NCBI GenBank assembly: GCA_029263395.1
Contig: JAJCXO010000100.1
Span: forward strand, 1 to 64,000
DNA: 64,000 nt
Direction of reading: 5' to 3'
Origin: Acidobacteriota bacterium
GTDB lineage: Bacteria; Acidobacteriota; Thermoanaerobaculia; Multivoradales; J023
Below the pieces are notes generated by a model that was not told the DNA's origin, did no database searches, and worked only from the letters and a program-made list of their open reading frames with translations. Positions within the stretch are counted from its first letter, which is position 1; every line of letters starts with the position of its first letter. Both the position numbers and the translations under genes were made by a program. This document shows, piece by piece, positions 1 to 64,000 of this stretch.

Positions 1-144
1 TACGACCTCCTGACCAGATACGACCTCCTGACCAGATACGACCTCCTGACCAGATACGACCTCCTGACCAGATACGGTCTCCAAACCTGATCCGGTCTCC
101 TGACCAGATACGGTCTCTTCTTCAGACACTGTCCCCTGCTCAGA
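1..144. repeat. 18-bp tandem repeat inside a CDS (8 units)
   Basis: Eight consecutive 18-bp units run from the window edge to 144. The first four are identical and the others diverge gradually towards 144. The array lies in frame in the minus-strand gene that covers this region and encodes a hexapeptide series of the type VSGQEV / VSGQET, so each unit gain or loss adds or removes six residues without a frameshift. The gradient of divergence suggests recent expansion at the left, where the array continues outside the window. Confidence 0.95.
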
Positions 145-2178
145 CCTCTCGCCGGTATCCCTCGGGAACTCAAAGATCAACGTCCCCGAGTCGTCACCCA
201 TGGGGATAATGATCGGTTCCCCAGGAACCACCTGCCGACGGATCAACCGAGTGCCGAAGCCCGGTGCTTGGACCAGAAGATCGATCGCGTTCGACGGCGG
301 CACCTCAAATAGGAACGTCCCTTCAACATCGGTCGCAGCACGCCGTACGATCCCCAATCTCGAACCTCCGCGGTCAAGCCAAGCCACGACGCTGGCTCCC
401 GGTAGAGCTTGGCCATCAGGCGCCACCACCAAGCCGCTGATCTCCATCAACTCTCGTAGCTCCAAGCGTAGCCGTGGAGGCACCAGGTCCTCTTGCAAGT
501 GGAGCTCTTGGAACTCGCTGGTCTTCTTACCCTTTCGAGCGTAGAGCGAAATCGCACCAGACCGCAGGCCCAACACTTCGAAGGTTCCCAACTCGTCGGA
601 CTGCGTTTGCGAATGCGGCGCCAGCTCCGGAGCGATGAGATAGATGTCCGCACCAGGTACCGGGCTGCCCAACGTATCCACAACATCACCCTCGATCCGC
701 GTGTCCGGGATTTCGATTTCCAAGTCGACAAAGCTCTTCCCGGGCCGGCGCTCGATGAGCCGCGACTCCAGTGCCAACAGGGCACCCCCGCGGTCTGCGA
801 TCTCGACCTGTAGATCGTACAAGCCCTCACCCGGCAAGAAGCCTTCGAACTCCCCGTCCTGGTCGAGCTCGAAGTCGACTTGCGAACCGTTGTCCCTCAA
901 GATCAACGCCAAGCTGCCAATGATCGGCGAACCGCTCATTGAAACCGAACCTTCGACCTGGACGATCGGGATCACTTCGAACATCGACTGCTCGCCACTC
1001 TCGATCTCGAGCTCTTGCGCGAGCCAGCGAGAACCTTCCGAATCCTGGACAACCAAAAGATACAGTCCAGGCTTCAGCTCAGGTTGGGACCAAACACCAG
1101 CCGGAGACGTCTCGCCACTGATCTGCACCCTGGGATTCGCCGGGTTCAACAACTTGATTTGCCAGGCTTCTTGGAACGGGTCGAGCTGTGGTTCGAGGAT
1201 CAATTCGAACGATGCCGCTGCCTTCAAGATCAGCGGTTCTCGTAGCTGTTCTTCCAGGTCTCCCCGAATATGAATCGCTGCCGGTGACTTGGCAGGAGCC
1301 CGCCCCTCTTTCGAAGCTTCCGCCTGATAGGTTCCCGGTCCCACTCCATCCACCTGAAAAAAGCCACGTTCGTTCGTAGTGGTTTTAAACGCCATTTGCT
1401 CGAGTCGAGCCACAGTCGCTGGGTCTTGGCGACCGCCCGCCTGAACGCCCAGCCTGACCGTAGCGCCGGCTAACGGCTGTTCCTCGTGGTCCATCACAAG
1501 ACCCACCACTGAGCCACCGACGACCCATTCCACCTTCTCGAGCGCCGTCACCTTGCCTGGCATCAGATCAACACCCCAGAGATAAATCGGCGCGGCGCCG
1601 ACCGTCACCAAGCGAAGATCCAGTTGGCCAACAGGGACTTCACAAGCAGCCTTGGAGGCAATCACCTCACATTGGACAGATCCCGCGGGCACTGTCTTCC
1701 CAGTCGGTTGCCTGAGATCAGGGGTCGCGACAAACCCCACCTCCAACTGTTCAGGAACATCCGAAAGCCCTCCTTTCGAAACTTCCAACTCGAGGAAGGA
1801 CGTTTCAAAAACAGAGATTTGAACAGTTTTAGGAAGAGGGCTAGACAGTACCGTATCTAAAGCCCAAAAACCTTCTGAAACCAGTCGAATATTCGCAGGC
1901 AACGGCGCATCAACCGGGATCTCAACCACCCCAGGTATTGCCACTTCGAACTGTGTCGCTTGCTCGTTCTCCGGGGCTGACTTCGGTTCTACGGGCTCGA
2001 TCACCAGCAGCGCCACGCCAGCCTCAGACCGAGCGGTCATGATTTCGGTAGTGATTCTTAACAGACCGGTGTCTGCTGGGGCGTCCTCAGCGAATACCCC
2101 AACAGAATTTAATAACAAACACAGGGCCAAGCACGCCGCAAGCGGCAAGGCCACGGAGTTTCTGCGTCGTTTGAACAA
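1..2178 (-). CDS. Exported protein with carboxypeptidase-regulatory-like domains (3' end outside window)
   Basis: The frame is open for 726 codons from a TTG start at 2178 to the window edge, with no stop. The N-terminus is a clear signal peptide: basic FKRRR, a hydrophobic stretch of about 20 residues, then VFA before EDAP. The mature part holds several beta-sandwich modules of the carboxypeptidase-regulatory-like type, recognisable by G-x-V-x-D/P-x-G-x-P-L/V-x-G-A-x-V followed by T-x-x-x-G-x-F; clear ones begin near residues 222, 495 and 580. The visible C-terminus is the VSGQET hexapeptide repeat. It is a paralogue of the protein at 7671-9998; both share PDTR before one module and an APGFG plus SGTL/AGTL segment near the end. 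It follows the Cys-rich gene at 2485 by 58 bp. The start is TTG because the nearby ATG at 2187 is in a frame that stops quickly. The function is unknown; a surface or extracellular role is inferred. Confidence 0.85.
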   Translation of the reverse strand, partial: MFKRRRNSVALPLAACLALCLLLNSVGVFAEDAPADTGLLRITTEIMTARSEAGVALLVIEPVEPKSAPENEQATQFEVAIPGVVEIPVDAPLPANIRLVSEGFWALDTVLSSPLPKTVQISVFETSFLELEVSKGGLSDVPEQLEVGFVATPDLRQPTGKTVPAGSVQCEVIASKAACEVPVGQLDLRLVTVGAAPIYLWGVDLMPGKVTALEKVEWVVGGSVVGLVMDHEEQPLAGATVRLGVQAGGRQDPATVARLEQMAFKTTTNERGFFQVDGVGPGTYQAEASKEGRAPAKSPAAIHIRGDLEEQLREPLILKAAASFELILEPQLDPFQEAWQIKLLNPANPRVQISGETSPAGVWSQPELKPGLYLLVVQDSEGSRWLAQELEIESGEQSMFEVIPIVQVEGSVSMSGSPIIGSLALILRDNGSQVDFELDQDGEFEGFLPGEGLYDLQVEIADRGGALLALESRLIERRPGKSFVDLEIEIPDTRIEGDVVDTLGSPVPGADIYLIAPELAPHSQTQSDELGTFEVLGLRSGAISLYARKGKKTSEFQELHLQEDLVPPRLRLELRELMEISGLVVAPDGQALPGASVVAWLDRGGSRLGIVRRAATDVEGTFLFEVPPSNAIDLLVQAPGFGTRLIRRQVVPGEPIIIPMGDDSGTLIFEFPRDTGERSEQGTVSEEETVSGQETGSGLETVSGQEVVSGQEVVSGQEVVSGQEVV

Positions 2179-2236
2179 AGGAACATCAATCCGTTCGAAT
2201 TGATAGCTTACTTTGCTATTTGGTCAAACCAACGCC

Positions 2237-2485
2237 CTAGACGGTGTAACAGAAGTCACCTTCCAGGACACAGAATGTGGACGATCTGATGTTGTAAATC
2301 GTGCACCGGGTGTACGTGTGGATACCCGCTGCGGTGTCTACACAGATAGCACGCTCGGGGAAAAAGCCCGTTAGTATATCACAGTCATAACAGCGGCTTG
2401 CTGCTGCTAGGGGCTGTGCCAGCATCGCACAACCAAAAATTACGACCGCACCCACTACCCGCGCAATAGACTTCAAGTTGACCAT
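2237..2485 (-). CDS. Small cysteine-rich exported protein (module A)
   Basis: The protein has 82 residues from the ATG at 2485, chosen because AGGGA sits 8 nt upstream; an ATG ten codons earlier lacks a comparable site. It has a signal peptide (MVNLKSIARVVGAVV, hydrophobic core, LAAAS) followed by about 54 residues with six cysteines spaced C-2-C-13-C-12-C-10-C-5-C. No family is recognised. Such a short mature chain with an even number of cysteines suggests a disulfide-stabilised extracellular peptide. It is followed in the same direction by the carboxypeptidase-regulatory-like gene. The same gene order recurs at 7340-9998, so the pairing is probably meaningful. Confidence 0.75.
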   Translation of the reverse strand: MVNLKSIARVVGAVVIFGCAMLAQPLAAASRCYDCDILTGFFPERAICVDTAAGIHTYTRCTIYNIRSSTFCVLEGDFCYTV

Positions 2486-2659
2486 AACAAGTCCCTTCGA
2501 AAGAAAAGTTACCAACTATCAAAATAGACCGCGACGAATGTCGACAAACCGCGATAAATGGCGACCTCTAAGAAGGATGGGCCGTACCTCTGCAATGATC
2601 TCGAATCCTAAACTCCGTCTTGATACGTTGTCAACCCCTCTTAAGGATCGCGAGCCGAC

Positions 2660-2763
2660 TTCGTAATCCCGCAGCCAGGTCGAGAGGGAAATGTGCCACC
2701 TTCGCCAGAAGTCCACCGGGGACGTAGCAAAATAGGGCACTCTGAAGTTGAGCGGACTTGTAC
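2660..2763 (-). pseudogene. Fragment of an MBOAT (AlgI-like) O-acyltransferase gene
   Basis: On the minus strand one frame reads [10 protein letters not shown] followed by [16 protein letters not shown], the signature core of membrane-bound O-acyltransferases of the AlgI/DltB type. Only about 33 residues match. Flanking sequence in all frames has no transmembrane segments and lacks the downstream catalytic histidine region. The piece lies between module A and the NACHT gene and has no start of its own. It is read as the remnant of a gene lost by deletion. The rest of 2486-2848 shows nothing else. Confidence 0.75.
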
Positions 2764-2848
2764 GCGACCCAACGAGAAAGGTTTCGCCGGCCAATCCTAC
2801 CGAGCTGCTTTCTTTTACCAGCTACGAGGCGTGAGACGAGGCGACGTT

Positions 2849-5800
2849 TTATTCCACGTCCCAATCGATCGCCAGCGTCTCGGGCGGATCTTCCAGGTAC
2901 GGCAGATGCGGCAAGCCGGCCTCGTCACAGAGCGCATCCAAAGCGACGAAGGAACCATCCGGTAACATCACATCACCGCGGACGATAAAACGTAGGCCCC
3001 AACGTAACGGACCGTCCTCAACCCGGTCAGGATCCCGAGCCAATCCCTCGAGCAGGGCCCGATCCGCAGCGTCTGAGCGCCGCGCCAGGTGACGCGCTAG
3101 AGCTGGCCACACCGGTTCCAAGCTCGGGCCGTGATCGTCGAGGGCACGGGCGAGCTCCGCTGCGTCGGCTTCTGGAGCGTTCGTCAGACGACAGCCCGAC
3201 GCCAACAACTGCACCACTGGCGGCGCCGTCTGCGAACGGTTGGCGGCCAACACCGAGCGCCCGACAACCCGACCCGGAGATTTCCACTCGATGTCTGAAA
3301 AGTTGAACAACCAGGAATGTTGATCGAGGTCGAGCCCCCACTTATCCGCAAAGTAGCCCGAAAGCTCCCCGCCCAGGTCGGTTGCGAAATAACGCGAAAA
3401 GAACCGTCCCAAGTCTTTGGTGAAATCGGTTGCAAAGTCGCAGCCGAAGTAACGGGCGAAGTAGCGCACGAAATAAAAATCGAGATAACGCACCAGGCTC
3501 CCGACAACCTCACGATCGAAATAAGTTGACAGGTAGAGGGTGAAGTCGCGTGAAAAATCCCGCGCCAGATCTCGGGCAACCCTGGGAGGAAAGTCACGGC
3601 CAAAGTAGCTCGGCAGCCGCCGCGCCAAATCACGCACCGCGTCGAGCACCCAGTCCTCATTCTCTACCGACGGCAAGGTCAGGAGGTTGTCACACAACGA
3701 CGGGATGACCTCGGCCGGCGCCCCCGCCGCTACCAAGCTTTGCAACCGCAGGCCGGCCAGGCGTCGATGGCCAGGCCACACATTCAGAAACCCGATCGCG
3801 TCGTCGGGTGGCCAAAACGCAGCCCCCGAACACAACAAACGGCCGGCGGCGACAATCTCAGGCGACGACTCTATCGCTTGCAGAGCTTTCCCCTGCTGAC
3901 CCGTAGCCTGCGGACCCGTCGCCTGCTGACCCGAGAACGGCGCCAGCAAGGCACGCGGTACGGGTTGCCGGGGTTGTGGCACGCTCACCGGGATCAACGC
4001 CCACTCACACCACACCTGGCTCCGCAGATGCCCAAGCCAACTGAGGGACGCCGCCCGTCGGCTGACCGCGTCGACGAGATACGGCTTGCGCTCCTCTTGC
4101 CGGCAGAACGCCCAGGTTTTGGCCACTCGCAACGAGCCGATATCCAAGAAGTGATCAAACGCCGCAAAAAACCGTTCCGCCCAGGTTTCGAACGCCGCTT
4201 CGCTGCCAACGCCATCGGCAAACATATGCCCCGCCAGGCAAAGCCCTGGTTTGCTGTCGCCCAGGGCCGCGATGACCTCGTCCAGCCGTTCCGGGTTCTT
4301 CTTGTGGATCCGCGCCGCCCACAGCAGCAGTGTCTCGCGCCAGTAAGCAACGTCGAGCAAACGCCGGAAAACCGCGATCCGTGGCTCGGCCCCTTCCACC
4401 GTTGCGTCGAGGTGCCAGGCGGTTAGGTACTCCTGAAAGCTCAGGTGAACAAACGTCAAGGTCCGATCACTACGATCGACCAACAGCCCCGCCGGGCCAA
4501 CCAGCCAAGCCAGGAAGCCTTTACGCTGGCGCTCGCTCCACCTCGCGGGCAGCGCATCCATCGCCTCTTGCCAGCTGGCAGCAATGGCTCGACGGCCGCC
4601 CTCACGGTCTTCGGAGTCCTGGAGGCCATAAGCCAGCCCAGCCGCTGCCCGTTTACGCTCGTCGGCGTCATCCGGCCGCCACTGTCGCAACAACAGCTGT
4701 GCCCCGGTCTTCTCCTTTCGCTCGGTGCGGGCGGTAAGCAGGCTGTCGATGCAGGCTTCGTAGAGATCGTGGCGTTTGTCGGGCAGCGGCCTGGATCGGC
4801 TGATCAACAACATCATGGTCAACAGCAGCGGGGTACGCGCCAAGGTCTGGGCGTCAACCGACCGCGCCAGGGCATCCATGAAGGCTGCGGTGGAGCTCAC
4901 CTTGGAGCCCTCTTCGTCTCGGTAGCAACGCAGAAAAAAGTTGCGCGCCAGGCTTTCGATCTCCCCCCGGGCGCCTTCGCGACCGGCTGGGCTTGGTCTT
5001 CCAGCCGTGCCTAGTGTCCCAGATAGTGGCTGCAACTCGAGGGTCTCGAAGCCTTCGACATCGGCTGGACGCCCTTCACCGTAGGGTCGGCTCGACACCA
5101 CCACTTTGAGCCGTGGATAGAGGTGCATCAAGCCCACCAGCCGCTCGCGAACCTTCTCGCCGAGCGGACCAAGCTCGTCCCAGCCATCGACCAGCAGGAT
5201 GGGCGTCGGGCCGTTTTGTGCCTCGAAGATCTGCTTGACGTAACCCTTCTCCCAACCCGAGCCGATTTGCTCGGCGGCCCAGGCATCGAGGAACGCCTCC
5301 AGTGAACGCTCATTGCCGGCCAGCGCATCACTCCAATACATCGCCAAGTCGCGCAACACCAGCATCAACGGCAGGGCGTGTTCGAAGTCGAGCAGGCGCC
5401 GAAACGTCCAGCGCATCCAAGTGGTTTTGCCGGAGCCTGCCGAGCCACGGATCGCCAATGGTTTGGTGCGCCGCAGCAGCGCTTCCGGGGTGATCACCTC
5501 GCCTTGATCGAACTTGCCGAGATCGTAGTTGGTACCCAACCGCAGAGGGACGTACATGTCGTCGATCCGAACGTCGATCGGGTGGGTAGCGCCACCCACC
5601 TGGGTGACCCCGACGTTGGCCAAGTCCCAACGCGAATAGGCGCCCCGAAAGGCGATACGAAAGATGCGGACAAAGGCCATCAGATCCGCACGGTCGACGC
5701 TCTGTTCCACCGCCTCGTCGGGAGCCGCGCGGCGCGGAAAGTCCGCCGGTAGATCGAGGGTTTTTTCGTAATCGCCATCGGGGTCGGGCTTGAAGGCGCC

Positions 5801-6826
5801 ACGTTGCACATCCCCCGCGGTGCGCGCCCAGTCGACCCACACCAGGGCACGGGCTCGCAGCGTTTCGGTGGCCGGATCGAGGCGGATCAAACGAAACGAG
5901 GCCGGCTCGGTGCCGGGCAATTTGTGGTCCATCAGGCTGAGGCTGCCCGCCGACAGCACGTGAGCGTACCCTTTGCCTTTCCAACTCCAGACATGTTCGT
6001 CTTTGGTATGGTGATGACCGTGTAACACCAGTTGGACTTCGCAGTCTTCGACGATCCGGCGTAGCCATTCTTTGCCTTCGAAGCCGAGGATGTCGCCCTC
6101 CCATGCCGCCACCTGATCGTCGGTCAGCTGCTGGCTCTTGAGCCAGTCTCGCCAGCTCGCGACGTTCGACATCACCGTCATCGTCGGATTGTGGTGGACC
6201 ACCACAATCTTGAGCGAGCGGGTCACTTCGCCGGCCTGCCAGAAGTCCATCAAGGCCTGCGCTTGGTCGGCACTCACGTGGCCGACATGATCTCCAGCCC
6301 GGTGGGATTCTTTCTCGCAGGAATTGAGCGCCGCCACGGACAAGCGCAGTCTCGGATAGGCATACACGAAGGCGCCAAAACCTAGAGGCTGGGCAACCGC
6401 TTCGGGGGGTTCGCCGTAGAAGCGACGGACGAAGTCGTCGTAGAACTTCAGCTTGACGGCGTCGATCCGTCGACGCAGTTCGGCGTCGTCGAAGTCTTCG
6501 ATCGCCTGATCGAGCTCCACCTTGTGGCTGGCGGCGCGGGACACGTCATGATTGCCGGGGCAGAACACAAACCGTTGTGGCTCGAGCCCAAGCTCACCGG
6601 CCAGGGCTTGCAGGAACTCGTGGGCCAGCGCCATCTCTTTGGGCTTGCCAACCTCCGCCAGGTCACCGCTGACCACCACCACGTCGATACCTTGGTCGGT
6701 CCGTAGCGACGGCTCGGCGTCGAGCAAAGCACGATGGAACGATTTGCCGGCCTGCGCGTGGTCTTGACCCGCGAGTCGGCTGTGGGGTCCGAAGTGGAGA
6801 TCAGATAAATGCAACAAGCGAATCAT
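2849..6826 (-). CDS. Metallophosphoesterase-NACHT NTPase fusion, NLR-like defence candidate
   Basis: The protein has 1,325 residues. Residues 1-310 form a calcineurin-like phosphoesterase with the full metal-ligand set: SDLHFG (D9, H11), GDLAE (D55), GNHD (91-94), VVHHNP (about 211) and LHGHHH (about 268). Residues 455-620 form a NACHT-type STAND NTPase: Walker A GSAGSGKTT at 461, Walker B ILLVDGWDE at about 543, and VVSSRP at about 576. HLSFQEYL near 794 is the usual post-NACHT helical motif. A QATGP linker repeat lies at 965-978. Residues 1073-1165 have a striking four-residue periodicity of aromatic and charged residues (RDF, RYF, TDF), probably an amphipathic helical sensor region. Known bacterial NACHT proteins can be antiphage sensors with an N-terminal effector. 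By analogy the phosphoesterase would be the effector and the C-terminus the sensor; that role is inferred. No other defence gene is adjacent. A deleted paralogue lies at 10147-10991. Confidence 0.9.
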   Translation of the reverse strand: MIRLLHLSDLHFGPHSRLAGQDHAQAGKSFHRALLDAEPSLRTDQGIDVVVVSGDLAEVGKPKEMALAHEFLQALAGELGLEPQRFVFCPGNHDVSRAASHKVELDQAIEDFDDAELRRRIDAVKLKFYDDFVRRFYGEPPEAVAQPLGFGAFVYAYPRLRLSVAALNSCEKESHRAGDHVGHVSADQAQALMDFWQAGEVTRSLKIVVVHHNPTMTVMSNVASWRDWLKSQQLTDDQVAAWEGDILGFEGKEWLRRIVEDCEVQLVLHGHHHTKDEHVWSWKGKGYAHVLSAGSLSLMDHKLPGTEPASFRLIRLDPATETLRARALVWVDWARTAGDVQRGAFKPDPDGDYEKTLDLPADFPRRAAPDEAVEQSVDRADLMAFVRIFRIAFRGAYSRWDLANVGVTQVGGATHPIDVRIDDMYVPLRLGTNYDLGKFDQGEVITPEALLRRTKPLAIRGSAGSGKTTWMRWTFRRLLDFEHALPLMLVLRDLAMYWSDALAGNERSLEAFLDAWAAEQIGSGWEKGYVKQIFEAQNGPTPILLVDGWDELGPLGEKVRERLVGLMHLYPRLKVVVSSRPYGEGRPADVEGFETLELQPLSGTLGTAGRPSPAGREGARGEIESLARNFFLRCYRDEEGSKVSSTAAFMDALARSVDAQTLARTPLLLTMMLLISRSRPLPDKRHDLYEACIDSLLTARTERKEKTGAQLLLRQWRPDDADERKRAAAGLAYGLQDSEDREGGRRAIAASWQEAMDALPARWSERQRKGFLAWLVGPAGLLVDRSDRTLTFVHLSFQEYLTAWHLDATVEGAEPRIAVFRRLLDVAYWRETLLLWAARIHKKNPERLDEVIAALGDSKPGLCLAGHMFADGVGSEAAFETWAERFFAAFDHFLDIGSLRVAKTWAFCRQEERKPYLVDAVSRRAASLSWLGHLRSQVWCEWALIPVSVPQPRQPVPRALLAPFSGQQATGPQATGQQGKALQAIESSPEIVAAGRLLCSGAAFWPPDDAIGFLNVWPGHRRLAGLRLQSLVAAGAPAEVIPSLCDNLLTLPSVENEDWVLDAVRDLARRLPSYFGRDFPPRVARDLARDFSRDFTLYLSTYFDREVVGSLVRYLDFYFVRYFARYFGCDFATDFTKDLGRFFSRYFATDLGGELSGYFADKWGLDLDQHSWLFNFSDIEWKSPGRVVGRSVLAANRSQTAPPVVQLLASGCRLTNAPEADAAELARALDDHGPSLEPVWPALARHLARRSDAADRALLEGLARDPDRVEDGPLRWGLRFIVRGDVMLPDGSFVALDALCDEAGLPHLPYLEDPPETLAIDWDVE
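3893..3937. repeat. 15-bp tandem repeat in the NACHT gene linker (3 units)
   Basis: Three 15-bp units starting at 3893, 3908 and 3923 differ at only a few bases. They encode the QQATGPQATGQQG linker between the NTPase half and the C-terminal repeat region of the NACHT protein, in frame. Confidence 0.8.
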
Positions 6827-7339
6827 GGCAGGCTCCCCTCACGGGATTCGACTCACCTACTTTACATGACGTGGTGGATGGATTTTGTTGGGCGGGGGCT
6901 GAGTGGCCGTCGCCTTGGTTTGAAGGAAACGAAAGGTTCCAATCAAATAGGACTCTAGTTAGATCCCATCCAATAACACGCCGAGAGCTCGGTCGGCCTT
7001 GTGGGCTGCGCCGCAGCTCCAGAACTCGCCGGATCTGTTACGAGAAGCCTAAGCCTTTTAGTGCTATCGGATACGAGATGCGAACAGGTGCGAAGCTCAA
7101 ACATGCTCGCTGCTTGCTCGCTCCACAAGACCTCCCTCACTGAGCCGAAAATGGCAACACGAGACGGGATCTAGTTAGTTAGAGATCAAGAAGACTACCC
7201 ACACCACTCGCGAAATTAACCTTGAACACTGGCCATTGTATCTGCTAATTTGATGGGCAATGAGACGAATCTGTAGAGGATAAGTCTGCGGTCTCGCCAC
7301 AAAGTCACACGAGATGAATTCAAGAGTGAGGAGGAGAGC
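6827..7339. other. Divergent intergenic region
   Basis: This 513-bp spacer lies between the NACHT gene (leftward) and the Cys-rich gene at 7340 (rightward), and must hold both promoters. The short open frames here lack ribosome-binding sites and protein-like composition. No repeat, tRNA or insertion-sequence end is visible. Confidence 0.6.
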
Positions 7340-7669
7340 ATGTTAGGACCAAAACTCAATACGCCTCACACTCACACCTGGGGACTAGGGCTGATGCTTG
7401 CGATGACGCTGACGTTGTTGCTTCCAAGCCCTGCCACGGAAGCGGCTGGGCATTGCGAGCGATCGGAAGGTTGCAAGCAATGCAAGTACAGCTGGTGGTA
7501 CGCCCAGGAAACCTGCCAGCTCGTCGAGAGGAATGCGTATTGCAGCTGCGAGACTGAAATAGAAACCTGTCTCGGGGAGACTGGCGAGTGCGACTACGGT
7601 GGTTCCTCCCCAGATTGTCGTGATCTCGACAATGGTCACCAGGCTTGCCTCGATATTCCACCAGGCTGA
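7340..7669 (+). CDS. Small cysteine-rich exported protein (module B)
   Basis: The protein has 109 residues with a strong GAGGAGGAG ribosome-binding site just before the ATG. A signal peptide with a long hydrophobic core (LMLAMTLTLLLP) ends near TEAAG. The mature part has nine cysteines, the middle ones spaced C-2-C-10-C-8-C-1-C-6-C-6-C, followed by an acidic tail. It resembles the protein at 2237-2485 in size, export signal and opening CxxC, though the sequences are not closely alignable. Its stop is one base from the start of the carboxypeptidase-regulatory-like gene, so the two should be co-translated. No family is recognised. Confidence 0.8.
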   Translation: MLGPKLNTPHTHTWGLGLMLAMTLTLLLPSPATEAAGHCERSEGCKQCKYSWWYAQETCQLVERNAYCSCETEIETCLGETGECDYGGSSPDCRDLDNGHQACLDIPPG

Positions 7670-7670
7670 C

Positions 7671-9998
7671 ATGGTTGGGCACCTGGGGTTGCGCCTGCCC
7701 TCATGGTTCGGATTGCTCTGTTGGATCCCAATGCTGGCGGCCCCCGCCTCCCCCGCCGAGCTGACTCTGACGTTTCAAACTAGCCAGCGGTCGGCTCCGA
7801 CCACCAAACAACCGACTCGGCTTCCTACGCATGAAGAGACTATCTCGGGCATTGTCTTCTTTCGTGCCGGGCAGACGACGCATGACCTGTCCTTGAACGT
7901 GAAGCCTGGCGGCCAGGCAACGATCGAATTACCGGCCGGTCAGTGGCAATTCGAAGCCGCAATACCCGGCTTTTGGGCTCGGCCCACAACGGTAGATCTC
8001 AGGCAAGCCGCTGCAATCTCAGTGACGTTGCACCCGACAGGAAGAGTCCGAGGCAAGCTTGTTGTGCCCAAAGCTAGCAAACACCCAACAGTGCTAGACC
8101 TGGAGCCCTGGGTTCGCTTCGAAGTGCCTCCGACCACCGGTATTCCGGGCTCCGGATCACCCGATGCCCTGCGGGGGCGGGTACGCTGCCCCGCCACGGA
8201 AAACCTAGAGTTGCAATGCGAAGTGCCAGCGGCAGTCCTGGATCTGCAAGTTGAGCTATCAGGCTACAGCAGCGCCTATCGCTGGGATGTTCGAGTCCGT
8301 CCCAGCGCCGAGACCCATCTCGGCACACTGGAGCTTGGCCCGGCGTCGGGCATTGTCGGCTGGGTCCTAGCAGAAGGAGTGCAAAGCCCTATCCGCGGCG
8401 TCGAAATCGAGGTTCGACCGCGGCGCACCAAGGCTGCCAGACAAACTCTGGACAAACTTCGGGCTGAGATCCCGACTCAGCGAACAACGACCGATCGCCG
8501 TGGTTTCTTCCGACTCCATGATCTCGCTCCCGGCGCCTATGTTTTGGTCGCAAGGCAAGAGGGCTTCGCAACGGTACGGACGTCCGTCCGGGTAACAGCA
8601 AGCCAGTTGAGCAGAGTGGCTGATCCACCGCTGATACTGCATATCGCTGAGGAACTGGATCTCTACATCGATCCACCCATTCCACCATCCACGACCGCGG
8701 CGCAATGGCAGGCCTCATTGAGCTTGGTAGATCGGGGCCAATCGATCCTGAACACCTTTGATCCGTTCGAATGCAGCGCAGCTGGCGTGTGCCACATTGC
8801 AGACTTGGCACGCGGTCTCTACACACTGACCATCCGAGATGCCGCCGGAAAGCGCTGGGCGTCGCGAGAGCTCGATTTTTCTTCTGGAGTCACGCCGACA
8901 TTTGTCAACATTCCCATCATCGACCTGAGAGGAACAGTCACGTTTGGGGACGAGCCTCTCGCCGACGCCTCGGTCTTCTTCGGTGGGAGTAGCGGCATCG
9001 AAATGGTCAGCAACACAGAGGGGCGCTTCAGCGGATTCTTGCCACGCTCTGGTGCTTGGAGTGTTGAAGTCCAGGCGTCAGAGCCTCCTATACGGCGCAA
9101 TTTCAAACGTGTCGAAGTGGCAGCACGGCCTACCAAGAGCTACGCCGAGATTGAGCTGGAAATGCCCGACACCCGGCTGTCTGGAACCGTTGTCGACGCT
9201 TTCGGCCGCGAGGTCGAGAATGCCATCGTCTCCGCCACAGGATACGACGCCACCTTCGACAGCTTCGCGCAAGATCACAGCGACGAAGACGGTGAATTCG
9301 ACTTCAGCGGTCTACCACCAGGACGATTCATCCTGCGGGCCGTGGTGGTGCGCAATGGCAAACGCCTGCAATCACCCAAGCAGGAGATGGATCTCCGATC
9401 AAAGGTCGAACACGAGCCGGTCCGTCTGGTCGTCGAGGAAACCTTGGAAATCTCTGGGCGGATCGTTTCCAGAGGACGTGGTGTGCCAGGTGCCCTGGTC
9501 AAGATGCATGCCGTACAGGCCATGGAGATTGCGGTCGCTTCAGAAACGACTGACTTCGATGGGCGTTTTGAGGCCAGCTTCCCACCCGGCACCCTGGAAG
9601 TATTGTCAGGGGTCGGGGCTCCCGGTTTCGGATACAAGATCAGTCGACTCCGGGTCAACCGAAGGCAGGAGTTGGTGATTGAAGTGACTCAGGACGCTGG
9701 CACGCTCGTACTGGAGAACCTGGATCCCGAACAGCGTCGGATTCTCCCCATCCTGCACCAGCGCGGGCTCGAAGCAGCCCATTACTTGAAGCAAGCCTGG
9801 GCACGTACCAACGGAGTCACGCAGACCGACCCAACGCGCTTTTTGATCCCACAGCTTGCGGCCGGTGACTACACTGCCTGTTGGGCTGAAGATCCGCTGG
9901 CGCTCAACAGGATGGCGGTCACCGGTCAGCCATTGGCCGAGGGCTGTGTTTCAGGAACCCTGTCTGCCGGTGGCGAGCTCGTGCTGAGAATGCCTTAG
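7671..9998 (+). CDS. Exported protein with carboxypeptidase-regulatory-like domains (module B)
   Basis: The ATG at 7671 lies one base after the stop of the Cys-rich gene and begins a signal peptide (WFGLLCWIPMLAAPASPA), giving 775 residues. An open frame extends back to 7599, but that extension would bury the signal peptide. Several carboxypeptidase-regulatory-like beta-sandwiches follow, for example around SGTVVDAFGREVENA and SGRIVSRGRGVPGA, each ending in DxxGxF-x-x-x-L-x-P-G. It aligns along its length with the protein at 1-2178. Unlike that paralogue it has no hexapeptide repeat tail and ends in a small domain with two cysteines. No catalytic domain is visible, so a structural, adhesive or binding role is likeliest. 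Confidence 0.85.
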   Translation: MVGHLGLRLPSWFGLLCWIPMLAAPASPAELTLTFQTSQRSAPTTKQPTRLPTHEETISGIVFFRAGQTTHDLSLNVKPGGQATIELPAGQWQFEAAIPGFWARPTTVDLRQAAAISVTLHPTGRVRGKLVVPKASKHPTVLDLEPWVRFEVPPTTGIPGSGSPDALRGRVRCPATENLELQCEVPAAVLDLQVELSGYSSAYRWDVRVRPSAETHLGTLELGPASGIVGWVLAEGVQSPIRGVEIEVRPRRTKAARQTLDKLRAEIPTQRTTTDRRGFFRLHDLAPGAYVLVARQEGFATVRTSVRVTASQLSRVADPPLILHIAEELDLYIDPPIPPSTTAAQWQASLSLVDRGQSILNTFDPFECSAAGVCHIADLARGLYTLTIRDAAGKRWASRELDFSSGVTPTFVNIPIIDLRGTVTFGDEPLADASVFFGGSSGIEMVSNTEGRFSGFLPRSGAWSVEVQASEPPIRRNFKRVEVAARPTKSYAEIELEMPDTRLSGTVVDAFGREVENAIVSATGYDATFDSFAQDHSDEDGEFDFSGLPPGRFILRAVVVRNGKRLQSPKQEMDLRSKVEHEPVRLVVEETLEISGRIVSRGRGVPGALVKMHAVQAMEIAVASETTDFDGRFEASFPPGTLEVLSGVGAPGFGYKISRLRVNRRQELVIEVTQDAGTLVLENLDPEQRRILPILHQRGLEAAHYLKQAWARTNGVTQTDPTRFLIPQLAAGDYTACWAEDPLALNRMAVTGQPLAEGCVSGTLSAGGELVLRMP

Positions 9999-10036
9999 TT
10001 GCTGGCGGGCGACTCGCTCCTGCAAGCGTTCAAACG

Positions 10037-10120
10037 TCATAGATCTTCCCAGAGGATCGAAAGGATCTTCCAGCCCTGCGGGGTGTGGATCAACTGGAAA
10101 GACTTCAAGCCCGTGCCGAG
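10037..10120 (-). pseudogene. C-terminal fragment of an NTF2-like/DUF4440-type protein
   Basis: The last 24 codons of a minus-strand frame read GLKSFQLIHTPQGWKILSIL then WEDL and stop. This is the characteristic final strand pair of SnoaL/NTF2-like proteins, where a Trp-Lys-Ile segment precedes the end. Nothing upstream in this frame matches the rest of such a domain; it runs straight into the NACHT-derived remnant. It is read as a 3' scrap left by a deletion. Confidence 0.5.
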
Positions 10121-10146
10121 TTCATCGATGGTCTGTTGGTTTGGGT

Positions 10147-10991
10147 TCAAGGTTCGGCGTCCCGGTCGATATCGAGGGGTTCTGGTGGATCTTCGAGATA
10201 CGGCAAATGCGGTAAACCTGCTTGGTCGCACAACGCGTCGAGGGTGACGAAGGAGCCGTCGGGCAGCATAAGTCGCGAGCCAAGCGTCGGAGAGGTGACT
10301 CGCAGCCTTCTCCCAAGTGGCCACGATCGATCTTCGCCCCGGTCTGCGTTGTTTTTGACTCGCCTCCAGGAGCCCATGCGCCAACCCAGCCGCCGCCCGT
10401 TTCCGTTCATCGCCGTCGTCAGGGCGCCATTGCTCGTGGAGTAGCAAAGCGCCTTCACGCTCCTTGCGTTCGGTTCGCGCGGTCAGAAGGCTATCGATAC
10501 ACGCTTCATAGAGGTCATGTCGTTTGTCCGGCAAAGGCCTCGAACGACTGATCAACAACATCATCGTGAGTAGTAGGGGCGTCCGTGCCAACACCTGCGC
10601 CTCGCCAGAACGAGCGAGCGCTCCCAGGAAGTCTTCGATCGAAGTGCCCTTCGCCCCTTCTTCCTCGCGATAACACCGACTCCTCCATCTGGCTGAGCGG
10701 TCGCGAAATATCGTGATTGCCAGGACAGAACACAAACCGTCGATGTTCCAACCCGAGCTCCCCCGCCAGCGCCCGCAAAAACTCATGCGCCAGCTTGAAC
10801 TCATCCGGATTGCCGACCTCGGCCAAATCCCCCGTCACCACCACAACGTCGACACGGTGCTCGGTCTTGATCGAAGGCTCCGCGTCCACCAACGCTCGGT
10901 GGAACGACTTACCGGCCTTGGCATGGTCCTGGCCAGCGAGGCGGCTGTGTGCTCCAAAGTGGAGATCCGACAGGTGCAGCAAACGAAGCAT
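10147..10991 (-). pseudogene. Deleted paralogue of the metallophosphoesterase-NACHT gene
   Basis: Three blocks match the intact protein at 2849-6826 in order. Block 1 (10991 to about 10682) equals its residues 1-103, including SDLHFG, GDLAE and GNHD. Block 2 (about 10678 to 10294) equals residues 633-760, from RCYR through the PLPDKRHDLYEACIDSLL segment. Block 3 (about 10287 to 10147) equals residues 1287-1325, with LPDGSF and GLPHLPYLEDPPE. The blocks are in different frames, so no full product is possible. The first open frame (158 codons) would give a phosphoesterase stub without its later histidine ligands. The identity of the remaining blocks is high, so the decay looks like two clean deletions rather than slow drift. 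Confidence 0.9.
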
Positions 10992-11126
10992 CTCATCCTC
11001 CCAATGCGAATAACGATGCGCCTACTTTACCCGACGTGGCCTGCGTCCTATTCGAGAGGGATACCGCAAGCTCTGAGTCCACCCTTCGTTGCATTGAATC
11101 GTCTGAACTCTGCGCGCTCTGCTTCC

Positions 11127-11192
11127 GAACCCCAAAGGGGTTCCATACAACAGCCCAGGGTCAGCTGGCGCGAAGCGCCGCGCCACCCTGGG
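11127..11192. repeat. Paired palindromes, degenerate copy of the 110-bp repeat theme
   Basis: GAACCCC-aaa-GGGGTTC (11127-11143) is a perfect 7-bp hairpin. It is followed by CCCAGGG (11154) and CCCTGGG (11186) enclosing an inner hairpin GGCGC-gaa-GCGCC. The same two elements, in altered order, make up the tandem repeat at 11261-11480. These look like dispersed extragenic palindromes. Confidence 0.75.
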
Positions 11193-11260
11193 TAGGTCTC
11201 AAAGGATCCGAACCCTGAAGGGGTTCTACAAACCTCCCTGGATGCAACGACCAGATGTTA

Positions 11261-11480
11261 TGGAACCCTTACAGGGTTCGATCCAATTCCGGATTCCGGT
11301 GACCCAGGGTGGCGCGCTTCGCGGTGACCCTGGGCTGGTGGATTTAACCCCTTCGGGGTATTGGGACGCATGGAACCCTTACAGGGTTCGATCCAATTCC
11401 GGATTCCGGTGACCCAGGGTGGCGCGCTTCGCGCTGACCCTGGGCTGGTGGATTTAACCCCTTCGGGGTATTGGGACGCA
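11261..11480. repeat. Tandem duplication of a 110-bp palindromic unit
   Basis: Units 11261-11370 and 11371-11480 differ at a single visible base (cgcggtgacc against cgcgctgacc). Each contains AACCCTTACAGGGTT, a CCCAGGGT...ACCCTGGG stem with a GCGCGCTTCGCG core, and AACCCCTTCGGGGT. Near-identity implies recent duplication. Because every element can form a hairpin, the array could act as a transcript-end or mRNA-stability element, or be a non-autonomous repeat family. Confidence 0.95.
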
Positions 11481-11617
11481 AGCACTTCGAGGCTGTGCGA
11501 CTCGAGGAGTGCCGCCTAGCACCACTTCGAGGACCAACTTACCCCCTTGATATCGGCCGCTTGGAACCCGATATCGTAGCGATTCACCGGGGTATCTAAC
11601 CGCAAATCCAAAAATAT

Positions 11618-11770
11618 CCGGTGGGATGCTCTCGACAAAACCGGAATTACCAGAGACTTCCGGTGGGATACCCCCGACAAAACCGGAATTACCGGCGACT
11701 TCCGGTGGGATACCCTCGACAAAACCGGAATTACCGGCGACTTCCGGTGGGATACCTCCGACAAAAGCGA
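11618..11770. repeat. 42-bp tandem repeat (about 3.6 units)
   Basis: Units starting at 11618, 11660, 11702 and 11744 share CCGGTGGGAT, CGACAAAACCGGAATTACC and GACTT. The period is a multiple of three and stays open on both strands: STKPELPATSGGIP on plus, GGIPPEVAGNSGFV on minus. No start, ribosome-binding site or surrounding gene supports translation, so it is annotated as DNA only. Confidence 0.9.
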
Positions 11771-11985
11771 CAGCCGTCGAGGATTTCACGGCAAAACTTC
11801 GACAAACTCCGCAAACAGCCAAGGATCAAGCGCTTGATTGGCGACAAGCCTGGCAAACCGCTGAAGATTCGGCGTCTTGGCTTCATCAAAATCCGCGAAC
11901 AGCCGACGACTAGACCGCCGATCTTCGGCAAGACCAGCATTCCTCCGCGTTCTCGGGCTTCCTCGGCTCTGAGTCGAACGGCTTC

Positions 11986-12009
11986 GAGGAGTGCCTGGCA
12001 GCACTCCTC
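11986..12009. repeat. Perfect 9-bp hairpin of the CTTCGAGGAGTGCC repeat family
   Basis: GAGGAGTGC (11986-11994) and GCACTCCTC (12001-12009) enclose a six-base loop CTGGCA. Related half-copies occur near 11483, 11502 and 11521 and again at 15068-15119, so this is a dispersed family confined here to intergenic DNA. Confidence 0.75.
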
Positions 12010-12121
12010 CGAGTCGGCGTCATTCCATAGATTCCCGAACGGTGACGAGGTGGACTACCATAGTAGTCTGCAAGTCAAGCGATGAGTTTGATAGATGAAT
12101 GTTATGGATTTGGGGGGAATG

Positions 12122-12751
12122 ATGACAACACGCACCCTATGCTGGCTTACTTTCCTAGTTGCGTTGAACGTAGCCTGTAGCGACCCGGCAGAGCGAGCTA
12201 TTGAGGCCGTACTCCGGGCAGAGATCGAAATTCCGAGTTGCCTAGCCATTGATGCAAAATTCCCATATCGGTTTGAGAAACCAACGCCGTCGTTTTACGA
12301 GCCGGAATGGACAACTGAGCACCGCCAACAGGCGCTGGATGCCTTGGCGTACGTAGGCCTTGTCACCTCGACGACAGACGGCCAGTCGATTGAGTACGAC
12401 GTCACCGATCTCGGGCGATCAGTCCTGAAAGACACAGAGTCTAGGACCCTTAGCAAGTTCTGTTACGCCGAGTATCATCTGATCAAGGTGGTCGAGGTGC
12501 GGGTACCGGAACCCGCAGAAATGTCTCAGTGGGGACGACCTCGACCTAGCCTAAAGATTGTGGATTTCAGATACGAGGTCCGCAACTTCTCGAGCTGGAG
12601 TAAGGATCCACAGCTTGTCAACATGTTCGATAAGCTCGAGAGGGACCTTCGGGAAGCTGAGGCGGGTAAGCCTCTAGCGGGGACGTTACCGATTGAATCG
12701 ACCCCTGAAGGGTGGCGCCTGCTCGACGAGGCAAGGTTAGAGTCGCGTTAG
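12122..12751 (+). CDS. Predicted lipoprotein of unknown function
   Basis: The ATG at 12122 is preferred because GGGGGGA lies immediately upstream; the frame is open from 12095. The 209-residue product starts with MTTRTLCWLTFLVALNVAC followed by S, a lipobox with the lipidated Cys at about residue 19. The remainder is soluble. It contains EIPSCLAID near the mature N-terminus, a winged-helix-like stretch around ALDALAYVGLVTS, and ends with a TPEGWRLLDEA segment. No family is recognised. It converges on the lipoprotein gene at 12854-14962. Confidence 0.75.
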   Translation: MTTRTLCWLTFLVALNVACSDPAERAIEAVLRAEIEIPSCLAIDAKFPYRFEKPTPSFYEPEWTTEHRQQALDALAYVGLVTSTTDGQSIEYDVTDLGRSVLKDTESRTLSKFCYAEYHLIKVVEVRVPEPAEMSQWGRPRPSLKIVDFRYEVRNFSSWSKDPQLVNMFDKLERDLREAEAGKPLAGTLPIESTPEGWRLLDEARLESR

Positions 12752-12821
12752 CTCTGCAAAAGGAAATTGAGCCACGCCCTCCTTTAGAGTTGGGTAACGA
12801 CAACGACTCAGGGGGGGGATC

Positions 12822-12878
12822 ATGGCCCGTAAGAATCGTAGTTCAAAGCGTAATCAAGGCTTCAACGCGACTCGATAG
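12822..12878 (+). CDS. Possible 18-residue basic peptide ORF
   Basis: An ATG preceded at 4 nt by a run of eight G residues opens an 18-codon frame, MARKNRSSKRNQGFNATR, ending at TAG. Seven of 18 residues are basic. Its end overlaps the 3' end of the opposing gene at 12854. It could be a real small peptide, the stump of a truncated gene, or chance; only the ribosome-binding-like G-run argues for translation. Confidence 0.2.
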   Translation: MARKNRSSKRNQGFNATR

Positions 12879-14962
12879 TGCAAGCCTCCGGGCAAACCCC
12901 CTGGAAAGGTCCCGGGTGGCAAAACCCTATCGTCCGGTATCTCCTGCCAAGTCAAGAACACGACCGATCCGATGCCCTCGGTCGCAACCGCTGCCAGGAC
13001 ATCCCAGGTCGTCGACCAAGGAATGTCTCTACCGAGCTTGAAGGTCATGCTTGGCTGATCCGGACGTTGAGGCGTCAGCACGATAGCGGCACCTAGGTCT
13101 GGTTGTGGATCGGACAACATCACCTGGGCGTTTGGGAAATGGCGGGACAGATGGTCCAGCAGACGCACCAAGACACCGTAGCGAGCAGGTGCAGCAGCCT
13201 GGATACGAATCGCTGCAGTAGAACCAGACGGCATAATCCGCTGGAGCCGCTCGGCCGTGCCCGCAATCTCGATGGGTTGTCCGTCGATCGTTAGGCCGTT
13301 GTCACCAGCGATATGAATCGTTGCAGAAGGGGTAGGTCGAGGACTGTACTGCGTCGCGGCCTCATTAGCCGACTTGCGCCACGATCGCAAGAAATCCGCG
13401 AGGTTTGCCCGGTCAAGAGGAGAGGACATGTATCGGTGAGTACCCACCCTCAACATGCCATCCTTGGTGATCGAAACGACCGCGGATCCTTTCGGAACAC
13501 CGTGGCGCGTGACGGTTTCCGGTATTGAGATCTGTGCCATATCCCCGGTCCAGAGAGCGAAGGTGCCGTCGACGAGTTCGGCGTATCCCGCCGCTAAGAG
13601 GAGGCGGCTCGGGACACTTTCATCAACTCTTCCTCTTTTACTGCGCGAAGAAAAGCTTCGAAGATTGATCAATTGCGACAGCAGCCCCTTCTTGCCATGG
13701 ATATCGTTCAGATTGGGTGGATACTCTGGATTGGATATCAGGTTGCTGAGGCACTCCGACCCGACCTCTGCCCGGGCTTGCAATAGCACGGACTGCCCCC
13801 ATGGATCTTCGCCGGAACGTTGGGCCGATGACGCAAAACTCAGGCACGGGTCGTTCGCTGCATGATCCTTGATCGCCTTGACCAGGGCTTTCCGTTCAGC
13901 TCTGGACGCTGGTTCGATCTTCAGGAAGCTGCCGGCATCAATGAACCCGGCCAAGGGTACCAAGGTCTCATCTCCTGTCCGTTGAGGACTTTCAATGGTC
14001 AAAAATCGACGGTCCTTGGAGACCAACCGAAAGGGTTCGCCACGGACATCGCCACCCGTCTTCAGATTGGGCTGCACAAAGACGTAGGTCCCTCCAGCCC
14101 TGAGCTCGGGTAGATCTACCGGTCCAAAAGCCTCAGCAAATTCGGCCTTGCGCTCGAAGCGTTCCCCTTCCCGGGTGCCGGTGAGAAAAGCGATGACGAT
14201 CACATCTTCGATCTTCTGGGTCGGCCAAGCGACGCTAGTAAAGACCGGGTCATCTGCCTTGTCATCCTGTCCGCGGCCGTCGTTCGTGAATCTCAACCAA
14301 CGCCACTCGGGACTCGATTCGCTCCGCCAAGCGGCCCTCAACGTCAGGTCGGCATACTCTTCACGGTTGCCCGCGATAGCTGCGAGCAGGACAGAGGCAT
14401 ATCCGTGATCCTCTGTGAGTTGGACATCCGGAACGAGGAGCAGGGGATTGGAAGGGTTCTTACTGAACATGATGTGGTAGCCCTTGCCGGCAGGAAGCAA
14501 GGCTTGGCCATCCACCTTCGCGATCCACTTTCCTGACATCGGTTTGTGGATGGTGAAATAGACTTGGGGCTTGGGAATCGAGTCGTTTCGGTAGAAACTG
14601 ACGTTGTCATAGGAATCGACCGCAGTCGCTGTGATGACCTGGCCATCCGGCGCAACAAGCTCGAGGTCCGGTTCGGGCTCATCTCGGTAGAACAGGGCGA
14701 CGTGCAACTCTCGCGTTCGACGATCGACCCAGGAATACAGGGTTTCGCGGTCTAGATCCCTGGCGGGGTTGACTACCGAGTCGAGAGTCAAGCCGGGTGG
14801 CAAGATCACTCGGCGGTTGCCTGCTTCAACCGCCGCCTCGCCAACCAGCGCCTCATCAACCGGCGCCTCGTCAACTCTGGAGCACGACAGGAACAAGGCA
14901 AGGCCCAGGAACACTAACGCCACGTCCAACACCGTCACAGATAATGCCAGTCGTTTCCACAT
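12854..14962 (-). CDS. Large predicted lipoprotein with C-terminal ExbD/TolR-like region
   Basis: The protein has 702 residues with GAGGGG about 7 nt before the ATG. The N-terminus has a hydrophobic signal and lipobox (LALFLSC then S, Cys near residue 27). A 15-bp repeat follows, giving VDEAPVDEALVGEA. The central part is beta-rich (TLYSWVDRRTRELHVALFYR) with no recognised domain. Residues of about 550-690 resemble the periplasmic domain of ExbD/TolR proteins: IHIAGDNGLTIDGQPIEI, then a helix, IRIQAAAPARYGVLVRLLDH, and a final strand region. That similarity is a pattern judgement. No ExbB partner is nearby. It probably sits on the periplasmic face of a membrane. Confidence 0.75.
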   Translation of the reverse strand: MWKRLALSVTVLDVALVFLGLALFLSCSRVDEAPVDEALVGEAAVEAGNRRVILPPGLTLDSVVNPARDLDRETLYSWVDRRTRELHVALFYRDEPEPDLELVAPDGQVITATAVDSYDNVSFYRNDSIPKPQVYFTIHKPMSGKWIAKVDGQALLPAGKGYHIMFSKNPSNPLLLVPDVQLTEDHGYASVLLAAIAGNREEYADLTLRAAWRSESSPEWRWLRFTNDGRGQDDKADDPVFTSVAWPTQKIEDVIVIAFLTGTREGERFERKAEFAEAFGPVDLPELRAGGTYVFVQPNLKTGGDVRGEPFRLVSKDRRFLTIESPQRTGDETLVPLAGFIDAGSFLKIEPASRAERKALVKAIKDHAANDPCLSFASSAQRSGEDPWGQSVLLQARAEVGSECLSNLISNPEYPPNLNDIHGKKGLLSQLINLRSFSSRSKRGRVDESVPSRLLLAAGYAELVDGTFALWTGDMAQISIPETVTRHGVPKGSAVVSITKDGMLRVGTHRYMSSPLDRANLADFLRSWRKSANEAATQYSPRPTPSATIHIAGDNGLTIDGQPIEIAGTAERLQRIMPSGSTAAIRIQAAAPARYGVLVRLLDHLSRHFPNAQVMLSDPQPDLGAAIVLTPQRPDQPSMTFKLGRDIPWSTTWDVLAAVATEGIGSVVFLTWQEIPDDRVLPPGTFPGGLPGGLHYRVALKP
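14827..14871. repeat. 15-bp tandem repeat in lipoprotein linker (3 units)
   Basis: Units at 14827, 14842 and 14857 share CAACC-x-x-CGCCTC. They encode VDEAP / VDEAL / VGEAA directly after the lipobox cysteine of the 702-residue lipoprotein, the flexible tether position. Confidence 0.8.
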
Positions 14963-15264
14963 CCATCACCCCTCACATGCAAGCAAATTGAAGTCATCGG
15001 ATACCCAGGCGTCGGCATCTAGCCGGTGGGTGTCACCAAGACTACACGTTGCACTCATCAAGAGTCACCACTTCGAGGAGTGCCACTTCGAGGAGTGCCT
15101 GGCACCACGTCGAGGAGTCAGGGGCTCATGTGGGTAAGGGAAGGACTCCGTCCAGGCGGAAGGCAATCGTGTCGATTTCTATGGTGCCCACCTCGAGGCC
15201 GGACTAGACCTGCCGATAGCGGATTCTGGGATCGGCAGACGTTGGGCAGTTGAAGGGAAACATG
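14963..15264. other. Intergenic region with 15-bp tandem repeat
   Basis: Two exact copies of CCACTTCGAGGAGTG stand in tandem at 15068-15097, followed by a GCCTGGCACCACGTCGAGG segment that continues the motif. The same word appears at 11521 and 11983. No gene is visible in these 302 bp, which hold the promoter of the lipoprotein gene and the 3' end of the racemase operon. Confidence 0.7.
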
Positions 15265-16425
15265 TCACGAGATGGGAATTCCGGCGACCCGCTTCGTTCG
15301 TTCAGTGCTTTGTGGTCGATCGCCCCAAGCAGGTGGCCCGCTGGCGGCCACGGAAAGGTGTCCGTTCCGGCTCTTCAAGACTTTGGCGATGAAGGGTGAC
15401 GTCATCGAACGGACCAGCGCGCTGTAGTCGAGCTCGAAAGTGACTTCGGCGCCGACGCTGAGGACGTCGCCGGAGTTCACGATGAGGTGGTCGCTGCTGG
15501 CGCCGAGGATCTCGATGCCTGGCGGTGGACGGAGGCCGCTGGGCTCGGTGTCCTGACGCCCGATGGCGAGAATCGTTTGCGAGATTTGGCCCCGGTCGGT
15601 GGTGGTGGGCGTCTCCCCGAACGCGTTCTGTGCCATCTCACCCCACGGCAGCGATGGCTTGACCTTCGACTCGATCACCTCGACCACAAGCTTCATAGCG
15701 TCGGTGTGCAGGCCATCGATCGGCCGGCGATGCAGAGTCTCTCGACCCAGCAGAATCGACTCACCCAGGCGCAGGTCGTTGATTCGTCCAGTGCTTGCGC
15801 CGCTGAGGGCCCAGTCGAGATTTGCAGAATTGCCACCGGACACAACCCCCATGACGCGGCCAAACCTCGCCTCGACCCTGTCCGCAAGCGCGGAAAGTTC
15901 AGCCATGTTCCGGGGGTCGGGTGATACGCCGCTGCGGCAGGCAAGGTTGGTACCGATGCCCAACAAAACGATACTCGGGAAACAAAGCGCCTGACGTACA
16001 GTGTCTTCGAGATCGCCGGGCATGATGCCTTCACGGAGATCTCCGAGTTCGATCATGAGCACGATCCCATGCGTCCGGCCTGCCTCCTGCGCCGCGGCCG
16101 AGAGCTTGCTGATGACGTCGAGCTCGGTGTTGAAGCTGACGTCTGCGTGGGTTACAACCCGCGCCGCCTGGCTCGGCATCGGAGAGCGTATGAGGGTCAT
16201 CGACGCCGGTACACACGCTCCGCGCATCGCTTCGATGGTCTCGATACGGGAGTCGCCGAGGCCAGTCACCCCGGCCCTCAACAATGCGCCGACGACCTCG
16301 GGGGAGCCGAGGGTCGCCTTGGTGACGCCGGTGACCGAGATGCCACGAACGGCCAGTCGATCAACTAGGGTGCGGGCGTTGTGTTGGATCTTGTCGAGAT
16401 CGATCTCTAATCGCGGCGCGGTCAA
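15265..16425 (-). CDS. PLP-dependent amino-acid racemase, ornithine/alanine racemase family
   Basis: The 386-residue protein has the alanine-racemase-type TIM-barrel fold (fold type III). N-terminal IDLDKIQHNARTLV leads into GVTKATLG, where the lysine should carry pyridoxal phosphate. The set ELGDLREGI, GIGTNLACR, SGGNSANL and RLGESILLGRE is typical of the ornithine racemase/YhfX-like branch rather than of Alr. The start is TTG, overlapping the TGA stop of the DUF1611 gene as TTGA, so translation is coupled. The extra C-terminal 30 residues after FIAKVLKS are not part of the usual family core. The likely reaction is interconversion of the L and D forms of an amino acid; the substrate is not fixed by sequence. 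Confidence 0.88.
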   Translation of the reverse strand: MTAPRLEIDLDKIQHNARTLVDRLAVRGISVTGVTKATLGSPEVVGALLRAGVTGLGDSRIETIEAMRGACVPASMTLIRSPMPSQAARVVTHADVSFNTELDVISKLSAAAQEAGRTHGIVLMIELGDLREGIMPGDLEDTVRQALCFPSIVLLGIGTNLACRSGVSPDPRNMAELSALADRVEARFGRVMGVVSGGNSANLDWALSGASTGRINDLRLGESILLGRETLHRRPIDGLHTDAMKLVVEVIESKVKPSLPWGEMAQNAFGETPTTTDRGQISQTILAIGRQDTEPSGLRPPPGIEILGASSDHLIVNSGDVLSVGAEVTFELDYSALVRSMTSPFIAKVLKSRNGHLSVAASGPPAWGDRPQSTERTKRVAGIPIS

Positions 16426-17642
16426 ACCGCACAGGCAATCCGCTGCTCGGCGAGTTGCGGGAACTCCGCAAGGACCATCTCGACCAGGAGATCCGGTGAC
16501 CGGGTCAGCGCATCCGTGGCGGGGATGCCGAGCTCACACTCATACAGCATGATCGCCGCAGAGACCTCGGCTTCGGTCATATTCTCGTGGTTGATCGTCA
16601 GGCCGATGACCTTGGCGTCTGAGAAGGTTTGGATGAGGTGGATTTCGGATGCCGGCGTCGGCATCGCCATCTGCTCGAAGTCGCAGCGATGGCTCCGTCC
16701 CGGCGCGTGCTGTAACACGACGGCGTCGGGGCAGCCGCCCCTCAGGATGAACGACGAGGTCGAGTAGGCAGGGTGGCTCAGCGCGCCTTGCCCTTCGATG
16801 ACGATGACGTCCGGGTTTTCGCCTTCTAACGCCTCGACGACGGCAGCTTCCATCTCACCCGTACAGAACTGCGATGGAACAGCGTCGAGCGCGAGGCCGT
16901 AGCGAGCTCCCTGGATCAAGCCGGTCTGGCCGGTGCCGACCAATACCGCCTTTACGCCACGCTCGTTGAGGGCGCGGGTCAGGATGGTGGCGGTGGTGCG
17001 CTTGCCGATGGCGCAGTCGGTGCCGAGCACGGCGATTCGCGGACAGGTGACCTCGGCGATGCGGCCGCTGAACATCCGCAGGTCCTTCTTGGCGCGGGGC
17101 TTGCGGACGTCGAGGATCTGCACCTTCATCGCCGCGCTCGCCGCTGCCATCTCCGGGTCGTCGTTCAAGAACTCGTGAAGACCGTTCACGATGTTCATTC
17201 CGAGTGTGATGGCCTCGAGCACGAGGCTGCGCTCGGGGCTCGACAACATGCCGCTCGCTGGCGCCATCCCGAAGATGAAGGTGTCCGGTAGATTGCCGGC
17301 ATGGGCCAGTGCCTCGGCGAGGTTGCGGCAGATGGGAATGCCGTTCGGCTGGTCACCGAGCACCACACCGGCATCGAGACCAGCCTTCTGGCTGTCGATG
17401 ACCGAGAGGATCTCGTACTTCTCCGAGTGACGGACCAGCCCGTTGGCGGTTTTGCCGTCAACAGCGCCGAAGTTCGCCTCGCAGTAGACGACTGCAGTTG
17501 CCACGGTTTCCTGGCTCCGGCCGGTGCGCGACGACCCGGGCACCGCATTCAAACCGCTCCTGACTGACATCGGCGAGCCGACTTGCTCTCGAATATCCCG
17601 TTGCTCCCACGGTTGAGGGTAACTAGCTTCCACTCGAATCAC
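16422..17642 (-). CDS. DUF1611 family P-loop protein, DgcN-like (N-acyltransferase candidate)
   Basis: The protein has 406 residues from a GTG at 17642 with AAGGAG six bases upstream, inside the preceding gene; an ATG at 17570 is a weaker alternative. The DUF1611 signature is present: AVVYCEANFG and GKTANGLVRHSEKY near the start, then the P-loop GTDCAIGKRTTA, then GTGQTGLIQGARYG and VIEGQGALSHPAY. Characterised relatives (DgcN) N-acylate D-glutamate in a pathway with the epimerase-like DgcA. Here the partner is a PLP racemase, overlapping by four bases, so a D-amino-acid role is plausible with a different route. Confidence 0.85.
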   Translation of the reverse strand: MIRVEASYPQPWEQRDIREQVGSPMSVRSGLNAVPGSSRTGRSQETVATAVVYCEANFGAVDGKTANGLVRHSEKYEILSVIDSQKAGLDAGVVLGDQPNGIPICRNLAEALAHAGNLPDTFIFGMAPASGMLSSPERSLVLEAITLGMNIVNGLHEFLNDDPEMAAASAAMKVQILDVRKPRAKKDLRMFSGRIAEVTCPRIAVLGTDCAIGKRTTATILTRALNERGVKAVLVGTGQTGLIQGARYGLALDAVPSQFCTGEMEAAVVEALEGENPDVIVIEGQGALSHPAYSTSSFILRGGCPDAVVLQHAPGRSHRCDFEQMAMPTPASEIHLIQTFSDAKVIGLTINHENMTEAEVSAAIMLYECELGIPATDALTRSPDLLVEMVLAEFPQLAEQRIACAV

Positions 17643-18183
17643 ACGTTTCTCCTTGAGGCCGATAACCTAGATTGAAGGTCCAGCCGTTTCCGGAACGACT
17701 GATGTGAGCGGGCGCCGGTATAACCAGGGCCGCGCACCGATGACCTTCTCTCTTGCATTGCTGTTCGCATTCCCAGTTGCGTCCCGAAGAGGCGAGATAG
17801 CCGTAGTCAGGCACGTCGACCGGCACGCACGAGTCACCGCTTTGCTGGAAACCCCGCTCGCATTTCCAGCCGTCGCCGGAAGCGTCGAGATAACCGTCAG
17901 CTGGCACCGTGACGGCTAGACAGGACGGGTCGACTCGAAGGTAGCTGCGTTCGCAGCTCCAATCGTGCGCTCGGGCATCCAGCAGAACGTTCGGAGGCTG
18001 GATGGCCACACTTGACTGCTCGACCTTGTTGTGACCCCAATCGCACACCCAGCCGTATCCGTGGCGATTCGCATGGCTATTTATCGGCGCATCAGCTACA
18101 TCAACCTGTGCGGTAGCGATTACGGGCGTCATGACAAGGAACAGCGCAAGCGCCAGTTTCGGGAGTCCATTGTCGCTTCTCAT
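17623..18183 (-). CDS. Exported protein of tandem Trp/Cys repeats
   Basis: The 186-residue protein starts at the ATG at 18183, behind GGAGA; an open extension to 18255 lacks export features at its start. The signal peptide is LALALFLVMTPVIATAQ. The mature chain is five units of about 33-36 residues with the pattern P-x-x-x-Y-L-x-x-S-G-x-x-W-x-C-x-x-G-Y followed by C-x-x-V-x-V. Seven of the cysteines sit at repeating positions, so each unit probably closes one disulfide. Its 3' end overlaps the DUF1611 gene by 20 bp and carries that gene's ribosome-binding site, making it the first gene of a three-gene operon. The function is unknown. Confidence 0.8.
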   Translation of the reverse strand: MRSDNGLPKLALALFLVMTPVIATAQVDVADAPINSHANRHGYGWVCDWGHNKVEQSSVAIQPPNVLLDARAHDWSCERSYLRVDPSCLAVTVPADGYLDASGDGWKCERGFQQSGDSCVPVDVPDYGYLASSGRNWECEQQCKREGHRCAALVIPAPAHISRSGNGWTFNLGYRPQGETCDSSGS

Positions 18184-18603
18184 GTCTGTTTCTCCGATCT
18201 CCCCCGGGGGAGGTAATGCGGACCCTAAGCGCGAGCGTGATCTCGAGCAGTCCACCGAAAGCTTTACCCCCTCTAGTGCAAGTTCCTGGCCACCGAAAGA
18301 TTCCTAGTGGTTCCAGTCCGTTGCACCCCGTCGATCGGGTTCGCCCTCCCGGGATCGATCGAAACGAAGTAGGCGTCCATCACTTTGACGCATGCGCTCG
18401 ATGCCCTTCGAGGCAGTGCTGGAGTGCTGCTGAGGTGCTAGCAGTGATCCAGCGCTTCCACCGCGAAGGATGTCGTCAAGGGGCCGTCCCCCTTAGCCGC
18501 TCTCCCACCCACGCTTCACGCCCATCCGGAAGAGCGGGAACCCGATGGAATGTCAGAGTTGTTCCGTTTCGATGAGCAGGAAGAAAACGACGTAGGGTTC
18601 GTC
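18184..18603. other. Intergenic region
   Basis: These 420 bp lie between the sppA stop and the start of the Trp/Cys repeat operon. They must contain that operon's promoter. Open frames on the plus strand here have no ribosome-binding site or recognisable content. No repeat or RNA gene is seen. Confidence 0.5.
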
Positions 18604-20460
18604 TTATTGCACTTCGCACATGCAGTGAGCGTAGAGGCCATAAGGATCATTGAAGTGATTCAAGATCTCGGCTTGCTCACGGAGAAAGTTGGCGACGAGG
18701 GTCTCGAAACGCGGCCTCAGGCTGGTATGGGTACTGGGCTGATACCAACTGCTGGCCCAGCCCAACATATCGATCATCATCTCGTCTTTGAAGTCGAGCT
18801 CCCGCTCTAGGAACTCGACTTCGTAGTCGTCTCCAAGCTCGGCCAGGGCGGCGGCGGAGGCGATGGCGTCCTCGAGCCCTCCCATCTTGTCAATCAAGCC
18901 GAGCTCGAAAGCGTCGGCACCGCTCCACACCCGACCCCGGGCGATGGCGTCGACCTCGTCGACCGTCATGTTGCGGGCCTCGGCGACACGATCCAGAAAC
19001 TCACGATAGCCTTGATCCGTCATCTCTTGCATACCCTTGGCGACGCGCGGATCTACCTCACGGTCGAGTCGGCCAAGCCCCGACATCCAAGTGGTCCCTA
19101 TACCGTCCACCCGGGTTCCGAGATGCTTCTCCAATGGTGTCTGGAAGGTTGGCAACATGCTGTAGATGCCGATCGAACCGGTGATGGTATTGGGACTGGC
19201 CCAGATTTCATCCGAAGCGGTGGAGATCCAATAGCCACCGGAGGCGGCAACGCTGGCCATCGACACCACCACCTTCTTGCCAGCCTCGCGGGCGAGTTCA
19301 AACTCGCGCCGAATGAGCTCCGAGGCGTGGGTGCTGCCACCGGGGCTGTCGACCCGCAAAACAATCGATTTGACGTCTTCGTCGTGACGGGCCTGGCGAA
19401 TCAGCGCCGACATCGAATCGCCACCGATCGTACCGGGCGGCTGGCTGCCGCCTTGGATCGAACCCCGCCCGATGATTACCGCCACTTTGGAGTCTCCGCT
19501 GGGGAGATCTTCGTCGCCCAGAGTCTCGAGATAGGCTTCATAGCCGATCCGCTGGTAGGAATGGCTATCTTCGTCTTCGCCGGCCAACTCGATCAGGCGA
19601 TTGCGCACCTCGTCGCGACTACCAACATGATCGACCAGGCCGAGGTGTAAAGCGACTTGGGCGGTCTGCCCATTCGCTTGTTCGAGATGCTCGGGAAACT
19701 GCTCGATCCCCGCCTTCAATTCGTCGATGCTCAGGTTGCGGGCGGCGGCAACATCTTCGAGGTAGGCATCCCAGAGATCACCCATCCACTCCTCGTTGGC
19801 TTCCCGTGCGGCGTCGGACATGCCGTCGAACAGATAGGGCTCAACCGCGGTCTTGTATTCGCCGACCCGGAAGACGTTCCAATTGATCTCGGCGCGATCG
19901 AGGCCGTTCTTGTAGTAGGTGCGGAAGCGCCCGTAACCCTCGAGCAATACGACACCCATGTGATGGAGGTAAATCTCGTCTGCTGCCGATGCCAGGTAGT
20001 ACTGCGACTTGGCGAAAAAGTCGCCGCCCGCGACAACCGGTTTACCACTCTCCTTGAAGTCGTTGATGGCGGCACGCAGCTCTTGCAGCTTGTCGAGTCC
20101 AGCCCCCCGTAGCTGGCCAGGATCGAGGAACAAAACTTTGATGCGTTCGTCGTCTTTGGCGGCAGCGATGGCTCTCAGGAGATCTTGCTTCCGGGTTTCG
20201 ACGATCTCATCGCCGGTGAACTTGCTGACTGCGCGATCCAAAGGATCGCCGGTCAGTTGCTCGACAATCAATCCACGCGGTGCCAACACCAGGGCCGCCG
20301 AGTCAGGTACTTCCGGCCCGCCGTCACCACCCCACCAGGCCACCACCAGCAGCAGGATCAACAGGAAGAAGAAATTGATAATGATTCGGCGGGCAAGATC
20401 TACCCCCCGGAAAATAGATGCGAAGACGCTTCCGAGTCCAGTTTTCCTGCGCTCAACCAT
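18604..20460 (-). CDS. sppA: Signal peptide peptidase SppA, 67-kDa type
   Basis: The 618-residue length fits the long (protease IV) form with two tandem S49 domains. A single membrane anchor lies at residues 25-43 ([18 protein letters not shown]). The general-base lysine is in GEYKTAVEP near residue 204 in the first domain; the nucleophilic serine is in SVAASGGYW near 406 in the second. It digests cleaved signal peptides in the membrane. GGAG lies six bases before the ATG. A run of nine G residues lies upstream at 20479-20487. The gene is divergent from thyA. Confidence 0.93.
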
Positions 20461-20619
20461 GGTTCATCTCCGAATCAGTGGGGGGGGGACAAAGGCTCGT
20501 CTCATTTTACGCGAGTCTGCGGCTTTTGGTTCCAGCCATCGATCGATCAAAGACGTTCAAGGGTGCCTAGGCAACCGACGGCGGTGCTAGACTGCGTGCG
20601 ACTTGGCGAGGAACGAATC

Positions 20620-21414
20620 GTGAAATCTTACCTTGATCTCCTGCGCCATGTGCGCCACCACGGAACGGTCAAGACCGATCGTACAGGCACCGGTACGCGT
20701 AGCATTTTTGGCCACCAGATGCGCTTTGACCTGTCCGAAGGTTTCCCGCTCTTGACGACCAAACGGGTGCACCTGAAGTCGATCATCCATGAGCTGCTGT
20801 GGTTTCTGCGCGGCGATTCGAATCTCGACTATCTGCACGCTCACGGTATCTCGATCTGGGATGAATGGGCCGATGAAAACGGTGAGCTGGGACCGGTTTA
20901 CGGCGTGCAATGGCGCTCGTGGCCGACCGCGGACGGCGGACACGTCGATCAGATCTCCCGCGTCGTCGAACAGATCCGCACCCAACCCGATTCGCGACGA
21001 CTGATCGTCAGTGCCTGGAACGTCGCCGAGGTCGAAAGTATGGCGCTACCGCCTTGCCATACGATGTTCCAGTTCAACGTCGCTGACGGTCGACTGTCCT
21101 GCCAACTTTACCAACGCAGTGCCGATATCTTCCTCGGCCTGCCGTTCAACATCGCCTCGTACGCCTTGCTGACATTGATGATGGCGCAAGCGACGGAGTT
21201 GGAGCCCGGCGACTTCGTCCACACCCTCGGGGATGCTCATCTTTATCTCAATCATGTCGAGCAAGCCGATCGACAACTCGAGCGGCAGCCGCGGCCGCTG
21301 CCGAGCATGCGCTTGAATCCCGACGTCACCTCAGTGCTCGAATTCCAATTCGACGATTTCCGCCTCGAAGGTTACAAACCCCACCCGCGTATCCGCGCCC
21401 CAATCGCTGTTTGA
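20620..21414 (+). CDS. thyA: Thymidylate synthase ThyA
   Basis: The 264-residue product matches the length of the E. coli enzyme when started at the GTG at 20620, which has GGCGAGGAA upstream; the open frame continues back to 20185 but without family similarity. Key motifs are DRTGTGT, the active-site [26 protein letters not shown] and a C-terminus ending IAV. It methylates dUMP using methylene-tetrahydrofolate and yields dihydrofolate. The dihydrofolate reductase gene follows at once, a classic pair. Confidence 0.97.
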
Positions 21415-21433
21415 GGTGTCGTGCCCCGACCAA

Positions 21434-21940
21434 ATGCGCATGACGACGTCACTGATTTTTGCCATGTCCGAAAACCGGGTCATCGGACGCGATGGTGATC
21501 TCCCTTGGCATCTGCCTCGGGACCTGAAGCACTTCAAGAAGCTGACGGTTGGCCACCCGATTATCATGGGTCGTAAAACTTATGATTCGATCGGCAAACC
21601 GCTGCCGAAACGCCGCTCCCTGGTGCTCTCGAGGGATCCGGACTACCAGCCCGAGGGCGTCGAAGTCGTCTCAAGCCTGGAACACGCCCTGGAACTGACC
21701 GCACATGACGACGAGGCCTTCGTCATCGGAGGCGCGGGGGTGCTGGTCGAGGCCCTGCCGAGGGCCGATCGGCTCTACCTCACGTTGGTCCACGCCGAGG
21801 TCGAGGGTGATGTGGTCTTTCCGCCAGTAGACGACAGAACCTGGCACTTGGTATCCGACGACCGCCATCCAGCCGATGACCGCCACGCCTATCCGTTCAG
21901 CTTCCGCTGCTACGATTTGCGACAGCGCCACGAGCTCTGA
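21434..21940 (+). CDS. folA: Dihydrofolate reductase FolA
   Basis: The product has about 168 residues. SLIFAMSENRVIGRDGDLPW carries the substrate-binding loop, HFKKLTVGHPIIMGRKTYDSI the NADPH site, and FVIGGAGVL the second nucleotide loop. It regenerates tetrahydrofolate from the dihydrofolate made by ThyA. The start is uncertain: a GTG at 21416 directly after the thyA stop, or ATG at 21434 or 21440; the last gives the usual family N-terminus. The 3' end overlaps the convergent TPR-cNMP gene by 44 bp. Confidence 0.96.
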   Translation: MRMTTSLIFAMSENRVIGRDGDLPWHLPRDLKHFKKLTVGHPIIMGRKTYDSIGKPLPKRRSLVLSRDPDYQPEGVEVVSSLEHALELTAHDDEAFVIGGAGVLVEALPRADRLYLTLVHAEVEGDVVFPPVDDRTWHLVSDDRHPADDRHAYPFSFRCYDLRQRHEL

Positions 21941-22748
21941 GCTCTTCGGGGCTCATCGTTCGTCGGTCGGAAACCTCTTTGATGACCTTCGGCACCTGCG
22001 GGTGCTGCGCCGCAATCGTGTCGAGGGTCGGACGGTCGAGCTCGAGCAGCTCGGTGGGAACCGCGGCGGTTACCGAGGCAGTGCGGGGCTTGCCCGAAAG
22101 CAACGAAATCTCGCCGAAAAACTCCCCCTGTTCGAGCAATCGCACTTGGTTGTTGTGCCCTGAACGGTCGCGGGCGTAAATGCGGACCGAACCACTGGCA
22201 ACCACGAACAAGCTGTCGCCGGGTTCGTTCTCCGAAACAATGATCTCCCCAGCCTCGAAGGTCAGCAGGCTGAGGCCGCGGATCACGGCCAGCAGCTCGT
22301 CTGAGGCAAAGGTGCTGAATAGGGGCGAGCGGTGGAACGCCGGCAGCTTGGCATCTGCTCCGTTGGCGTCGCTGTCCCCGGTGGGGGCTTCTGGAATCGT
22401 CATCGCCCCGACCCGCTGCCAAACCTCTCGATCGCGACGCTTGATCAGACTGGCCAGCTTTTCTTCGATATCGCGCCGCTCAGGCTCGATCCGCTGCATC
22501 TTCTTGAGCACCGCAATCGCTTTGGCATCAAAACCGGCTTCGGCGAACTCGTCGACCATGCCGTCGAGGATCCCGATACCACCGGCAGGATCACCTGCTA
22601 GTACCAGCACGTCGGCCAAACGCTGCCGAAGATGGATATTGTCCGGTCGCTCGGCAAGTTGCTCGCGCAGCACCTTGACGGCTTTGGTGTAACGCTTCCG
22701 GTTGATTAGGATGCCGACATCGTCCTCGCCGTTAAACCAGCTGAGCAT
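21897..22748 (-). CDS. TPR and cyclic-nucleotide-binding domain protein
   Basis: The 283-residue protein has TPR-like helices at about 15-110 (KAVKVLREQLAERPDNIHL) and a cNMP-binding beta-barrel at about 140-255. The barrel has FEAGEIIVSENEPGDSLFVV and the phosphate cassette FFGEISLLSGKPRTASV, with the conserved Glu and Arg present, so ligand binding is plausible. There is no DNA-binding helix-turn-helix, so it is not a CRP-type regulator; it probably couples a nucleotide or small ligand to protein partners. The C-terminal tail overlaps folA on the other strand. Confidence 0.85.
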   Translation of the reverse strand: MLSWFNGEDDVGILINRKRYTKAVKVLREQLAERPDNIHLRQRLADVLVLAGDPAGGIGILDGMVDEFAEAGFDAKAIAVLKKMQRIEPERRDIEEKLASLIKRRDREVWQRVGAMTIPEAPTGDSDANGADAKLPAFHRSPLFSTFASDELLAVIRGLSLLTFEAGEIIVSENEPGDSLFVVASGSVRIYARDRSGHNNQVRLLEQGEFFGEISLLSGKPRTASVTAAVPTELLELDRPTLDTIAAQHPQVPKVIKEVSDRRTMSPEELRARGAVANRSSGS

Positions 22749-22820
22749 CGCAGTCTCCTTCGTAATCTCCGGCCCCCCCGAACCTATTCTTCACCATTGC
22801 ACTGCATCCAGCAACCGAGC

Positions 22821-24674
22821 TCACTCGATCGCTGACGCACGAATCGGAATCTGAGTCGAACCACCGCTGTGCTCGATCTCCAACCGCACGTTGCGTACAC
22901 CGCTAGACGTCGGCTTGAAGACGACTACAACACTGCAGGTTCGCCCAGGCGGCAGGGTCTTGTTGGAACATCGATCGTCATTGAGCTCGAACTCAGAGCC
23001 GGAAGCGGTTAACCGCAACCGTCGAATCTCGAGACCCGACCGACCTGAGCTGCGCAGCTCGACGCGTCGACGGGAGGACGTCCCAGAGGTGACGTCGCTG
23101 AAGTCGACTTCACCAGGATCCAGCGACAGGTTGGACACAGCGCCAAGACCATTGAGTCGAATTCGCTGCTGTCGATCGTCGGCATCATGACGCACGATCA
23201 ACTCAGCACGATGCGGCCCGGCACGGCGAGGTCGAAAGAACACCTCGACTACACATTCACTACCAGGTGGCACACTCGTAGCTGAACACCCTTGGGCGGC
23301 GAAGGATTCGGCATCAGTACCGGTGAGTTGGATCTCTCCGACGCCCAAACTGACGCCGCCGGTGCTAGCGATCCGCAACAATCGCGGGGCGCTCACAATC
23401 CGAACTCCAACTTCACCGAAACTCAATCGGGACGGATCAAAACGAGCATGCGGAGCGGTACCAAAACCGGAGAGGCTCACCCGCACGGACTTTTGGCCGG
23501 CAGTGGAGTCGATCGTGAGATAAGACTGGGCGGAGCTTTCGTCAGCTGGCCGGAAACGCACAGTGATGTCGCAAGCTCTACTCGGGGGCACCGGCCTATG
23601 GGTGCAGTTCTCGGAGACGATCTCGTAGACCCCGCCATAGGGCAGCTCTGTGAGCTGCACTCGGCGAACGGTCAGCGGTCCTTGTCCGTCGTTGGCGATC
23701 TTCACGACCTGACTAGGACTGGCTTCGCTAACCGCTATGCCGCCGAAGTCGAGTCGCTCCGGGTCGAGCCGCAGGACCGGTGTGTGATCGAGGCCTTGGC
23801 CGATCAAGGACACCTCGATCGGCTGGTCGTTGGCGTCACTCTCGATGCGCACGGTGGCCCGCCGTTCACCCTCGGCTCTGGGCACAAAGGTGAACCGGAC
23901 CACACAGCGTCCTCCGGGGGCGAGGTCGCGCGCCCCGCAGTCGTCGGACACTCGCAAAAAGTCGGCGGCGGCGCCTCCCGTCAATTCGATGCGGCCGAGA
24001 TAGAGTGCTGCGGTGCCTCGGTTATCGACCCTGAGATCAGCCGACGCACCACCGCGACCGATGACTTGCCGGCCAAAGTCGAGCTGTGCGGGTTCAACAT
24101 TGAGCTCCGGACGCACGCCGACACCACTCAACGCCACCGATTGCTGACCATTGATCGCGTTGCTGTCAACCCGCAGCCGAGCGCGGCGCGGGCCGCCCTG
24201 GCCGGGGCGGAACGCCAGCCGCACCTCGCATGCTTCCAAAGCTTCGATCTCGAGTCCGGCACATCCATCGGATGTGATCGCAAACTCGGCCGCAGCCTCC
24301 CCTTCCAAACCTGCGCTCGCCAGCCACAAGACTTCTTCCCCATGGTTGGCAATCCGAATCACCTGGTCATCACCGGAACGCCCCAAACGTACTTCGCCGA
24401 AGTCGAGCAGGCTGTCTGACAACACGGCCAACGGCGGTTCAGAACTCAGGAAGTAGCCCACCAAAGCACCGATCGGAAAGGCCAAGAGCAAGATCAACCA
24501 CAGCCAGGCGCCACGTGTTCGCGGCGGCCGACGCCGACGATCCAAAGAGCCGATGGTCTCGAGATCGCCAGCTCGCCGCAACGGCAGCTGAGGCGCACCG
24601 CCACGATCTCCAAGGGGCAGATCGAGCAGATCCGACGGGGGCGGAGGCAAGTCCTGCGGACGCTTGGCCATCAA
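22821..24674 (-). CDS. Choice-of-anchor D / ASH-domain membrane protein
   Basis: The 617-residue protein has a proline-rich cytoplasmic N-terminus (LPPPPSDLLDLPLGDR), one membrane segment at about 55-75 (AWLWLILLLAFPIGALVGYF), then five to six tandem immunoglobulin-like domains of the HYDIN/ASPM-SPD2 (choice-of-anchor D) type. Each domain repeats the pattern L-x-F-G-x-V, then A-x-x-F-x-x-x-x-x-x-C, L-x-P-G-x-x-C-x-V-x-V-x-F-x-P. Paired cysteines recur once per domain. It is likely an inner-membrane-anchored periplasmic scaffold. It lies one base from manA on the same strand. Confidence 0.85.
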   Translation of the reverse strand: MMAKRPQDLPPPPSDLLDLPLGDRGGAPQLPLRRAGDLETIGSLDRRRRPPRTRGAWLWLILLLAFPIGALVGYFLSSEPPLAVLSDSLLDFGEVRLGRSGDDQVIRIANHGEEVLWLASAGLEGEAAAEFAITSDGCAGLEIEALEACEVRLAFRPGQGGPRRARLRVDSNAINGQQSVALSGVGVRPELNVEPAQLDFGRQVIGRGGASADLRVDNRGTAALYLGRIELTGGAAADFLRVSDDCGARDLAPGGRCVVRFTFVPRAEGERRATVRIESDANDQPIEVSLIGQGLDHTPVLRLDPERLDFGGIAVSEASPSQVVKIANDGQGPLTVRRVQLTELPYGGVYEIVSENCTHRPVPPSRACDITVRFRPADESSAQSYLTIDSTAGQKSVRVSLSGFGTAPHARFDPSRLSFGEVGVRIVSAPRLLRIASTGGVSLGVGEIQLTGTDAESFAAQGCSATSVPPGSECVVEVFFRPRRAGPHRAELIVRHDADDRQQRIRLNGLGAVSNLSLDPGEVDFSDVTSGTSSRRRVELRSSGRSGLEIRRLRLTASGSEFELNDDRCSNKTLPPGRTCSVVVVFKPTSSGVRNVRLEIEHSGGSTQIPIRASAIE

Positions 24675-24675
24675 T

Positions 24676-25914
24676 CTAGGGCGGAATCAAGTCGGGACGG
24701 TCGCCCGGAACAGTCGCCCGGAATAGAGTCGCAGTGCCGTCGATCCGGAGCTTGGAAACTGATGCAGGCACCAAAAATGCCTCTCCCTGGACAAAAGGCT
24801 GTGCGGGACCTCCAACCTCCTGCATCAACCCGCTACCCGTCGCACAGAGCCACAACTCTACAATCTCTCCTTCTCTTTCAAAGGGCTGATGCTGATTGAC
24901 ATCGACCACCGACAAAGCAAACTCATCAGCAACTCGGTCGAAGACACGCTCACCACCGGACTTTGTGGAAGACAGCTGGTGAGGGGGCTCGGTGTCACAA
25001 CGCAAAATTGCGAGTAGCTCGTCACGATCGACATGTTTGCCAGTCAGACCGCCCCGTACGACGTTATCCGAGTTGGCCATCAATTCGATGCCCACGCCGT
25101 CGAGATAAGCATGCAAAATGCCAGGGCCGGTGAAGATCGCCTCGCCAGGTTGCAACTCCAAGAGATGCAGGAACAACGGCGCCAGAACCCCCCGGTCGCC
25201 GGGGAATTGCCGGTGCAGCTCCAACACCCAGGAACCGACGCTATGAGACTCGGGGTTATCACCGATTCGCTCGAGGGCACGCGGTAAGATCTCAGCTAAA
25301 CACGACTTATCCAACGCCAAGTAGCTGGCCAAGAAGCCGCGCAGGTCGTCGGCTTGCAACGCTGCAAGGGTTTCGGGCAACCACTCGGACAAGCCGAGAG
25401 GCTCAAAGTGCTCGAGAATTTCAGACGCCGGTCGAAAACCGCGTAGGATCCAGAAAGGCGTCACCGCGACCAGCACTTCCGGTTTGTGGTGTGCGTCACG
25501 ATAGTTGCGTTTGTCGTCGTTGCGAGAAATTCCGAGAGCGTCTTCTCGCTGGCAGCCGGCGGCCGCTTGCGACGGGTCGGGATGAGCCTGGATCGACAAC
25601 GCCTGGCCAGCCGCCAGAATCTTGAATAGAAACGGCAAGGACTGGTCGAAACGTTCCGCGACCCGCGCTCCGAGGATCTGTCGTGGCGTCTTGCGGATGA
25701 GGTCGTCCAATCGCACCTTACCGTCAGCAGTCTCGACCTTCGACGGAGCCTTGGGGTGGGCTCCCATCCACATCTCCGCTTGGGGCTCGACGGTGGGGTA
25801 TGGACGGCCGAGGAAGCGTGCGATCCCGGTATGCGAGCCCCACGAATACGGCTGAATCGGATTTTCGAGTTTGGAGATACCCAGCATAACTGCCTCAACG
25901 ACGACCTGCCTCAT
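24676..25914 (-). CDS. manA: Mannose-6-phosphate isomerase, class I
   Basis: The 412-residue protein interconverts fructose-6-phosphate and mannose-6-phosphate. Type I signatures are NPIQPYSWGS, the zinc ligands in SIQAHPDPS and HKPEVLVAV, and ILHAYLDGVGIELMANSDNV. The ATG at 25914 overlaps the EamA stop as ATGA. A second ATG at 25887 gives the more usual N-terminus MLGISKLENP and has GAGG upstream. Two 13-bp direct repeats (24695-24720) lie at the very end of the gene and shape its C-terminus (FRATVPGDRPDLIPP), which may have been extended by that duplication. Confidence 0.95.
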   Translation of the reverse strand: MRQVVVEAVMLGISKLENPIQPYSWGSHTGIARFLGRPYPTVEPQAEMWMGAHPKAPSKVETADGKVRLDDLIRKTPRQILGARVAERFDQSLPFLFKILAAGQALSIQAHPDPSQAAAGCQREDALGISRNDDKRNYRDAHHKPEVLVAVTPFWILRGFRPASEILEHFEPLGLSEWLPETLAALQADDLRGFLASYLALDKSCLAEILPRALERIGDNPESHSVGSWVLELHRQFPGDRGVLAPLFLHLLELQPGEAIFTGPGILHAYLDGVGIELMANSDNVVRGGLTGKHVDRDELLAILRCDTEPPHQLSSTKSGGERVFDRVADEFALSVVDVNQHQPFEREGEIVELWLCATGSGLMQEVGGPAQPFVQGEAFLVPASVSKLRIDGTATLFRATVPGDRPDLIPP

Positions 25915-26825
25915 GGACGACCCTGCCCCATGGACGCCCCTGCCTTTGGACGGACCTGCCTCGACAAAGTTTCAAGAGTGGCGACCACGAGAACCACCAT
26001 CCCGCCGGCCATCGACCATGCACCTGGTACTTCGTGATGAATCCACCACGCCCAAAGCGAGCTCAAAACGGGATCAACCAACAGCAACAACGCCGCCTCG
26101 AATGCACTGACAATAATGATCGCACGCGTCAACAGAACATAGGCTGCGGCGATCTGGAAGACGCCAAGATATACCACGATGAGCCAATCCCCGAGACCTA
26201 CTGCGGCAGACTCTGCCGTGGCACCTTGCTGGAGTGCCATCGGCAAACAGATCAAGAACGCAAGACAGTTGCCAGCAACCACCGCAACTGCTGATTCCTG
26301 ACGACCTGTGCCAGCACGGCCGACCCACCGCAAGCCCATCACCGTCAACGCCCAACTCAAACCCGCAGCAGCGGCATAAAGATTGCCACGCGACGGATCA
26401 GGCGCGGTTGCACTTGCGGTATCCTGACCAACAAAAAATAGCCCCAGGCCGACCGCCATGCCGGCCATCCACATCAAATCCCGCCGTCGACGCCGCTCTC
26501 CCAACAGCCATGGTGCCAGCAGCAGAACGTAGAGTGGCGCCGTTGACTGGAGGAAGATCGCGTTGGCCGCGGTGGTCGCCTTGTTGGCCAGAACGTAGAG
26601 GGTCAACGTCGCAGCGTAGGCGACACCAACCCACATTATGCGCCACGTCCATCGCTGCCGGGCCTGCGGCAGGATGATCCACATCACCACCGCTGCGACG
26701 CCACAGCGGAAGCAGGCGACCTGCCAGCTCGATAGGGCACAACTCTTGATAGCCACCCCTCCCGTCGAGAACAGGAAAGCTGCTGCCAAGATCTGAAAAC
26801 GCGACGCGAGATGGGTAGTCGACAT
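25911..26825 (-). CDS. EamA/DMT-family transporter
   Basis: The 304-residue protein has about ten hydrophobic segments and two EamA repeats. The end of the first half is marked by ATLTLYVLANKATTAANAIFLQ and PLYVLLLAPWLLGERR, the second by AYVLLTRAIIIVSAFEAALL followed by LDPVLSSLWAWW-type residues. It probably exports small metabolites or amino acids; the substrate is unknown. The C-terminal tail (KAGASMGQGRP) is encoded by an imperfect 16-17-bp repeat at 25914-25964. It overlaps manA by four bases. Confidence 0.9.
   Translation of the reverse strand: MSTTHLASRFQILAAAFLFSTGGVAIKSCALSSWQVACFRCGVAAVVMWIILPQARQRWTWRIMWVGVAYAATLTLYVLANKATTAANAIFLQSTAPLYVLLLAPWLLGERRRRRDLMWMAGMAVGLGLFFVGQDTASATAPDPSRGNLYAAAAGLSWALTVMGLRWVGRAGTGRQESAVAVVAGNCLAFLICLPMALQQGATAESAAVGLGDWLIVVYLGVFQIAAAYVLLTRAIIIVSAFEAALLLLVDPVLSSLWAWWIHHEVPGAWSMAGGMVVLVVATLETLSRQVRPKAGASMGQGRP
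25914..25964. repeat. Imperfect 16-17-bp tandem repeat at an operon junction
   Basis: Three copies of TGGACG-x-CCCTGCC start at 25914, 25931 and 25947. They form the last codons of the transporter gene and the overlap with manA. The unit is not a multiple of three, so copy changes would alter the C-terminus and the coupling. Confidence 0.7.
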
Positions 26826-26872
26826 GCTCGAAACCGATCACACCAGCAGCGGCTGGCGAGCGTCACAAAGTA

Positions 26873-28669
26873 TCAGACTGGAAACGTCAACGAGAAGAGC
26901 GCTCCGCCACCTGGGGCATCGTCGTAGCGTATCTCTGCACCCTGAGCCCGGACGAGTTCTTTGACGAGCACTAACCCAAGCCCTAAACCTTCCGGCGCGT
27001 CAGGATGCTCACCGCGGACAAAGGGCCGGAACAGGCGACGCCGTAGTTCTCGCGAAACGCCCATACCATTGTCCGCAACCGACAACGCCACACCTCGAGC
27101 CTTCTGCCAAAGACGAATACTGATGGTTCGACCTTCGATCTCACGGGTGTACTTCTCGGCGTTGTCCAGTAAGTTCTGCAAGATGTGAGACAACGCGTCG
27201 CGATCAAAGGCCACCGAAGGCAGATCCTCGGCAAGATCCAGCTCAATCTGGGCCCCGCTTGTTTCTAGGGCTGGACGCAAGCGATCGGTGATCTCTTGCA
27301 CCGCTAGCCCAAGATCACCCAGTTGCGGATGTAAGGTCACTGATTCGCGTTCCAAGCGAGTGAAACCGAGTACGTTGGTCACCACTCTGCCGAGCCTCTC
27401 GGCCTCGCTAGCCATCCGCCGAGCGTAGTCACGGGTCCGTGAGGGATTTCCCAATCCTTCTCCGAGCATCTCACCGTAGAGACGCAAACCTGCTAGTGGT
27501 GTTCGCAACTCATGGGCTGCGGACGCCGCAAAACGTGATCGCTGCTGAGCTAGTTGTTCGGATTTGTACATCATTGCAACGACCAGCAAGCCAGCCAAGC
27601 TCGCAGCAGACGTCCCGAGGAAGAACAACCGAAGAAAACGACGACGATCCGTCGCTGCCTGCAGTGTCGTCTCGTCCAGGCTCTGTGAGATATCGAGCAC
27701 GATCTCCCAGGGAGTGCCCGCAACCGCGGAACGCACCTCCCCTTCAACTCGGACACGATCCTTACGTGCTGGTCGGAACTGCGCTCCGAAGTGGGCACTC
27801 TTTAGATAGTGTTCGACTGTGGATTGCGAAATCACAAACCCTTGAGTCCAGACCCCAGCCGGTGTCTCGAGCCCTCGCATCGCCACCAGCCCAGGTGCAT
27901 CACCCACTGGCAGGGTGTACCAAACCAGCGGTCCCACCTTGATCTCGACGGTCCCTTCGTCGAGGCCTGGGGCGTCGAACTGGCGGCTGAGCTGCTTCTT
28001 CCCGTACTTCAGGTCGGCATAAACAACATTGGCCTCGAGATGTTGGCGCCATGCCTTGGCGTCGAGTTCCAACACGTCGGCTGGTCTGCGACTGTTGCCC
28101 AAGCCATCGCCGACGCCACTGTTGGACACCACATCTCGCGGTCCATACGTCAGAGTTGCGGCGGCACCTTCCAAGGTGCAAAAAAACGTGATGTCTTTGA
28201 GTTGGCCAAAAAGCCCACATTGTGCGCCGTGACTGGAGTGTAGCCCGAGCTCCGGGAACTCGTCATTCAGCGTCGGCAGGGTCAAGGTTCCGGTGTCGTC
28301 GACCTGGAAATGCGCCTCGATCAAGGAATCGGCTGGCCCTTGGGCCAGAGGCGAGACCGAGATCGACTTTCCCTCGGAAGCCACCGCAGGGTCATGGTAA
28401 AGATTCTGGTAGTGATAGAAGGCGCGACGAGACTCGGAATCTCGCAACAACTCGAGCTGAGTCGCCAGACGCTCGGCCAAGCTGACCCCCTTCTTGTAGG
28501 CTTTGGAATAAACCGCATCGTTCTCCAGCCGTGCGCGCCGGTCTACACCATGGCTACCAGCAACGAACCATGCTCCACACGGCACCGCGACCGCAACCAG
28601 GGTAAGTAAAAGTGCTATCGCCGTGCGGTTGAAATACGGCCGCCTCAAGCGTCGCACTCCGCGCCCCAC
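26873..28669 (-). CDS. Membrane sensor histidine kinase
   Basis: The 598-residue protein has membrane segments at about 14-34 and 345-366 bracketing a roughly 310-residue periplasmic sensor with no recognised fold. HisKA follows, with the phospho-acceptor in AAHELRTPLAGLRL (His near 386), then HATPase_c with NLLDNAEKYT, DNGMGVS and GLGLGLVLVKELV. The start overlaps the 3' end of the response regulator gene by up to 25 bp; GTG at 28669 or 28657 are both possible. Together they form a two-component pair with the regulator first. Confidence 0.92.
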   Translation of the reverse strand: MGRGVRRLRRPYFNRTAIALLLTLVAVAVPCGAWFVAGSHGVDRRARLENDAVYSKAYKKGVSLAERLATQLELLRDSESRRAFYHYQNLYHDPAVASEGKSISVSPLAQGPADSLIEAHFQVDDTGTLTLPTLNDEFPELGLHSSHGAQCGLFGQLKDITFFCTLEGAAATLTYGPRDVVSNSGVGDGLGNSRRPADVLELDAKAWRQHLEANVVYADLKYGKKQLSRQFDAPGLDEGTVEIKVGPLVWYTLPVGDAPGLVAMRGLETPAGVWTQGFVISQSTVEHYLKSAHFGAQFRPARKDRVRVEGEVRSAVAGTPWEIVLDISQSLDETTLQAATDRRRFLRLFFLGTSAASLAGLLVVAMMYKSEQLAQQRSRFAASAAHELRTPLAGLRLYGEMLGEGLGNPSRTRDYARRMASEAERLGRVVTNVLGFTRLERESVTLHPQLGDLGLAVQEITDRLRPALETSGAQIELDLAEDLPSVAFDRDALSHILQNLLDNAEKYTREIEGRTISIRLWQKARGVALSVADNGMGVSRELRRRLFRPFVRGEHPDAPEGLGLGLVLVKELVRAQGAEIRYDDAPGGGALFSLTFPV

Positions 28670-29334
28670 GCGTAGCCAACCCCGGTCACCGTCACGATCA
28701 CTTTCGGTGTGGCTGGATCCTGCTCGATTTTCTGGCGAAGCTTGGCAATTGTCATGTCGACGGTGCGGGTCTGCAACGTCGCAACGGTAGCCCAGACTTG
28801 CTCGAGCAGCTCAGCACGCGAAACACTGCGGTTCCGATGGCGATACAACCAACGCAAGATACCAACTTCCCGGGCAGTCAGAGCAATCTCGCGCTCGTCA
28901 CGGGTTGCCAAACATCGCCCGAGATCGAACACGCAGCCATCAGCCTCGATAATCTCAGGCTCTGACGGCGCGGCGCGCGCTCTTCTACCCAACGCATCGA
29001 CACGGGCCAGCAATTCGCGGGCACCGAACGGTTTGGTGACATAGTCGTCAGCCCCCGCCCGCAGCCCTTTGACCTTGTCCTCTTCCGCACCCCGTGCGGT
29101 CAGCATCAATATCGGCAACATCGGCCGAACCGTCCTGAGACGACTGCAGACTTCGATACCGTCGAGACGCGGCAACATCAGGTCGAGCAGCACCAGGTCA
29201 AACGTCTTTTCGCGACCAAGACGGGCGCCTTCGGCACCGTCAGCGACCGCTGTGACCTCGTGCCCGGCACCGGCCAAGAGATCTACCAGGCCATCGCGCA
29301 GCATCGGATCGTCTTCAACCACCAAAATCTTCAT
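28645..29334 (-). CDS. OmpR/PhoB-family response regulator
   Basis: The 229-residue protein starts at the ATG at 29334, with AGGAG eight bases upstream; an open extension to 29445 is not part of the family. The receiver has VVEDD, the phospho-acceptor in LVLLDLMLPRLDG and K in YVTKPFGARELLARV. The winged-helix DNA-binding domain has LTAREVGILRWLYRHRNRSV and VDMTIAKLRQKIE. It is the partner of the kinase that follows. Confidence 0.95.
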   Translation of the reverse strand: MKILVVEDDPMLRDGLVDLLAGAGHEVTAVADGAEGARLGREKTFDLVLLDLMLPRLDGIEVCSRLRTVRPMLPILMLTARGAEEDKVKGLRAGADDYVTKPFGARELLARVDALGRRARAAPSEPEIIEADGCVFDLGRCLATRDEREIALTAREVGILRWLYRHRNRSVSRAELLEQVWATVATLQTRTVDMTIAKLRQKIEQDPATPKVIVTVTGVGYAWGAECDA

Positions 29335-29463
29335 AGCTCGGCTCCTATTCAGCCGCAGCTTAGCGGAGCCCCCAGTGCCAAGGTGTAAATAGGCTGTAAA
29401 TGCAGCCATGCAAAGGCTTCCAACGCTCTGGATGGAAGCCTTCAAACAACGGTCATAAGGCGA

Positions 29464-29510
29464 CCAGCCTGTGATGCGCTGCTAGGAACCGCAGCGTTCC
29501 GACAGGCTGG
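29464..29510 (-). terminator. Strong hairpin directly after a stop codon
   Basis: CCAGCCTGT (29464-29472) pairs with ACAGGCTGG (29502-29510), with an inner GCGCTGC/GCAGCG stem. It begins one base beyond the stop of the Ig-like exported protein gene. A second 10-bp stem, AAGGCTTCCA/TGGAAGCCTT, lies at 29413-29442. Neither has a long T-tract, so these may be weak terminators or 3'-end stabilisers. Confidence 0.55.
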
Positions 29511-29511
29511 A

Positions 29512-30948
29512 CTACTTGTAGAACCGACTGACGACGTTGGCGACTCGGAACGTGATCTCGCCACCGATGAAGGTACTCTCTCCTTCGTCGTCAACGATCA
29601 CAACTTGGATCTGATGGAAGCCATCGTTGAGGGTGCTGGTGTCGAAATTCTCCAACCGCCAAACCGGTGCCGAGCTGTTTTCGAAGCCAGGATACTCCGA
29701 CGCTACGATTGGCCGCGTACCGAGCCCGGCGCCATAAAGAGTCCCCGGAATGAAGTCACCGTCGATGTAGATCAGAACCTCCGCTACACCTTCGCCGTCG
29801 AGCGCCCAGCCTTCCAGAGTCAACAATCCAGAGTAGAGACGCCCCTCGCGTGGCGACTCGATCCGGCCAAACGATGGCTCGCTGAATTCCTCGGCACACT
29901 TGAAGTTGACGAAGACACTGTCGATGTCTTCACTTTGGTTCGAGACATCACCGGCTCGGATCCGCAACTCATTGCTGCCGCGCGGCGCCAGATCTCCCTG
30001 AATCAAGGCACCGACATCAAGCACGAAACGGTAGCCGGCACTCGGCGAGTTGGGCACGAAGGGGTAGCTGCCTTCCAGGTCGAGACGGGGCAGGCCGTAG
30101 CAGTTGCTAATGCCGCCGGTCAGGCGATCGAAAGTGCATTCGGTTCGAGTATTGCCGACAATCGCCTCATTGGTCTCGAGTTCGACCCAGCGGATGCCTT
30201 CGTCTTCATCGGTGATCCCCAGGTCGAGTGCCCAGCCGCTAACCACTGTGTACCGAATTTTATCTTCTTCACTACACGCGAAGCCGCCCTCGGTGCAGCG
30301 AGCGTCATCACAGTCGACCGGGCCAGGGCCCGAACCATCGCCGCAACAAAAGTCGGTGAAGAGACCGAGTTCCTGGCTGTTGCAGTCTTGAGGACAGGTC
30401 AAGCAGTTCTCGCGCAGGCCCGGCTGACACAGGCCGTCACCGCAGACGGCACGTTCGCAGGTACCAAACACATCTTCATTGAGCCCCGGAGTATCGATCT
30501 GTCCAAACGGGCGCAGGAGATGCGTGCTGTTGGTGAAGAAGATATTTTTGGAGTGCACAACGGTGGTGGTTCCGCCAAAGGTCACAACCTTGGCCGAGAC
30601 CGTGTGCAGCCCGTTCTCCCACAGCGTACTGTTGATGTTGAACGACCAGCCTGGCAATGCCGAATTGGGGAACCCCGGGAAAGCCGCGGTGACTCCCGGC
30701 CGCACCACGCCGTAAGCTGCCTGGCCAATGTCGACTCCGTCGACCTGGATGATGACCCATTGGATCCCCGTGGTAGCGAGCGCCCAGCCAAACATTCCGA
30801 CGATGCCAGTTCCCGCGTTGCACGGCGAACCGGGGCCTTCGCAGTTGCCGTCGGCGCCATCGACCACACCTATGACCGTCTCCTGGCCGAGAACTGGAGT
30901 AGCTGCAAGCAGCACCAACATTCCCAGACTGATGATCACGCGTCGCAT
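29512..30948 (-). CDS. Exported protein with repeated Ig-like domains and a cysteine cluster
   Basis: The product has 478 residues from the ATG at 30948 (CAGGAG upstream; the open frame extends to 31023). The signal peptide is VIISLGMLVLLAATPVLGQ. Three related Ig-like units are marked by a G-W-A-L-D/A segment, a V-x-I-x-V/I-D-G strand, and N-S-x-x-x-x-W followed by L-x-D/N-G-x-H. Between units 1 and 2 lies a dense cysteine cluster, including CGDGLCQPGLRENCLTCPQD, that resembles small calcium- or disulfide-stabilised knots. There is no catalytic domain; a surface or secreted binding protein is likely. Confidence 0.8.
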   Translation of the reverse strand: MRRVIISLGMLVLLAATPVLGQETVIGVVDGADGNCEGPGSPCNAGTGIVGMFGWALATTGIQWVIIQVDGVDIGQAAYGVVRPGVTAAFPGFPNSALPGWSFNINSTLWENGLHTVSAKVVTFGGTTTVVHSKNIFFTNSTHLLRPFGQIDTPGLNEDVFGTCERAVCGDGLCQPGLRENCLTCPQDCNSQELGLFTDFCCGDGSGPGPVDCDDARCTEGGFACSEEDKIRYTVVSGWALDLGITDEDEGIRWVELETNEAIVGNTRTECTFDRLTGGISNCYGLPRLDLEGSYPFVPNSPSAGYRFVLDVGALIQGDLAPRGSNELRIRAGDVSNQSEDIDSVFVNFKCAEEFSEPSFGRIESPREGRLYSGLLTLEGWALDGEGVAEVLIYIDGDFIPGTLYGAGLGTRPIVASEYPGFENSSAPVWRLENFDTSTLNDGFHQIQVVIVDDEGESTFIGGEITFRVANVVSRFYK

Positions 30949-31108
30949 CGAATTCTCCTGTCGTCCTGTGGTCGTCCGATCATCGTGATTCTGCAACCTC
31001 TCGGGAAGTACTTGTTCGAACAAGAAGCAGTTCGAACTGTACTGATGCCGACATAGCTCCAGAATTTCAAGTGTTACCTAAACTATTCGAGTTATTCTAT
31101 CTATGTGC

Positions 31109-32068
31109 TCAACCGGCGTCAACGGCCGCACTGTCCAAGCCGCGCAGATAGCTGACCGCAAGGTCTCCGAGGCTCGGAATATCGTAGCCGCCCTCGAGCA
31201 CCGACACGATCCGACCAGCACAAACCGCGGACGCCAGCCCCGCTAAGAGCTGTCCCCATGCCTCGTAGCCCGCAGCCGACACGTTCATCCCGCCGAGCGG
31301 ATCGCCACGCCAAGCATCGAAGCCGGCAGAGACCAACAACAAGTCAGGGGCGAAGCGACGAAGAGCGGGTAGTACGTCGTCCTCGAACGCTCGCAGATAG
31401 GCCTCGTCTCCTGAACCAACAGCCATTGGAACATTCAGCGTGGCTCCTTCGCCGGCTCCATGCCCGATCTCCGACCTGGCACCAGTGCCGGGGTAAAAAG
31501 GGAATTGATGCAGACTGACAAAAAACACCTCCGCTCGGTCTTCGAAGAGGTGCTGTGAACCGTTGCCATGATGGACGTCGAAATCGAGGATCGCCACCCT
31601 CTCGAGACGATGGCGATGCAACAGATACTCCGCCGCTACGGCGATGGTATTGAAGTAGCAGAAACCCATCGCAGTCGCACGCTCGGCATGGTGCCCGGGT
31701 GGCCGAACCGCCACGAAAGCCTTACGTTCCGGCTCGGCGACAGCCCAATCACACGCGCGTAAAGCACTATCGACAGCAGCCAAGGCAGCTGACCATGTCC
31801 CACTGGACAGTGGATTGTCAGCGGAATCGATCAACCCATCACCGCGCTGCACGGCTGCCTTTAGCCGCGCTACATATCGCGGGTCATGAACCACCGATAC
31901 TGCGTCCTCGGCTTGCTGTGTCGAAGCATCTCCCGCCGCAGGAGGCTCGATTTCCCAGCCTTGCTCTCGCAGCCGATCGACCACCGAGAGCAGTCGATCG
32001 GGAAGCTCTGGATAACCGGGTGGAGATTGGTGCTCCAGGCACCTCGGATCGGTGAATATCTTGAGCAT
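31109..32068 (-). CDS. Histone deacetylase-family amidohydrolase
   Basis: The 319-residue length is typical for bacterial class II deacetylase-like enzymes (acetylpolyamine amidohydrolase/AcuC group). The substrate-channel histidines are in RPPGHHAER. The zinc ligands are in ILDFDVHHGNG and SAGFDAWRGDPL, and GGY is in EGGYDI. It removes acetyl or acyl groups from an amine; the substrate may be an acetylated polyamine, lysine or small molecule. It stands alone, 46 bp downstream of the sigma factor gene on the same strand. Confidence 0.92.
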   Translation of the reverse strand: MLKIFTDPRCLEHQSPPGYPELPDRLLSVVDRLREQGWEIEPPAAGDASTQQAEDAVSVVHDPRYVARLKAAVQRGDGLIDSADNPLSSGTWSAALAAVDSALRACDWAVAEPERKAFVAVRPPGHHAERATAMGFCYFNTIAVAAEYLLHRHRLERVAILDFDVHHGNGSQHLFEDRAEVFFVSLHQFPFYPGTGARSEIGHGAGEGATLNVPMAVGSGDEAYLRAFEDDVLPALRRFAPDLLLVSAGFDAWRGDPLGGMNVSAAGYEAWGQLLAGLASAVCAGRIVSVLEGGYDIPSLGDLAVSYLRGLDSAAVDAG

Positions 32069-32114
32069 GACGGCATGCTAACAGGTTGCATCCACCGATC
32101 GTATTCAGTTGCGT

Positions 32115-32753
32115 TCAGCTGTGCGCAACCATCGGCACACCCACTCTCCGCGGCAGCTGAATGCCATCTTTCGCCAAATGACGCCGCAGTCTGAAGACCA
32201 AGGAGTCGATTTGGCGAACGCTCAGAACACCGAGCTCGACAGCGATCTCTCGGCTGGACCAGCCATCGAGAAACGCCAGCCCCAAGGCCTGCAACTCCAG
32301 CATCATACGATCGCACCGCGTAATCTCCCGACAACGCTGCAGGAAGATCTTACGCCCCTCTTTGCCCAACAGCCGTTGTTCCGGATCTATCGCGGTCGGA
32401 GACCGCCGTGGGCGACGACCACTGCCAGACGCTTCGGGTCGCCGCTTCTTGGCAAACACCGAACGTTTTCGATCGACGACGAGATTGAACCCAACCTGGC
32501 CGATAAACCGCCAAAACTCACTCTCGGTACCACCCTGGAATCGCCGCCGATAGCGAGTCATGAGCAATCTACAGTAGAGCTCTTGAACAAGCTCATCCAA
32601 GTCAGGTTCCTGCAGTTTGACACCACACTGCCTCGCAGCTGCCGACACCATGCGCCGCACCCGGGGACCGTGACATTGCACAAACTCGCGCCAATCGTCT
32701 CCGCTGCCGTCTAAACACCTTCGAAACAGCTCACATACATGGAAAACACTCAT
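32115..32753 (-). CDS. Sigma-70-family RNA polymerase sigma factor (ECF-like)
   Basis: The 212-residue protein has a region-2-like part (PDLDELVQELYCRLLMTRYR and FIGQVGFNLVVDRKRS) and a region-4 helix-turn-helix (SSREIAVELGVLSVRQIDSL followed by VFRLRRHL). The linker is arginine-rich. It has no adjacent anti-sigma factor. Divergence in region 2 suggests a minor ECF group. ATG at 32753; a purine-rich leader lies just upstream. Confidence 0.82.
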   Translation of the reverse strand: MSVFHVCELFRRCLDGSGDDWREFVQCHGPRVRRMVSAAARQCGVKLQEPDLDELVQELYCRLLMTRYRRRFQGGTESEFWRFIGQVGFNLVVDRKRSVFAKKRRPEASGSGRRPRRSPTAIDPEQRLLGKEGRKIFLQRCREITRCDRMMLELQALGLAFLDGWSSREIAVELGVLSVRQIDSLVFRLRRHLAKDGIQLPRRVGVPMVAHS

Positions 32754-33029
32754 CTCCTTGTCCTCTCGTTTGGAAAGGAAAGGGGATGCGGCGTCTCGGT
32801 CTCTCGATCAGACACAGTCTCTCGATGAGACACAAACTACGACGTAACACAGGTTAACGCCCAGCTAGGTGGCCATCGGAGAACGAGAGGGTCTAGACGA
32901 AGACCTTTTGTGGAGGCTGCGTAGCGACAGCTAGGAACAGCTACCACCAGCAAAGAAGGATCTCTACCGTATCACAGAGAACCCTATAAGTCGCTGGCGC
33001 GACAAGAGTTCAGCCGGACCAGTCCAAGA

Positions 33030-34436
33030 TCAGAATTCGACGCCGGAACGATCCAACAAGCTGCTGCATACGCGATGCGCTTCGCGGAAAATCGTCTCGA
33101 GGTCGAGATGGGTCAACCGCCCATCCTCGACCAAGTGCTCGCCGTCGACAAAAACATGCCGAACTTGAGCTCGCGACGCACCGAATGCCACTACATCATG
33201 TAGATCAGCTCGAGGCGACGCCCACAATTCGGGCTGGTCAGTGGCGAGCACAACGACGTCAGCTCGTTTGCCGAGTTCCAGTGAGCCGATCTGGTCGTGT
33301 GCGCCAATCGCCTGGGCTCCTTCACAAGTCGCCAGAGTGAGCGCATCTCGCCCAGAAAAGGCCTTCGGGCCGTGACGCTCCATCTGGAGTAGTGCTGCCA
33401 AACGCAACTCCTCGAAGCCGTCCAGTCGATTGCTGCACGCCGTGGCATCGCAGCCGATACCGACAGGGATACCAGCCCGGCGTAGCCCGACGACGTCCGC
33501 AACACCCGAACCAAGCTTGAGGTTGGAACTCGGACAATGCACCACCGAGAAGGTCTCGGAACTCAAGCGTTGGTAGTGCCGTTCCTCTAGCCAAACCCCA
33601 TGCGCAACGCGCAGATCGGAGTCCAAGATACCGTAATCGGCGAAGTACTCGATCTCGTCGCGCCCCTGTTTCAACGACCGTACGAGTTCGGTCTCGGCTT
33701 TCTGCTCCAAGGCATGGGTATGAATCGGCCAGCCGCGGCGGCTAGCAAGCTCCTGGACCCCCCGCCACAAATCATCCGAACCGGACAAAATGAATCGTGG
33801 GTTGATTGCGTATCGCAACCGCCCAGCGTTGGCGCCATCGAATTCATTCCCGAGTTGTTCGGTCTCGCTCAACACCGAATCGGTGTCAGAACAAAGGCCG
33901 CTCGGCAGACTGTCGCCGGTGTCCATCAGGCATTGTCCGGCAACTGCGCGTAATCCGGAATCTACCAGCGCTTTGAGATAGCCGCGAGCGCCTGGACCAA
34001 TCCCAATATCTTGGATCGTTGTCGTGCCTCCGAGCAAACACTCTGCGGCGCCCAACAGCGTGCACCAATAAGCGCTTTCATCGTCGTGGGCAGCTTCCAG
34101 CGGCCAGATTCGCTGGCGCAGCCAATCCAACAGAACCCGCCCTTCCGCTAGACCACGAAAGAACGTCTGCCCGAGATGGATATGCCCCTGAATCAAACCA
34201 GGAAGAACCAACTGACCTTGAATGTCGAGCAGCCGGGTACCGGGCATGACTGTGAGTGCCCGGCCAATAGCAGCAACTCTCCCGCTATCGAGCAGGACTT
34301 CCGCATCCCGGATCACCACTGGCGCCTGATCATCCGAACCAGCCACTGGTGCCATAGTCAGGACATGCCCTCCGTAAAGGAGAACTGGTCCAGAGCGCGG
34401 CGGCTGCTTGGATCCCAAAGCGGACAGGTTGTTCAT
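33030..34436 (-). CDS. Amidohydrolase of the 5'-deoxyadenosine/SAH deaminase (TrzA/MtaD) group
   Basis: The product has 468 residues from the ATG at 34436, chosen because GGAG lies 8 bases upstream; an upstream GTG at 34490 is possible. The metal site is complete: GHIHLGQT (HxH), IHTHALEQ, AHGVWLEE and GCDATACSNR. The pattern AECLLGGTTTIQDI plus HCPSSNLKLGSGV is that of the MtaD/SAH deaminase and chlorohydrolase-like group, which deaminate adenine-containing nucleosides or related heterocycles. The exact substrate cannot be told from sequence. Confidence 0.88.
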   Translation of the reverse strand: MNNLSALGSKQPPRSGPVLLYGGHVLTMAPVAGSDDQAPVVIRDAEVLLDSGRVAAIGRALTVMPGTRLLDIQGQLVLPGLIQGHIHLGQTFFRGLAEGRVLLDWLRQRIWPLEAAHDDESAYWCTLLGAAECLLGGTTTIQDIGIGPGARGYLKALVDSGLRAVAGQCLMDTGDSLPSGLCSDTDSVLSETEQLGNEFDGANAGRLRYAINPRFILSGSDDLWRGVQELASRRGWPIHTHALEQKAETELVRSLKQGRDEIEYFADYGILDSDLRVAHGVWLEERHYQRLSSETFSVVHCPSSNLKLGSGVADVVGLRRAGIPVGIGCDATACSNRLDGFEELRLAALLQMERHGPKAFSGRDALTLATCEGAQAIGAHDQIGSLELGKRADVVVLATDQPELWASPRADLHDVVAFGASRAQVRHVFVDGEHLVEDGRLTHLDLETIFREAHRVCSSLLDRSGVEF

Positions 34437-34557
34437 GGCAGACGCTCCTGCGGCGGCGCTAACCTGACTGACCTCGATGGCTCGGGCCACCCGCGGCCAA
34501 CACCAACCTCGCCTTCAACGAAGGCGCCAAGTCGACAACCAACTTTGCGGACGGCGC

Positions 34558-34713
34558 CTAGCGTAACTTCTCTTCGACGAACTCGACGTGCTTGCGGATT
34601 TTCGGATCGTACTTCTTCAACCGAAGCTTCTCGGTAGAGAGCTTCTTGTTCTTGGTTGTGGTGTAGAAGTAACCCGTTCCTGCGGACGAGGCGAGTTTGA
34701 TCTTTTCGCGCAT
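34558..34713 (-). CDS. rpmG: 50S ribosomal protein L33
   Basis: The protein has 51 residues from the ATG at 34713 ([20 protein letters not shown]). It lacks the CxxC pairs of the zinc-binding form, so it is the zinc-independent type. [17 protein letters not shown] matches the family core. The open frame extends upstream to 34773 but the extension is not L33. It precedes a tRNA pair, a common bacterial arrangement in which rpmG neighbours tRNA and secE/nusG genes; those are not seen here. Confidence 0.95.
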
Positions 34714-34839
34714 GATGACTCCAGTATCTCTTTGGACGACGCTCTCTAGATGCCCTGCTGAGGGGTTGGCCAAGCCGCTTCGAGACTTCGAACGAAATCA
34801 GTGCGGTGAAAAGGAGAGGGTGCTGACGGAGAGGTGAAA

Positions 34840-34916
34840 TGGCGGGGCCGACGGGACTCGAACCCGCGACCTCCGGCGTGACAGGCCGGCGTTCTAACCA
34901 GCTGAACTACGGCCCC
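34840..34916 (-). tRNA. tRNA-Asp (GTC)
   Basis: A 77-nt cloverleaf with encoded CCA. The acceptor is GGGGCCG/CGGCCCC with discriminator G, the D-arm is AGTTCAGCTGGTTAGA, the anticodon loop is CTGTCAC on a CCGGC/GCCGG-type stem, and the T-arm is GCGGGTTCGAGTCCCGT. The start GGGGCCGTAGTTCAG is the usual tRNA-Asp beginning. Confidence 0.97.
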
Positions 34917-34978
34917 GCATGACTTTGTCTTTGAAGCTCCGAAGACTGGGTAACGTTTGAGGCGAAAAGCCTCGTTTC

Positions 34979-35054
34979 TGGTGGGAGGTGTGGGACTTGA
35001 ACCCGCGACCCCCTGCGTGTAAGGCAGGTGCTCTACCAACTGAGCTAACCCCCC
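34979..35054 (-). tRNA. tRNA-Val (TAC)
   Basis: A 76-nt cloverleaf with encoded CCA. The acceptor is GGGGGGT/ACCTCCC with one G-T pair and discriminator A. The anticodon loop CTTACAC sits on CCTGC/GCAGG. The T-arm is GCGGGTTCAAGTCCCAC. It is upstream of tRNA-Asp on the same strand and probably co-transcribed. Confidence 0.97.
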
Positions 35055-35550
35055 TTCGGACGCCGGAGGCGCCAGATCATAGGCAAGGTAACTCAGGAAG
35101 TCAACGACTGTTTTACGGAAATCTGCTCCTCGAGATCAGGTCGCTCAGTGGACCGCCGCGAAGCGCACCTGAGCAGAAGACAAAGTACCTCGAACACACC
35201 GAGAGAGGGAAATCCGAAGGCTCGTTGCGAGGATCAGCAACTCAGGCTGAGATTTCACCGATCCACTAAATTGTGAATATAGAGAAGTTTGTACAAGCGT
35301 GTTAACCAACTGCGCTGTCCTACAGCCAAGCACCAGCGCTTGTTCAACTATTCGCAAATTCACATAAACTATGATCCAGACTACGAAAGATCCTGGCCCG
35401 TCGGATGTTCACGAGTCTGGGTTCTGACGAAGTTTCTCGGTCAACCGGGCAGAAACGCCGCATCGACGCTTCGTGACGAGGCGGATCTCGAGCTAACAAG
35501 GCTCAATAACGAAGGGTGACGAGCCCTTCACAGCACTCGGAGGAAAGTCC
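35055..35550. other. Non-coding region between tRNA genes and ArsR regulator
   Basis: No gene is convincing in these 496 bp. On the minus strand near 35298-35327 the word AGCGCAGTTGGTTAACACGC resembles a tRNA D-arm, but no anticodon or T-arm follows. It could be a tRNA remnant. The region around 35240-35390 is richer in A and T than its surroundings. Confidence 0.5.
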
Positions 35551-35865
35551 ATGGAAGGCCTCAACAGTCAGCCAGCCAACAACCGCAGAATGACGAAAGT
35601 ATTCAAGGCTCTCGCGGACGGTACCCGTCAGGAGATCTTGCAGCTGCTTGAAGAGCACTCTTATGCTGTCGGCGAGATTGTCGCCAAGTTTGACTTGTCG
35701 CAACCGACGATCTCTCGCCACCTGTCGGTGCTCAAAGAGGCAGACCTCGTGATCGATCAACGCCGTGGGCAGAATGTCATCTATCGGCTCAATGACAGCG
35801 CTCTAGCGGCGTCGATGCGCCAGTTCTTCGGCCGGTTTCGCAGCTGTCAAGAAGTCCTACGCTAG
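35551..35865 (+). CDS. ArsR-family winged-helix transcriptional regulator
   Basis: The 104-residue protein has a winged helix from about 13 to 90: KVFKALADGTRQEILQLL, YAVGEIVAKFDLSQPTISRH with the recognition helix, then HLSVLKEADLV and the wing RRGQNVIYRLN. There is no cysteine-based metal site (no CxC), so it belongs with the autorepressor/SdpR-like members rather than the arsenic sensors. GGAGGAAAG lies before the ATG. No target gene is adjacent in the same direction. Confidence 0.92.
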   Translation: MEGLNSQPANNRRMTKVFKALADGTRQEILQLLEEHSYAVGEIVAKFDLSQPTISRHLSVLKEADLVIDQRRGQNVIYRLNDSALAASMRQFFGRFRSCQEVLR

Positions 35866-36136
35866 CTGACATCGCAGCCATCGAGATCCACCTGGCCGGG
35901 CTTCAAGATCCTCAACGAAGCTCGGAGCAGCCCAGGTGCCTCAAAAGGCGCTTGCGTCACCTCCACATGAAAGGTTAGGCTGTCGCGCTCGGTCTCGACC
36001 GTAGTCCATAGGGCTCGGCCGGTGTCAGGCCTCGCACTCGAGTGTTGCCTAGGCGCGTCATTCCCAATGGCGTACCAATTTGGGCCCAACACATTCGAGG
36101 CAAGACTGACGTGAGACGCGAAGAATTCGAGATGTG

Positions 36137-36213
36137 GCGGTGTAGCTCAGCTGGTTAGAGCGAGCGACTCATAATCGCTAGGTCAGGGGTTCAAGTCCCT
36201 TCACCGCTACCAT
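36137..36213 (+). tRNA. tRNA with CAT anticodon, probably tRNA-Ile2 (lysidine-modified)
   Basis: A 77-nt cloverleaf with encoded CCA. The acceptor is GGCGGTG/CACCGCT, the anticodon stem AGCGA/TCGCT with loop CTCATAA, the variable region AGGTC and discriminator A. A CAT anticodon can mean initiator Met, elongator Met or Ile2. The anticodon arm GCGACTCATAATCGCT is the same as in E. coli tRNA-Ile2 (ileX) and unlike its elongator Met. The gene sits about 135 bp upstream of tilS, whose product modifies exactly this tRNA. Confidence 0.9.
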
Positions 36214-36347
36214 TCGATCACGCTACGGCTCTCGACCCACGTCTTCCGCATCTAGGGATGCATGTGCAACTTACCAAGGCTGCCCTCGCAATCTGGCTGT
36301 CGCCTCCCTGACATCGCCCATAGACCTTGAATCGCGATAGATAGGCT

Positions 36348-37799
36348 GTGCGTTTGCACTCTGACTTGTCGAATCCGCCAAGGCCCTCTGCACTGGTTGA
36401 GGTGCTCACCAGCACTTTTCGCAACCTGGCTAAGGCTGGCGATCGTGTGTTGGTGGCGTTTTCAGGTGGACCGGATTCAACGGCTCTACTCTGGGGCTTG
36501 ACCCTGATAGCCGGTGACCTCGGGCTAGACATCCACGCCGCTCACTTCGACCATGGACTCGACCCCGACTCCACTCGACGAGCGCGTGAAGCACGACGCT
36601 TGGCGATGGAGCTAGACGTCCCAATCGTGGTCGAAAATCTGGCGAAGACGCCGGTAGACCGCGGCGCAGAGAGTCACGAAGCGTTGGCCCGCCGGCATCG
36701 TTACGCTTTTCTCAACCGGCTTGCAACCCGGCACCAAGCACGTTTCGTCGTCACCGCACATCACGCCGATGATCAGGCCGAAACCGTCCTTCTCCGAATG
36801 CTCTTCGGTAGTGGACTCGAGGGGCTGGGTGCAATGCGACGGGTACGAGGTCGTCTTGTGAGGCCACTGCTGCCGTTGCGGCGGGCCGAGATTGCGAAGG
36901 CCCTCCAAACCTCCGGCCTGCAGCCGGTAATGGATCCTACCAACCTCGACCTGTCGACGCCTCGCAACTCGGTCCGTGCCAGCCTGCTGCCGCATCTCGA
37001 ACGGACTACCCCAAACGTCTGTCCCCAACTCTGTCGCCTCGCATCGGTGGCTCAGCGCGCCAGCCGAAGTGTGGAGCTTGCTCTGCGACCCCTTCTCGAG
37101 CTGCGCCCGATCCACGATGTCGCCGGCCAGCCGCGAGGCGCGGCGTGCGATCGTCGAGCCATCGAGACTCTGCCCATGCCGCTGGTTTCGCCTGCCCTGG
37201 CGCTACTGCACCGCGAGGCAGGAGTGCCTTATCCAGCGAGCGCTGCGGCCCGCGCCGAGCTCGAGCGGCAGCTTCGGGCGGCCGGCAGCTTGGGCTGTGA
37301 TTGCGGCGCGGGGTGGCGTTGGGAGGGTGACGCCAAGACGCTTTGTCTGACCAAGACCGCATCTTCTGCGGGGGAATTCACGTATACTCTATATGCACCG
37401 GGGTCGGTGGACATTCCGGAGCTCGAACTCAGGGTCTATCTGACACGTGGACAGCTTGCTCCCTGGATGTTTCGTGGTCGCGCTGACCGAGCTGGTCTAG
37501 CAGACTTCGGCAGACGTCAAGTGGTGGTGAGAAATCGGCGATCCGGTGACCGAATTCGACCTCTGGGCTGTACTCGATCACGAAGCCTCAAGGACCTGCT
37601 GATCGATCGGCGGGTTCCACGGCGTGAGCGTGATCGACTACCGCTTTTGGTGATCGACGACGAAATTGCATGGGTGCCGGGAGTGACAATCAGTGAGAGC
37701 TTTCGACTCCGCAACGACCCCTCAGTATGGATCGCAGAGTTGGAACGAAGCGATAAAACAGTCCTTGAGCCGACCGGCAACGCCGGTGCGGTGACTTGA
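36348..37799 (+). CDS. tilS: tRNA(Ile)-lysidine synthase TilS
   Basis: The 483-residue protein is full length, with the N-terminal PP-loop ATPase (LVAFSGGPDSTALLWGL), AAHFDHGLDPDS and VTAHHADDQAETVLLRMLFG. The central recognition domain follows, and the C-terminal TilS domain has RNRRSGDRIRPLG and SLKDLLIDRRVPRRERDRLP. It adds lysine to C34 of tRNA-Ile(CAU), turning a Met-type anticodon into an AUA reader. ftsH follows after 17 bp, the order seen in many bacteria. Confidence 0.96.
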   Translation: MRLHSDLSNPPRPSALVEVLTSTFRNLAKAGDRVLVAFSGGPDSTALLWGLTLIAGDLGLDIHAAHFDHGLDPDSTRRAREARRLAMELDVPIVVENLAKTPVDRGAESHEALARRHRYAFLNRLATRHQARFVVTAHHADDQAETVLLRMLFGSGLEGLGAMRRVRGRLVRPLLPLRRAEIAKALQTSGLQPVMDPTNLDLSTPRNSVRASLLPHLERTTPNVCPQLCRLASVAQRASRSVELALRPLLELRPIHDVAGQPRGAACDRRAIETLPMPLVSPALALLHREAGVPYPASAAARAELERQLRAAGSLGCDCGAGWRWEGDAKTLCLTKTASSAGEFTYTLYAPGSVDIPELELRVYLTRGQLAPWMFRGRADRAGLADFGRRQVVVRNRRSGDRIRPLGCTRSRSLKDLLIDRRVPRRERDRLPLLVIDDEIAWVPGVTISESFRLRNDPSVWIAELERSDKTVLEPTGNAGAVT

Positions 37800-37816
37800 T
37801 AGAAAGGTAGCAGGTC

Positions 37817-39784
37817 TTGAATTCCACATTCAGATCCCTCTTGTTCTGGATCGTCATCTTCGGAGTGGTGGTCCTCCTCTGGCAAACCGTCCAAAGTGGG
37901 ACCAACGAGACTCAGGAGCTGACTTTCAGTGAGTTCCTGGCTGCCGTCGAAGACGAGCAGGTCGAGCAGGTCACGATGAAGGAAAGCGAGATCTTCGGGC
38001 GCTTCAAGGGTAGTCCGCAACCCGAAGGCAAGTTCGATTTCTACACCCAGCATCCAGAATACCCCGACCTGACGCGAATCCTCTACGAAGCCGAAGTCGA
38101 GATCTCGGCTGAAAAGCCCAAAGATAGCCCTCTCTTGGCCATCTTTCTCACCTGGGGTCCAGTGCTGTTGATTGTCGGCTTGTGGATCTTCTTCATGCGC
38201 CAGTTCCAAGCTGGCGGCAACAAGGCGTTGTCCTTTGGCAAGAGCAAAGCCAAGCTACTCAACAGCACTGGCAAGAAGGTCACCTTCGACGATGTCGCAG
38301 GCATCGAAGAGGCCAAGGCCGAACTCGCTGAGGTTGTGGAATTCCTCAAAGAGCCCCAGAAGTTTCAGAAGCTCGGAGGCAAGATCCCCAAGGGTGTCCT
38401 GCTGATGGGTGCTCCAGGAACTGGCAAGACGCTGTTGGCGCGCGCTATTGCTGGTGAGGCCAACGTGCCCTTCTTCTCAATCTCGGGCTCCGACTTCGTG
38501 GAGATGTTTGTCGGCGTCGGCGCCAGTCGCGTCCGCGACCTCTTTGACCAGGGGAAGAAGAACGCCCCGTGTATCATCTTCATCGACGAGATTGATGCTG
38601 TCGGCCGTCACCGTGGTGCCGGCCTCGGCGGCGGACACGACGAGCGGGAACAAACGTTGAATCAGTTGTTGGTCGAGATGGACGGCTTCGAAACCAACGA
38701 AGGTGTCATCCTGATTGCTGCCACCAATCGGCCCGACGTGCTCGATCCAGCGCTTCAGCGCCCGGGTCGCTTCGATCGTTCTATTGTCGTCGACCGCCCC
38801 GACATCAACGGCCGCGTCGGCATCCTCCGCGTTCACACCCGCAACGTACCGCTGGAAACGGATGTTGATCTCAAGGTGGTCGCCCGCGGCACGCCGGGCT
38901 TTGCTGGCGCCGATCTCGCCAATCTGGTCAACGAGGCAGCTCTCATCGCGGCCCGACGTGACAAGAAAAAAGTCGAGATGGAGGACTTCGAGTACGCCAA
39001 GGACAAGGTTGTAATGGGCGTCGAGCGTAAGACGCTGATGCTCACCGATGAGGAGAAGGAGATCACGGCCTATCATGAGGCTGGGCACGCCCTGGTTGCG
39101 GCCTTTACTCCCGGCACCGACCCCCTCCACAAAGTCACCATCATTCCCCGAGGACGCGCTCTCGGCCTCACCATGCAGCTGCCGACCGAAGACAAGCACA
39201 GCTTGAAGAAGCAGTATGTCGAAAGTCAGATTGCAGTCTTGATGGGTGGACGCGTCGCCGAAGAGCTGACTCAACTGGATATCACCACCGGTGCTGGCAA
39301 CGACATCGTCCGGGCCACTGAGATGGCTCGTCAGATGGTTTGCGATTGGGGGATGTCCGAGCTTGGACCATTGGCTCTCGGTGCCAAGGAAGAGCCGGTG
39401 TTTTTGGGGCGAGATTACACGCAACGCTCCAACTACAGCGAGAGCACAGCAGTCAAGATCGACGACGCCGTCAACAGGATCGTCAACGAGGGATTAGAGA
39501 AAGCACGGCACATCTTGACGGAGTACCGCGCTGCCTTGGAGCGCATCGCCCACGAGCTGCTCGATCGCGAGTCGCTCGATGGCCACGAGGTCTACGAGAT
39601 GATCGAAGAAGTAACGGACCTCGATGTCATGCCGCAGTCCCTGAAGATCAAACTCGAAGAGGCTGCCGCAAGGGCTGAAGAAAAATCTAACGGGCACGAC
39701 GAAGACACACCGGTCCAAGCCGCTCCTGAGCCGGAAGAGCCACCCATCACCGGTGACTCACTGCCTTCGCCGGCCGCATCTTGA
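37817..39784 (+). CDS. ftsH: ATP-dependent zinc metalloprotease FtsH
   Basis: The 655-residue protein has two membrane helices (about 5-24 and 110-130) flanking a periplasmic domain. The AAA+ domain has Walker A GAPGTGKT, Walker [12 protein letters not shown] and the second region of homology [20 protein letters not shown]. The M41 protease has zinc motif HEAGH. The pore motif [12 protein letters not shown] is present. The start is TTG at 37817 with AGG upstream; no ATG is nearby. It degrades membrane and unstable cytosolic proteins. The acidic, proline-rich tail is variable in the family. The 3' end overlaps the longest possible folP frame. Confidence 0.98.
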
Positions 39785-39806
39785 CAGCCGATCGGACACG
39801 GATCGC

Positions 39807-40706
39807 GTGGCACCGAATCTGACCGCCAATCGTTCCTGGACTCTTCAGCTACCACGCGGGCGAACTCTCGCTCTCGACCACAAACCCCGGGTCATGGGGG
39901 TGCTCAATGTCACCCCCGACTCGTTCTCGGACGGTGGCCTGTGGCTGGCTCCCGACCAGGCTGTAGAACATGGCCTGACTATGGTCGCCCAGGGTGCGGA
40001 AATCCTCGATCTCGGCGCTGAGTCGACACGCCCTGGTGGCGGCGTTTATGGAGACGGTGGCGGACGAGTGTCAGCCACGGAAGAAATCGACCGGCTACTA
40101 CCGGTGCTCGAGGCGTTGCGTCGCGAGGTTGATTTGCCGCTATCCGCCGATACCCGCAAGGGTGCTGTGGCAGCGGCGGCCATCGCTGCTGGCGCCGATC
40201 TGATCAACGACGTCGGCGGACTCGCTGATCCTGAAATGATATCCGTGGTGGCGCAGACCGGCTGCCCAGTCATCGTCATGCATAGCCGTGGTGAACTCGC
40301 AACGATGCAAAAGAACATCCGTTTCGAAGACGTCACTGGTGAGGTCTGCGACGATCTCCAACAGACTCGTCAAACCGCCGTGGGCCACGGCATTCGCGAC
40401 CAACAGCTGGTCTTCGATCCCGGCATCGGCTTTGGCAAGACGAGCCGCAACAACCTCCAGTTGCTGAGGGAGCTGGATCGACTCGCGGCTCTCGGTCGCC
40501 CGGTCCTGGTCGGGGCCAGTCGCAAGAGCTTCATCTCTCAGGTTCGATCAGCACCACCGACAGAACGCCTCGGCGGTAGCCTGGCCGCGGTGGGTTGGGC
40601 GACCCGTTCCGGAACATCGATCGTACGAGTCCACGATATCGCCGCTACAAGACAGTTCCTAGATGTATGGAATGCGATAGATTCGGCTGCGGCGGAGAGC
40701 GCCTGA
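39807..40706 (+). CDS. folP: Dihydropteroate synthase FolP
   Basis: The product has about 299 residues from the GTG at 39807, giving WTLQLPRGRTLALD then MGVLNVTPDSFSDGG; an ATG at 39753 inside ftsH is an alternative. Further motifs are LDLGAESTRPGG, LINDVGGLADP, VIVMHSRGE, DPGIGFGKTSRNN and GASRKSF. It condenses para-aminobenzoate with the pterin diphosphate in folate synthesis, and is the sulfonamide target. It shares the transcript with ftsH and the cdaA operon. Confidence 0.95.
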   Translation: MAPNLTANRSWTLQLPRGRTLALDHKPRVMGVLNVTPDSFSDGGLWLAPDQAVEHGLTMVAQGAEILDLGAESTRPGGGVYGDGGGRVSATEEIDRLLPVLEALRREVDLPLSADTRKGAVAAAAIAAGADLINDVGGLADPEMISVVAQTGCPVIVMHSRGELATMQKNIRFEDVTGEVCDDLQQTRQTAVGHGIRDQQLVFDPGIGFGKTSRNNLQLLRELDRLAALGRPVLVGASRKSFISQVRSAPPTERLGGSLAAVGWATRSGTSIVRVHDIAATRQFLDVWNAIDSAAAESA

Positions 40707-40744
40707 GTTCGCCTTCGACCCCTTCTTTGCTCCGCCCTGCCACT

Positions 40745-41551
40745 ATGGATTTTTCGCTACAAACTCTCGAGCAACTGCTACAACCGGTGTCACGCTGGCA
40801 GGATCTCTTAGATCTCCTGCTGGTAACGTTGGTGCTTTACAACTTCTTGTTGTTAGTGCGCGGCACCCGGGCGGTACAAGTGCTCATCGGTATTCTGGTG
40901 CTGGTTGTCCTGCATTCCATCGCGGAGGCAGTCGACCTACCTGCTCTCGAGAATACCCTCGAGAAATTTTTTCTAATCTTGCCACTAGCCCTGATCGTGC
41001 TGTTCCAGCAGGAGATCAGGCGGGCCCTAGCCAACTTTGGCACCACGTCACTGTGGAGCTTCGGTAATCGCGAGAAGATTGCGGGTACCTTCAATGCAAT
41101 CGGATTGGCGGCGTCTACTCTCGCCGAGCGCCGGGTTGGGGCTTTGATCGTGTTCGAACGTCTCGAGGGGCTACGCAACTACATCGAAAACGGCATCGAG
41201 CTCGATGCAGTGGTTTCTGTCGACCTGCTGATCAGCCTGTTTACCCCCGATACGCCAACCCACGACGGCGCGGTGATCATTCAAGACGATCGTATTGCGG
41301 CCGCTACCTGCTTTTTGCCGTTGACTCAGAGCGCCGAGCTGTCTACCGAGCTCGGCACGAGGCACCGGGCAGCATTGGGGATCACCGAAGAGACCGACGC
41401 AGTTGCCGTCGTCGTGTCCGAAGAGACCGGCAATATCTCGATAGCCTTCGGCGGCGAAATGATTCAAGGACTCGAATCGAAAGACCTCCGCAATCGTCTA
41501 CACAAGTTCATGCTTTCGGACGTCCGCCCGGGTGGGGTATCGAACAAATGA
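40745..41551 (+). CDS. cdaA: Diadenylate cyclase CdaA
   Basis: The 268-residue protein starts at the ATG at 40745. Three membrane helices fill residues 20-95 (LLDLLLVTLVLYNFLLLV and following), then the DAC domain. The catalytic motifs are THDGAVII (DGA) and TRHRAALGITEETDA (RHR). It makes c-di-AMP from two ATP. The stop overlaps the cdaR start as ATGA. The cdaA-cdaR-glmM order is conserved in Firmicutes, and finding it here supports the assignment. Confidence 0.97.
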   Translation: MDFSLQTLEQLLQPVSRWQDLLDLLLVTLVLYNFLLLVRGTRAVQVLIGILVLVVLHSIAEAVDLPALENTLEKFFLILPLALIVLFQQEIRRALANFGTTSLWSFGNREKIAGTFNAIGLAASTLAERRVGALIVFERLEGLRNYIENGIELDAVVSVDLLISLFTPDTPTHDGAVIIQDDRIAAATCFLPLTQSAELSTELGTRHRAALGITEETDAVAVVVSEETGNISIAFGGEMIQGLESKDLRNRLHKFMLSDVRPGGVSNK

Positions 41552-42261
41552 CTGGCCGGCTGCAAATGCCAATATTCTTCTTGGCCTTTGTTATTGCCGT
41601 GACGGTTAAATTTGCCGTCCATGAGACCGAGCAACGTAGCGAGCGAGTCGTCGATGCTCAGGTCACCTACAACAGCCCCGGCAATGGCATCATCTCCTAC
41701 AACCTAATCGACAAAGTCAAAGTGGGACTGCGAGGCAAATCGAGCGAAATTGCGCAGCTCACGGTCTTCAATGTGGAAGTGATCGTCGATCTACCGCAGG
41801 ACCATGTCGGCCCCTTGGATATCAACCTCAGCCCGTCTAACGTGCGGACCCAAGAAGACTTTGAGGTCATCTCGCTGGTGCCCAATCGCTTCACGATTCA
41901 AGTCGAGCGTGAGCATCAAGCCACTATCCGTATCGTTGCCGAGCTACTCGGTGAGCCTGCGGCCGGTGCCAGACATCTCGAACCGATCGTACGACCGGCG
42001 ACAGCAACGGTTTCGGGGCCAGAGTCCCACGTCCGAGAAATGATCGAGCTCACCGCGCCCGTGCGTCTCGACGGACACGCTCGTACCTTCACCGATTCCG
42101 TCAGAGTGGTGACCGATAATCCACTAGTCCAAGTTGTCGAGCCCACTTTCGTCGAAGTCGAGGTGCCGATGGAAGAGCCCGAGCTCTCGATTTCGTTCGA
42201 AAACCTGACGCAACAAGAGGATTCGACCGACAGCACGACGCCAGAGAGCAGCTCACCATGA
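41548..42261 (+). CDS. cdaR: CdaR-like YbbR-domain protein
   Basis: The 237-residue protein has one N-terminal membrane helix (PIFFLAFVIAVTVKFAV) and then two YbbR-type beta domains outside the cytoplasm (about 40-120 and 125-215), for example VDLPQDHVGPLDINLSPSNV and VEVEVPMEE. In Firmicutes CdaR regulates CdaA at the membrane. It overlaps cdaA by four bases and glmM by four bases, so all three are coupled. Only two YbbR repeats are present, against four in B. subtilis. Confidence 0.88.
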   Translation: MTGRLQMPIFFLAFVIAVTVKFAVHETEQRSERVVDAQVTYNSPGNGIISYNLIDKVKVGLRGKSSEIAQLTVFNVEVIVDLPQDHVGPLDINLSPSNVRTQEDFEVISLVPNRFTIQVEREHQATIRIVAELLGEPAAGARHLEPIVRPATATVSGPESHVREMIELTAPVRLDGHARTFTDSVRVVTDNPLVQVVEPTFVEVEVPMEEPELSISFENLTQQEDSTDSTTPESSSP

Positions 42262-43613
42262 GTCATGACCAACCGCAACTGTTTGGCACGGATGGAATCC
42301 GCGGTACCTTCGGTCAGCACCCGCTGGACGAGCCGACGATCCGCGGCCTAGGCGCCGCTTTGGGTGGCGAGTTGAAGGCAAAAACGGCAAATCCCCGAGT
42401 CGTCATCGGCGGCGATACGCGCGATAGTACGCCGACAATCTGTGGCTGGCTCGCCGAGGAGCTGGCGGCCCAAGAGGTCGGGATAACCTACTTGGGTGTA
42501 GTACCAACACCGGGAGTCGCCTTCGCCACCCGGTCCCGCACCGCAAGCTGTGGCATCGTCGTGTCGGCCAGCCACAACCCTCATCCCGACAACGGTATCA
42601 AGCTGATCGACCCCACCGGCTTCAAGTGGAGCCCTGGAGCCGAGGTAGTGCTCGAACGACGTATGCGTACCGAGCGTTCGAACATTATTGCGCCGCGACC
42701 AACGACGGACATGACGGTTCAAAAGAGAGTCATCGACACCTATCTCGAAAGCTTGGTATCCAGTCTGTCATCGGCTGAACCGCTCGCAGGGCTCACCGTG
42801 GCTTTGGATGCTGGTAACGGTGCTGCCTCGGCCTTTGCCCAACAGGTTTTCGTTCGCCTCGGCGCTCAGGTCAGCGTGATCCATGCCGAACCCAATGGTC
42901 GAAACATCAACGCGGGCTGCGGATCGACGAACCCAGAAATCATTGCACAGCATGTACTGGATACCCAGTCCGACCTGGGTTTCGCCTTCGACGGTGATGC
43001 AGACCGTGCGATCTTGGCCGACGAGACTGGCCAGGTTCGCGATGGCGACGCGATGCTTTTTCTTTGGGCCAGAGACTTGAAACAACGTGGTCAACTCCCC
43101 GGCGACCGGATTGTTGCAACCTCGATGTCCAATCTCGGTCTCGCGGTCGCCTTGAAGCGGGAGGGGGTAGCCGTCGTGCGTTGCGACGTCGGCGACCGCG
43201 TCGTCGTCGAGACCATGCACCGAGAGGGTATTGAGCTCGGCGGGGAGCAATCTGGCCACATCGTCAACTCGGCCCTTGGTACGACGGGTGATGGATTGGC
43301 GACGGCGCTGCAGATTTCCGCCCTACGACAACGAGACGGCCGCCCGCTGTCCCAGATGCTGAGTGACTTCGAGCGTTTCCCGCAGTTGCTGCGCAACCTC
43401 AGAGTCCGCCACAAGCCGGATCTTGACGGCTTACCCTTGGTGGTCGAAGCTAGCCAGGTCATCGAGCAGACCCTGGGAGACGAGGGACGCCTGGTGCTAC
43501 GCTACTCTGGAACTGAGCCTCTGGTACGAATCATGATCGAAGGCAGCGAGCGAGAAGTAATCGAAGCCTTGGCTGACGACCTCGCTCAAGTTCTCAGCGC
43601 CGAATTGAGCTAA
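42258..43613 (+). CDS. glmM: Phosphoglucosamine mutase GlmM
   Basis: The 451-residue protein converts glucosamine-6-phosphate to glucosamine-1-phosphate for UDP-GlcNAc. The phosphoserine loop is VSASHNPHPDNGIKLID, the magnesium site FDGDADRAI, the sugar-binding loop GGEQSGHIV and the phosphate loop RYSGTEPLVRIM. N-terminal FGTDGIRGTFG is typical. In Firmicutes GlmM binds CdaA and restrains c-di-AMP synthesis, which would fit the coupled genes here. Confidence 0.97.
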   Translation: MSHDQPQLFGTDGIRGTFGQHPLDEPTIRGLGAALGGELKAKTANPRVVIGGDTRDSTPTICGWLAEELAAQEVGITYLGVVPTPGVAFATRSRTASCGIVVSASHNPHPDNGIKLIDPTGFKWSPGAEVVLERRMRTERSNIIAPRPTTDMTVQKRVIDTYLESLVSSLSSAEPLAGLTVALDAGNGAASAFAQQVFVRLGAQVSVIHAEPNGRNINAGCGSTNPEIIAQHVLDTQSDLGFAFDGDADRAILADETGQVRDGDAMLFLWARDLKQRGQLPGDRIVATSMSNLGLAVALKREGVAVVRCDVGDRVVVETMHREGIELGGEQSGHIVNSALGTTGDGLATALQISALRQRDGRPLSQMLSDFERFPQLLRNLRVRHKPDLDGLPLVVEASQVIEQTLGDEGRLVLRYSGTEPLVRIMIEGSEREVIEALADDLAQVLSAELS

Positions 43614-43619
43614 ACGTCG

Positions 43620-44393
43620 ATGCCCGTAGCCTCACGCGAGATCACCAAGTCTCCAGTACGACCGCTGCTGCTGTCGGTCAACGTGGATCACATCGCAACC
43701 CTGCGGCAGGCACGTGGCACCTCCTATCCAGATCCCACCACGGCAGCAGCGTTGGCGGAAGAGGCAGGGGCCCACGGGATCACCGTCCATCTGCGCAGCG
43801 ATCGCCGCCACATCCAAGATAGTGACGTTCGCCACCTCGCAACGTCGACCCGCGGCAAGCTCAATCTCGAGATGGCAGCAACCGAAGAGATGCTGACGAT
43901 TGCCACCGAGCTTCGCCCCCATCAAGTGACCTTGGTACCGGAAAGACCGGAAGAAATCACCACCGAAGGCGGCCTGGATCTGATTGAGGGGCAGTCTCAC
44001 ATCCGTTTGGCCGCCGAGCGCCTCACCGCCAAGGGCATCGTAGTTTCGGTTTTCCTAGACCCGGATCTGACACAGGTCGAAGCCTTGAGCAGCCTAGGGA
44101 CATCACGGGTCCCAGGGTTCGAGATCAACACCGACGCTTACACCCGAGCGACCGGCAATGCAGTTGAGGTAGAGATCCAGAAAATCATCTCGGCTTCCGA
44201 ACAAGGCTCAGCAGCTGGGTTCCGAGTGTTCGCCGGGCACGGCCTGACGTCGACAAATGTCGACCGCATCGCGGCGGTGCCCGAGATCGAAGAACTCAAC
44301 ATCGGACACTGGATCGTCAGCCGTGCGGCCCTCGTTGGGATGACCCAAGCAGTCCGCGAGATGCGGACGGCGATGTCCGCTGGGCGAGCCTAG
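43620..44393 (+). CDS. pdxJ: Pyridoxine 5'-phosphate synthase PdxJ
   Basis: The 257-residue protein is slightly longer than the usual 240, because of about 16 extra N-terminal residues. LSVNVDHIATLRQARGTSYP carries the catalytic and phosphate-binding residues, HGITVHLRSDRRHI the barrel glutamate/histidine region, and GHGLTSTNV the phosphate loop. It makes PNP from 1-deoxy-xylulose-5-phosphate and aminoacetone phosphate. It is the last gene of the operon, 6 bp after glmM. Confidence 0.96.
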   Translation: MPVASREITKSPVRPLLLSVNVDHIATLRQARGTSYPDPTTAAALAEEAGAHGITVHLRSDRRHIQDSDVRHLATSTRGKLNLEMAATEEMLTIATELRPHQVTLVPERPEEITTEGGLDLIEGQSHIRLAAERLTAKGIVVSVFLDPDLTQVEALSSLGTSRVPGFEINTDAYTRATGNAVEVEIQKIISASEQGSAAGFRVFAGHGLTSTNVDRIAAVPEIEELNIGHWIVSRAALVGMTQAVREMRTAMSAGRA

Positions 44394-44413
44394 CTCGTCC
44401 CTATCCAGCTAAG

Positions 44414-46018
44414 CTAGCTGGCTCGCCCCGGCGAAAACGAATAGCCGAATCCGCGTCGGGTAATCACATATTGTGGGCGGGTCGGCGAGACCTCGATCTT
44501 GCGACGCAGCCGGTAGACATGGGTACGAAGCGCCTCCTCATAAACATCCGTCAAGGGCCACATCCGCCGTATCAGATAATCCGAAACGACAGTGTGTCCA
44601 CCATTACGCATCAGAATGTACAACAACTTGGTCTCGGTTGGCGTCAGCTCAACCGCTTTGCCGTCGACATAAGCTGTGCGACGTGCGAACTCTACGGTCA
44701 GCCGATCATCTACCCGGATTCGTCGCTCCAAGGTGTAGCCAAAATCGCCGATTCGGCGCAGCAGCCGTTCGACTCGAGCAACAAATTCGACCGGCTGGAA
44801 CGGTTTTTTGACGTAGTCCTCAGCAAACGTCCTGAGGGTGTTGGCCACCGTGTCGCTATCGTCCACCGACGTCAACGCAATGATCGGCAGATCGGTGAAC
44901 TCTTGCAACTGACTACAGAGTCGATAACCACTCATCTCGGGCATGACCAAGTCGACAATCGCCAGATGTGGCAAACCACGCTGCTCGAGCAACGCCAGGG
45001 CCTCCTTCCCCGAAGCAGCCGACCAAACCTCAAAGCCGGCTGCGGTCAACGTCGCGTGGGTGAGATGCCGGTTCACGGGCTCATCATCAACCGTCAAAAT
45101 CCGGTATGTCGCATGGCTCGCGATGCCTTGAACCGTTGGCAGAGGGCTGCCGTCGCTCCAAGGAAAACTCGCTGCCGCCGACGCCTCGGCAGTTGGCGAG
45201 GGACTACTCCCCCCGCGATCGAGTAATTCTTCTCCCACGATCAGCACCAGCTTCTCTTCGTGGTCCCCGGTCACTGCGCGTGCAGTCACCCGGGTAGGGA
45301 TTTGTCGGCCGTCTTTGCAACGCGCACGAACCTCCCAACGACGCAAAGCGTCAGCCTGCCCAAGGCAAGCCTTAAGGTGAGCGCGAACCGATTCGCCACC
45401 CGTGTCGGCAAACAAGTGCTCCACCGGCATAGCGGCCAATTCGGCAACGTCGTAGCCCAATCGGGTCGCCGCAAATTGGTTAGCCGCCACAATCTCGCCC
45501 AGGCCGGTGACTGCCAAAGACATCGACGGAGTTTCATTGTACAACTCTCTGTAGTGCCTGGCATTCGCCAATAGAGTCGTCTCAGCACGCTGGCGTTCGA
45601 TCTTCTGACGCCACGCACACAACGCTTTCTCGGCAATCTGCGGCATCTCGACCAGGCTGGTCGCCGATTTCACGACATAGTCCGAGGCGCCGGCCCGCAT
45701 CGCTTCAACTGCAATGTCTTCGTCACCGTGCCCGGTCATAATCACGATCGGGAACCGGGCGCTCTGACCGCCATTCAGCAGCAGGTCGATCCCTCTGCCA
45801 TCGGGCAAATGAAGATCTGTGATCACCAGCTCTGGCGGTGACTGTTCGATGACTTCCCGGGCATCACGCAGATTGCGGGCCAGAGTCCAACGCATATATT
45901 CGGATCGCGCTGCAAAGGCGCGACCGATGAGTTCGGCATGGGCCTCTTCGTCTTCGATCAGCAACACATGAGGTGGCTTGCTCATGGCTCGACTATTTTC
46001 ACGGGCTACAGGGATCAT
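44414..46018 (-). CDS. Response regulator with REC-PAS-REC-winged-helix architecture
   Basis: The 534-residue protein has GAGGA eight bases before the ATG at 46018. The first receiver is at about 16-130 (LLIEDEEAHAE, phospho-acceptor in LVITDLHLPDG). A PAS domain follows at about 155-275 (ELYNETPSMSLAVTGLGEIV). The second receiver is at about 308-425 (ILTVDDEPVNRHL, LAIVDLVMPEMSG, K in VKKPFQP). An OmpR-type winged helix closes the protein (LTPTETKLLYILMRNGG, RTHVYRLRRKIE). There is no histidine kinase in or beside it, so its phosphodonor is elsewhere. It is convergent with pdxJ. Confidence 0.88.
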   Translation of the reverse strand: MIPVARENSRAMSKPPHVLLIEDEEAHAELIGRAFAARSEYMRWTLARNLRDAREVIEQSPPELVITDLHLPDGRGIDLLLNGGQSARFPIVIMTGHGDEDIAVEAMRAGASDYVVKSATSLVEMPQIAEKALCAWRQKIERQRAETTLLANARHYRELYNETPSMSLAVTGLGEIVAANQFAATRLGYDVAELAAMPVEHLFADTGGESVRAHLKACLGQADALRRWEVRARCKDGRQIPTRVTARAVTGDHEEKLVLIVGEELLDRGGSSPSPTAEASAAASFPWSDGSPLPTVQGIASHATYRILTVDDEPVNRHLTHATLTAAGFEVWSAASGKEALALLEQRGLPHLAIVDLVMPEMSGYRLCSQLQEFTDLPIIALTSVDDSDTVANTLRTFAEDYVKKPFQPVEFVARVERLLRRIGDFGYTLERRIRVDDRLTVEFARRTAYVDGKAVELTPTETKLLYILMRNGGHTVVSDYLIRRMWPLTDVYEEALRTHVYRLRRKIEVSPTRPQYVITRRGFGYSFSPGRAS

Positions 46019-46311
46019 CGTGTCCAGTCCTCATCTAAATAATGTCCGAGTCGGACAAACCACGGCCTTTGCCAGAGGGCTTCGTCCAGATCAACACGTT
46101 TCCTGAATATCAAGTCACAATTCAACACCAACAACATGACGAAGCAGATAACGAAAGTGACTTCAGCCACGCTTCGTCCAATGAAATCACTCATAGTGCA
46201 GGACTTTGCAGAAAGTCCACCAGAAGATCTCGATAAATTCGATCGGCTGTCCGTCTACACTAGTGCGCACATGGCCCACCATCCAACGAGTTGCTATCGG
46301 AGGTCCACATC
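46019..46311. other. Divergent intergenic region
   Basis: These 293 bp carry the promoters of two divergent genes. A 64-codon plus-strand frame at 46042 (MSESDKPRPLPEGF...) has no ribosome-binding site and stops before the membrane-protein gene. It is considered non-coding. Confidence 0.5.
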
Positions 46312-47322
46312 ATGCCCATGCTCGATGCTACGCTAGCTTTCGCTTTGACTATGTTGGGGCTGGCTTCAGTCGCGACCCTATTGGTCGAGATCTTCCACCG
46401 GCTGGCTCGACTGCGAACTTCTGGCCTGTCCAACATGTTGATCCGTTTGTTCGAAAACGAGATCGAGCCTTGGATCGAAAAGGGCGAAGTGAAGCTCGAA
46501 GGTAAGCTGGAAGATCTCAGGGACGCCTTCGTTCAGCAACTGCTACACAACCCGATGGTAAGAAAACCTGGGACGTGGCAACCTCTGCGTGATCTGGAAG
46601 AGATCTCGGGCGAAGAATTTCTCCGCCGACTCGGCAAAACCAAAGTTGGTGAACAGCTTCGGCAAGTGGCCTCGGACAAGGAGCAAGAACTAGGTCAGAA
46701 GATCGATCAACTAGCACTAAGCTTCGAACAGATCGGTGCGGCGGCCAGCAACTTCTTCGCACGCCGGGCTAAAATTCTGTCTCTCGTGGCCGGGATTGCC
46801 CTCGCGTTCATCGGCAACATCAATGTGCTGCGTATCTACGATACCTACCTGCGCAATCCCGATACTGTCCAAGCGATCATCGCAACCCAGAGTACACGGC
46901 TTCCCGAACAATGGCAAGCGACCGAGCAGCAGCTCGCAAAAGCACTGGTTGATCTCGAGAACGCCGGCAGACAGAAGCAAGCAGTTCAAGAGATTCAAAC
47001 CCAAATCGCTCGAGTGAACACGAGCCTGGCCGAACTCAGTGGCGCCGGAGTGCCCCTCGGCTACGAGCACTACCCTGTGCCCTCCGGTCGTCAGCGGATC
47101 CTCTGGTTCTTCGGCCTCTTGTTGACCGGAATCTTGCTCGGCCTCGGTGGACCGTTCTGGTTCGATCTGGTGGTTCGAATCAACAGGCTTCGGCAGGTCT
47201 TGGGGGGCACGTCGCAAAAACAGTCTTCGACGCTCCAGGCCAGCATCTTGCCACAGACCGCAGACGACAACGGCACCGCCCACCGTATCGCTCTGGTTCG
47301 CGGTGTGCCCTACCCCAACTGA
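46312..47322 (+). CDS. Conserved membrane protein of unknown function
   Basis: The product has 336 residues from the ATG at 46312, with GGAGG eight bases upstream (the frame opens at 46291). Membrane segments are at about 6-26, 156-175 and 263-283. Between the first two is a charged helical cytoplasmic region (DKEQELGQKIDQLALSFEQ). Between the last two is a coiled-coil-like external stretch. The motif GLGGPFWFDLVVRINRLRQ after the last helix is shared by a widespread uncharacterised family. No enzyme signature is seen. Confidence 0.8.
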   Translation: MPMLDATLAFALTMLGLASVATLLVEIFHRLARLRTSGLSNMLIRLFENEIEPWIEKGEVKLEGKLEDLRDAFVQQLLHNPMVRKPGTWQPLRDLEEISGEEFLRRLGKTKVGEQLRQVASDKEQELGQKIDQLALSFEQIGAAASNFFARRAKILSLVAGIALAFIGNINVLRIYDTYLRNPDTVQAIIATQSTRLPEQWQATEQQLAKALVDLENAGRQKQAVQEIQTQIARVNTSLAELSGAGVPLGYEHYPVPSGRQRILWFFGLLLTGILLGLGGPFWFDLVVRINRLRQVLGGTSQKQSSTLQASILPQTADDNGTAHRIALVRGVPYPN

Positions 47323-47355
47323 TCGGCGCTGGTACCTTGCTGGCACCAAGAAAAG

Positions 47356-47571
47356 CTAACGCTCGATCTCGACCCCAGGTTCGAACTCCGGCTCTGGATC
47401 GCGAAAGATGATGACGGTGTTCTGGATCGGGAACAGCACTCGATGCTGCTTGCCACCGAACGGGCACCGGGTCTCGTAATAACCGTGGGGGCTGACCGCC
47501 ACCAAGGTGCCTTTACCACCCTTGATACCGAGCAGATCGTTGTGAATCTGGATTTCAGCCGGTAGATCCAT
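47356..47571 (-). CDS. Small protein co-transcribed with an NtrC-type regulator
   Basis: The 71-residue soluble protein has start ATG at 47571, only three bases after the stop of the sigma-54 regulator gene, so it is probably co-translated. The sequence is beta-rich: IKGGKGTLVAVSPHGYYETR, HRVLFPIQNTVIIF. It has a glycine-rich start and an acidic end (EPEFEPGVEIE). No cysteine pair, membrane segment or known domain. The size and regularity suggest a single SH3-like or OB-like barrel. Confidence 0.75.
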   Translation of the reverse strand: MDLPAEIQIHNDLLGIKGGKGTLVAVSPHGYYETRCPFGGKQHRVLFPIQNTVIIFRDPEPEFEPGVEIER

Positions 47572-47574
47572 CGT

Positions 47575-48966
47575 TCATGCGTCCTCGTAGAAGCCCTGTT
47601 GTTTGTATTCCTTGAGTTTACGCTGCAAGGTCCGGAGCCCGATGCCGAGCATACGAGCTGCATCCGCACGATGCCCTTTGGTGCGCTGCAAAGTCTCGAG
47701 AATCGCCTGGCGCTCGATCGAGTCCATCGACCTCGGGGCGCCAACCTGTGCCTGCACCGGCGTTTGAGCACCTGAAATCATCGTCGCCTCTCGAATCTCG
47801 GGCGGCAACTGATCGATCGCGATGTCACCGCCAGGATGAAAGATGACAACCGACTCGATCACGTTCTTGAGCTGGCGAACATTACCCGGCCAACCGTACC
47901 GTGCTAGCGCATCGATCGCCTCGCCGGACAACGCGATCGGCGGCTTACCATGTTCCTCGCCCAGCAGCTTCAGGTAGTGCTCAGCGAGCAAGGCCACATC
48001 GCCTTCTCGATCACGTAGCGGGGGAATGTCGAGGGTCACCACCTTGAGGCGATAGTAGAGATCCTCACGGAACTTCTCTTCCTCTACCCGTTTCTCGAGA
48101 GCGCGATTCGTCGCCGCGATCAACCGAAAGTCGACGTCGATCAGCTCGCTGCCTCCGACCCGCATGATCTTGCGCTCTTCGAGTACGCGCAGCAGTTTGA
48201 CCTGCAGGGCCGGTGACAATTCCGAGATCTCGTCCAGAAAGAGGGTGCCACGATGGGCAACCTCGAACTTTCCGATCTTGCGGGCTACAGCTCCTGTAAA
48301 CGATCCCTTCTCATGACCGAAGAGCTCACTCTCCAGAATATCGTGCGGTATAGCACCACAATTGATTGCCAAGAATCGCTCGTCGACCCGCGGGCTGTTG
48401 ACGTGGATCGCATTGGCGACCAATTCCTTGCCGGTCCCACTTTCGCCGACAATCAACACACTCGACCGGGTTGGTGCCACCATCTTCATCTGCTCGAACA
48501 GGTGCTCCATTGCTGCCGAACGTCCGATGATGCTCTCGAAGCCATAACGCTTGTCGAGCATCTGGCGTAGGTTGGTCACCTCTTCCTTGAGCTGCCGATT
48601 CTCGAGCAGGTTGGCCACCCGCTTGCGCAGTTCGTAGAGATCTACGGGCTTGGTTAGGTAATCGTCCGCGCCAACTTGCATCGCTTCGACCGCCGACTCG
48701 ATCGAGCCGTAACCGGTGACCAGCACCACCGCTAGATCGATTTCTTGACTTCGTACTTCGTTGAGGAAACCGAGGCCGTCCAATCCCGGCATGCGCAGAT
48801 CACACACCGCTAGCCGCACACCTGGATTCTCGTCCAGGTACTTGAGTGCTTCGCGGGCATCGTCGAAGGTCCTGACCTCCAAGCCCGCTTTTTCGATCGC
48901 AATCGCCATCGACTCTCGCGAGCCGGTCTCGTCGTCGATCACGATGACAGGAGGAATATCATTCAT
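47575..48966 (-). CDS. Sigma-54-dependent response regulator, NtrC family
   Basis: The product has 463 residues from the ATG at 48966. The receiver is at 1-120, with phospho-acceptor in LAVCDLRMPGLDG and K in YLTKPVDLYELR. The AAA+ activator domain has Walker A GESGTGKE, a GSFTGA loop (a conservative variant of GAFTGA that still contacts sigma-54), and Walker B TLFLDEISEL. A Fis-type helix-turn-helix closes the protein (GHRADAARMLGIGLRTLQRK). It activates sigma-54 promoters; the cognate kinase is not adjacent. Confidence 0.95.
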   Translation of the reverse strand: MNDIPPVIVIDDETGSRESMAIAIEKAGLEVRTFDDAREALKYLDENPGVRLAVCDLRMPGLDGLGFLNEVRSQEIDLAVVLVTGYGSIESAVEAMQVGADDYLTKPVDLYELRKRVANLLENRQLKEEVTNLRQMLDKRYGFESIIGRSAAMEHLFEQMKMVAPTRSSVLIVGESGTGKELVANAIHVNSPRVDERFLAINCGAIPHDILESELFGHEKGSFTGAVARKIGKFEVAHRGTLFLDEISELSPALQVKLLRVLEERKIMRVGGSELIDVDFRLIAATNRALEKRVEEEKFREDLYYRLKVVTLDIPPLRDREGDVALLAEHYLKLLGEEHGKPPIALSGEAIDALARYGWPGNVRQLKNVIESVVIFHPGGDIAIDQLPPEIREATMISGAQTPVQAQVGAPRSMDSIERQAILETLQRTKGHRADAARMLGIGLRTLQRKLKEYKQQGFYEDA

Positions 48967-49163
48967 AACAGCGTCATTTTGGCACAAATCAACCCGCTTC
49001 AGTGATGTATCCCTCCTTTTGAAATGTCTGCGAGCAACCAGGATTCGGACTGTTTGTCACGCGATTTCAAACCTTCGCGTTTCGGGCACCATCTCATGCG
49101 TCGAGAACCAGAGTATTTCGCTGGACGGGGTGCTTCCCCTCAGCACGACCAGGAGACCAATCC

Positions 49164-49820
49164 ATGTACCAGACAAGCCTCGTGACGCTCGCTGCCGCCC
49201 TGTTGACCACTACCCTCTTAATCACTCCCACCGCGGAAGCTCGCTCTGCGGTCAATAAATCGGTCCGGGTCAATGACGGTGAGACCCTCGATGAGAACGT
49301 CAGCAGTGTCAACGGCAGCGTCAACATCGGTGCCGATGTCGAACTACAGGGTGATGCCGAGACGGTCAACGGCAGTCTGACGGTCGACAACGACTCGCGC
49401 ACCCGCAATCTCTCATCGGTCAACGGCACCGTGACGGTCGGCGATCGAGTCACTGTCGATGGCGACGTCGGTACGGTCAACGGAAAGTTACGCGTTGGTC
49501 AGCAGTCGACCATCTCCGGCAGCGTCGAAACCGTCAACGGCAGCATCGGCCTTCGCGGCGCCACCGTTGAGCGCGACATCGAGACCAAAAACGGCGATAT
49601 CGTCCTCGACGATGGCTCGGTTGTTCAAGGAGACATTCGTGTCAAAGCCCCCCGCGGCAAGAACAATTGGCGCGACACCCTCGAAATCGAGCTACGGGGT
49701 GGCTCCAGCGTCGCTGGCGACATCCGCGTCGAGGAATCGAAACGCAAAGTGCGGGTGATCCTGAGGGACGGCTCCGCGGTGCGGGGTCAGATCGAAGGCG
49801 CCGAAGTGATCCGCGAGTAG
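49164..49820 (+). CDS. Exported beta-helical protein with VNG repeats
   Basis: The 218-residue protein has a signal peptide (LVTLAAALLTTTLLITPTAEA) and then a regular series of roughly 20-residue rungs: SSVNGSVNIGADVELQGD, ETVNGSLTV, SSVNGTVTVGDRVTVDGD, GTVNGKLRVGQQSTISGS, ETVNGSIGL. This is the signature of a right-handed beta-helix/solenoid of the bactofilin or DUF4097-like kind. It is likely periplasmic or surface-bound and may self-assemble. A purine-rich site precedes the ATG. No cysteines are present. Confidence 0.8.
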   Translation: MYQTSLVTLAAALLTTTLLITPTAEARSAVNKSVRVNDGETLDENVSSVNGSVNIGADVELQGDAETVNGSLTVDNDSRTRNLSSVNGTVTVGDRVTVDGDVGTVNGKLRVGQQSTISGSVETVNGSIGLRGATVERDIETKNGDIVLDDGSVVQGDIRVKAPRGKNNWRDTLEIELRGGSSVAGDIRVEESKRKVRVILRDGSAVRGQIEGAEVIRE

Positions 49821-49883
49821 AGGCCAAGCCAGCGCACCGCCTCGAGGAGGCGGCGCGTCGGCGTAGGTGCGAAACAACGCGTA

Positions 49884-52800
49884 TTAGGGATGCTTGAAGG
49901 TGAGCGTCCGATACTGCTTGGGAGTATCCGGGAAGCTCCAATTGACCGGCACAAAAAACGTCACGTTGGGCACATTCGGGTTCAGGTTGGTGTCGATGGT
50001 GGTGCCATTACAAATTGGAGCAGTGTTATCGAGCGAGCTCACAAACTCGGGGACCAACGTCACCTCGTCACCGGACATCAAACCAGAGAGTGTGAAGTTG
50101 ATGGTGGTGATTCCACTCGGGTTGGTTGCCCCTGTGATGATGAACGGCCCCGGGAAGCCCCCGCGTGGTAACCAAGCCGAATACGGCAGCTGGTTGACGC
50201 AGAACGCGGTCGGCTGACCAGCCGGCACGGTCAAGTTGGCGTTGGTTGCGGGCTTACCGTTGATCAGGGCGCGCAGCACCATCACCCGGTTGGGCGCCGC
50301 CACCCGGGGTGGTCCCGAGGTTTTCTTGGTCACCACGGTTTTGGCCGCAAACGTCACCGTACCGCTACCCGACGGTGGCGATGACCACTGTAAATCATCA
50401 ATCACCACAACTTCTGGCCCGTCATTGAAGAATCCCGACTGGACGGTGAAATTCTGCGTCGGCGACGGTAAGCCGGCAAGATCGGTCACCGTCAAAGCCG
50501 CGTTGTAGCTGATCTGTCCCGGGTAAAGGTTGTGGACCACAACGTTGTGCATCAGCCTGGGTTCATTGCTGGTATAACTCAGGGTCGGCAAGCCGGTGCC
50601 TGCAGGCGGCGTCAAGGTCAAGTTGTAGGTGGCGAGCTCGCTGGGTTCGAAGACCAGCCGCGCAACCTTGGCAGTCGTCCAGCTTGCTCCCAACCCACCT
50701 GCAGGAACATTGACGAACGACGGATTTGTCACGTCGACGGGTAACACCAGGCCATTAAAAGGATCCCCCCCGTTCAAGACTTCGTGGCCGTCCCAGAACC
50801 CATCGCCATCCCAATCGACGATATAACGACCGTCCACCGGTGTCCGACGCTCGAGCGCGTTGTAGAGCTGGTCACGGTCGAAGTCGATCGCCCAGCCGAC
50901 CCCCATCCCCACCGGCAGCCCGACGAAGGCGAACCAATCACCAGCGCTGGTCACTTGGTTGGCGAAAAAGCTCAACGGTTGCCGGGTGCCGTCGTCTCTG
51001 ATGAAATCACCCTGGCCGCGATCGTAAGCCCAACCGGTGATTCGTGACGTTGCACCGGTGGTGAGTCGACCGAAAACACCGATGTCGGCATTGCGGAGCC
51101 CGGCTTGGGGGATCAGATACGAATTGAGCCGCTGCTGCCCCGCGCTCAGGTTCTGCGAGTTGAGCAACACCGACTGGTGCACCGCGGGCGCCAGCCCGGT
51201 GTCCATTTGATAAATAAAGTTGGTGATCTCCGACGTCTTCTGGGCGTTGAAGAGGAAAATTTCGATGAAGTGGAACAGGTTGCGCGGGTTACCAGAATGG
51301 GAGGTACCGGGCCCCACCCGTGGATAAAGCTGATTTCCACTCGCCACCAGATTGACTGGATGATCGGGATGAATCGACCGGGTGAAGGTGTTGAGCAGCG
51401 GCTGGATGACAATCTCGTGACGCCGCGCCTTTGGATCACTGGAAAGGATGCCGTCCGGCACAATCTCGTTGTTGGAACCGGTCGGCAACGCATGGCAACC
51501 GTTACAACCCGAATTCACGTACTCGACCTGGCCGGTGATCGCCGAGGCAACCTGATGACGGGTTCCCAACATCGGCGGTTGGATGCTGTCGTCGAGGATG
51601 CGATCCTCGTTCTGATTCGGATTTGCCGGATGTTCGAGCGACAGCATGAAGGCTTCGAGCTTGTCGAACTGGCTAGGCTGCCTCCCCTGACGAGTCTCGC
51701 TCATCTTGCGGGTCGAACCCAGCAGGTTGATGAAGGCGTCATTGAAGTCGACCGTCATCCCTCGCTGTAGCCCGCTACCCTGCTGTTCGCCGCGCCAATG
51801 CAGCGGGCCGAGGCGGTTGACCGCGTGCAGGTCCTGAGTTGTCATCGGTCCCTTGCTGTCGACTTCACCGTTGGACAGATTCCACGCCAAGCCGTCGATC
51901 CCGCCCTCGATGTGGCACGTTGCACACGAGGCATTGTTGTGTTCGGAGAAGTCGCCGTCATAAAATAACTGACGCCCCTCCTGAATCTCCGCCGGTGTCG
52001 GATCAAAGCCGAGATCCAGCGAGTGTCCATGAATCAGGGTTGGCGGGTTGGTGCCGAGGTAATAGGCCGGTACCTCGTTGGTGCCGGCGCAGTAAACCAG
52101 CGCCACCGTCTCGGTCGGATCGAGCTCAACCTGACGCGGGATGCAGTTCTTGGGTAGATCCCATTCGGTGATCCAATTGCCGGCCGGATCGAGCACGACC
52201 ACGTTGTCGGTTAGGAGGCCGGTGACGAAGAGGATGCCGCCCCGCGAGACGTCGATCGAATAGGGCATACCCACCGACTGCCCACGCACGTAGTTCCCAG
52301 ATGGGTTGGCGAGGTCGAGATCGATGTGTTGACTGCCTTGAGCGACGCTCGACCCCAACGGACTCGCCAAGACCACTCGAGAGAGACGATTGAATGACAC
52401 CTGCCCTTGGATGTCTGGCTCGGTCTGCTTGGTCTTGTTCTTGTTGTTGGCTTCGATGTTGAGCTGCCACAAGGCGGTCTGCTGCGGACTGGTCGGATCG
52501 ATCGCCGCCGCTGATAACACCGTGCCCATGCCCCGGGCCACCGGTACGACGGCACCCGCACCACTGCGGTCAATCCAGAAGACATCATGATCGGGCAGCC
52601 CGGACGTGGCGACGGCGGGGTCGTCGAGGTCCAGGATGCTGTTGACGTTGGCTTGCAGGTTGAACGACTCACCGGGATAACGGTCGACCACCGAGTTGTT
52701 TCCCGATAGATTGACCGACACCAACACCTCACCCTGAGGCGTCAGAGTGAGGAACAGAGGATCCTCCGAGGGGACCGAATAAGCCGTCTGTGGCCCTTGC

Positions 52801-53393
52801 AGATTGAGCAGGTCGATCTCCACCACTTCGTTACGGCCTAGGGTCGAAATCAACGCAACGTGTTCGTCGTGCTTCACCACGATGTCGGCGGGACGCGGCG
52901 GCAAGGCAACAATGTCGACAATATCGCCGGTCAACCGGTTGTGCACCACCAACGCGTTACTGTTTTGGCACACCACCAACAAGCGGTCGCTGTCCGGTCC
53001 GTCGGTGGGTGTCACGTGGGTGGCGATCGACACCGGGCCCCACAACGTGCGGAACACATCCACCGGGGTCAGGGACGCGTCGCTGTGCACCACTGTGCTG
53101 TGGTACGTGCTCACCGCGTAGATCTGGTTTTGGGTGATTGTCATCGGCCGCACCTGGACGGGATTGAGGTTCACCCAGTCTCCCTCGACGCGGTCGAGCA
53201 ACACATAATTTTCGTCGATTGGTGCTGGTACCACACCGGCCACGGCCTTCTGCTGAGGCGACCTCAAAGACAATGAATTACCCTTCAAAATGGGATGATC
53301 CCCGCTTACAGGGAAACACAGCAGGACGCAAAGGAGCAAAACGATCCAGGTGTTGATGCGTCCGGCACGTCGGTTGTCGGCTGATCGGGTCAT
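49884..53393 (-). CDS. Exported beta-propeller di-haem cytochrome protein
   Basis: The product has 1,169 residues from the ATG at 53393 (AAGGAGG upstream; the frame opens at 53441). The signal peptide is WIVLLLCVLLCFPVSG. An N-terminal YVTN-like beta-propeller spans about 40-470 (HDEHVALISTLGRNEVVEID). Two c-type haem sites follow: SCATCHIEGG near 490 and GCNGCHAL near 631, separated as in MauG/cytochrome-c-peroxidase-like proteins. A calcium-loop segment DWDGDGFWDGHEVLNGGD lies near 865, and the C-terminus holds one or two Ig-like beta domains. It is likely periplasmic or surface redox protein; the substrate is unknown. Confidence 0.85.
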   Translation of the reverse strand: MTRSADNRRAGRINTWIVLLLCVLLCFPVSGDHPILKGNSLSLRSPQQKAVAGVVPAPIDENYVLLDRVEGDWVNLNPVQVRPMTITQNQIYAVSTYHSTVVHSDASLTPVDVFRTLWGPVSIATHVTPTDGPDSDRLLVVCQNSNALVVHNRLTGDIVDIVALPPRPADIVVKHDEHVALISTLGRNEVVEIDLLNLQGPQTAYSVPSEDPLFLTLTPQGEVLVSVNLSGNNSVVDRYPGESFNLQANVNSILDLDDPAVATSGLPDHDVFWIDRSGAGAVVPVARGMGTVLSAAAIDPTSPQQTALWQLNIEANNKNKTKQTEPDIQGQVSFNRLSRVVLASPLGSSVAQGSQHIDLDLANPSGNYVRGQSVGMPYSIDVSRGGILFVTGLLTDNVVVLDPAGNWITEWDLPKNCIPRQVELDPTETVALVYCAGTNEVPAYYLGTNPPTLIHGHSLDLGFDPTPAEIQEGRQLFYDGDFSEHNNASCATCHIEGGIDGLAWNLSNGEVDSKGPMTTQDLHAVNRLGPLHWRGEQQGSGLQRGMTVDFNDAFINLLGSTRKMSETRQGRQPSQFDKLEAFMLSLEHPANPNQNEDRILDDSIQPPMLGTRHQVASAITGQVEYVNSGCNGCHALPTGSNNEIVPDGILSSDPKARRHEIVIQPLLNTFTRSIHPDHPVNLVASGNQLYPRVGPGTSHSGNPRNLFHFIEIFLFNAQKTSEITNFIYQMDTGLAPAVHQSVLLNSQNLSAGQQRLNSYLIPQAGLRNADIGVFGRLTTGATSRITGWAYDRGQGDFIRDDGTRQPLSFFANQVTSAGDWFAFVGLPVGMGVGWAIDFDRDQLYNALERRTPVDGRYIVDWDGDGFWDGHEVLNGGDPFNGLVLPVDVTNPSFVNVPAGGLGASWTTAKVARLVFEPSELATYNLTLTPPAGTGLPTLSYTSNEPRLMHNVVVHNLYPGQISYNAALTVTDLAGLPSPTQNFTVQSGFFNDGPEVVVIDDLQWSSPPSGSGTVTFAAKTVVTKKTSGPPRVAAPNRVMVLRALINGKPATNANLTVPAGQPTAFCVNQLPYSAWLPRGGFPGPFIITGATNPSGITTINFTLSGLMSGDEVTLVPEFVSSLDNTAPICNGTTIDTNLNPNVPNVTFFVPVNWSFPDTPKQYRTLTFKHP

Positions 53394-53704
53394 ACGTCCT
53401 CCTTGTCGGTTGGTGGTCCCAGCCCGAAACTCGCCACCCATCGCTCCGCGGAGGCTTTGGGCTCGTCACGCACGAGCTTCTTTCTAGGACTTCTGCTAGG
53501 AGAAGCGGGAAGTGGACTCGACCGAAATAATTTTTCTTCGCCCGGCAGTTACCCCTCGAGCAGTAATCCCTCGAGCAGTAATCCCTCGAACACGTCGGCC
53601 CGATCTCGAGCTGTCTGCGCGACGCTGGATTACCGGCGCTGGATTACCCAACCTGAATATGCCACACTGAATAGGTAATATTCGATTCGCAACATGATTG
53701 CCAA
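53394..53704. other. Divergent intergenic region with 15-bp and 14-bp repeats
   Basis: CCCTCGAGCAGTAAT stands twice in tandem from 53553 to 53582, with a third partial copy after it. GCTGGATTACC is repeated at 53628 and 53642. A T-rich stretch (aataatttttctt) lies at 53525-53538. The region carries two promoters, those of the di-haem protein and the CheR-kinase gene. Confidence 0.6.
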
Positions 53705-56700
53705 GTGGGAGTAGCGGCCCTTGTGCCGAAGCCTGCGGCCCAGGAGGTGGCCATCAGGAAATCCAACCGACCCGGAGTCCTTGCCGGGTTCTTCCGTGAC
53801 TCTGAAGCTTTTGCTGTCCTAGAGACGGAAGGGATTCCGCGCCTTGTCGACAACCGCCCAGCCGACCGGCCGATCCGCATCTGGATCCCTGGCTGTGCCA
53901 CCGGCGAAGACACGTATTCGATCGCCATCCTCATCGCCGAGCACCAAGCATGGCGCCAAAACCCCGTGCCGGTGCAGATCTTCGCCACCGACAGCGATCC
54001 GAGAGCTCTGAGCATCGCTCGTGGGGCCAACTATCCCAGCACGTCTGGCGAGCAGCTCGAACAGGAACCTCCCGGCCGGTTTCTCCATCTCCAACAAGGC
54101 GCCTATCGAGTTGCCCCGCATATCCGTGCCATGGTGGTCTTCGCCCAACACGACCTGCTGCGAGATCCACCGTTCTCGAAACTCGACCTGATCAGTTGTC
54201 GTGGCGTCATGGACAACCTGAGCTCAGCGTGGCGCCAACGCCTGATACCCCTCTTCCACTTCGCCCTCGACTCCGATGGTTTTCTATTCCATGACTCGCC
54301 TGCGATGTTAACTGTCGCTCACGAGCTATTCGCGCAGCAAACCGGTAACTCGTGCCTTCTGAGGCCTAAAGCAGTTCTCGAACGACCGACTATCGAGCAC
54401 CCTTGGTGCTCACGAGAACTCGTGGACAACGAGCCCAGGGAACAGCCTGGCCTGCTGGCCGAGCTTCGCCGCGCCAGCACTGCGGGCCTCGTGGCCGATA
54501 CGGCCTCAAGCGATACGGCCTCAAGTGAAACGACCTCAAGTGAAACGGCCTTAAGCGATACGGCCTCAGGCGATACGGCCTCAGGCGATACGGCTTCAGG
54601 CGAAAGTCAGCTGACCGCCCGGCTCCAGACCTCTCTCGACAGCAGCAGGCAGACTCTGGCTCAAATGACCGAGCACTTCCAACTGTCCCACGAAGAATTC
54701 ACCACCTCCAACGAGGAGCTGCGATCCCTCAATGAGGAACTCCAGGCTGCAAAGGATCGGCTCCAGGTCGCAAACGACGCACTCGAGGTTGCGAACACCC
54801 GGCTCGAGGCTCATGTCGAGCAGCTGGCAACCGCTCGCAGCGACATCGAAAATCTGATGAGAGCCACCCAGATTCCAACCATGTTCCTGAGCGCCGACCT
54901 GCACATCAGGAATTTCACCCCAGCGATCGAAGCACTCTTCAGTCTGACAGCTGACGACCTCGGGCGTCCGATCACCGACCTGGTTCCAAAAATCGACTGG
55001 GGCGATCTCGAGAGTGACGTGCAAGGCGTCTTACGAACTCTGCAAACCGTTGAACGACAGATCACAACTCCGAACCGCACCCAGCACCTGCTGCGCATCC
55101 TGCCCTACCGCACAGTAGCCGGCATGATCGACGGCGTTGTCATCACATGCATTGATGTCACCGCTCTAGCCAACACCGAGGCAGCGCTACGGGACAAGAA
55201 GGCCGCGGAAGCATCGAACCTGGCCAAGAGTGACTTCCTCGCCCGCATGAGCCACGAGCTTCGAACCCCGATGAACGGAGTGATCGGAATGGCTGGCCTG
55301 CTACTCGAGACAACCCTCGATCGAACGCAAGAGGATTACGCCGAAACAATTTTCCGCTCGGGTGACCTGCTGCTGCAGGTCATCAACGACATTCTCGACT
55401 TCTCACGCATCGAGGCCGGCAAGCTCACCCTGGAGACCGTCGTCTTCGACCCACGGGACGAGCTTGATCTAGTCACCAAACTACTGGCCGAGAGGATCCG
55501 CGACAAGGGTCTCGAGATCGACTCGACGGTTGCTGCGGAGGTACCGACACAGCTCGCTGGTGACGCAGGGCGGCTACGGCAGGTACTGATGAACCTGCTA
55601 GACAACGCGGTGAAATTCACCCACCTCGGACGGCTGAGCCTGGTGGCGAGTGTCGACAAGTTACGCAGCGCAACTTGCGAGCTGCGTTACGACGTGAGCG
55701 ACAGCGGAGTCGGCATCGCCACCGACCAACTCGAATCGATCTTCGATCCTTTTGCGCAGGCCGAAGAATCCACCACCAGGCGATTCGGTGGCACTGGCCT
55801 CGGGCTCGCCATCTGCCGCCAGTTGGTCGAGCTGATGGGCGGCCGAATGTGGGTGGAATCCACTCCTGGAGAGGGCAGCACCTTCTCCTTCGCAGTTCCC
55901 CTGCAACGCCGAACCGAAGCGGCTGAAACAGACTGTGTCCAACCTCCCACGTCGCCGCGATCGAGACAAGGATCGGAATCAAGACCTGGGCCGCGATCGA
56001 GCAGCCTGGCGTGGCGAGGCGTGAAACGGCCCGGGCTGGGTCGGCCTTATCGAATTTTGGTTGCCGAAGACAACCCAGTCAACCAGAAAGTCACCCGGCT
56101 GTTATTACATCGCCTCGAGAACAGCGTGGATGTGGTGGCGGATGGTTTCGAAGTCTTGGACGCGTTGGCACGAGCGCCCTATGATTTGATTCTGATGGAT
56201 TGTGAGATGCCCGGACTGGACGGTTATCAAGCGACTGGGGAGGTCAGGAAAGGACGTCACCAGCCACAGATCCCGATCATCGCCGTCACCGCGCACGCCC
56301 TCGAACACGACCGCGAGAAGTGCCTGGCAGCGGGAATGAACGACTACCTGGCAAAACCAATGACTATCGACCAGCTAGACTCTGTACTGGCACGCTGGCT
56401 GCCGGGGCGAATCGCCCCACCACCAGAAGCCGCCCCCCACAGCCACAACGCCTCCACCGCTCCAGCCACCCTCAACCTCGCGACACTGCGGTTCCTGGGC
56501 GCTTCCAGCGCCCCCGATGCCTACGTTTTCCAGGGGATCATCGAAACCTTTCTGAGCAGCGTCGGAGATCGCGTCCGCGCCCTGCGCGAGGCGACTGACA
56601 GCAACAACCCCGAACGGCTCTTGAAATTATTACACAGTCTCAAGGGAAGCACCGGCTCGTTGGGCGCAGAGCGGCTTTGCTCCCTCTGCACAACGTTCGA

Positions 56701-56809
56701 GACTAAGGTTCTGAGCAACTCCCTTGCCGACGCGGAGACCGTCTGCGACCAAGTGGAGACAGAATTTGCCTGTGTCGAGCAAGCGTTGATTGCCGAGACG
56801 ACGCCCTGA
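53705..56809 (+). CDS. Hybrid histidine kinase with a truncated CheR-like domain (CheR'-PAS-HK-REC-Hpt)
   Basis: The 1,034-residue protein starts at GTG 53705; an earlier ATG stops at once. Residues 25-220 match the C-terminal half of CheR ([36 protein letters not shown]), but the helical CheR N-domain is missing. The SCRNVLIYL-type motif of the paralogue at 56881 is changed to SCRGVMDNL, so methyl transfer is doubtful. A DTASS repeat follows (265-299), then a coiled coil ([20 protein letters not shown]), PAS (390-490), HisKA ([11 protein letters not shown], His near 516), HATPase (620-740), receiver ([12 protein letters not shown], Asp near 831) and Hpt ([11 protein letters not shown], His near 977). 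It is a complete phosphorelay in one chain. It lies 71 bp before the CheB-CheR gene. Confidence 0.88.
54497..54601. repeat. 15-bp tandem repeat in hybrid kinase linker (7 units)
   Basis: Seven 15-bp units fill 54497-54601 and encode [35 protein letters not shown]. They lie in frame between the CheR-like half and the coiled coil. The last three units are nearly identical, suggesting recent growth of the array. Confidence 0.95.
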
Positions 56810-56880
56810 CATCCCCAATAATAACGGCTCCCAACAGAACCGGCCCTCTGAGACAACGGGCCTCCCGAGAGAACACTATC

Positions 56881-59880
56881 GTGAAGCGACGACCCCCTGA
56901 ACCCGACACAGTAAACTCCGCCATGCCCTCGGACTCGCGCCCGTTTCCGATCGTCGGAATCGGCGCTTCGGCCGGAGGCTTCGAGGCGTTCGAGCAGTTC
57001 TTCAGATGTATGCCAGCCACTCGCGATCTCGCCATCGTTCTGGTCTCCCACCTCGATCCAACCAGCAAGAGCCTGATGGTCGAACTGCTGGCCAAACGCA
57101 CCGAAATGGCGGTTGATCAGGCTCGAGACGGAGTGACGGTGGAGCCCGGCCGCGTTTACGTCATGCCACCCGGCGCCGAGTTGACGATCCAACACGGCCG
57201 ACTACGAGTCCTTGTCGACCAGCCGCCCCATCGACCGGTTCTGCCCGTCGACCACTTCCTAAGCTCACTCGCCGAGGACCTTGGCGAAGACGCGATGTGC
57301 ATCATCCTGTCCGGCACTGGAGCCGACGGCAGTCTGGGACTCAAAGCGATCAAGGAGCATGGCGGGTTCACCATCGCTCAAGACCCGGCCTCAGCCAAAT
57401 ACGAGGACATGCCACGCAACGCCATCGCGACCCGTTTGGTCGATGTGATCCTGCCGGTCGAGGAGATGCCGAGAGCACTCATCGAAGCGATTCGCGGTCG
57501 GAGGGACCCATCACAGAATACGCTCCAGCTCGGTCACCAACCCGAAGTCCGCCCTCACCTCCCGAAGATCCTTTTACTCTTGCACCGCCAGACCGGGCAC
57601 GATTTCACCCGCTACAAACAGAAAACGATCGTCCGTCGTATCGTCCGACGCATGCAGATCTTGGGGATCGAGCACGACGCAGACTATGTCACCCTCTTGC
57701 GCGACAACCCCGAAGAGATTCAGCTGCTGTTCAAAGAGCTACTGATCGGCGTCACACGGTTCTTTCGCGACCCGGAAGCGTTTGCCGCGCTTGAAGCCGA
57801 GCTCATTGCACGACTCTTCTCGAAGTCTGGCGATTCCCGACCGGTGCGCATCTGGATCGCCGGCTGCGCAACCGGCGAGGAGGCCTACTCGGTCGCAATG
57901 CTCTTGGACGAAGCGGCGAGCGCCCACGGATTCTCGCTGGAGGTTCAGATCTTCGCCACCGATATCGACGAAAGCGCGTTGGCCTTCGCCCGCGCCGGCC
58001 TCTACCCAGAGACGATCGCGGCTGACGTCAGTCCCGAACGGCTCGAGCGATTCTTTGTCAACGAAAGCGGCACGTACCGGGTCATCAAACGGATCCGAGA
58101 AATGATCGTCTTCTCCGCCCACAATCTGATCAAAGATCCGCCGTTCTCCAAACTCGACCTGATCAGCTGTCGCAATGTCTTGATCTATCTCGGCCAGGAC
58201 CTGCAGAAACGGCTCTTACCGCTGCTGCACTACGCGCTGGTTCCGAGCGGAACACTCTTCCTAGGACCGTCCGAGACCATCGGTAGCGCCACGGAGCTCT
58301 TCGCGGAAGCGGGAAAGAAACACCGGATCTTTCGGCGTCGACCTACCCTCGCCAGACCGCGAGCACACTTTCCTCTATTTCCCATCGCCAACTCGAGTCG
58401 ACCAGAGTACGGACAACTCGGAATCACTCCACCCCTTGCCGAAATCAATTTAGCCGGGGTTGTCGATCGTCTGTTGCTCGAGAGCTTCGCGCCAGCCAGT
58501 GTCGTCATCGACGAAAAATTGAACATTGTTCTTTTCCATGGCCATACCGGCAATTACCTGGAAGCGCCGCCGGGAGCACCGGACGTCAACATCATGCGCA
58601 TGGCCCGGTGGGGTTTGCGCCTCAGACTGCGGACTGCGATCCACCTAGCCAGTAAGCAGAAACGCAAGGTGACCGAGACCAGGGTTCGAGTCAAGACCAA
58701 CAACAGCATGCAAACAATCGACCTCGTGGTCCAACCGCTGCTCGAAGCCGCATCCACCTCGACCTTCTTGTTGATCAGTTTCCAAGAAGCCGGGCCGGGA
58801 AAACTCACTAACGTCCCAATCGACGACCTCCCCACCACCACCTCGGAAGATCCAGTCCTCTTACATCTCGAAAAGGAACTCAGAAATACCCAGGAGTATC
58901 TGCAAGCTTCTGTAGAGGAACTCGAGACCGCCAATGAGGAGCTCAAGAGCTCCAACGAAGAGCTGCTGTCGATGAACGAAGAGCTGCAATCGACCAACGA
59001 GGAATTAGAGACCGCCAAGGAGGAGAGTCAATCCGTCAATGAGGAGCTCGAGACCGTCAACGCCGAGCTCAACCGCAAAGTCGAAGAGTTGGACCGCGTC
59101 AACAACGACATGACCAACCTCCTCGGCAGCCTGCAGATCGCAACGGTCTTTTTGGGTAATGACCTGCGAATCAAAAGCTTCACTCCAGCCATCACCGAGA
59201 TCTTCCATCTCATCCACTCCGACATCGGTCGCCCGATCACCGATATCGCTCAGCGAATCGCCTACGACCAGCTCACCGCAGATGTAAACACGGTGCTCCG
59301 CGACCTATCGGTGATCGAGCAACAGGTGCAGACCGAAAACGGAGCCTGGTGCAAACTACAGATCCGGCCATACCGCACCGTCGATAACGTGATCGATGGC
59401 GTTGTCATCACCTTCGTCGATATCACCGGACTCAAACGCACCGAACAAGCCCTGCGAGAAGGTGCTGTACAACACAGCTCTTGGATCGAGAGTGCTCCGG
59501 TCTGCATCCACGAAATCGACAGAACGAGCCGGTTCCTGACCCTCAACCCGACAGGTTTTCGGCTGTTGAACCTACCGCCGGAGTCCACATTGGCTGGTGT
59601 CACTTTCCTCGATCTCGTGGCCCCGGAAGAGCACAAAAGAGTCACCACGCTGATCGAACAGGCCTACGATGGCAGCGTTTCGGAATTTGAATTTACCGCC
59701 CGCAGCCGCGGCGAAAGTGCACGCGTCCTCACCTCTCACTTCATCCCGGTCCATGGAGAAGACAACTCGGTGATCAAACTGATCGGTTGTACGTTCGATG
59801 TCAGCGAGCTCAAACAAGCCGAGGCCGCACTGAAGCGTGCCAATGAGGAGCTCAGGTCGCAGCTCGAGAAAAAGAACTAG
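56881..59880 (+). CDS. CheB-CheR fusion protein with coiled coil and two PAS domains
   Basis: The product has 999 residues from a GTG at 56881 (ATG at 56923 is also possible). CheB methylesterase spans about 20-205 with the Ser in GIGASAGG, His in VSHLDP and Asp in GTGADGS. CheR methyltransferase spans about 225-490 with VTRFFRDPEAF, IWIAGCATGEEAYSVAM, ATDIDESAL and SCRNVLIYL. A long coiled coil of LETANEELKSSNEELLS type lies at 655-735, followed by two PAS domains (FLGNDLRIKSFTPAI and PVCIHEIDRTSRF). The protein ends in a short helix with no kinase domain. It likely senses and modifies a methyl-accepting partner and works with the neighbouring kinase. Confidence 0.92.
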   Translation: MKRRPPEPDTVNSAMPSDSRPFPIVGIGASAGGFEAFEQFFRCMPATRDLAIVLVSHLDPTSKSLMVELLAKRTEMAVDQARDGVTVEPGRVYVMPPGAELTIQHGRLRVLVDQPPHRPVLPVDHFLSSLAEDLGEDAMCIILSGTGADGSLGLKAIKEHGGFTIAQDPASAKYEDMPRNAIATRLVDVILPVEEMPRALIEAIRGRRDPSQNTLQLGHQPEVRPHLPKILLLLHRQTGHDFTRYKQKTIVRRIVRRMQILGIEHDADYVTLLRDNPEEIQLLFKELLIGVTRFFRDPEAFAALEAELIARLFSKSGDSRPVRIWIAGCATGEEAYSVAMLLDEAASAHGFSLEVQIFATDIDESALAFARAGLYPETIAADVSPERLERFFVNESGTYRVIKRIREMIVFSAHNLIKDPPFSKLDLISCRNVLIYLGQDLQKRLLPLLHYALVPSGTLFLGPSETIGSATELFAEAGKKHRIFRRRPTLARPRAHFPLFPIANSSRPEYGQLGITPPLAEINLAGVVDRLLLESFAPASVVIDEKLNIVLFHGHTGNYLEAPPGAPDVNIMRMARWGLRLRLRTAIHLASKQKRKVTETRVRVKTNNSMQTIDLVVQPLLEAASTSTFLLISFQEAGPGKLTNVPIDDLPTTTSEDPVLLHLEKELRNTQEYLQASVEELETANEELKSSNEELLSMNEELQSTNEELETAKEESQSVNEELETVNAELNRKVEELDRVNNDMTNLLGSLQIATVFLGNDLRIKSFTPAITEIFHLIHSDIGRPITDIAQRIAYDQLTADVNTVLRDLSVIEQQVQTENGAWCKLQIRPYRTVDNVIDGVVITFVDITGLKRTEQALREGAVQHSSWIESAPVCIHEIDRTSRFLTLNPTGFRLLNLPPESTLAGVTFLDLVAPEEHKRVTTLIEQAYDGSVSEFEFTARSRGESARVLTSHFIPVHGEDNSVIKLIGCTFDVSELKQAEAALKRANEELRSQLEKKN

Positions 59881-60012
59881 ATTCCGTCCAGAAACCTGTA
59901 GCGCTGTGTTTTATCCCCGTGCAGGCTGCGCTTGTCGATCCAGTTGTTGCTTGCCTCTCTAGTCTTCGTGGCGCAAGAAAAACCGAGAATAGCGGAATAG
60001 TCAAACAGGGCA

Positions 60013-61050
60013 CTAGGAGAGACTGCCAACCCGCACTCGCGTGCGGCACTCAGACCAGAGGGCCTTGAGCTTCTGAATGCCCAGACTAGAAAGCACAAAC
60101 ACCAAGACAACTTGTCCCGCAACAATAAAAAGATGCCAGGAGAACGACACTCCACCGATGGTGATGATGGGTTGACTGTTCTTGACGTGTTCGGCGAGGG
60201 ACAACACATCATCACGGCAACGGACGACGGGCACCTCGTCTCCTGCTCGCAACTCGAGGAATAGCTCTTTGTTGGCTGGCACCCTCTGTTCCATCGCCTC
60301 GCCGGGTAGGAAACCCAACACGTAAAACGTGTGTCGATTGAGTGGGTGCGCTGTTTCAGCTACGGCGGCGACGCGCATCGGAACCACAGCAGCAGCATCA
60401 ATGTCTCGATAGGTTCGGCCGGCAAACATGGCCTCCGAGTAGCCCAAGGAGATACTCATGCCAAACAGCACAGCAAGGCAGAAGGTGAACAAGATATCCA
60501 TAGTTTCGCAGAACGCCCAGCGCCCGAACCCAAGCTGAGCGGACTCTTGCCTGATTCCGAGGATGCCTCGTGCCAAAATCAACGGGGCCAGGCCCAAGAC
60601 CGCCAAGGCCGCAAATAACTGCCATGAGAAGGCGTAGCTACCGACTCGCCAGAGAGGCTCCGCGACGGCGAGCTCGCGGTCTGTGATGAACGTACCTCGC
60701 CCTCGGAGCGGAAAGACCCGGATCAAGTCTCCGCGCTGATACGCCGAGAACTGATCCACCAACAGATCAACTCGGATCGGCCCTGCGTCACTATCGGTCG
60801 GCTCGACGAGCAGCCAGACTTCAGGTTCCCAAAACGATCGGCTCTGAAAGACTCTGAGGACGGTGGCTAGCTGCGGATCGGAGGCGTCTACCGACCCCAG
60901 CCGAGCGCCGGTGGTGAAGGTCCAGACCATTAGGCCCGTACCCAAGACCAAGGCGCCGAGGCCGACCAGCACCGTGCCCCGAGGATCGTGCCAGCCTTCG
61001 GAAGCGCTGCTTTCGGACTCCTCTGCACCTTTGGAGGTCAAGTCTCCCAT
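60013..61050 (-). CDS. Membrane protein of unknown function
   Basis: The product has about 345 residues from the ATG at 61050 (MGDLTSKGAEESES); the frame is open to 61164 but that extension is not protein-like. Four hydrophobic segments are seen: GLGALVLGTGLMVWTF, WQLFAALAVLGLAPLILA, ILFTFCLAVLFGMSISLG and LFIVAGQVVLVFVLSSLG. A soluble beta-rich domain lies between the first two (LLVEPTDSDAGPIRVDLLVD), and another precedes the last. This layout is reminiscent of DUF3592-type proteins, which is only a suggestion. Confidence 0.7.
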   Translation of the reverse strand: MGDLTSKGAEESESSASEGWHDPRGTVLVGLGALVLGTGLMVWTFTTGARLGSVDASDPQLATVLRVFQSRSFWEPEVWLLVEPTDSDAGPIRVDLLVDQFSAYQRGDLIRVFPLRGRGTFITDRELAVAEPLWRVGSYAFSWQLFAALAVLGLAPLILARGILGIRQESAQLGFGRWAFCETMDILFTFCLAVLFGMSISLGYSEAMFAGRTYRDIDAAAVVPMRVAAVAETAHPLNRHTFYVLGFLPGEAMEQRVPANKELFLELRAGDEVPVVRCRDDVLSLAEHVKNSQPIITIGGVSFSWHLFIVAGQVVLVFVLSSLGIQKLKALWSECRTRVRVGSLS

Positions 61051-61193
61051 CGCCGGTATTATGTCGCTCTCCAGCCACCTCGACCATGACAACCATCGGT
61101 AAGCGAACCCATAGATAATCCAGCGAGCGGGCGAAGCCGGCCCACAAAACCACCGGAGCGTCAACAGCGCCCCGTCAGTGTTCCCCGACCGAC

Positions 61194-61814
61194 TCAGTCG
61201 TCCGAATCACTATCCGAATCTGAATCGCCGTCTGAGTCCGAGTCACTATCCGAGTCGTCCGAGTCGCAGCCGAGCAGGATCACCAATTCCTGGCGAAACA
61301 GCACCCCATTGTTACCCTGCGGAACCGGCGTGGTGATCAGTACGCCGGTTGCGCCGAGGAAGTCGCCGGTGCCGCCAACAATCGGTACCCGTGACGTGCC
61401 GATATCGGACTCGCGTCCGGAAACCTGGAGTGACCCCTCGTAACCCGAGTTCTCGAAAAACGACAAGGTCCACGAGCATTGCCCGAAATTGTTGTCCGGG
61501 TCGTCCGGCAACGTCGGGTGATCGGTGCTGGAAAAATCCGGCGCGCCGGGATCCGTGCGGATGCAAAAGCCAGCGTTGCGCCCGATCACCGTATCCGCAT
61601 CCGCGGCGAGCAGCTTCTGATCGAACACAAACACATCGCCGGGCGAATCGAGCCCGTCTTCAATGTCGGCTCCTTGACGAATACCACCATCGGACCGCCC
61701 GTCAGCAAACGTCAAGAACGTCAGTTCATCAGCCCCGGCGGGGAGCTGAAACAACACTGCAAAAATCAAGGTAGCCGTCAGCAGAAGGTCGCGTTGTTTC
61801 ATTTTCATCTTCAT
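61194..61814 (-). CDS. Exported dirigent/allene-oxide-cyclase-like barrel protein with Ser-Asp tail
   Basis: The product has about 206 residues from the ATG at 61814, which has AAGGG just upstream (the frame opens at 61838). The signal peptide is LLLTATLIFAVLFQLPAGA. The mature part has the strand pattern of the AOC/dirigent barrel: GRNAGFCIRTD, CSWTLSFFENSG, GSLQVSGRE, VPIVGGTGDFLGATGVLIT, FRQELVIL. The chain ends LLGC followed by about 25 Ser/Asp residues in alternation, a 6-bp repeat in the DNA. Such SD tails bind calcium or act as spacers in surface proteins. The family call rests on fold pattern and is moderate. Confidence 0.7.
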   Translation of the reverse strand: MKMKMKQRDLLLTATLIFAVLFQLPAGADELTFLTFADGRSDGGIRQGADIEDGLDSPGDVFVFDQKLLAADADTVIGRNAGFCIRTDPGAPDFSSTDHPTLPDDPDNNFGQCSWTLSFFENSGYEGSLQVSGRESDIGTSRVPIVGGTGDFLGATGVLITTPVPQGNNGVLFRQELVILLGCDSDDSDSDSDSDGDSDSDSDSDD

Positions 61815-61941
61815 TTTCCCTTTAAACTGTCGATTCATACAGATGTGGCAAAGTTGTTAGATACAACCGCCACTGGGCCTCCCCTACCCATCGAATGGTT
61901 TCCTATTTCTCGCGCCATTACTACCCTTCGGAGCGTTCGTT

Positions 61942-64000
61942 ATGACGACTTTGGTGGTCATCCTCCTGCTACTCGCTGCGTGTGCCGAACCCTTACCGGA
62001 AGCGCCCTCCGACGGTGTGGCCCCGAGCCCGGCAACCACAGGCGAGGCAACCACGGGCCAGGCAACCGCTGCCCTGAAAGCGGGTGCCCTGGAGACGACA
62101 GACGCCTCGGAACCAGGTGCTGACCGGGCACCAGGGACGGGTTTTGTTGTCTGGGAATCGAATCGCACCGGTGTCTGGCGGTTATGGATCCGTGATCTCG
62201 ACGGCTCACCACCACGCCAGCTGTGGCCAGAGGCGGGTGACCGCCCACAGTGTTGCGCCCACATCGAGCCCGGTGGCGAGCGAATCGCCTATCTCAGCCT
62301 GCCACCAGGTGATGCAACCTATCCCGAGGGTGGAGCCTCGGGGCGGCTACAGGTGATCCGGCGCCCCGCAATGGGCAGCAATGCCGAGACAGAAACAGCC
62401 ACAGAGGCAGCGCCTCGGGTGGTCGTTCCGGACGCTCGAACGTATTTTGAGCATCGTGCCGTCGTTTGGCGCGATGTCGGCGAGTTGATCTACATCGCTG
62501 GCGACGGCCGAACGCGTTGGATCCAGGTGGATACGGGAGAGCAACGGGACCTCACCGACGCGAGGGTCGACCGCCACGGCTGGCTGGTCAACCGCCAGCT
62601 GACCCATGCCACTACCGGCCTGCCGTCGTTCGCCCCTTATGACAAAAACCGGCGGCAAGTGCGCGAGACCCGGACCCTCGGAGGCTGCCAACCCTACTTC
62701 TCTCACGACGGCCGCTGGGGCTTCTGGACCGCCGGTGCTGGCGGCCCGATCCGGGCGATGGATCTGGCGACCCGCCACAGCGTCGAGATCCTGGCCAAAA
62801 GCGATCCACGGCTGCCCGACGACCGGGGTTATCTCTATTTCCCGATGTTCTCTCACGACGCAACCCTGTTTGCCTGGGGAGCCTCACCCGACCAACACGA
62901 CCATGCCACCTCGGACTACGACATCTTCGTCGCCGCCACCGACCCCGAAACCTTGGAGCTGTTAGGGCCACCCTGGCGCGTGACACGAGATCCAGGCAGC
63001 GACCGCTTCCCTGACGTCTTCGCAGCACCGCTCGCACTCGGACGACACTTCGGGGAAGCACCGCTGCGCCTCGAACTCACCGCACCCGACGCTGCCGAAG
63101 ATTGGGTGTGGCAACTCGGCGAGACCATCGTTGGCGAGGCCACCGCGACGTTGCCGCTCACCGGTCCTGCAATTGAGCACACCTTCGAAGCGGCTGGCAC
63201 CTATGCCATCACCGCACGTCGAGGCGGAGAGACGGCACAGGGCTGGGCACGGGTACGCCCAGCCCAGCCACCTTCGGTGGTCGACACCGTGCTGCGCGGC
63301 GGTCGGGAGATCGTGATCCGGTTCGACGAAGCGGTTGATCCAGCCACGGCGACGGCCGCCTTCGAATCCGGCCGACTCGTGATGCCTGATGAAGACGGCC
63401 TGCTCAGCGAAGACCCACGCAGCCTAGTCATCACCCTAGCGCAAGACCTCGACGAGGGTGACACCCTGCTGCTCACCGGCGTGCAGGATCGTGCCCAACG
63501 CCCCAACCTGATGCCACCGACGCGCTTGCCGATCGAGCCGGCGTCCTGGCCGCTGGATGCGCGAGGTTTGGTCTTCCTGTGGCAAACCGACGATGGCTTC
63601 AACGAGGTCGACGATCCGGCCATGGAGGCTCCACGAGCCTGCCTGCTCAAACCTCGCGGGCGCGCCTGGCTCGATCGTCACTTCGCCATGGTGCTGGCGG
63701 GTGGCATGTTTGTCACCGATGACGCCAGCGTCCTGGGCGTGCTGAACGGCTGTCAGAGGACCAACGAGCTGACCCTCGAAGCGACGATCACGCCGCACCG
63801 CCGGGCCGGACCAGACATGGCTCGGATCGTCACCTTTTCAGGCGGGCATCACTCACGCAACTTCACCCTCGGCCAGATTGACGACCGGCTGATCTTCCGG
63901 CTGCGCACCGCCACCACTGGCCCCAATGCCGACCGGCCGCAGCTCGATCTCGGGCCCCTGCCGATCGGCCGCCCAACCCACGTCGTGGTGAGCTACACCG
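61942..64000 (+). CDS. Predicted lipoprotein with TolB-like propeller (3' end outside window)
   Basis: The ATG at 61942 has GGAG nine bases upstream and opens 686 codons to the window edge. The N-terminus is a short lipoprotein signal, MTTLVVILLLLAAC, followed by a Thr/Ala-rich tether with a 15-bp repeat (EATTGQATT). WESNRTGVWRLWIRDLDG is the typical first blade of a TolB-like beta-propeller. HIEPGGERIAYLS and PYFSHDGRWGFW are further blades. An Ig-like domain (EDWVWQLGETIVGEAT) and a LamG-like segment near the edge follow. It is likely an outer-membrane or surface lipoprotein; no enzyme motif is seen. Confidence 0.82.
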   Translation, partial: MTTLVVILLLLAACAEPLPEAPSDGVAPSPATTGEATTGQATAALKAGALETTDASEPGADRAPGTGFVVWESNRTGVWRLWIRDLDGSPPRQLWPEAGDRPQCCAHIEPGGERIAYLSLPPGDATYPEGGASGRLQVIRRPAMGSNAETETATEAAPRVVVPDARTYFEHRAVVWRDVGELIYIAGDGRTRWIQVDTGEQRDLTDARVDRHGWLVNRQLTHATTGLPSFAPYDKNRRQVRETRTLGGCQPYFSHDGRWGFWTAGAGGPIRAMDLATRHSVEILAKSDPRLPDDRGYLYFPMFSHDATLFAWGASPDQHDHATSDYDIFVAATDPETLELLGPPWRVTRDPGSDRFPDVFAAPLALGRHFGEAPLRLELTAPDAAEDWVWQLGETIVGEATATLPLTGPAIEHTFEAAGTYAITARRGGETAQGWARVRPAQPPSVVDTVLRGGREIVIRFDEAVDPATATAAFESGRLVMPDEDGLLSEDPRSLVITLAQDLDEGDTLLLTGVQDRAQRPNLMPPTRLPIEPASWPLDARGLVFLWQTDDGFNEVDDPAMEAPRACLLKPRGRAWLDRHFAMVLAGGMFVTDDASVLGVLNGCQRTNELTLEATITPHRRAGPDMARIVTFSGGHHSRNFTLGQIDDRLIFRLRTATTGPNADRPQLDLGPLPIGRPTHVVVSYT
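62031..62070. repeat. 15-bp tandem repeat in lipoprotein tether
   Basis: Units at 62031 and 62046 (GGCAACCAC-x-GGC) plus a partial third encode ATTGEATTGQAT. As in the lipoprotein at 12854, the array lies just after the lipidated cysteine. Confidence 0.75.

Follow-up and report, generated by a model that had tools for sequence, protein, structure and literature searches.

In bacteria, tRNA genes are known ahead of protein genes, and operons that join tRNAs with an mRNA exist, such as thrU-tyrU-glyT-thrT-tufB in E. coli. Bacteria require three tRNAs with the CAT anticodon, which are one initiator tRNA-Met, one elongator tRNA-Met and one tRNA-Ile2. The three kinds are easily confused, and a common anticodon arm is not enough to call a tRNA Ile2. 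The authors of tRNAscan-SE 2.0 report that, despite dedicated models, Met and Ile2 exchanged labels in 46 genomes out of 4036 from bacteria (PMC8450103). E. coli TilS, the tRNA(Ile2)-lysidine synthetase, reads the acceptor pairs C4:G69 and C5:G68, and TilS of different species use different recognition elements (PMC12514573). A linkage of tRNA-Met with tilS was not found described in the open-licence literature, as covered by titles and abstract openings on linkage, tRNA-led transcripts and CAT tRNA annotation.

The DNA analysed here, called the window, is a stretch of 64,000 nucleotides on contig C100 of an Acidobacteriota genome. The assembly comprises 291 contigs with 10.68 Mb in total and is 96.3% complete. 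The nearest named TilS relatives of this genome are Acidobacteria MAGs. In the window, a CAT tRNA gene stands directly upstream of tilS. The original prediction took this tRNA for tRNA-Ile2, the substrate of TilS, and our analysis assigns it to elongator tRNA-Met.

Gene organization around tilS in the window

The tRNA gene (36136–36212, plus strand, CCA encoded) was found by both ARAGORN and Rfam RF00005 (70.8 bits). tilS follows on the same strand at 36348–37799, with a GTG start and 483 amino acids. The tilS ORF scores 158.6 bits with TIGR02432 (cut-off 93.6), 52.1 bits with TIGR02433 (cut-off 20.2) and 71.3 bits with PF11734 (cut-off 22). PF01171 matches as well. Both the PP-loop N-terminal and the TilS C-terminal domains exceed the curated cut-offs of the Pfam and NCBIfam models, and this ORF is the only one among the TilS matches listed for the genome. 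The spacer between the tRNA 3' end and the ORF is 135 bp (36213–36347). Thus, a CAT tRNA does lie upstream of and next to tilS on the same strand, as originally proposed, with the start corrected by one base and the spacer from 134 to 135 bp. tilS could also begin at other in-frame codons as far as 240 nt from the tRNA, one of them being a GTG at 189 nt. A consensus scan of 35850–36460 detected neither a sigma-70-like promoter nor an intrinsic-terminator-like site, the promoter scan covering sigma-70-type sites only.

Downstream on the plus strand, ftsH (37817–39784; TIGR01241, 857.1 bits, cut-off 600) begins 17 bp past tilS and probably belongs to the same operon. It is followed by folP for dihydropteroate synthase (39753–40706; TIGR01496), whose ORF overlaps ftsH and whose true start is probably further inside, and by cdaA for diadenylate cyclase (40595–41551; TIGR00159), whose ORF start overlaps folP. 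Upstream of the tRNA lies a gene for an ArsR/SdpR-like regulator (35551–35865, plus strand; NF033788, PF01022). A tblastn match to this regulator was present at 25 of 30 tilS loci of the same order, the window's own counted, with about 60–90% identity outside its own genome. A tRNA-Asp and tRNA-Val pair (34840–35054) is divergent from the arsR/tRNA-Met/tilS unit; families f3 and f9 also have this pair close to tilS, as do some f4 genomes with the opposite orientation. ARAGORN also called a tRNA-Ala(ggc) at 4173–4244 on the minus strand, below the Rfam cut-off, which is probably false because another Ala(ggc) is present on a different contig. The codon AUA is rare in the seven ORFs counted (5 ATA, 28 ATT and 80 ATC).

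CAT tRNAs of the window genome

The window tRNA carries GCGACTCATAATCGCT in common with E. coli K-12 ileX, so the identity of the two anticodon arms claimed originally holds, and its anticodon loop CTCATAA has C32 and A38, a feature of 34/34 tRNAs in the Ile2 cluster described below. This match is insufficient for Ile2, because few stem pairs are involved: other linked tRNAs of the same order have GCGGCTCATAACCGC or, in family f4, U38. ARAGORN labelled the gene tRNA-Met; the original prediction had expected this automatic label as an error, and the label itself is correct.

With 150 of 233 first-look candidates scored, Rfam matched tRNAs at 45 places of the genome, and ARAGORN around these matches identified three distinct CAT tRNAs. 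One is an initiator on contig C221, which carries C1 and A72. The second is the window tRNA, with the acceptor GGCGGTG/CACCGCT; it pairs G1-U72 and is without the initiator-type C1xA72 mismatch. The third is at positions 24138–24210 of contig C284, with the acceptor GGGTCCA/TGGACCC. A CAT pattern search of the genome allowing 3 mismatches led to no further CAT tRNA (one place on contig C43 was checked). No elongator tRNA-Met other than the window tRNA was found in this genome.

At the two identity pairs of E. coli TilS, the window tRNA carries G4-C69 and G5-C68 and thus has neither, and the C284 tRNA has U4-A69 and C5-G68, which is one of the two pairs. The acceptor-pair rule (PMC12514573) agrees with the Met class predicted for the window tRNA; given the differences between species, it is support and not proof.

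Elsewhere in the genome, unusual tRNAs (Tyr, Leu tag, Leu gag, Leu caa and Ser gct) form a closely packed array on contig C265 (12567–13118). Its Leu tRNAs are just 77 nt and lack the long variable arm, and the array is possibly that of a mobile element or phage. tRNA-Ile(GAT) and tRNA-Ala(TGC) were absent among the tRNAs read, perhaps because rRNA operons are absent from the assembly.

Clustering and covariance models

A pattern search over 49 named genomes from many phyla yielded 81 elongator-like CAT tRNAs in 47 of them. Positions 26–73 of these 81, of the two from the window genome, of E. coli ileX and of E. coli metT/U were used for k-means clustering. Two clusters were obtained. All 23 genomes with exactly two members were split with one member per cluster. 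Another 5 genomes had three or four members, of which exactly one per genome belonged to the smaller cluster. E. coli ileX was placed together with the C284 tRNA in the smaller (Ile2) cluster, and metT/U together with the window tRNA. C32, A38 and G68 were present in 34/34 tRNAs of the Ile2 cluster.

Two other sorting methods were dropped. Average linkage split off just four rows; Ward linkage parted 21 of the 23 pairs but grouped the window tRNA with ileX and the C284 tRNA with metT/U. Because neither reproduced the k-means classes, a second test with held-out models was made. Two covariance models, one for Met and one for Ile2, were built from 20 tRNAs each from genomes not titled Acidobacteria; the training labels came from the k-means split, and the models were tested on sequences outside the training set. 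The window tRNA scored 93.3 bits as Met and 77.9 bits as Ile2 (margin 15.4), and the C284 tRNA scored 93.2 bits as Ile2 and 75.7 bits as Met (margin 17.5). E. coli ileX scored 88.7 bits as Ile2 and 76.5 bits as Met. For E. coli metT and metU the margin was thin, at 1.7 bits (82.6 as Met and 80.9 as Ile2).

The same models were applied to the order of the window genome. The other tilS-linked tRNAs scored higher as Met in 26/26 cases, and the unlinked tRNAs scored higher as Ile2 in 18/18 tested (20 were fetched, and the incomplete L386 and L387 were left out). The tilS-linked tRNA of family f4 has U38 at 10/10 loci fetched, a base found in 0/34 tRNAs of the Ile2 cluster, and outside the order, 13 of the 14 linked loci of the phylum likewise have U38 in their linked tRNA. 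Within the order, other linked tRNAs carry GCGGCTCATAACCGC in place of GCGACTCATAATCGCT.

Taken together, the sequence evidence groups the window tRNA with Met. We conclude that it is an elongator tRNA-Met and not tRNA-Ile2, its charging and its reading of AUG being predictions, and that the C284 tRNA is the predicted true substrate of TilS, tRNA-Ile2, encoded apart from tilS. Classifying the CAT tRNAs of the genome, as the original prediction had suggested, therefore overturns its Ile2 assignment, since the C284 tRNA is clearly better as Ile2 and the window tRNA scores as Met. The proposed linkage of the enzyme with its own substrate falls with that assignment. Of the suggested co-regulation, a plausible co-expression is retained, with tRNA-Met, a predicted non-substrate of TilS, as the partner.

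Distribution of the linkage

To score linkage, TilS was located with an HMM built from an alignment, and the 1 kb ahead of it was searched for a CAT tRNA of equal orientation. A locus without a match was judged only if at least 400 bp of upstream sequence was available, and the loci of each search are the best-scoring matches and not random draws. In the window's order, 44 of 46 judged genomes were linked, the window's own counted (27/28 loci and 17/19 further ones, of which five, L449–L453, were chosen as already known to be linked). All nine families of the order are represented, and 13 of 59 genomes were not judged. One locus, L454, is genome G020 again, with the tRNA 6.2 kb upstream, and was already counted as unlinked. 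The synteny in related genomes, proposed as a check in the original prediction, is thus borne out, and the adjacency of tRNA and tilS is not due to chance, given how nearly universal the pair is among these 46 genomes.

Among other Acidobacteriota, linkage was found at 14/28 loci, in a sample around a Desulfuromonadales MAG at 4/29, and in Chloroflexota at 11/29, two of these with an initiator only. In the phylum of G094 (titles Calditrichaeota and KSB1) all 30/30 loci were linked, 28 with both initiator and elongator, and in the phylum of G096 (title Atribacteria) 24/24 were linked, 10 with both. No CAT tRNA was present within 1 kb upstream of tilS in Pseudomonadota (0/30) or Bacillota (0/30). 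Named tilS loci were linked in 12/80 cases; these come partly from the same genomes as the samples, so the sets are not additive. At five named Bacillota loci a Met tRNA lies 3.2–4.7 kb upstream of tilS, on the same strand in four. Among unlinked loci, a different tRNA occurs in the 1 kb upstream of tilS just once, on the opposite strand. ftsH follows tilS at 12/12 linked named loci; it is not specific to linkage, because 47 of 67 judged unlinked loci also show it.

The identity of the linked tRNA was also scored at 40 further loci. An elongator-type CAT tRNA was near tilS in 38, and 36 of these scored higher as Met; among the 38, the tRNAs of L099, L147 and L156 were also in the training set, and that of L170 is antisense to tilS. 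The remaining two, from Chloroflexota (L230 and L232), were 0.1 bit higher as Ile2, and the other Chloroflexota margins were 0.9 to 7.8 bits, several of them near a tie. All elongator-type tRNAs linked to tilS in the phyla of G094 and G096 carry A32 or C38, unlike the Ile2 cluster. None of the linked tRNAs scored was clearly Ile2. At the loci tested here, adjacency to tilS signals Met and not Ile2.

Spacing and possible transcription of the unit

tilS appears to begin no more than about 20 nt past the tRNA at 11/24 loci of the order, 7/14 in the rest of the phylum, 10/30 in the phylum of G094 and 9/24 in the phylum of G096. A simple rule was used to pick the start codons, and loci of the order enter the count where a start could be called. 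At L082 (G007), the only ATG/GTG/TTG start found for tilS falls within the tRNA-Met gene, whose 3' end is 28 nt further on, and at L083 (G018) no such start was found. A lack of Shine-Dalgarno sites in linked tilS messages was also considered and dropped, since unlinked Acidobacteriota are also without them in 10/14 and the start codons are uncertain.

Such short spacers put any promoter of tilS alone inside the tRNA gene, and we therefore infer that tilS is read from the tRNA transcript. From gene order and spacing, tRNA-Met and tilS are likely co-transcribed, although a tilS promoter may lie inside the tRNA gene or within the 135-bp spacer of the window. In the mechanism we propose, tRNA-Met would head a conserved unit with tilS and then ftsH, and the tRNA promoter would drive a joint tRNA-Met/tilS transcript. 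RNase P and a 3' endonuclease would excise the tRNA, and tilS would be translated from the remainder or from the uncut transcript. The benefit could be that the level of TilS is tied to the supply of CAU tRNAs.

As a whole, our preferred reading is that the sole elongator tRNA-Met, a near-cognate non-substrate of TilS, leads a tilS-ftsH unit transcribed most likely from the tRNA promoter, and that tRNA-Ile2 is encoded on C284. We give this reading a probability of about 65%. The conserved order of tRNA-Met and tilS offers a simple testable case in which tRNA supply may govern how much of an essential tRNA-modifying enzyme is present.

Alternative explanations and origin of the linkage

The original view, in which TilS is linked to its own substrate Ile2, can appeal to the anticodon arm shared with ileX, to the loop CUCAUAA with A38 and to the Ward placement beside ileX. 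We regard it as highly improbable. It would force the C284 tRNA to be the elongator Met, against the opposite model margins of the two tRNAs, and it has to face linked tRNAs in the same position with U38 (f4) or with A32 or C38 (phyla of G094 and G096), as well as the absence of both E. coli acceptor pairs from the window tRNA. An improbable explanation too is autoregulation, in which TilS would bind the tRNA-Met part of its own transcript as a decoy and repress itself. That the linked tRNA on the same strand was always CAU and never clearly Ile2 fits such a decoy, and E. coli TilS is weakly active on tRNA-Met at high concentration, but the other TilS enzymes tested gave no measurable modification of tRNA-Met (PMC12514573). 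Moreover, the array frequently includes initiator tRNAs, which stand alone at two Chloroflexota loci.

A plain old gene order, with tRNA-Met and tilS as neighbours by descent, under separate promoters and with no functional coupling, is a real though doubtful possibility. It would account for the recurrence of initiator, elongator and tilS in distant phyla and for the dispensability of the pair (0/60 Pseudomonadota and Bacillota loci within 1 kb). However, with a tilS start about 20 nt or less past the tRNA in many relatives, a separate promoter would fall within the tRNA gene, and the pair is kept at 54/54 judged loci of two phyla.

The order initiator Met, elongator Met and tilS was found at a Desulfuromonadales locus (L111) and at KSB1/Calditrichota, Atribacteria and Chloroflexota loci, and the arrangement in the window may descend from it. 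However, linkage must have changed at least 20 times on a tree of 288 TilS segments built with FastTree, so the tree does not establish a single old origin and does not discriminate between one old origin followed by losses and several gains. A more speculative idea, which we hold to be unlikely, is an ancient operon sorting CAU tRNAs. In it, initiator Met, elongator Met and tilS would form one transcription unit predating the divergence of major bacterial lineages, and selection in several phyla would keep the non-substrate tRNAs, and not the substrate, tied to the enzyme. Excision of the tRNA would set the level of the tilS message, whose remaining leader would be very short. If so, the supply of tRNAs for AUG and the capacity for C34 conversion in Ile2 would rise and fall together.

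Comparison with known systems

E. coli ileX is like the window tRNA in the anticodon arm GCGACTCATAATCGCT and the CUCAUAA loop. It differs from the window tRNA in the acceptor stem, where the window tRNA is without C4:G69/C5:G68, and in having an 8-nt instead of a 9-nt D loop, A26 instead of G26 and U44 instead of A44; its Ile2 score is 88.7 bits, against 77.9 for the window tRNA. E. coli metT/metU share with the window tRNA the k-means class, the model-score class, the 9-nt D loop and the lack of the Ile2 acceptor pairs; however, their anticodon stem differs, and they lie in a Gln/Leu tRNA array away from tilS. In the Bacillota Paenactinomyces, Shimazuella and Paenibacillus flagellatus, an elongator-like Met tRNA is upstream of tilS on the same strand, but far off, at 3.5–4.7 kb, and none is within 1 kb in 30/30 Bacillota loci. 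In B. subtilis, the trnSL genes include such a tRNA-Met upstream of the tilS-ftsH region. The thrU-tyrU-glyT-thrT-tufB operon of E. coli, like the window, places tRNA genes immediately before a gene of translation on one strand. In the window, by contrast, the gene product modifies tRNAs, the tRNA is its predicted near-cognate non-substrate, and a joint transcript is predicted from gene order and spacing.
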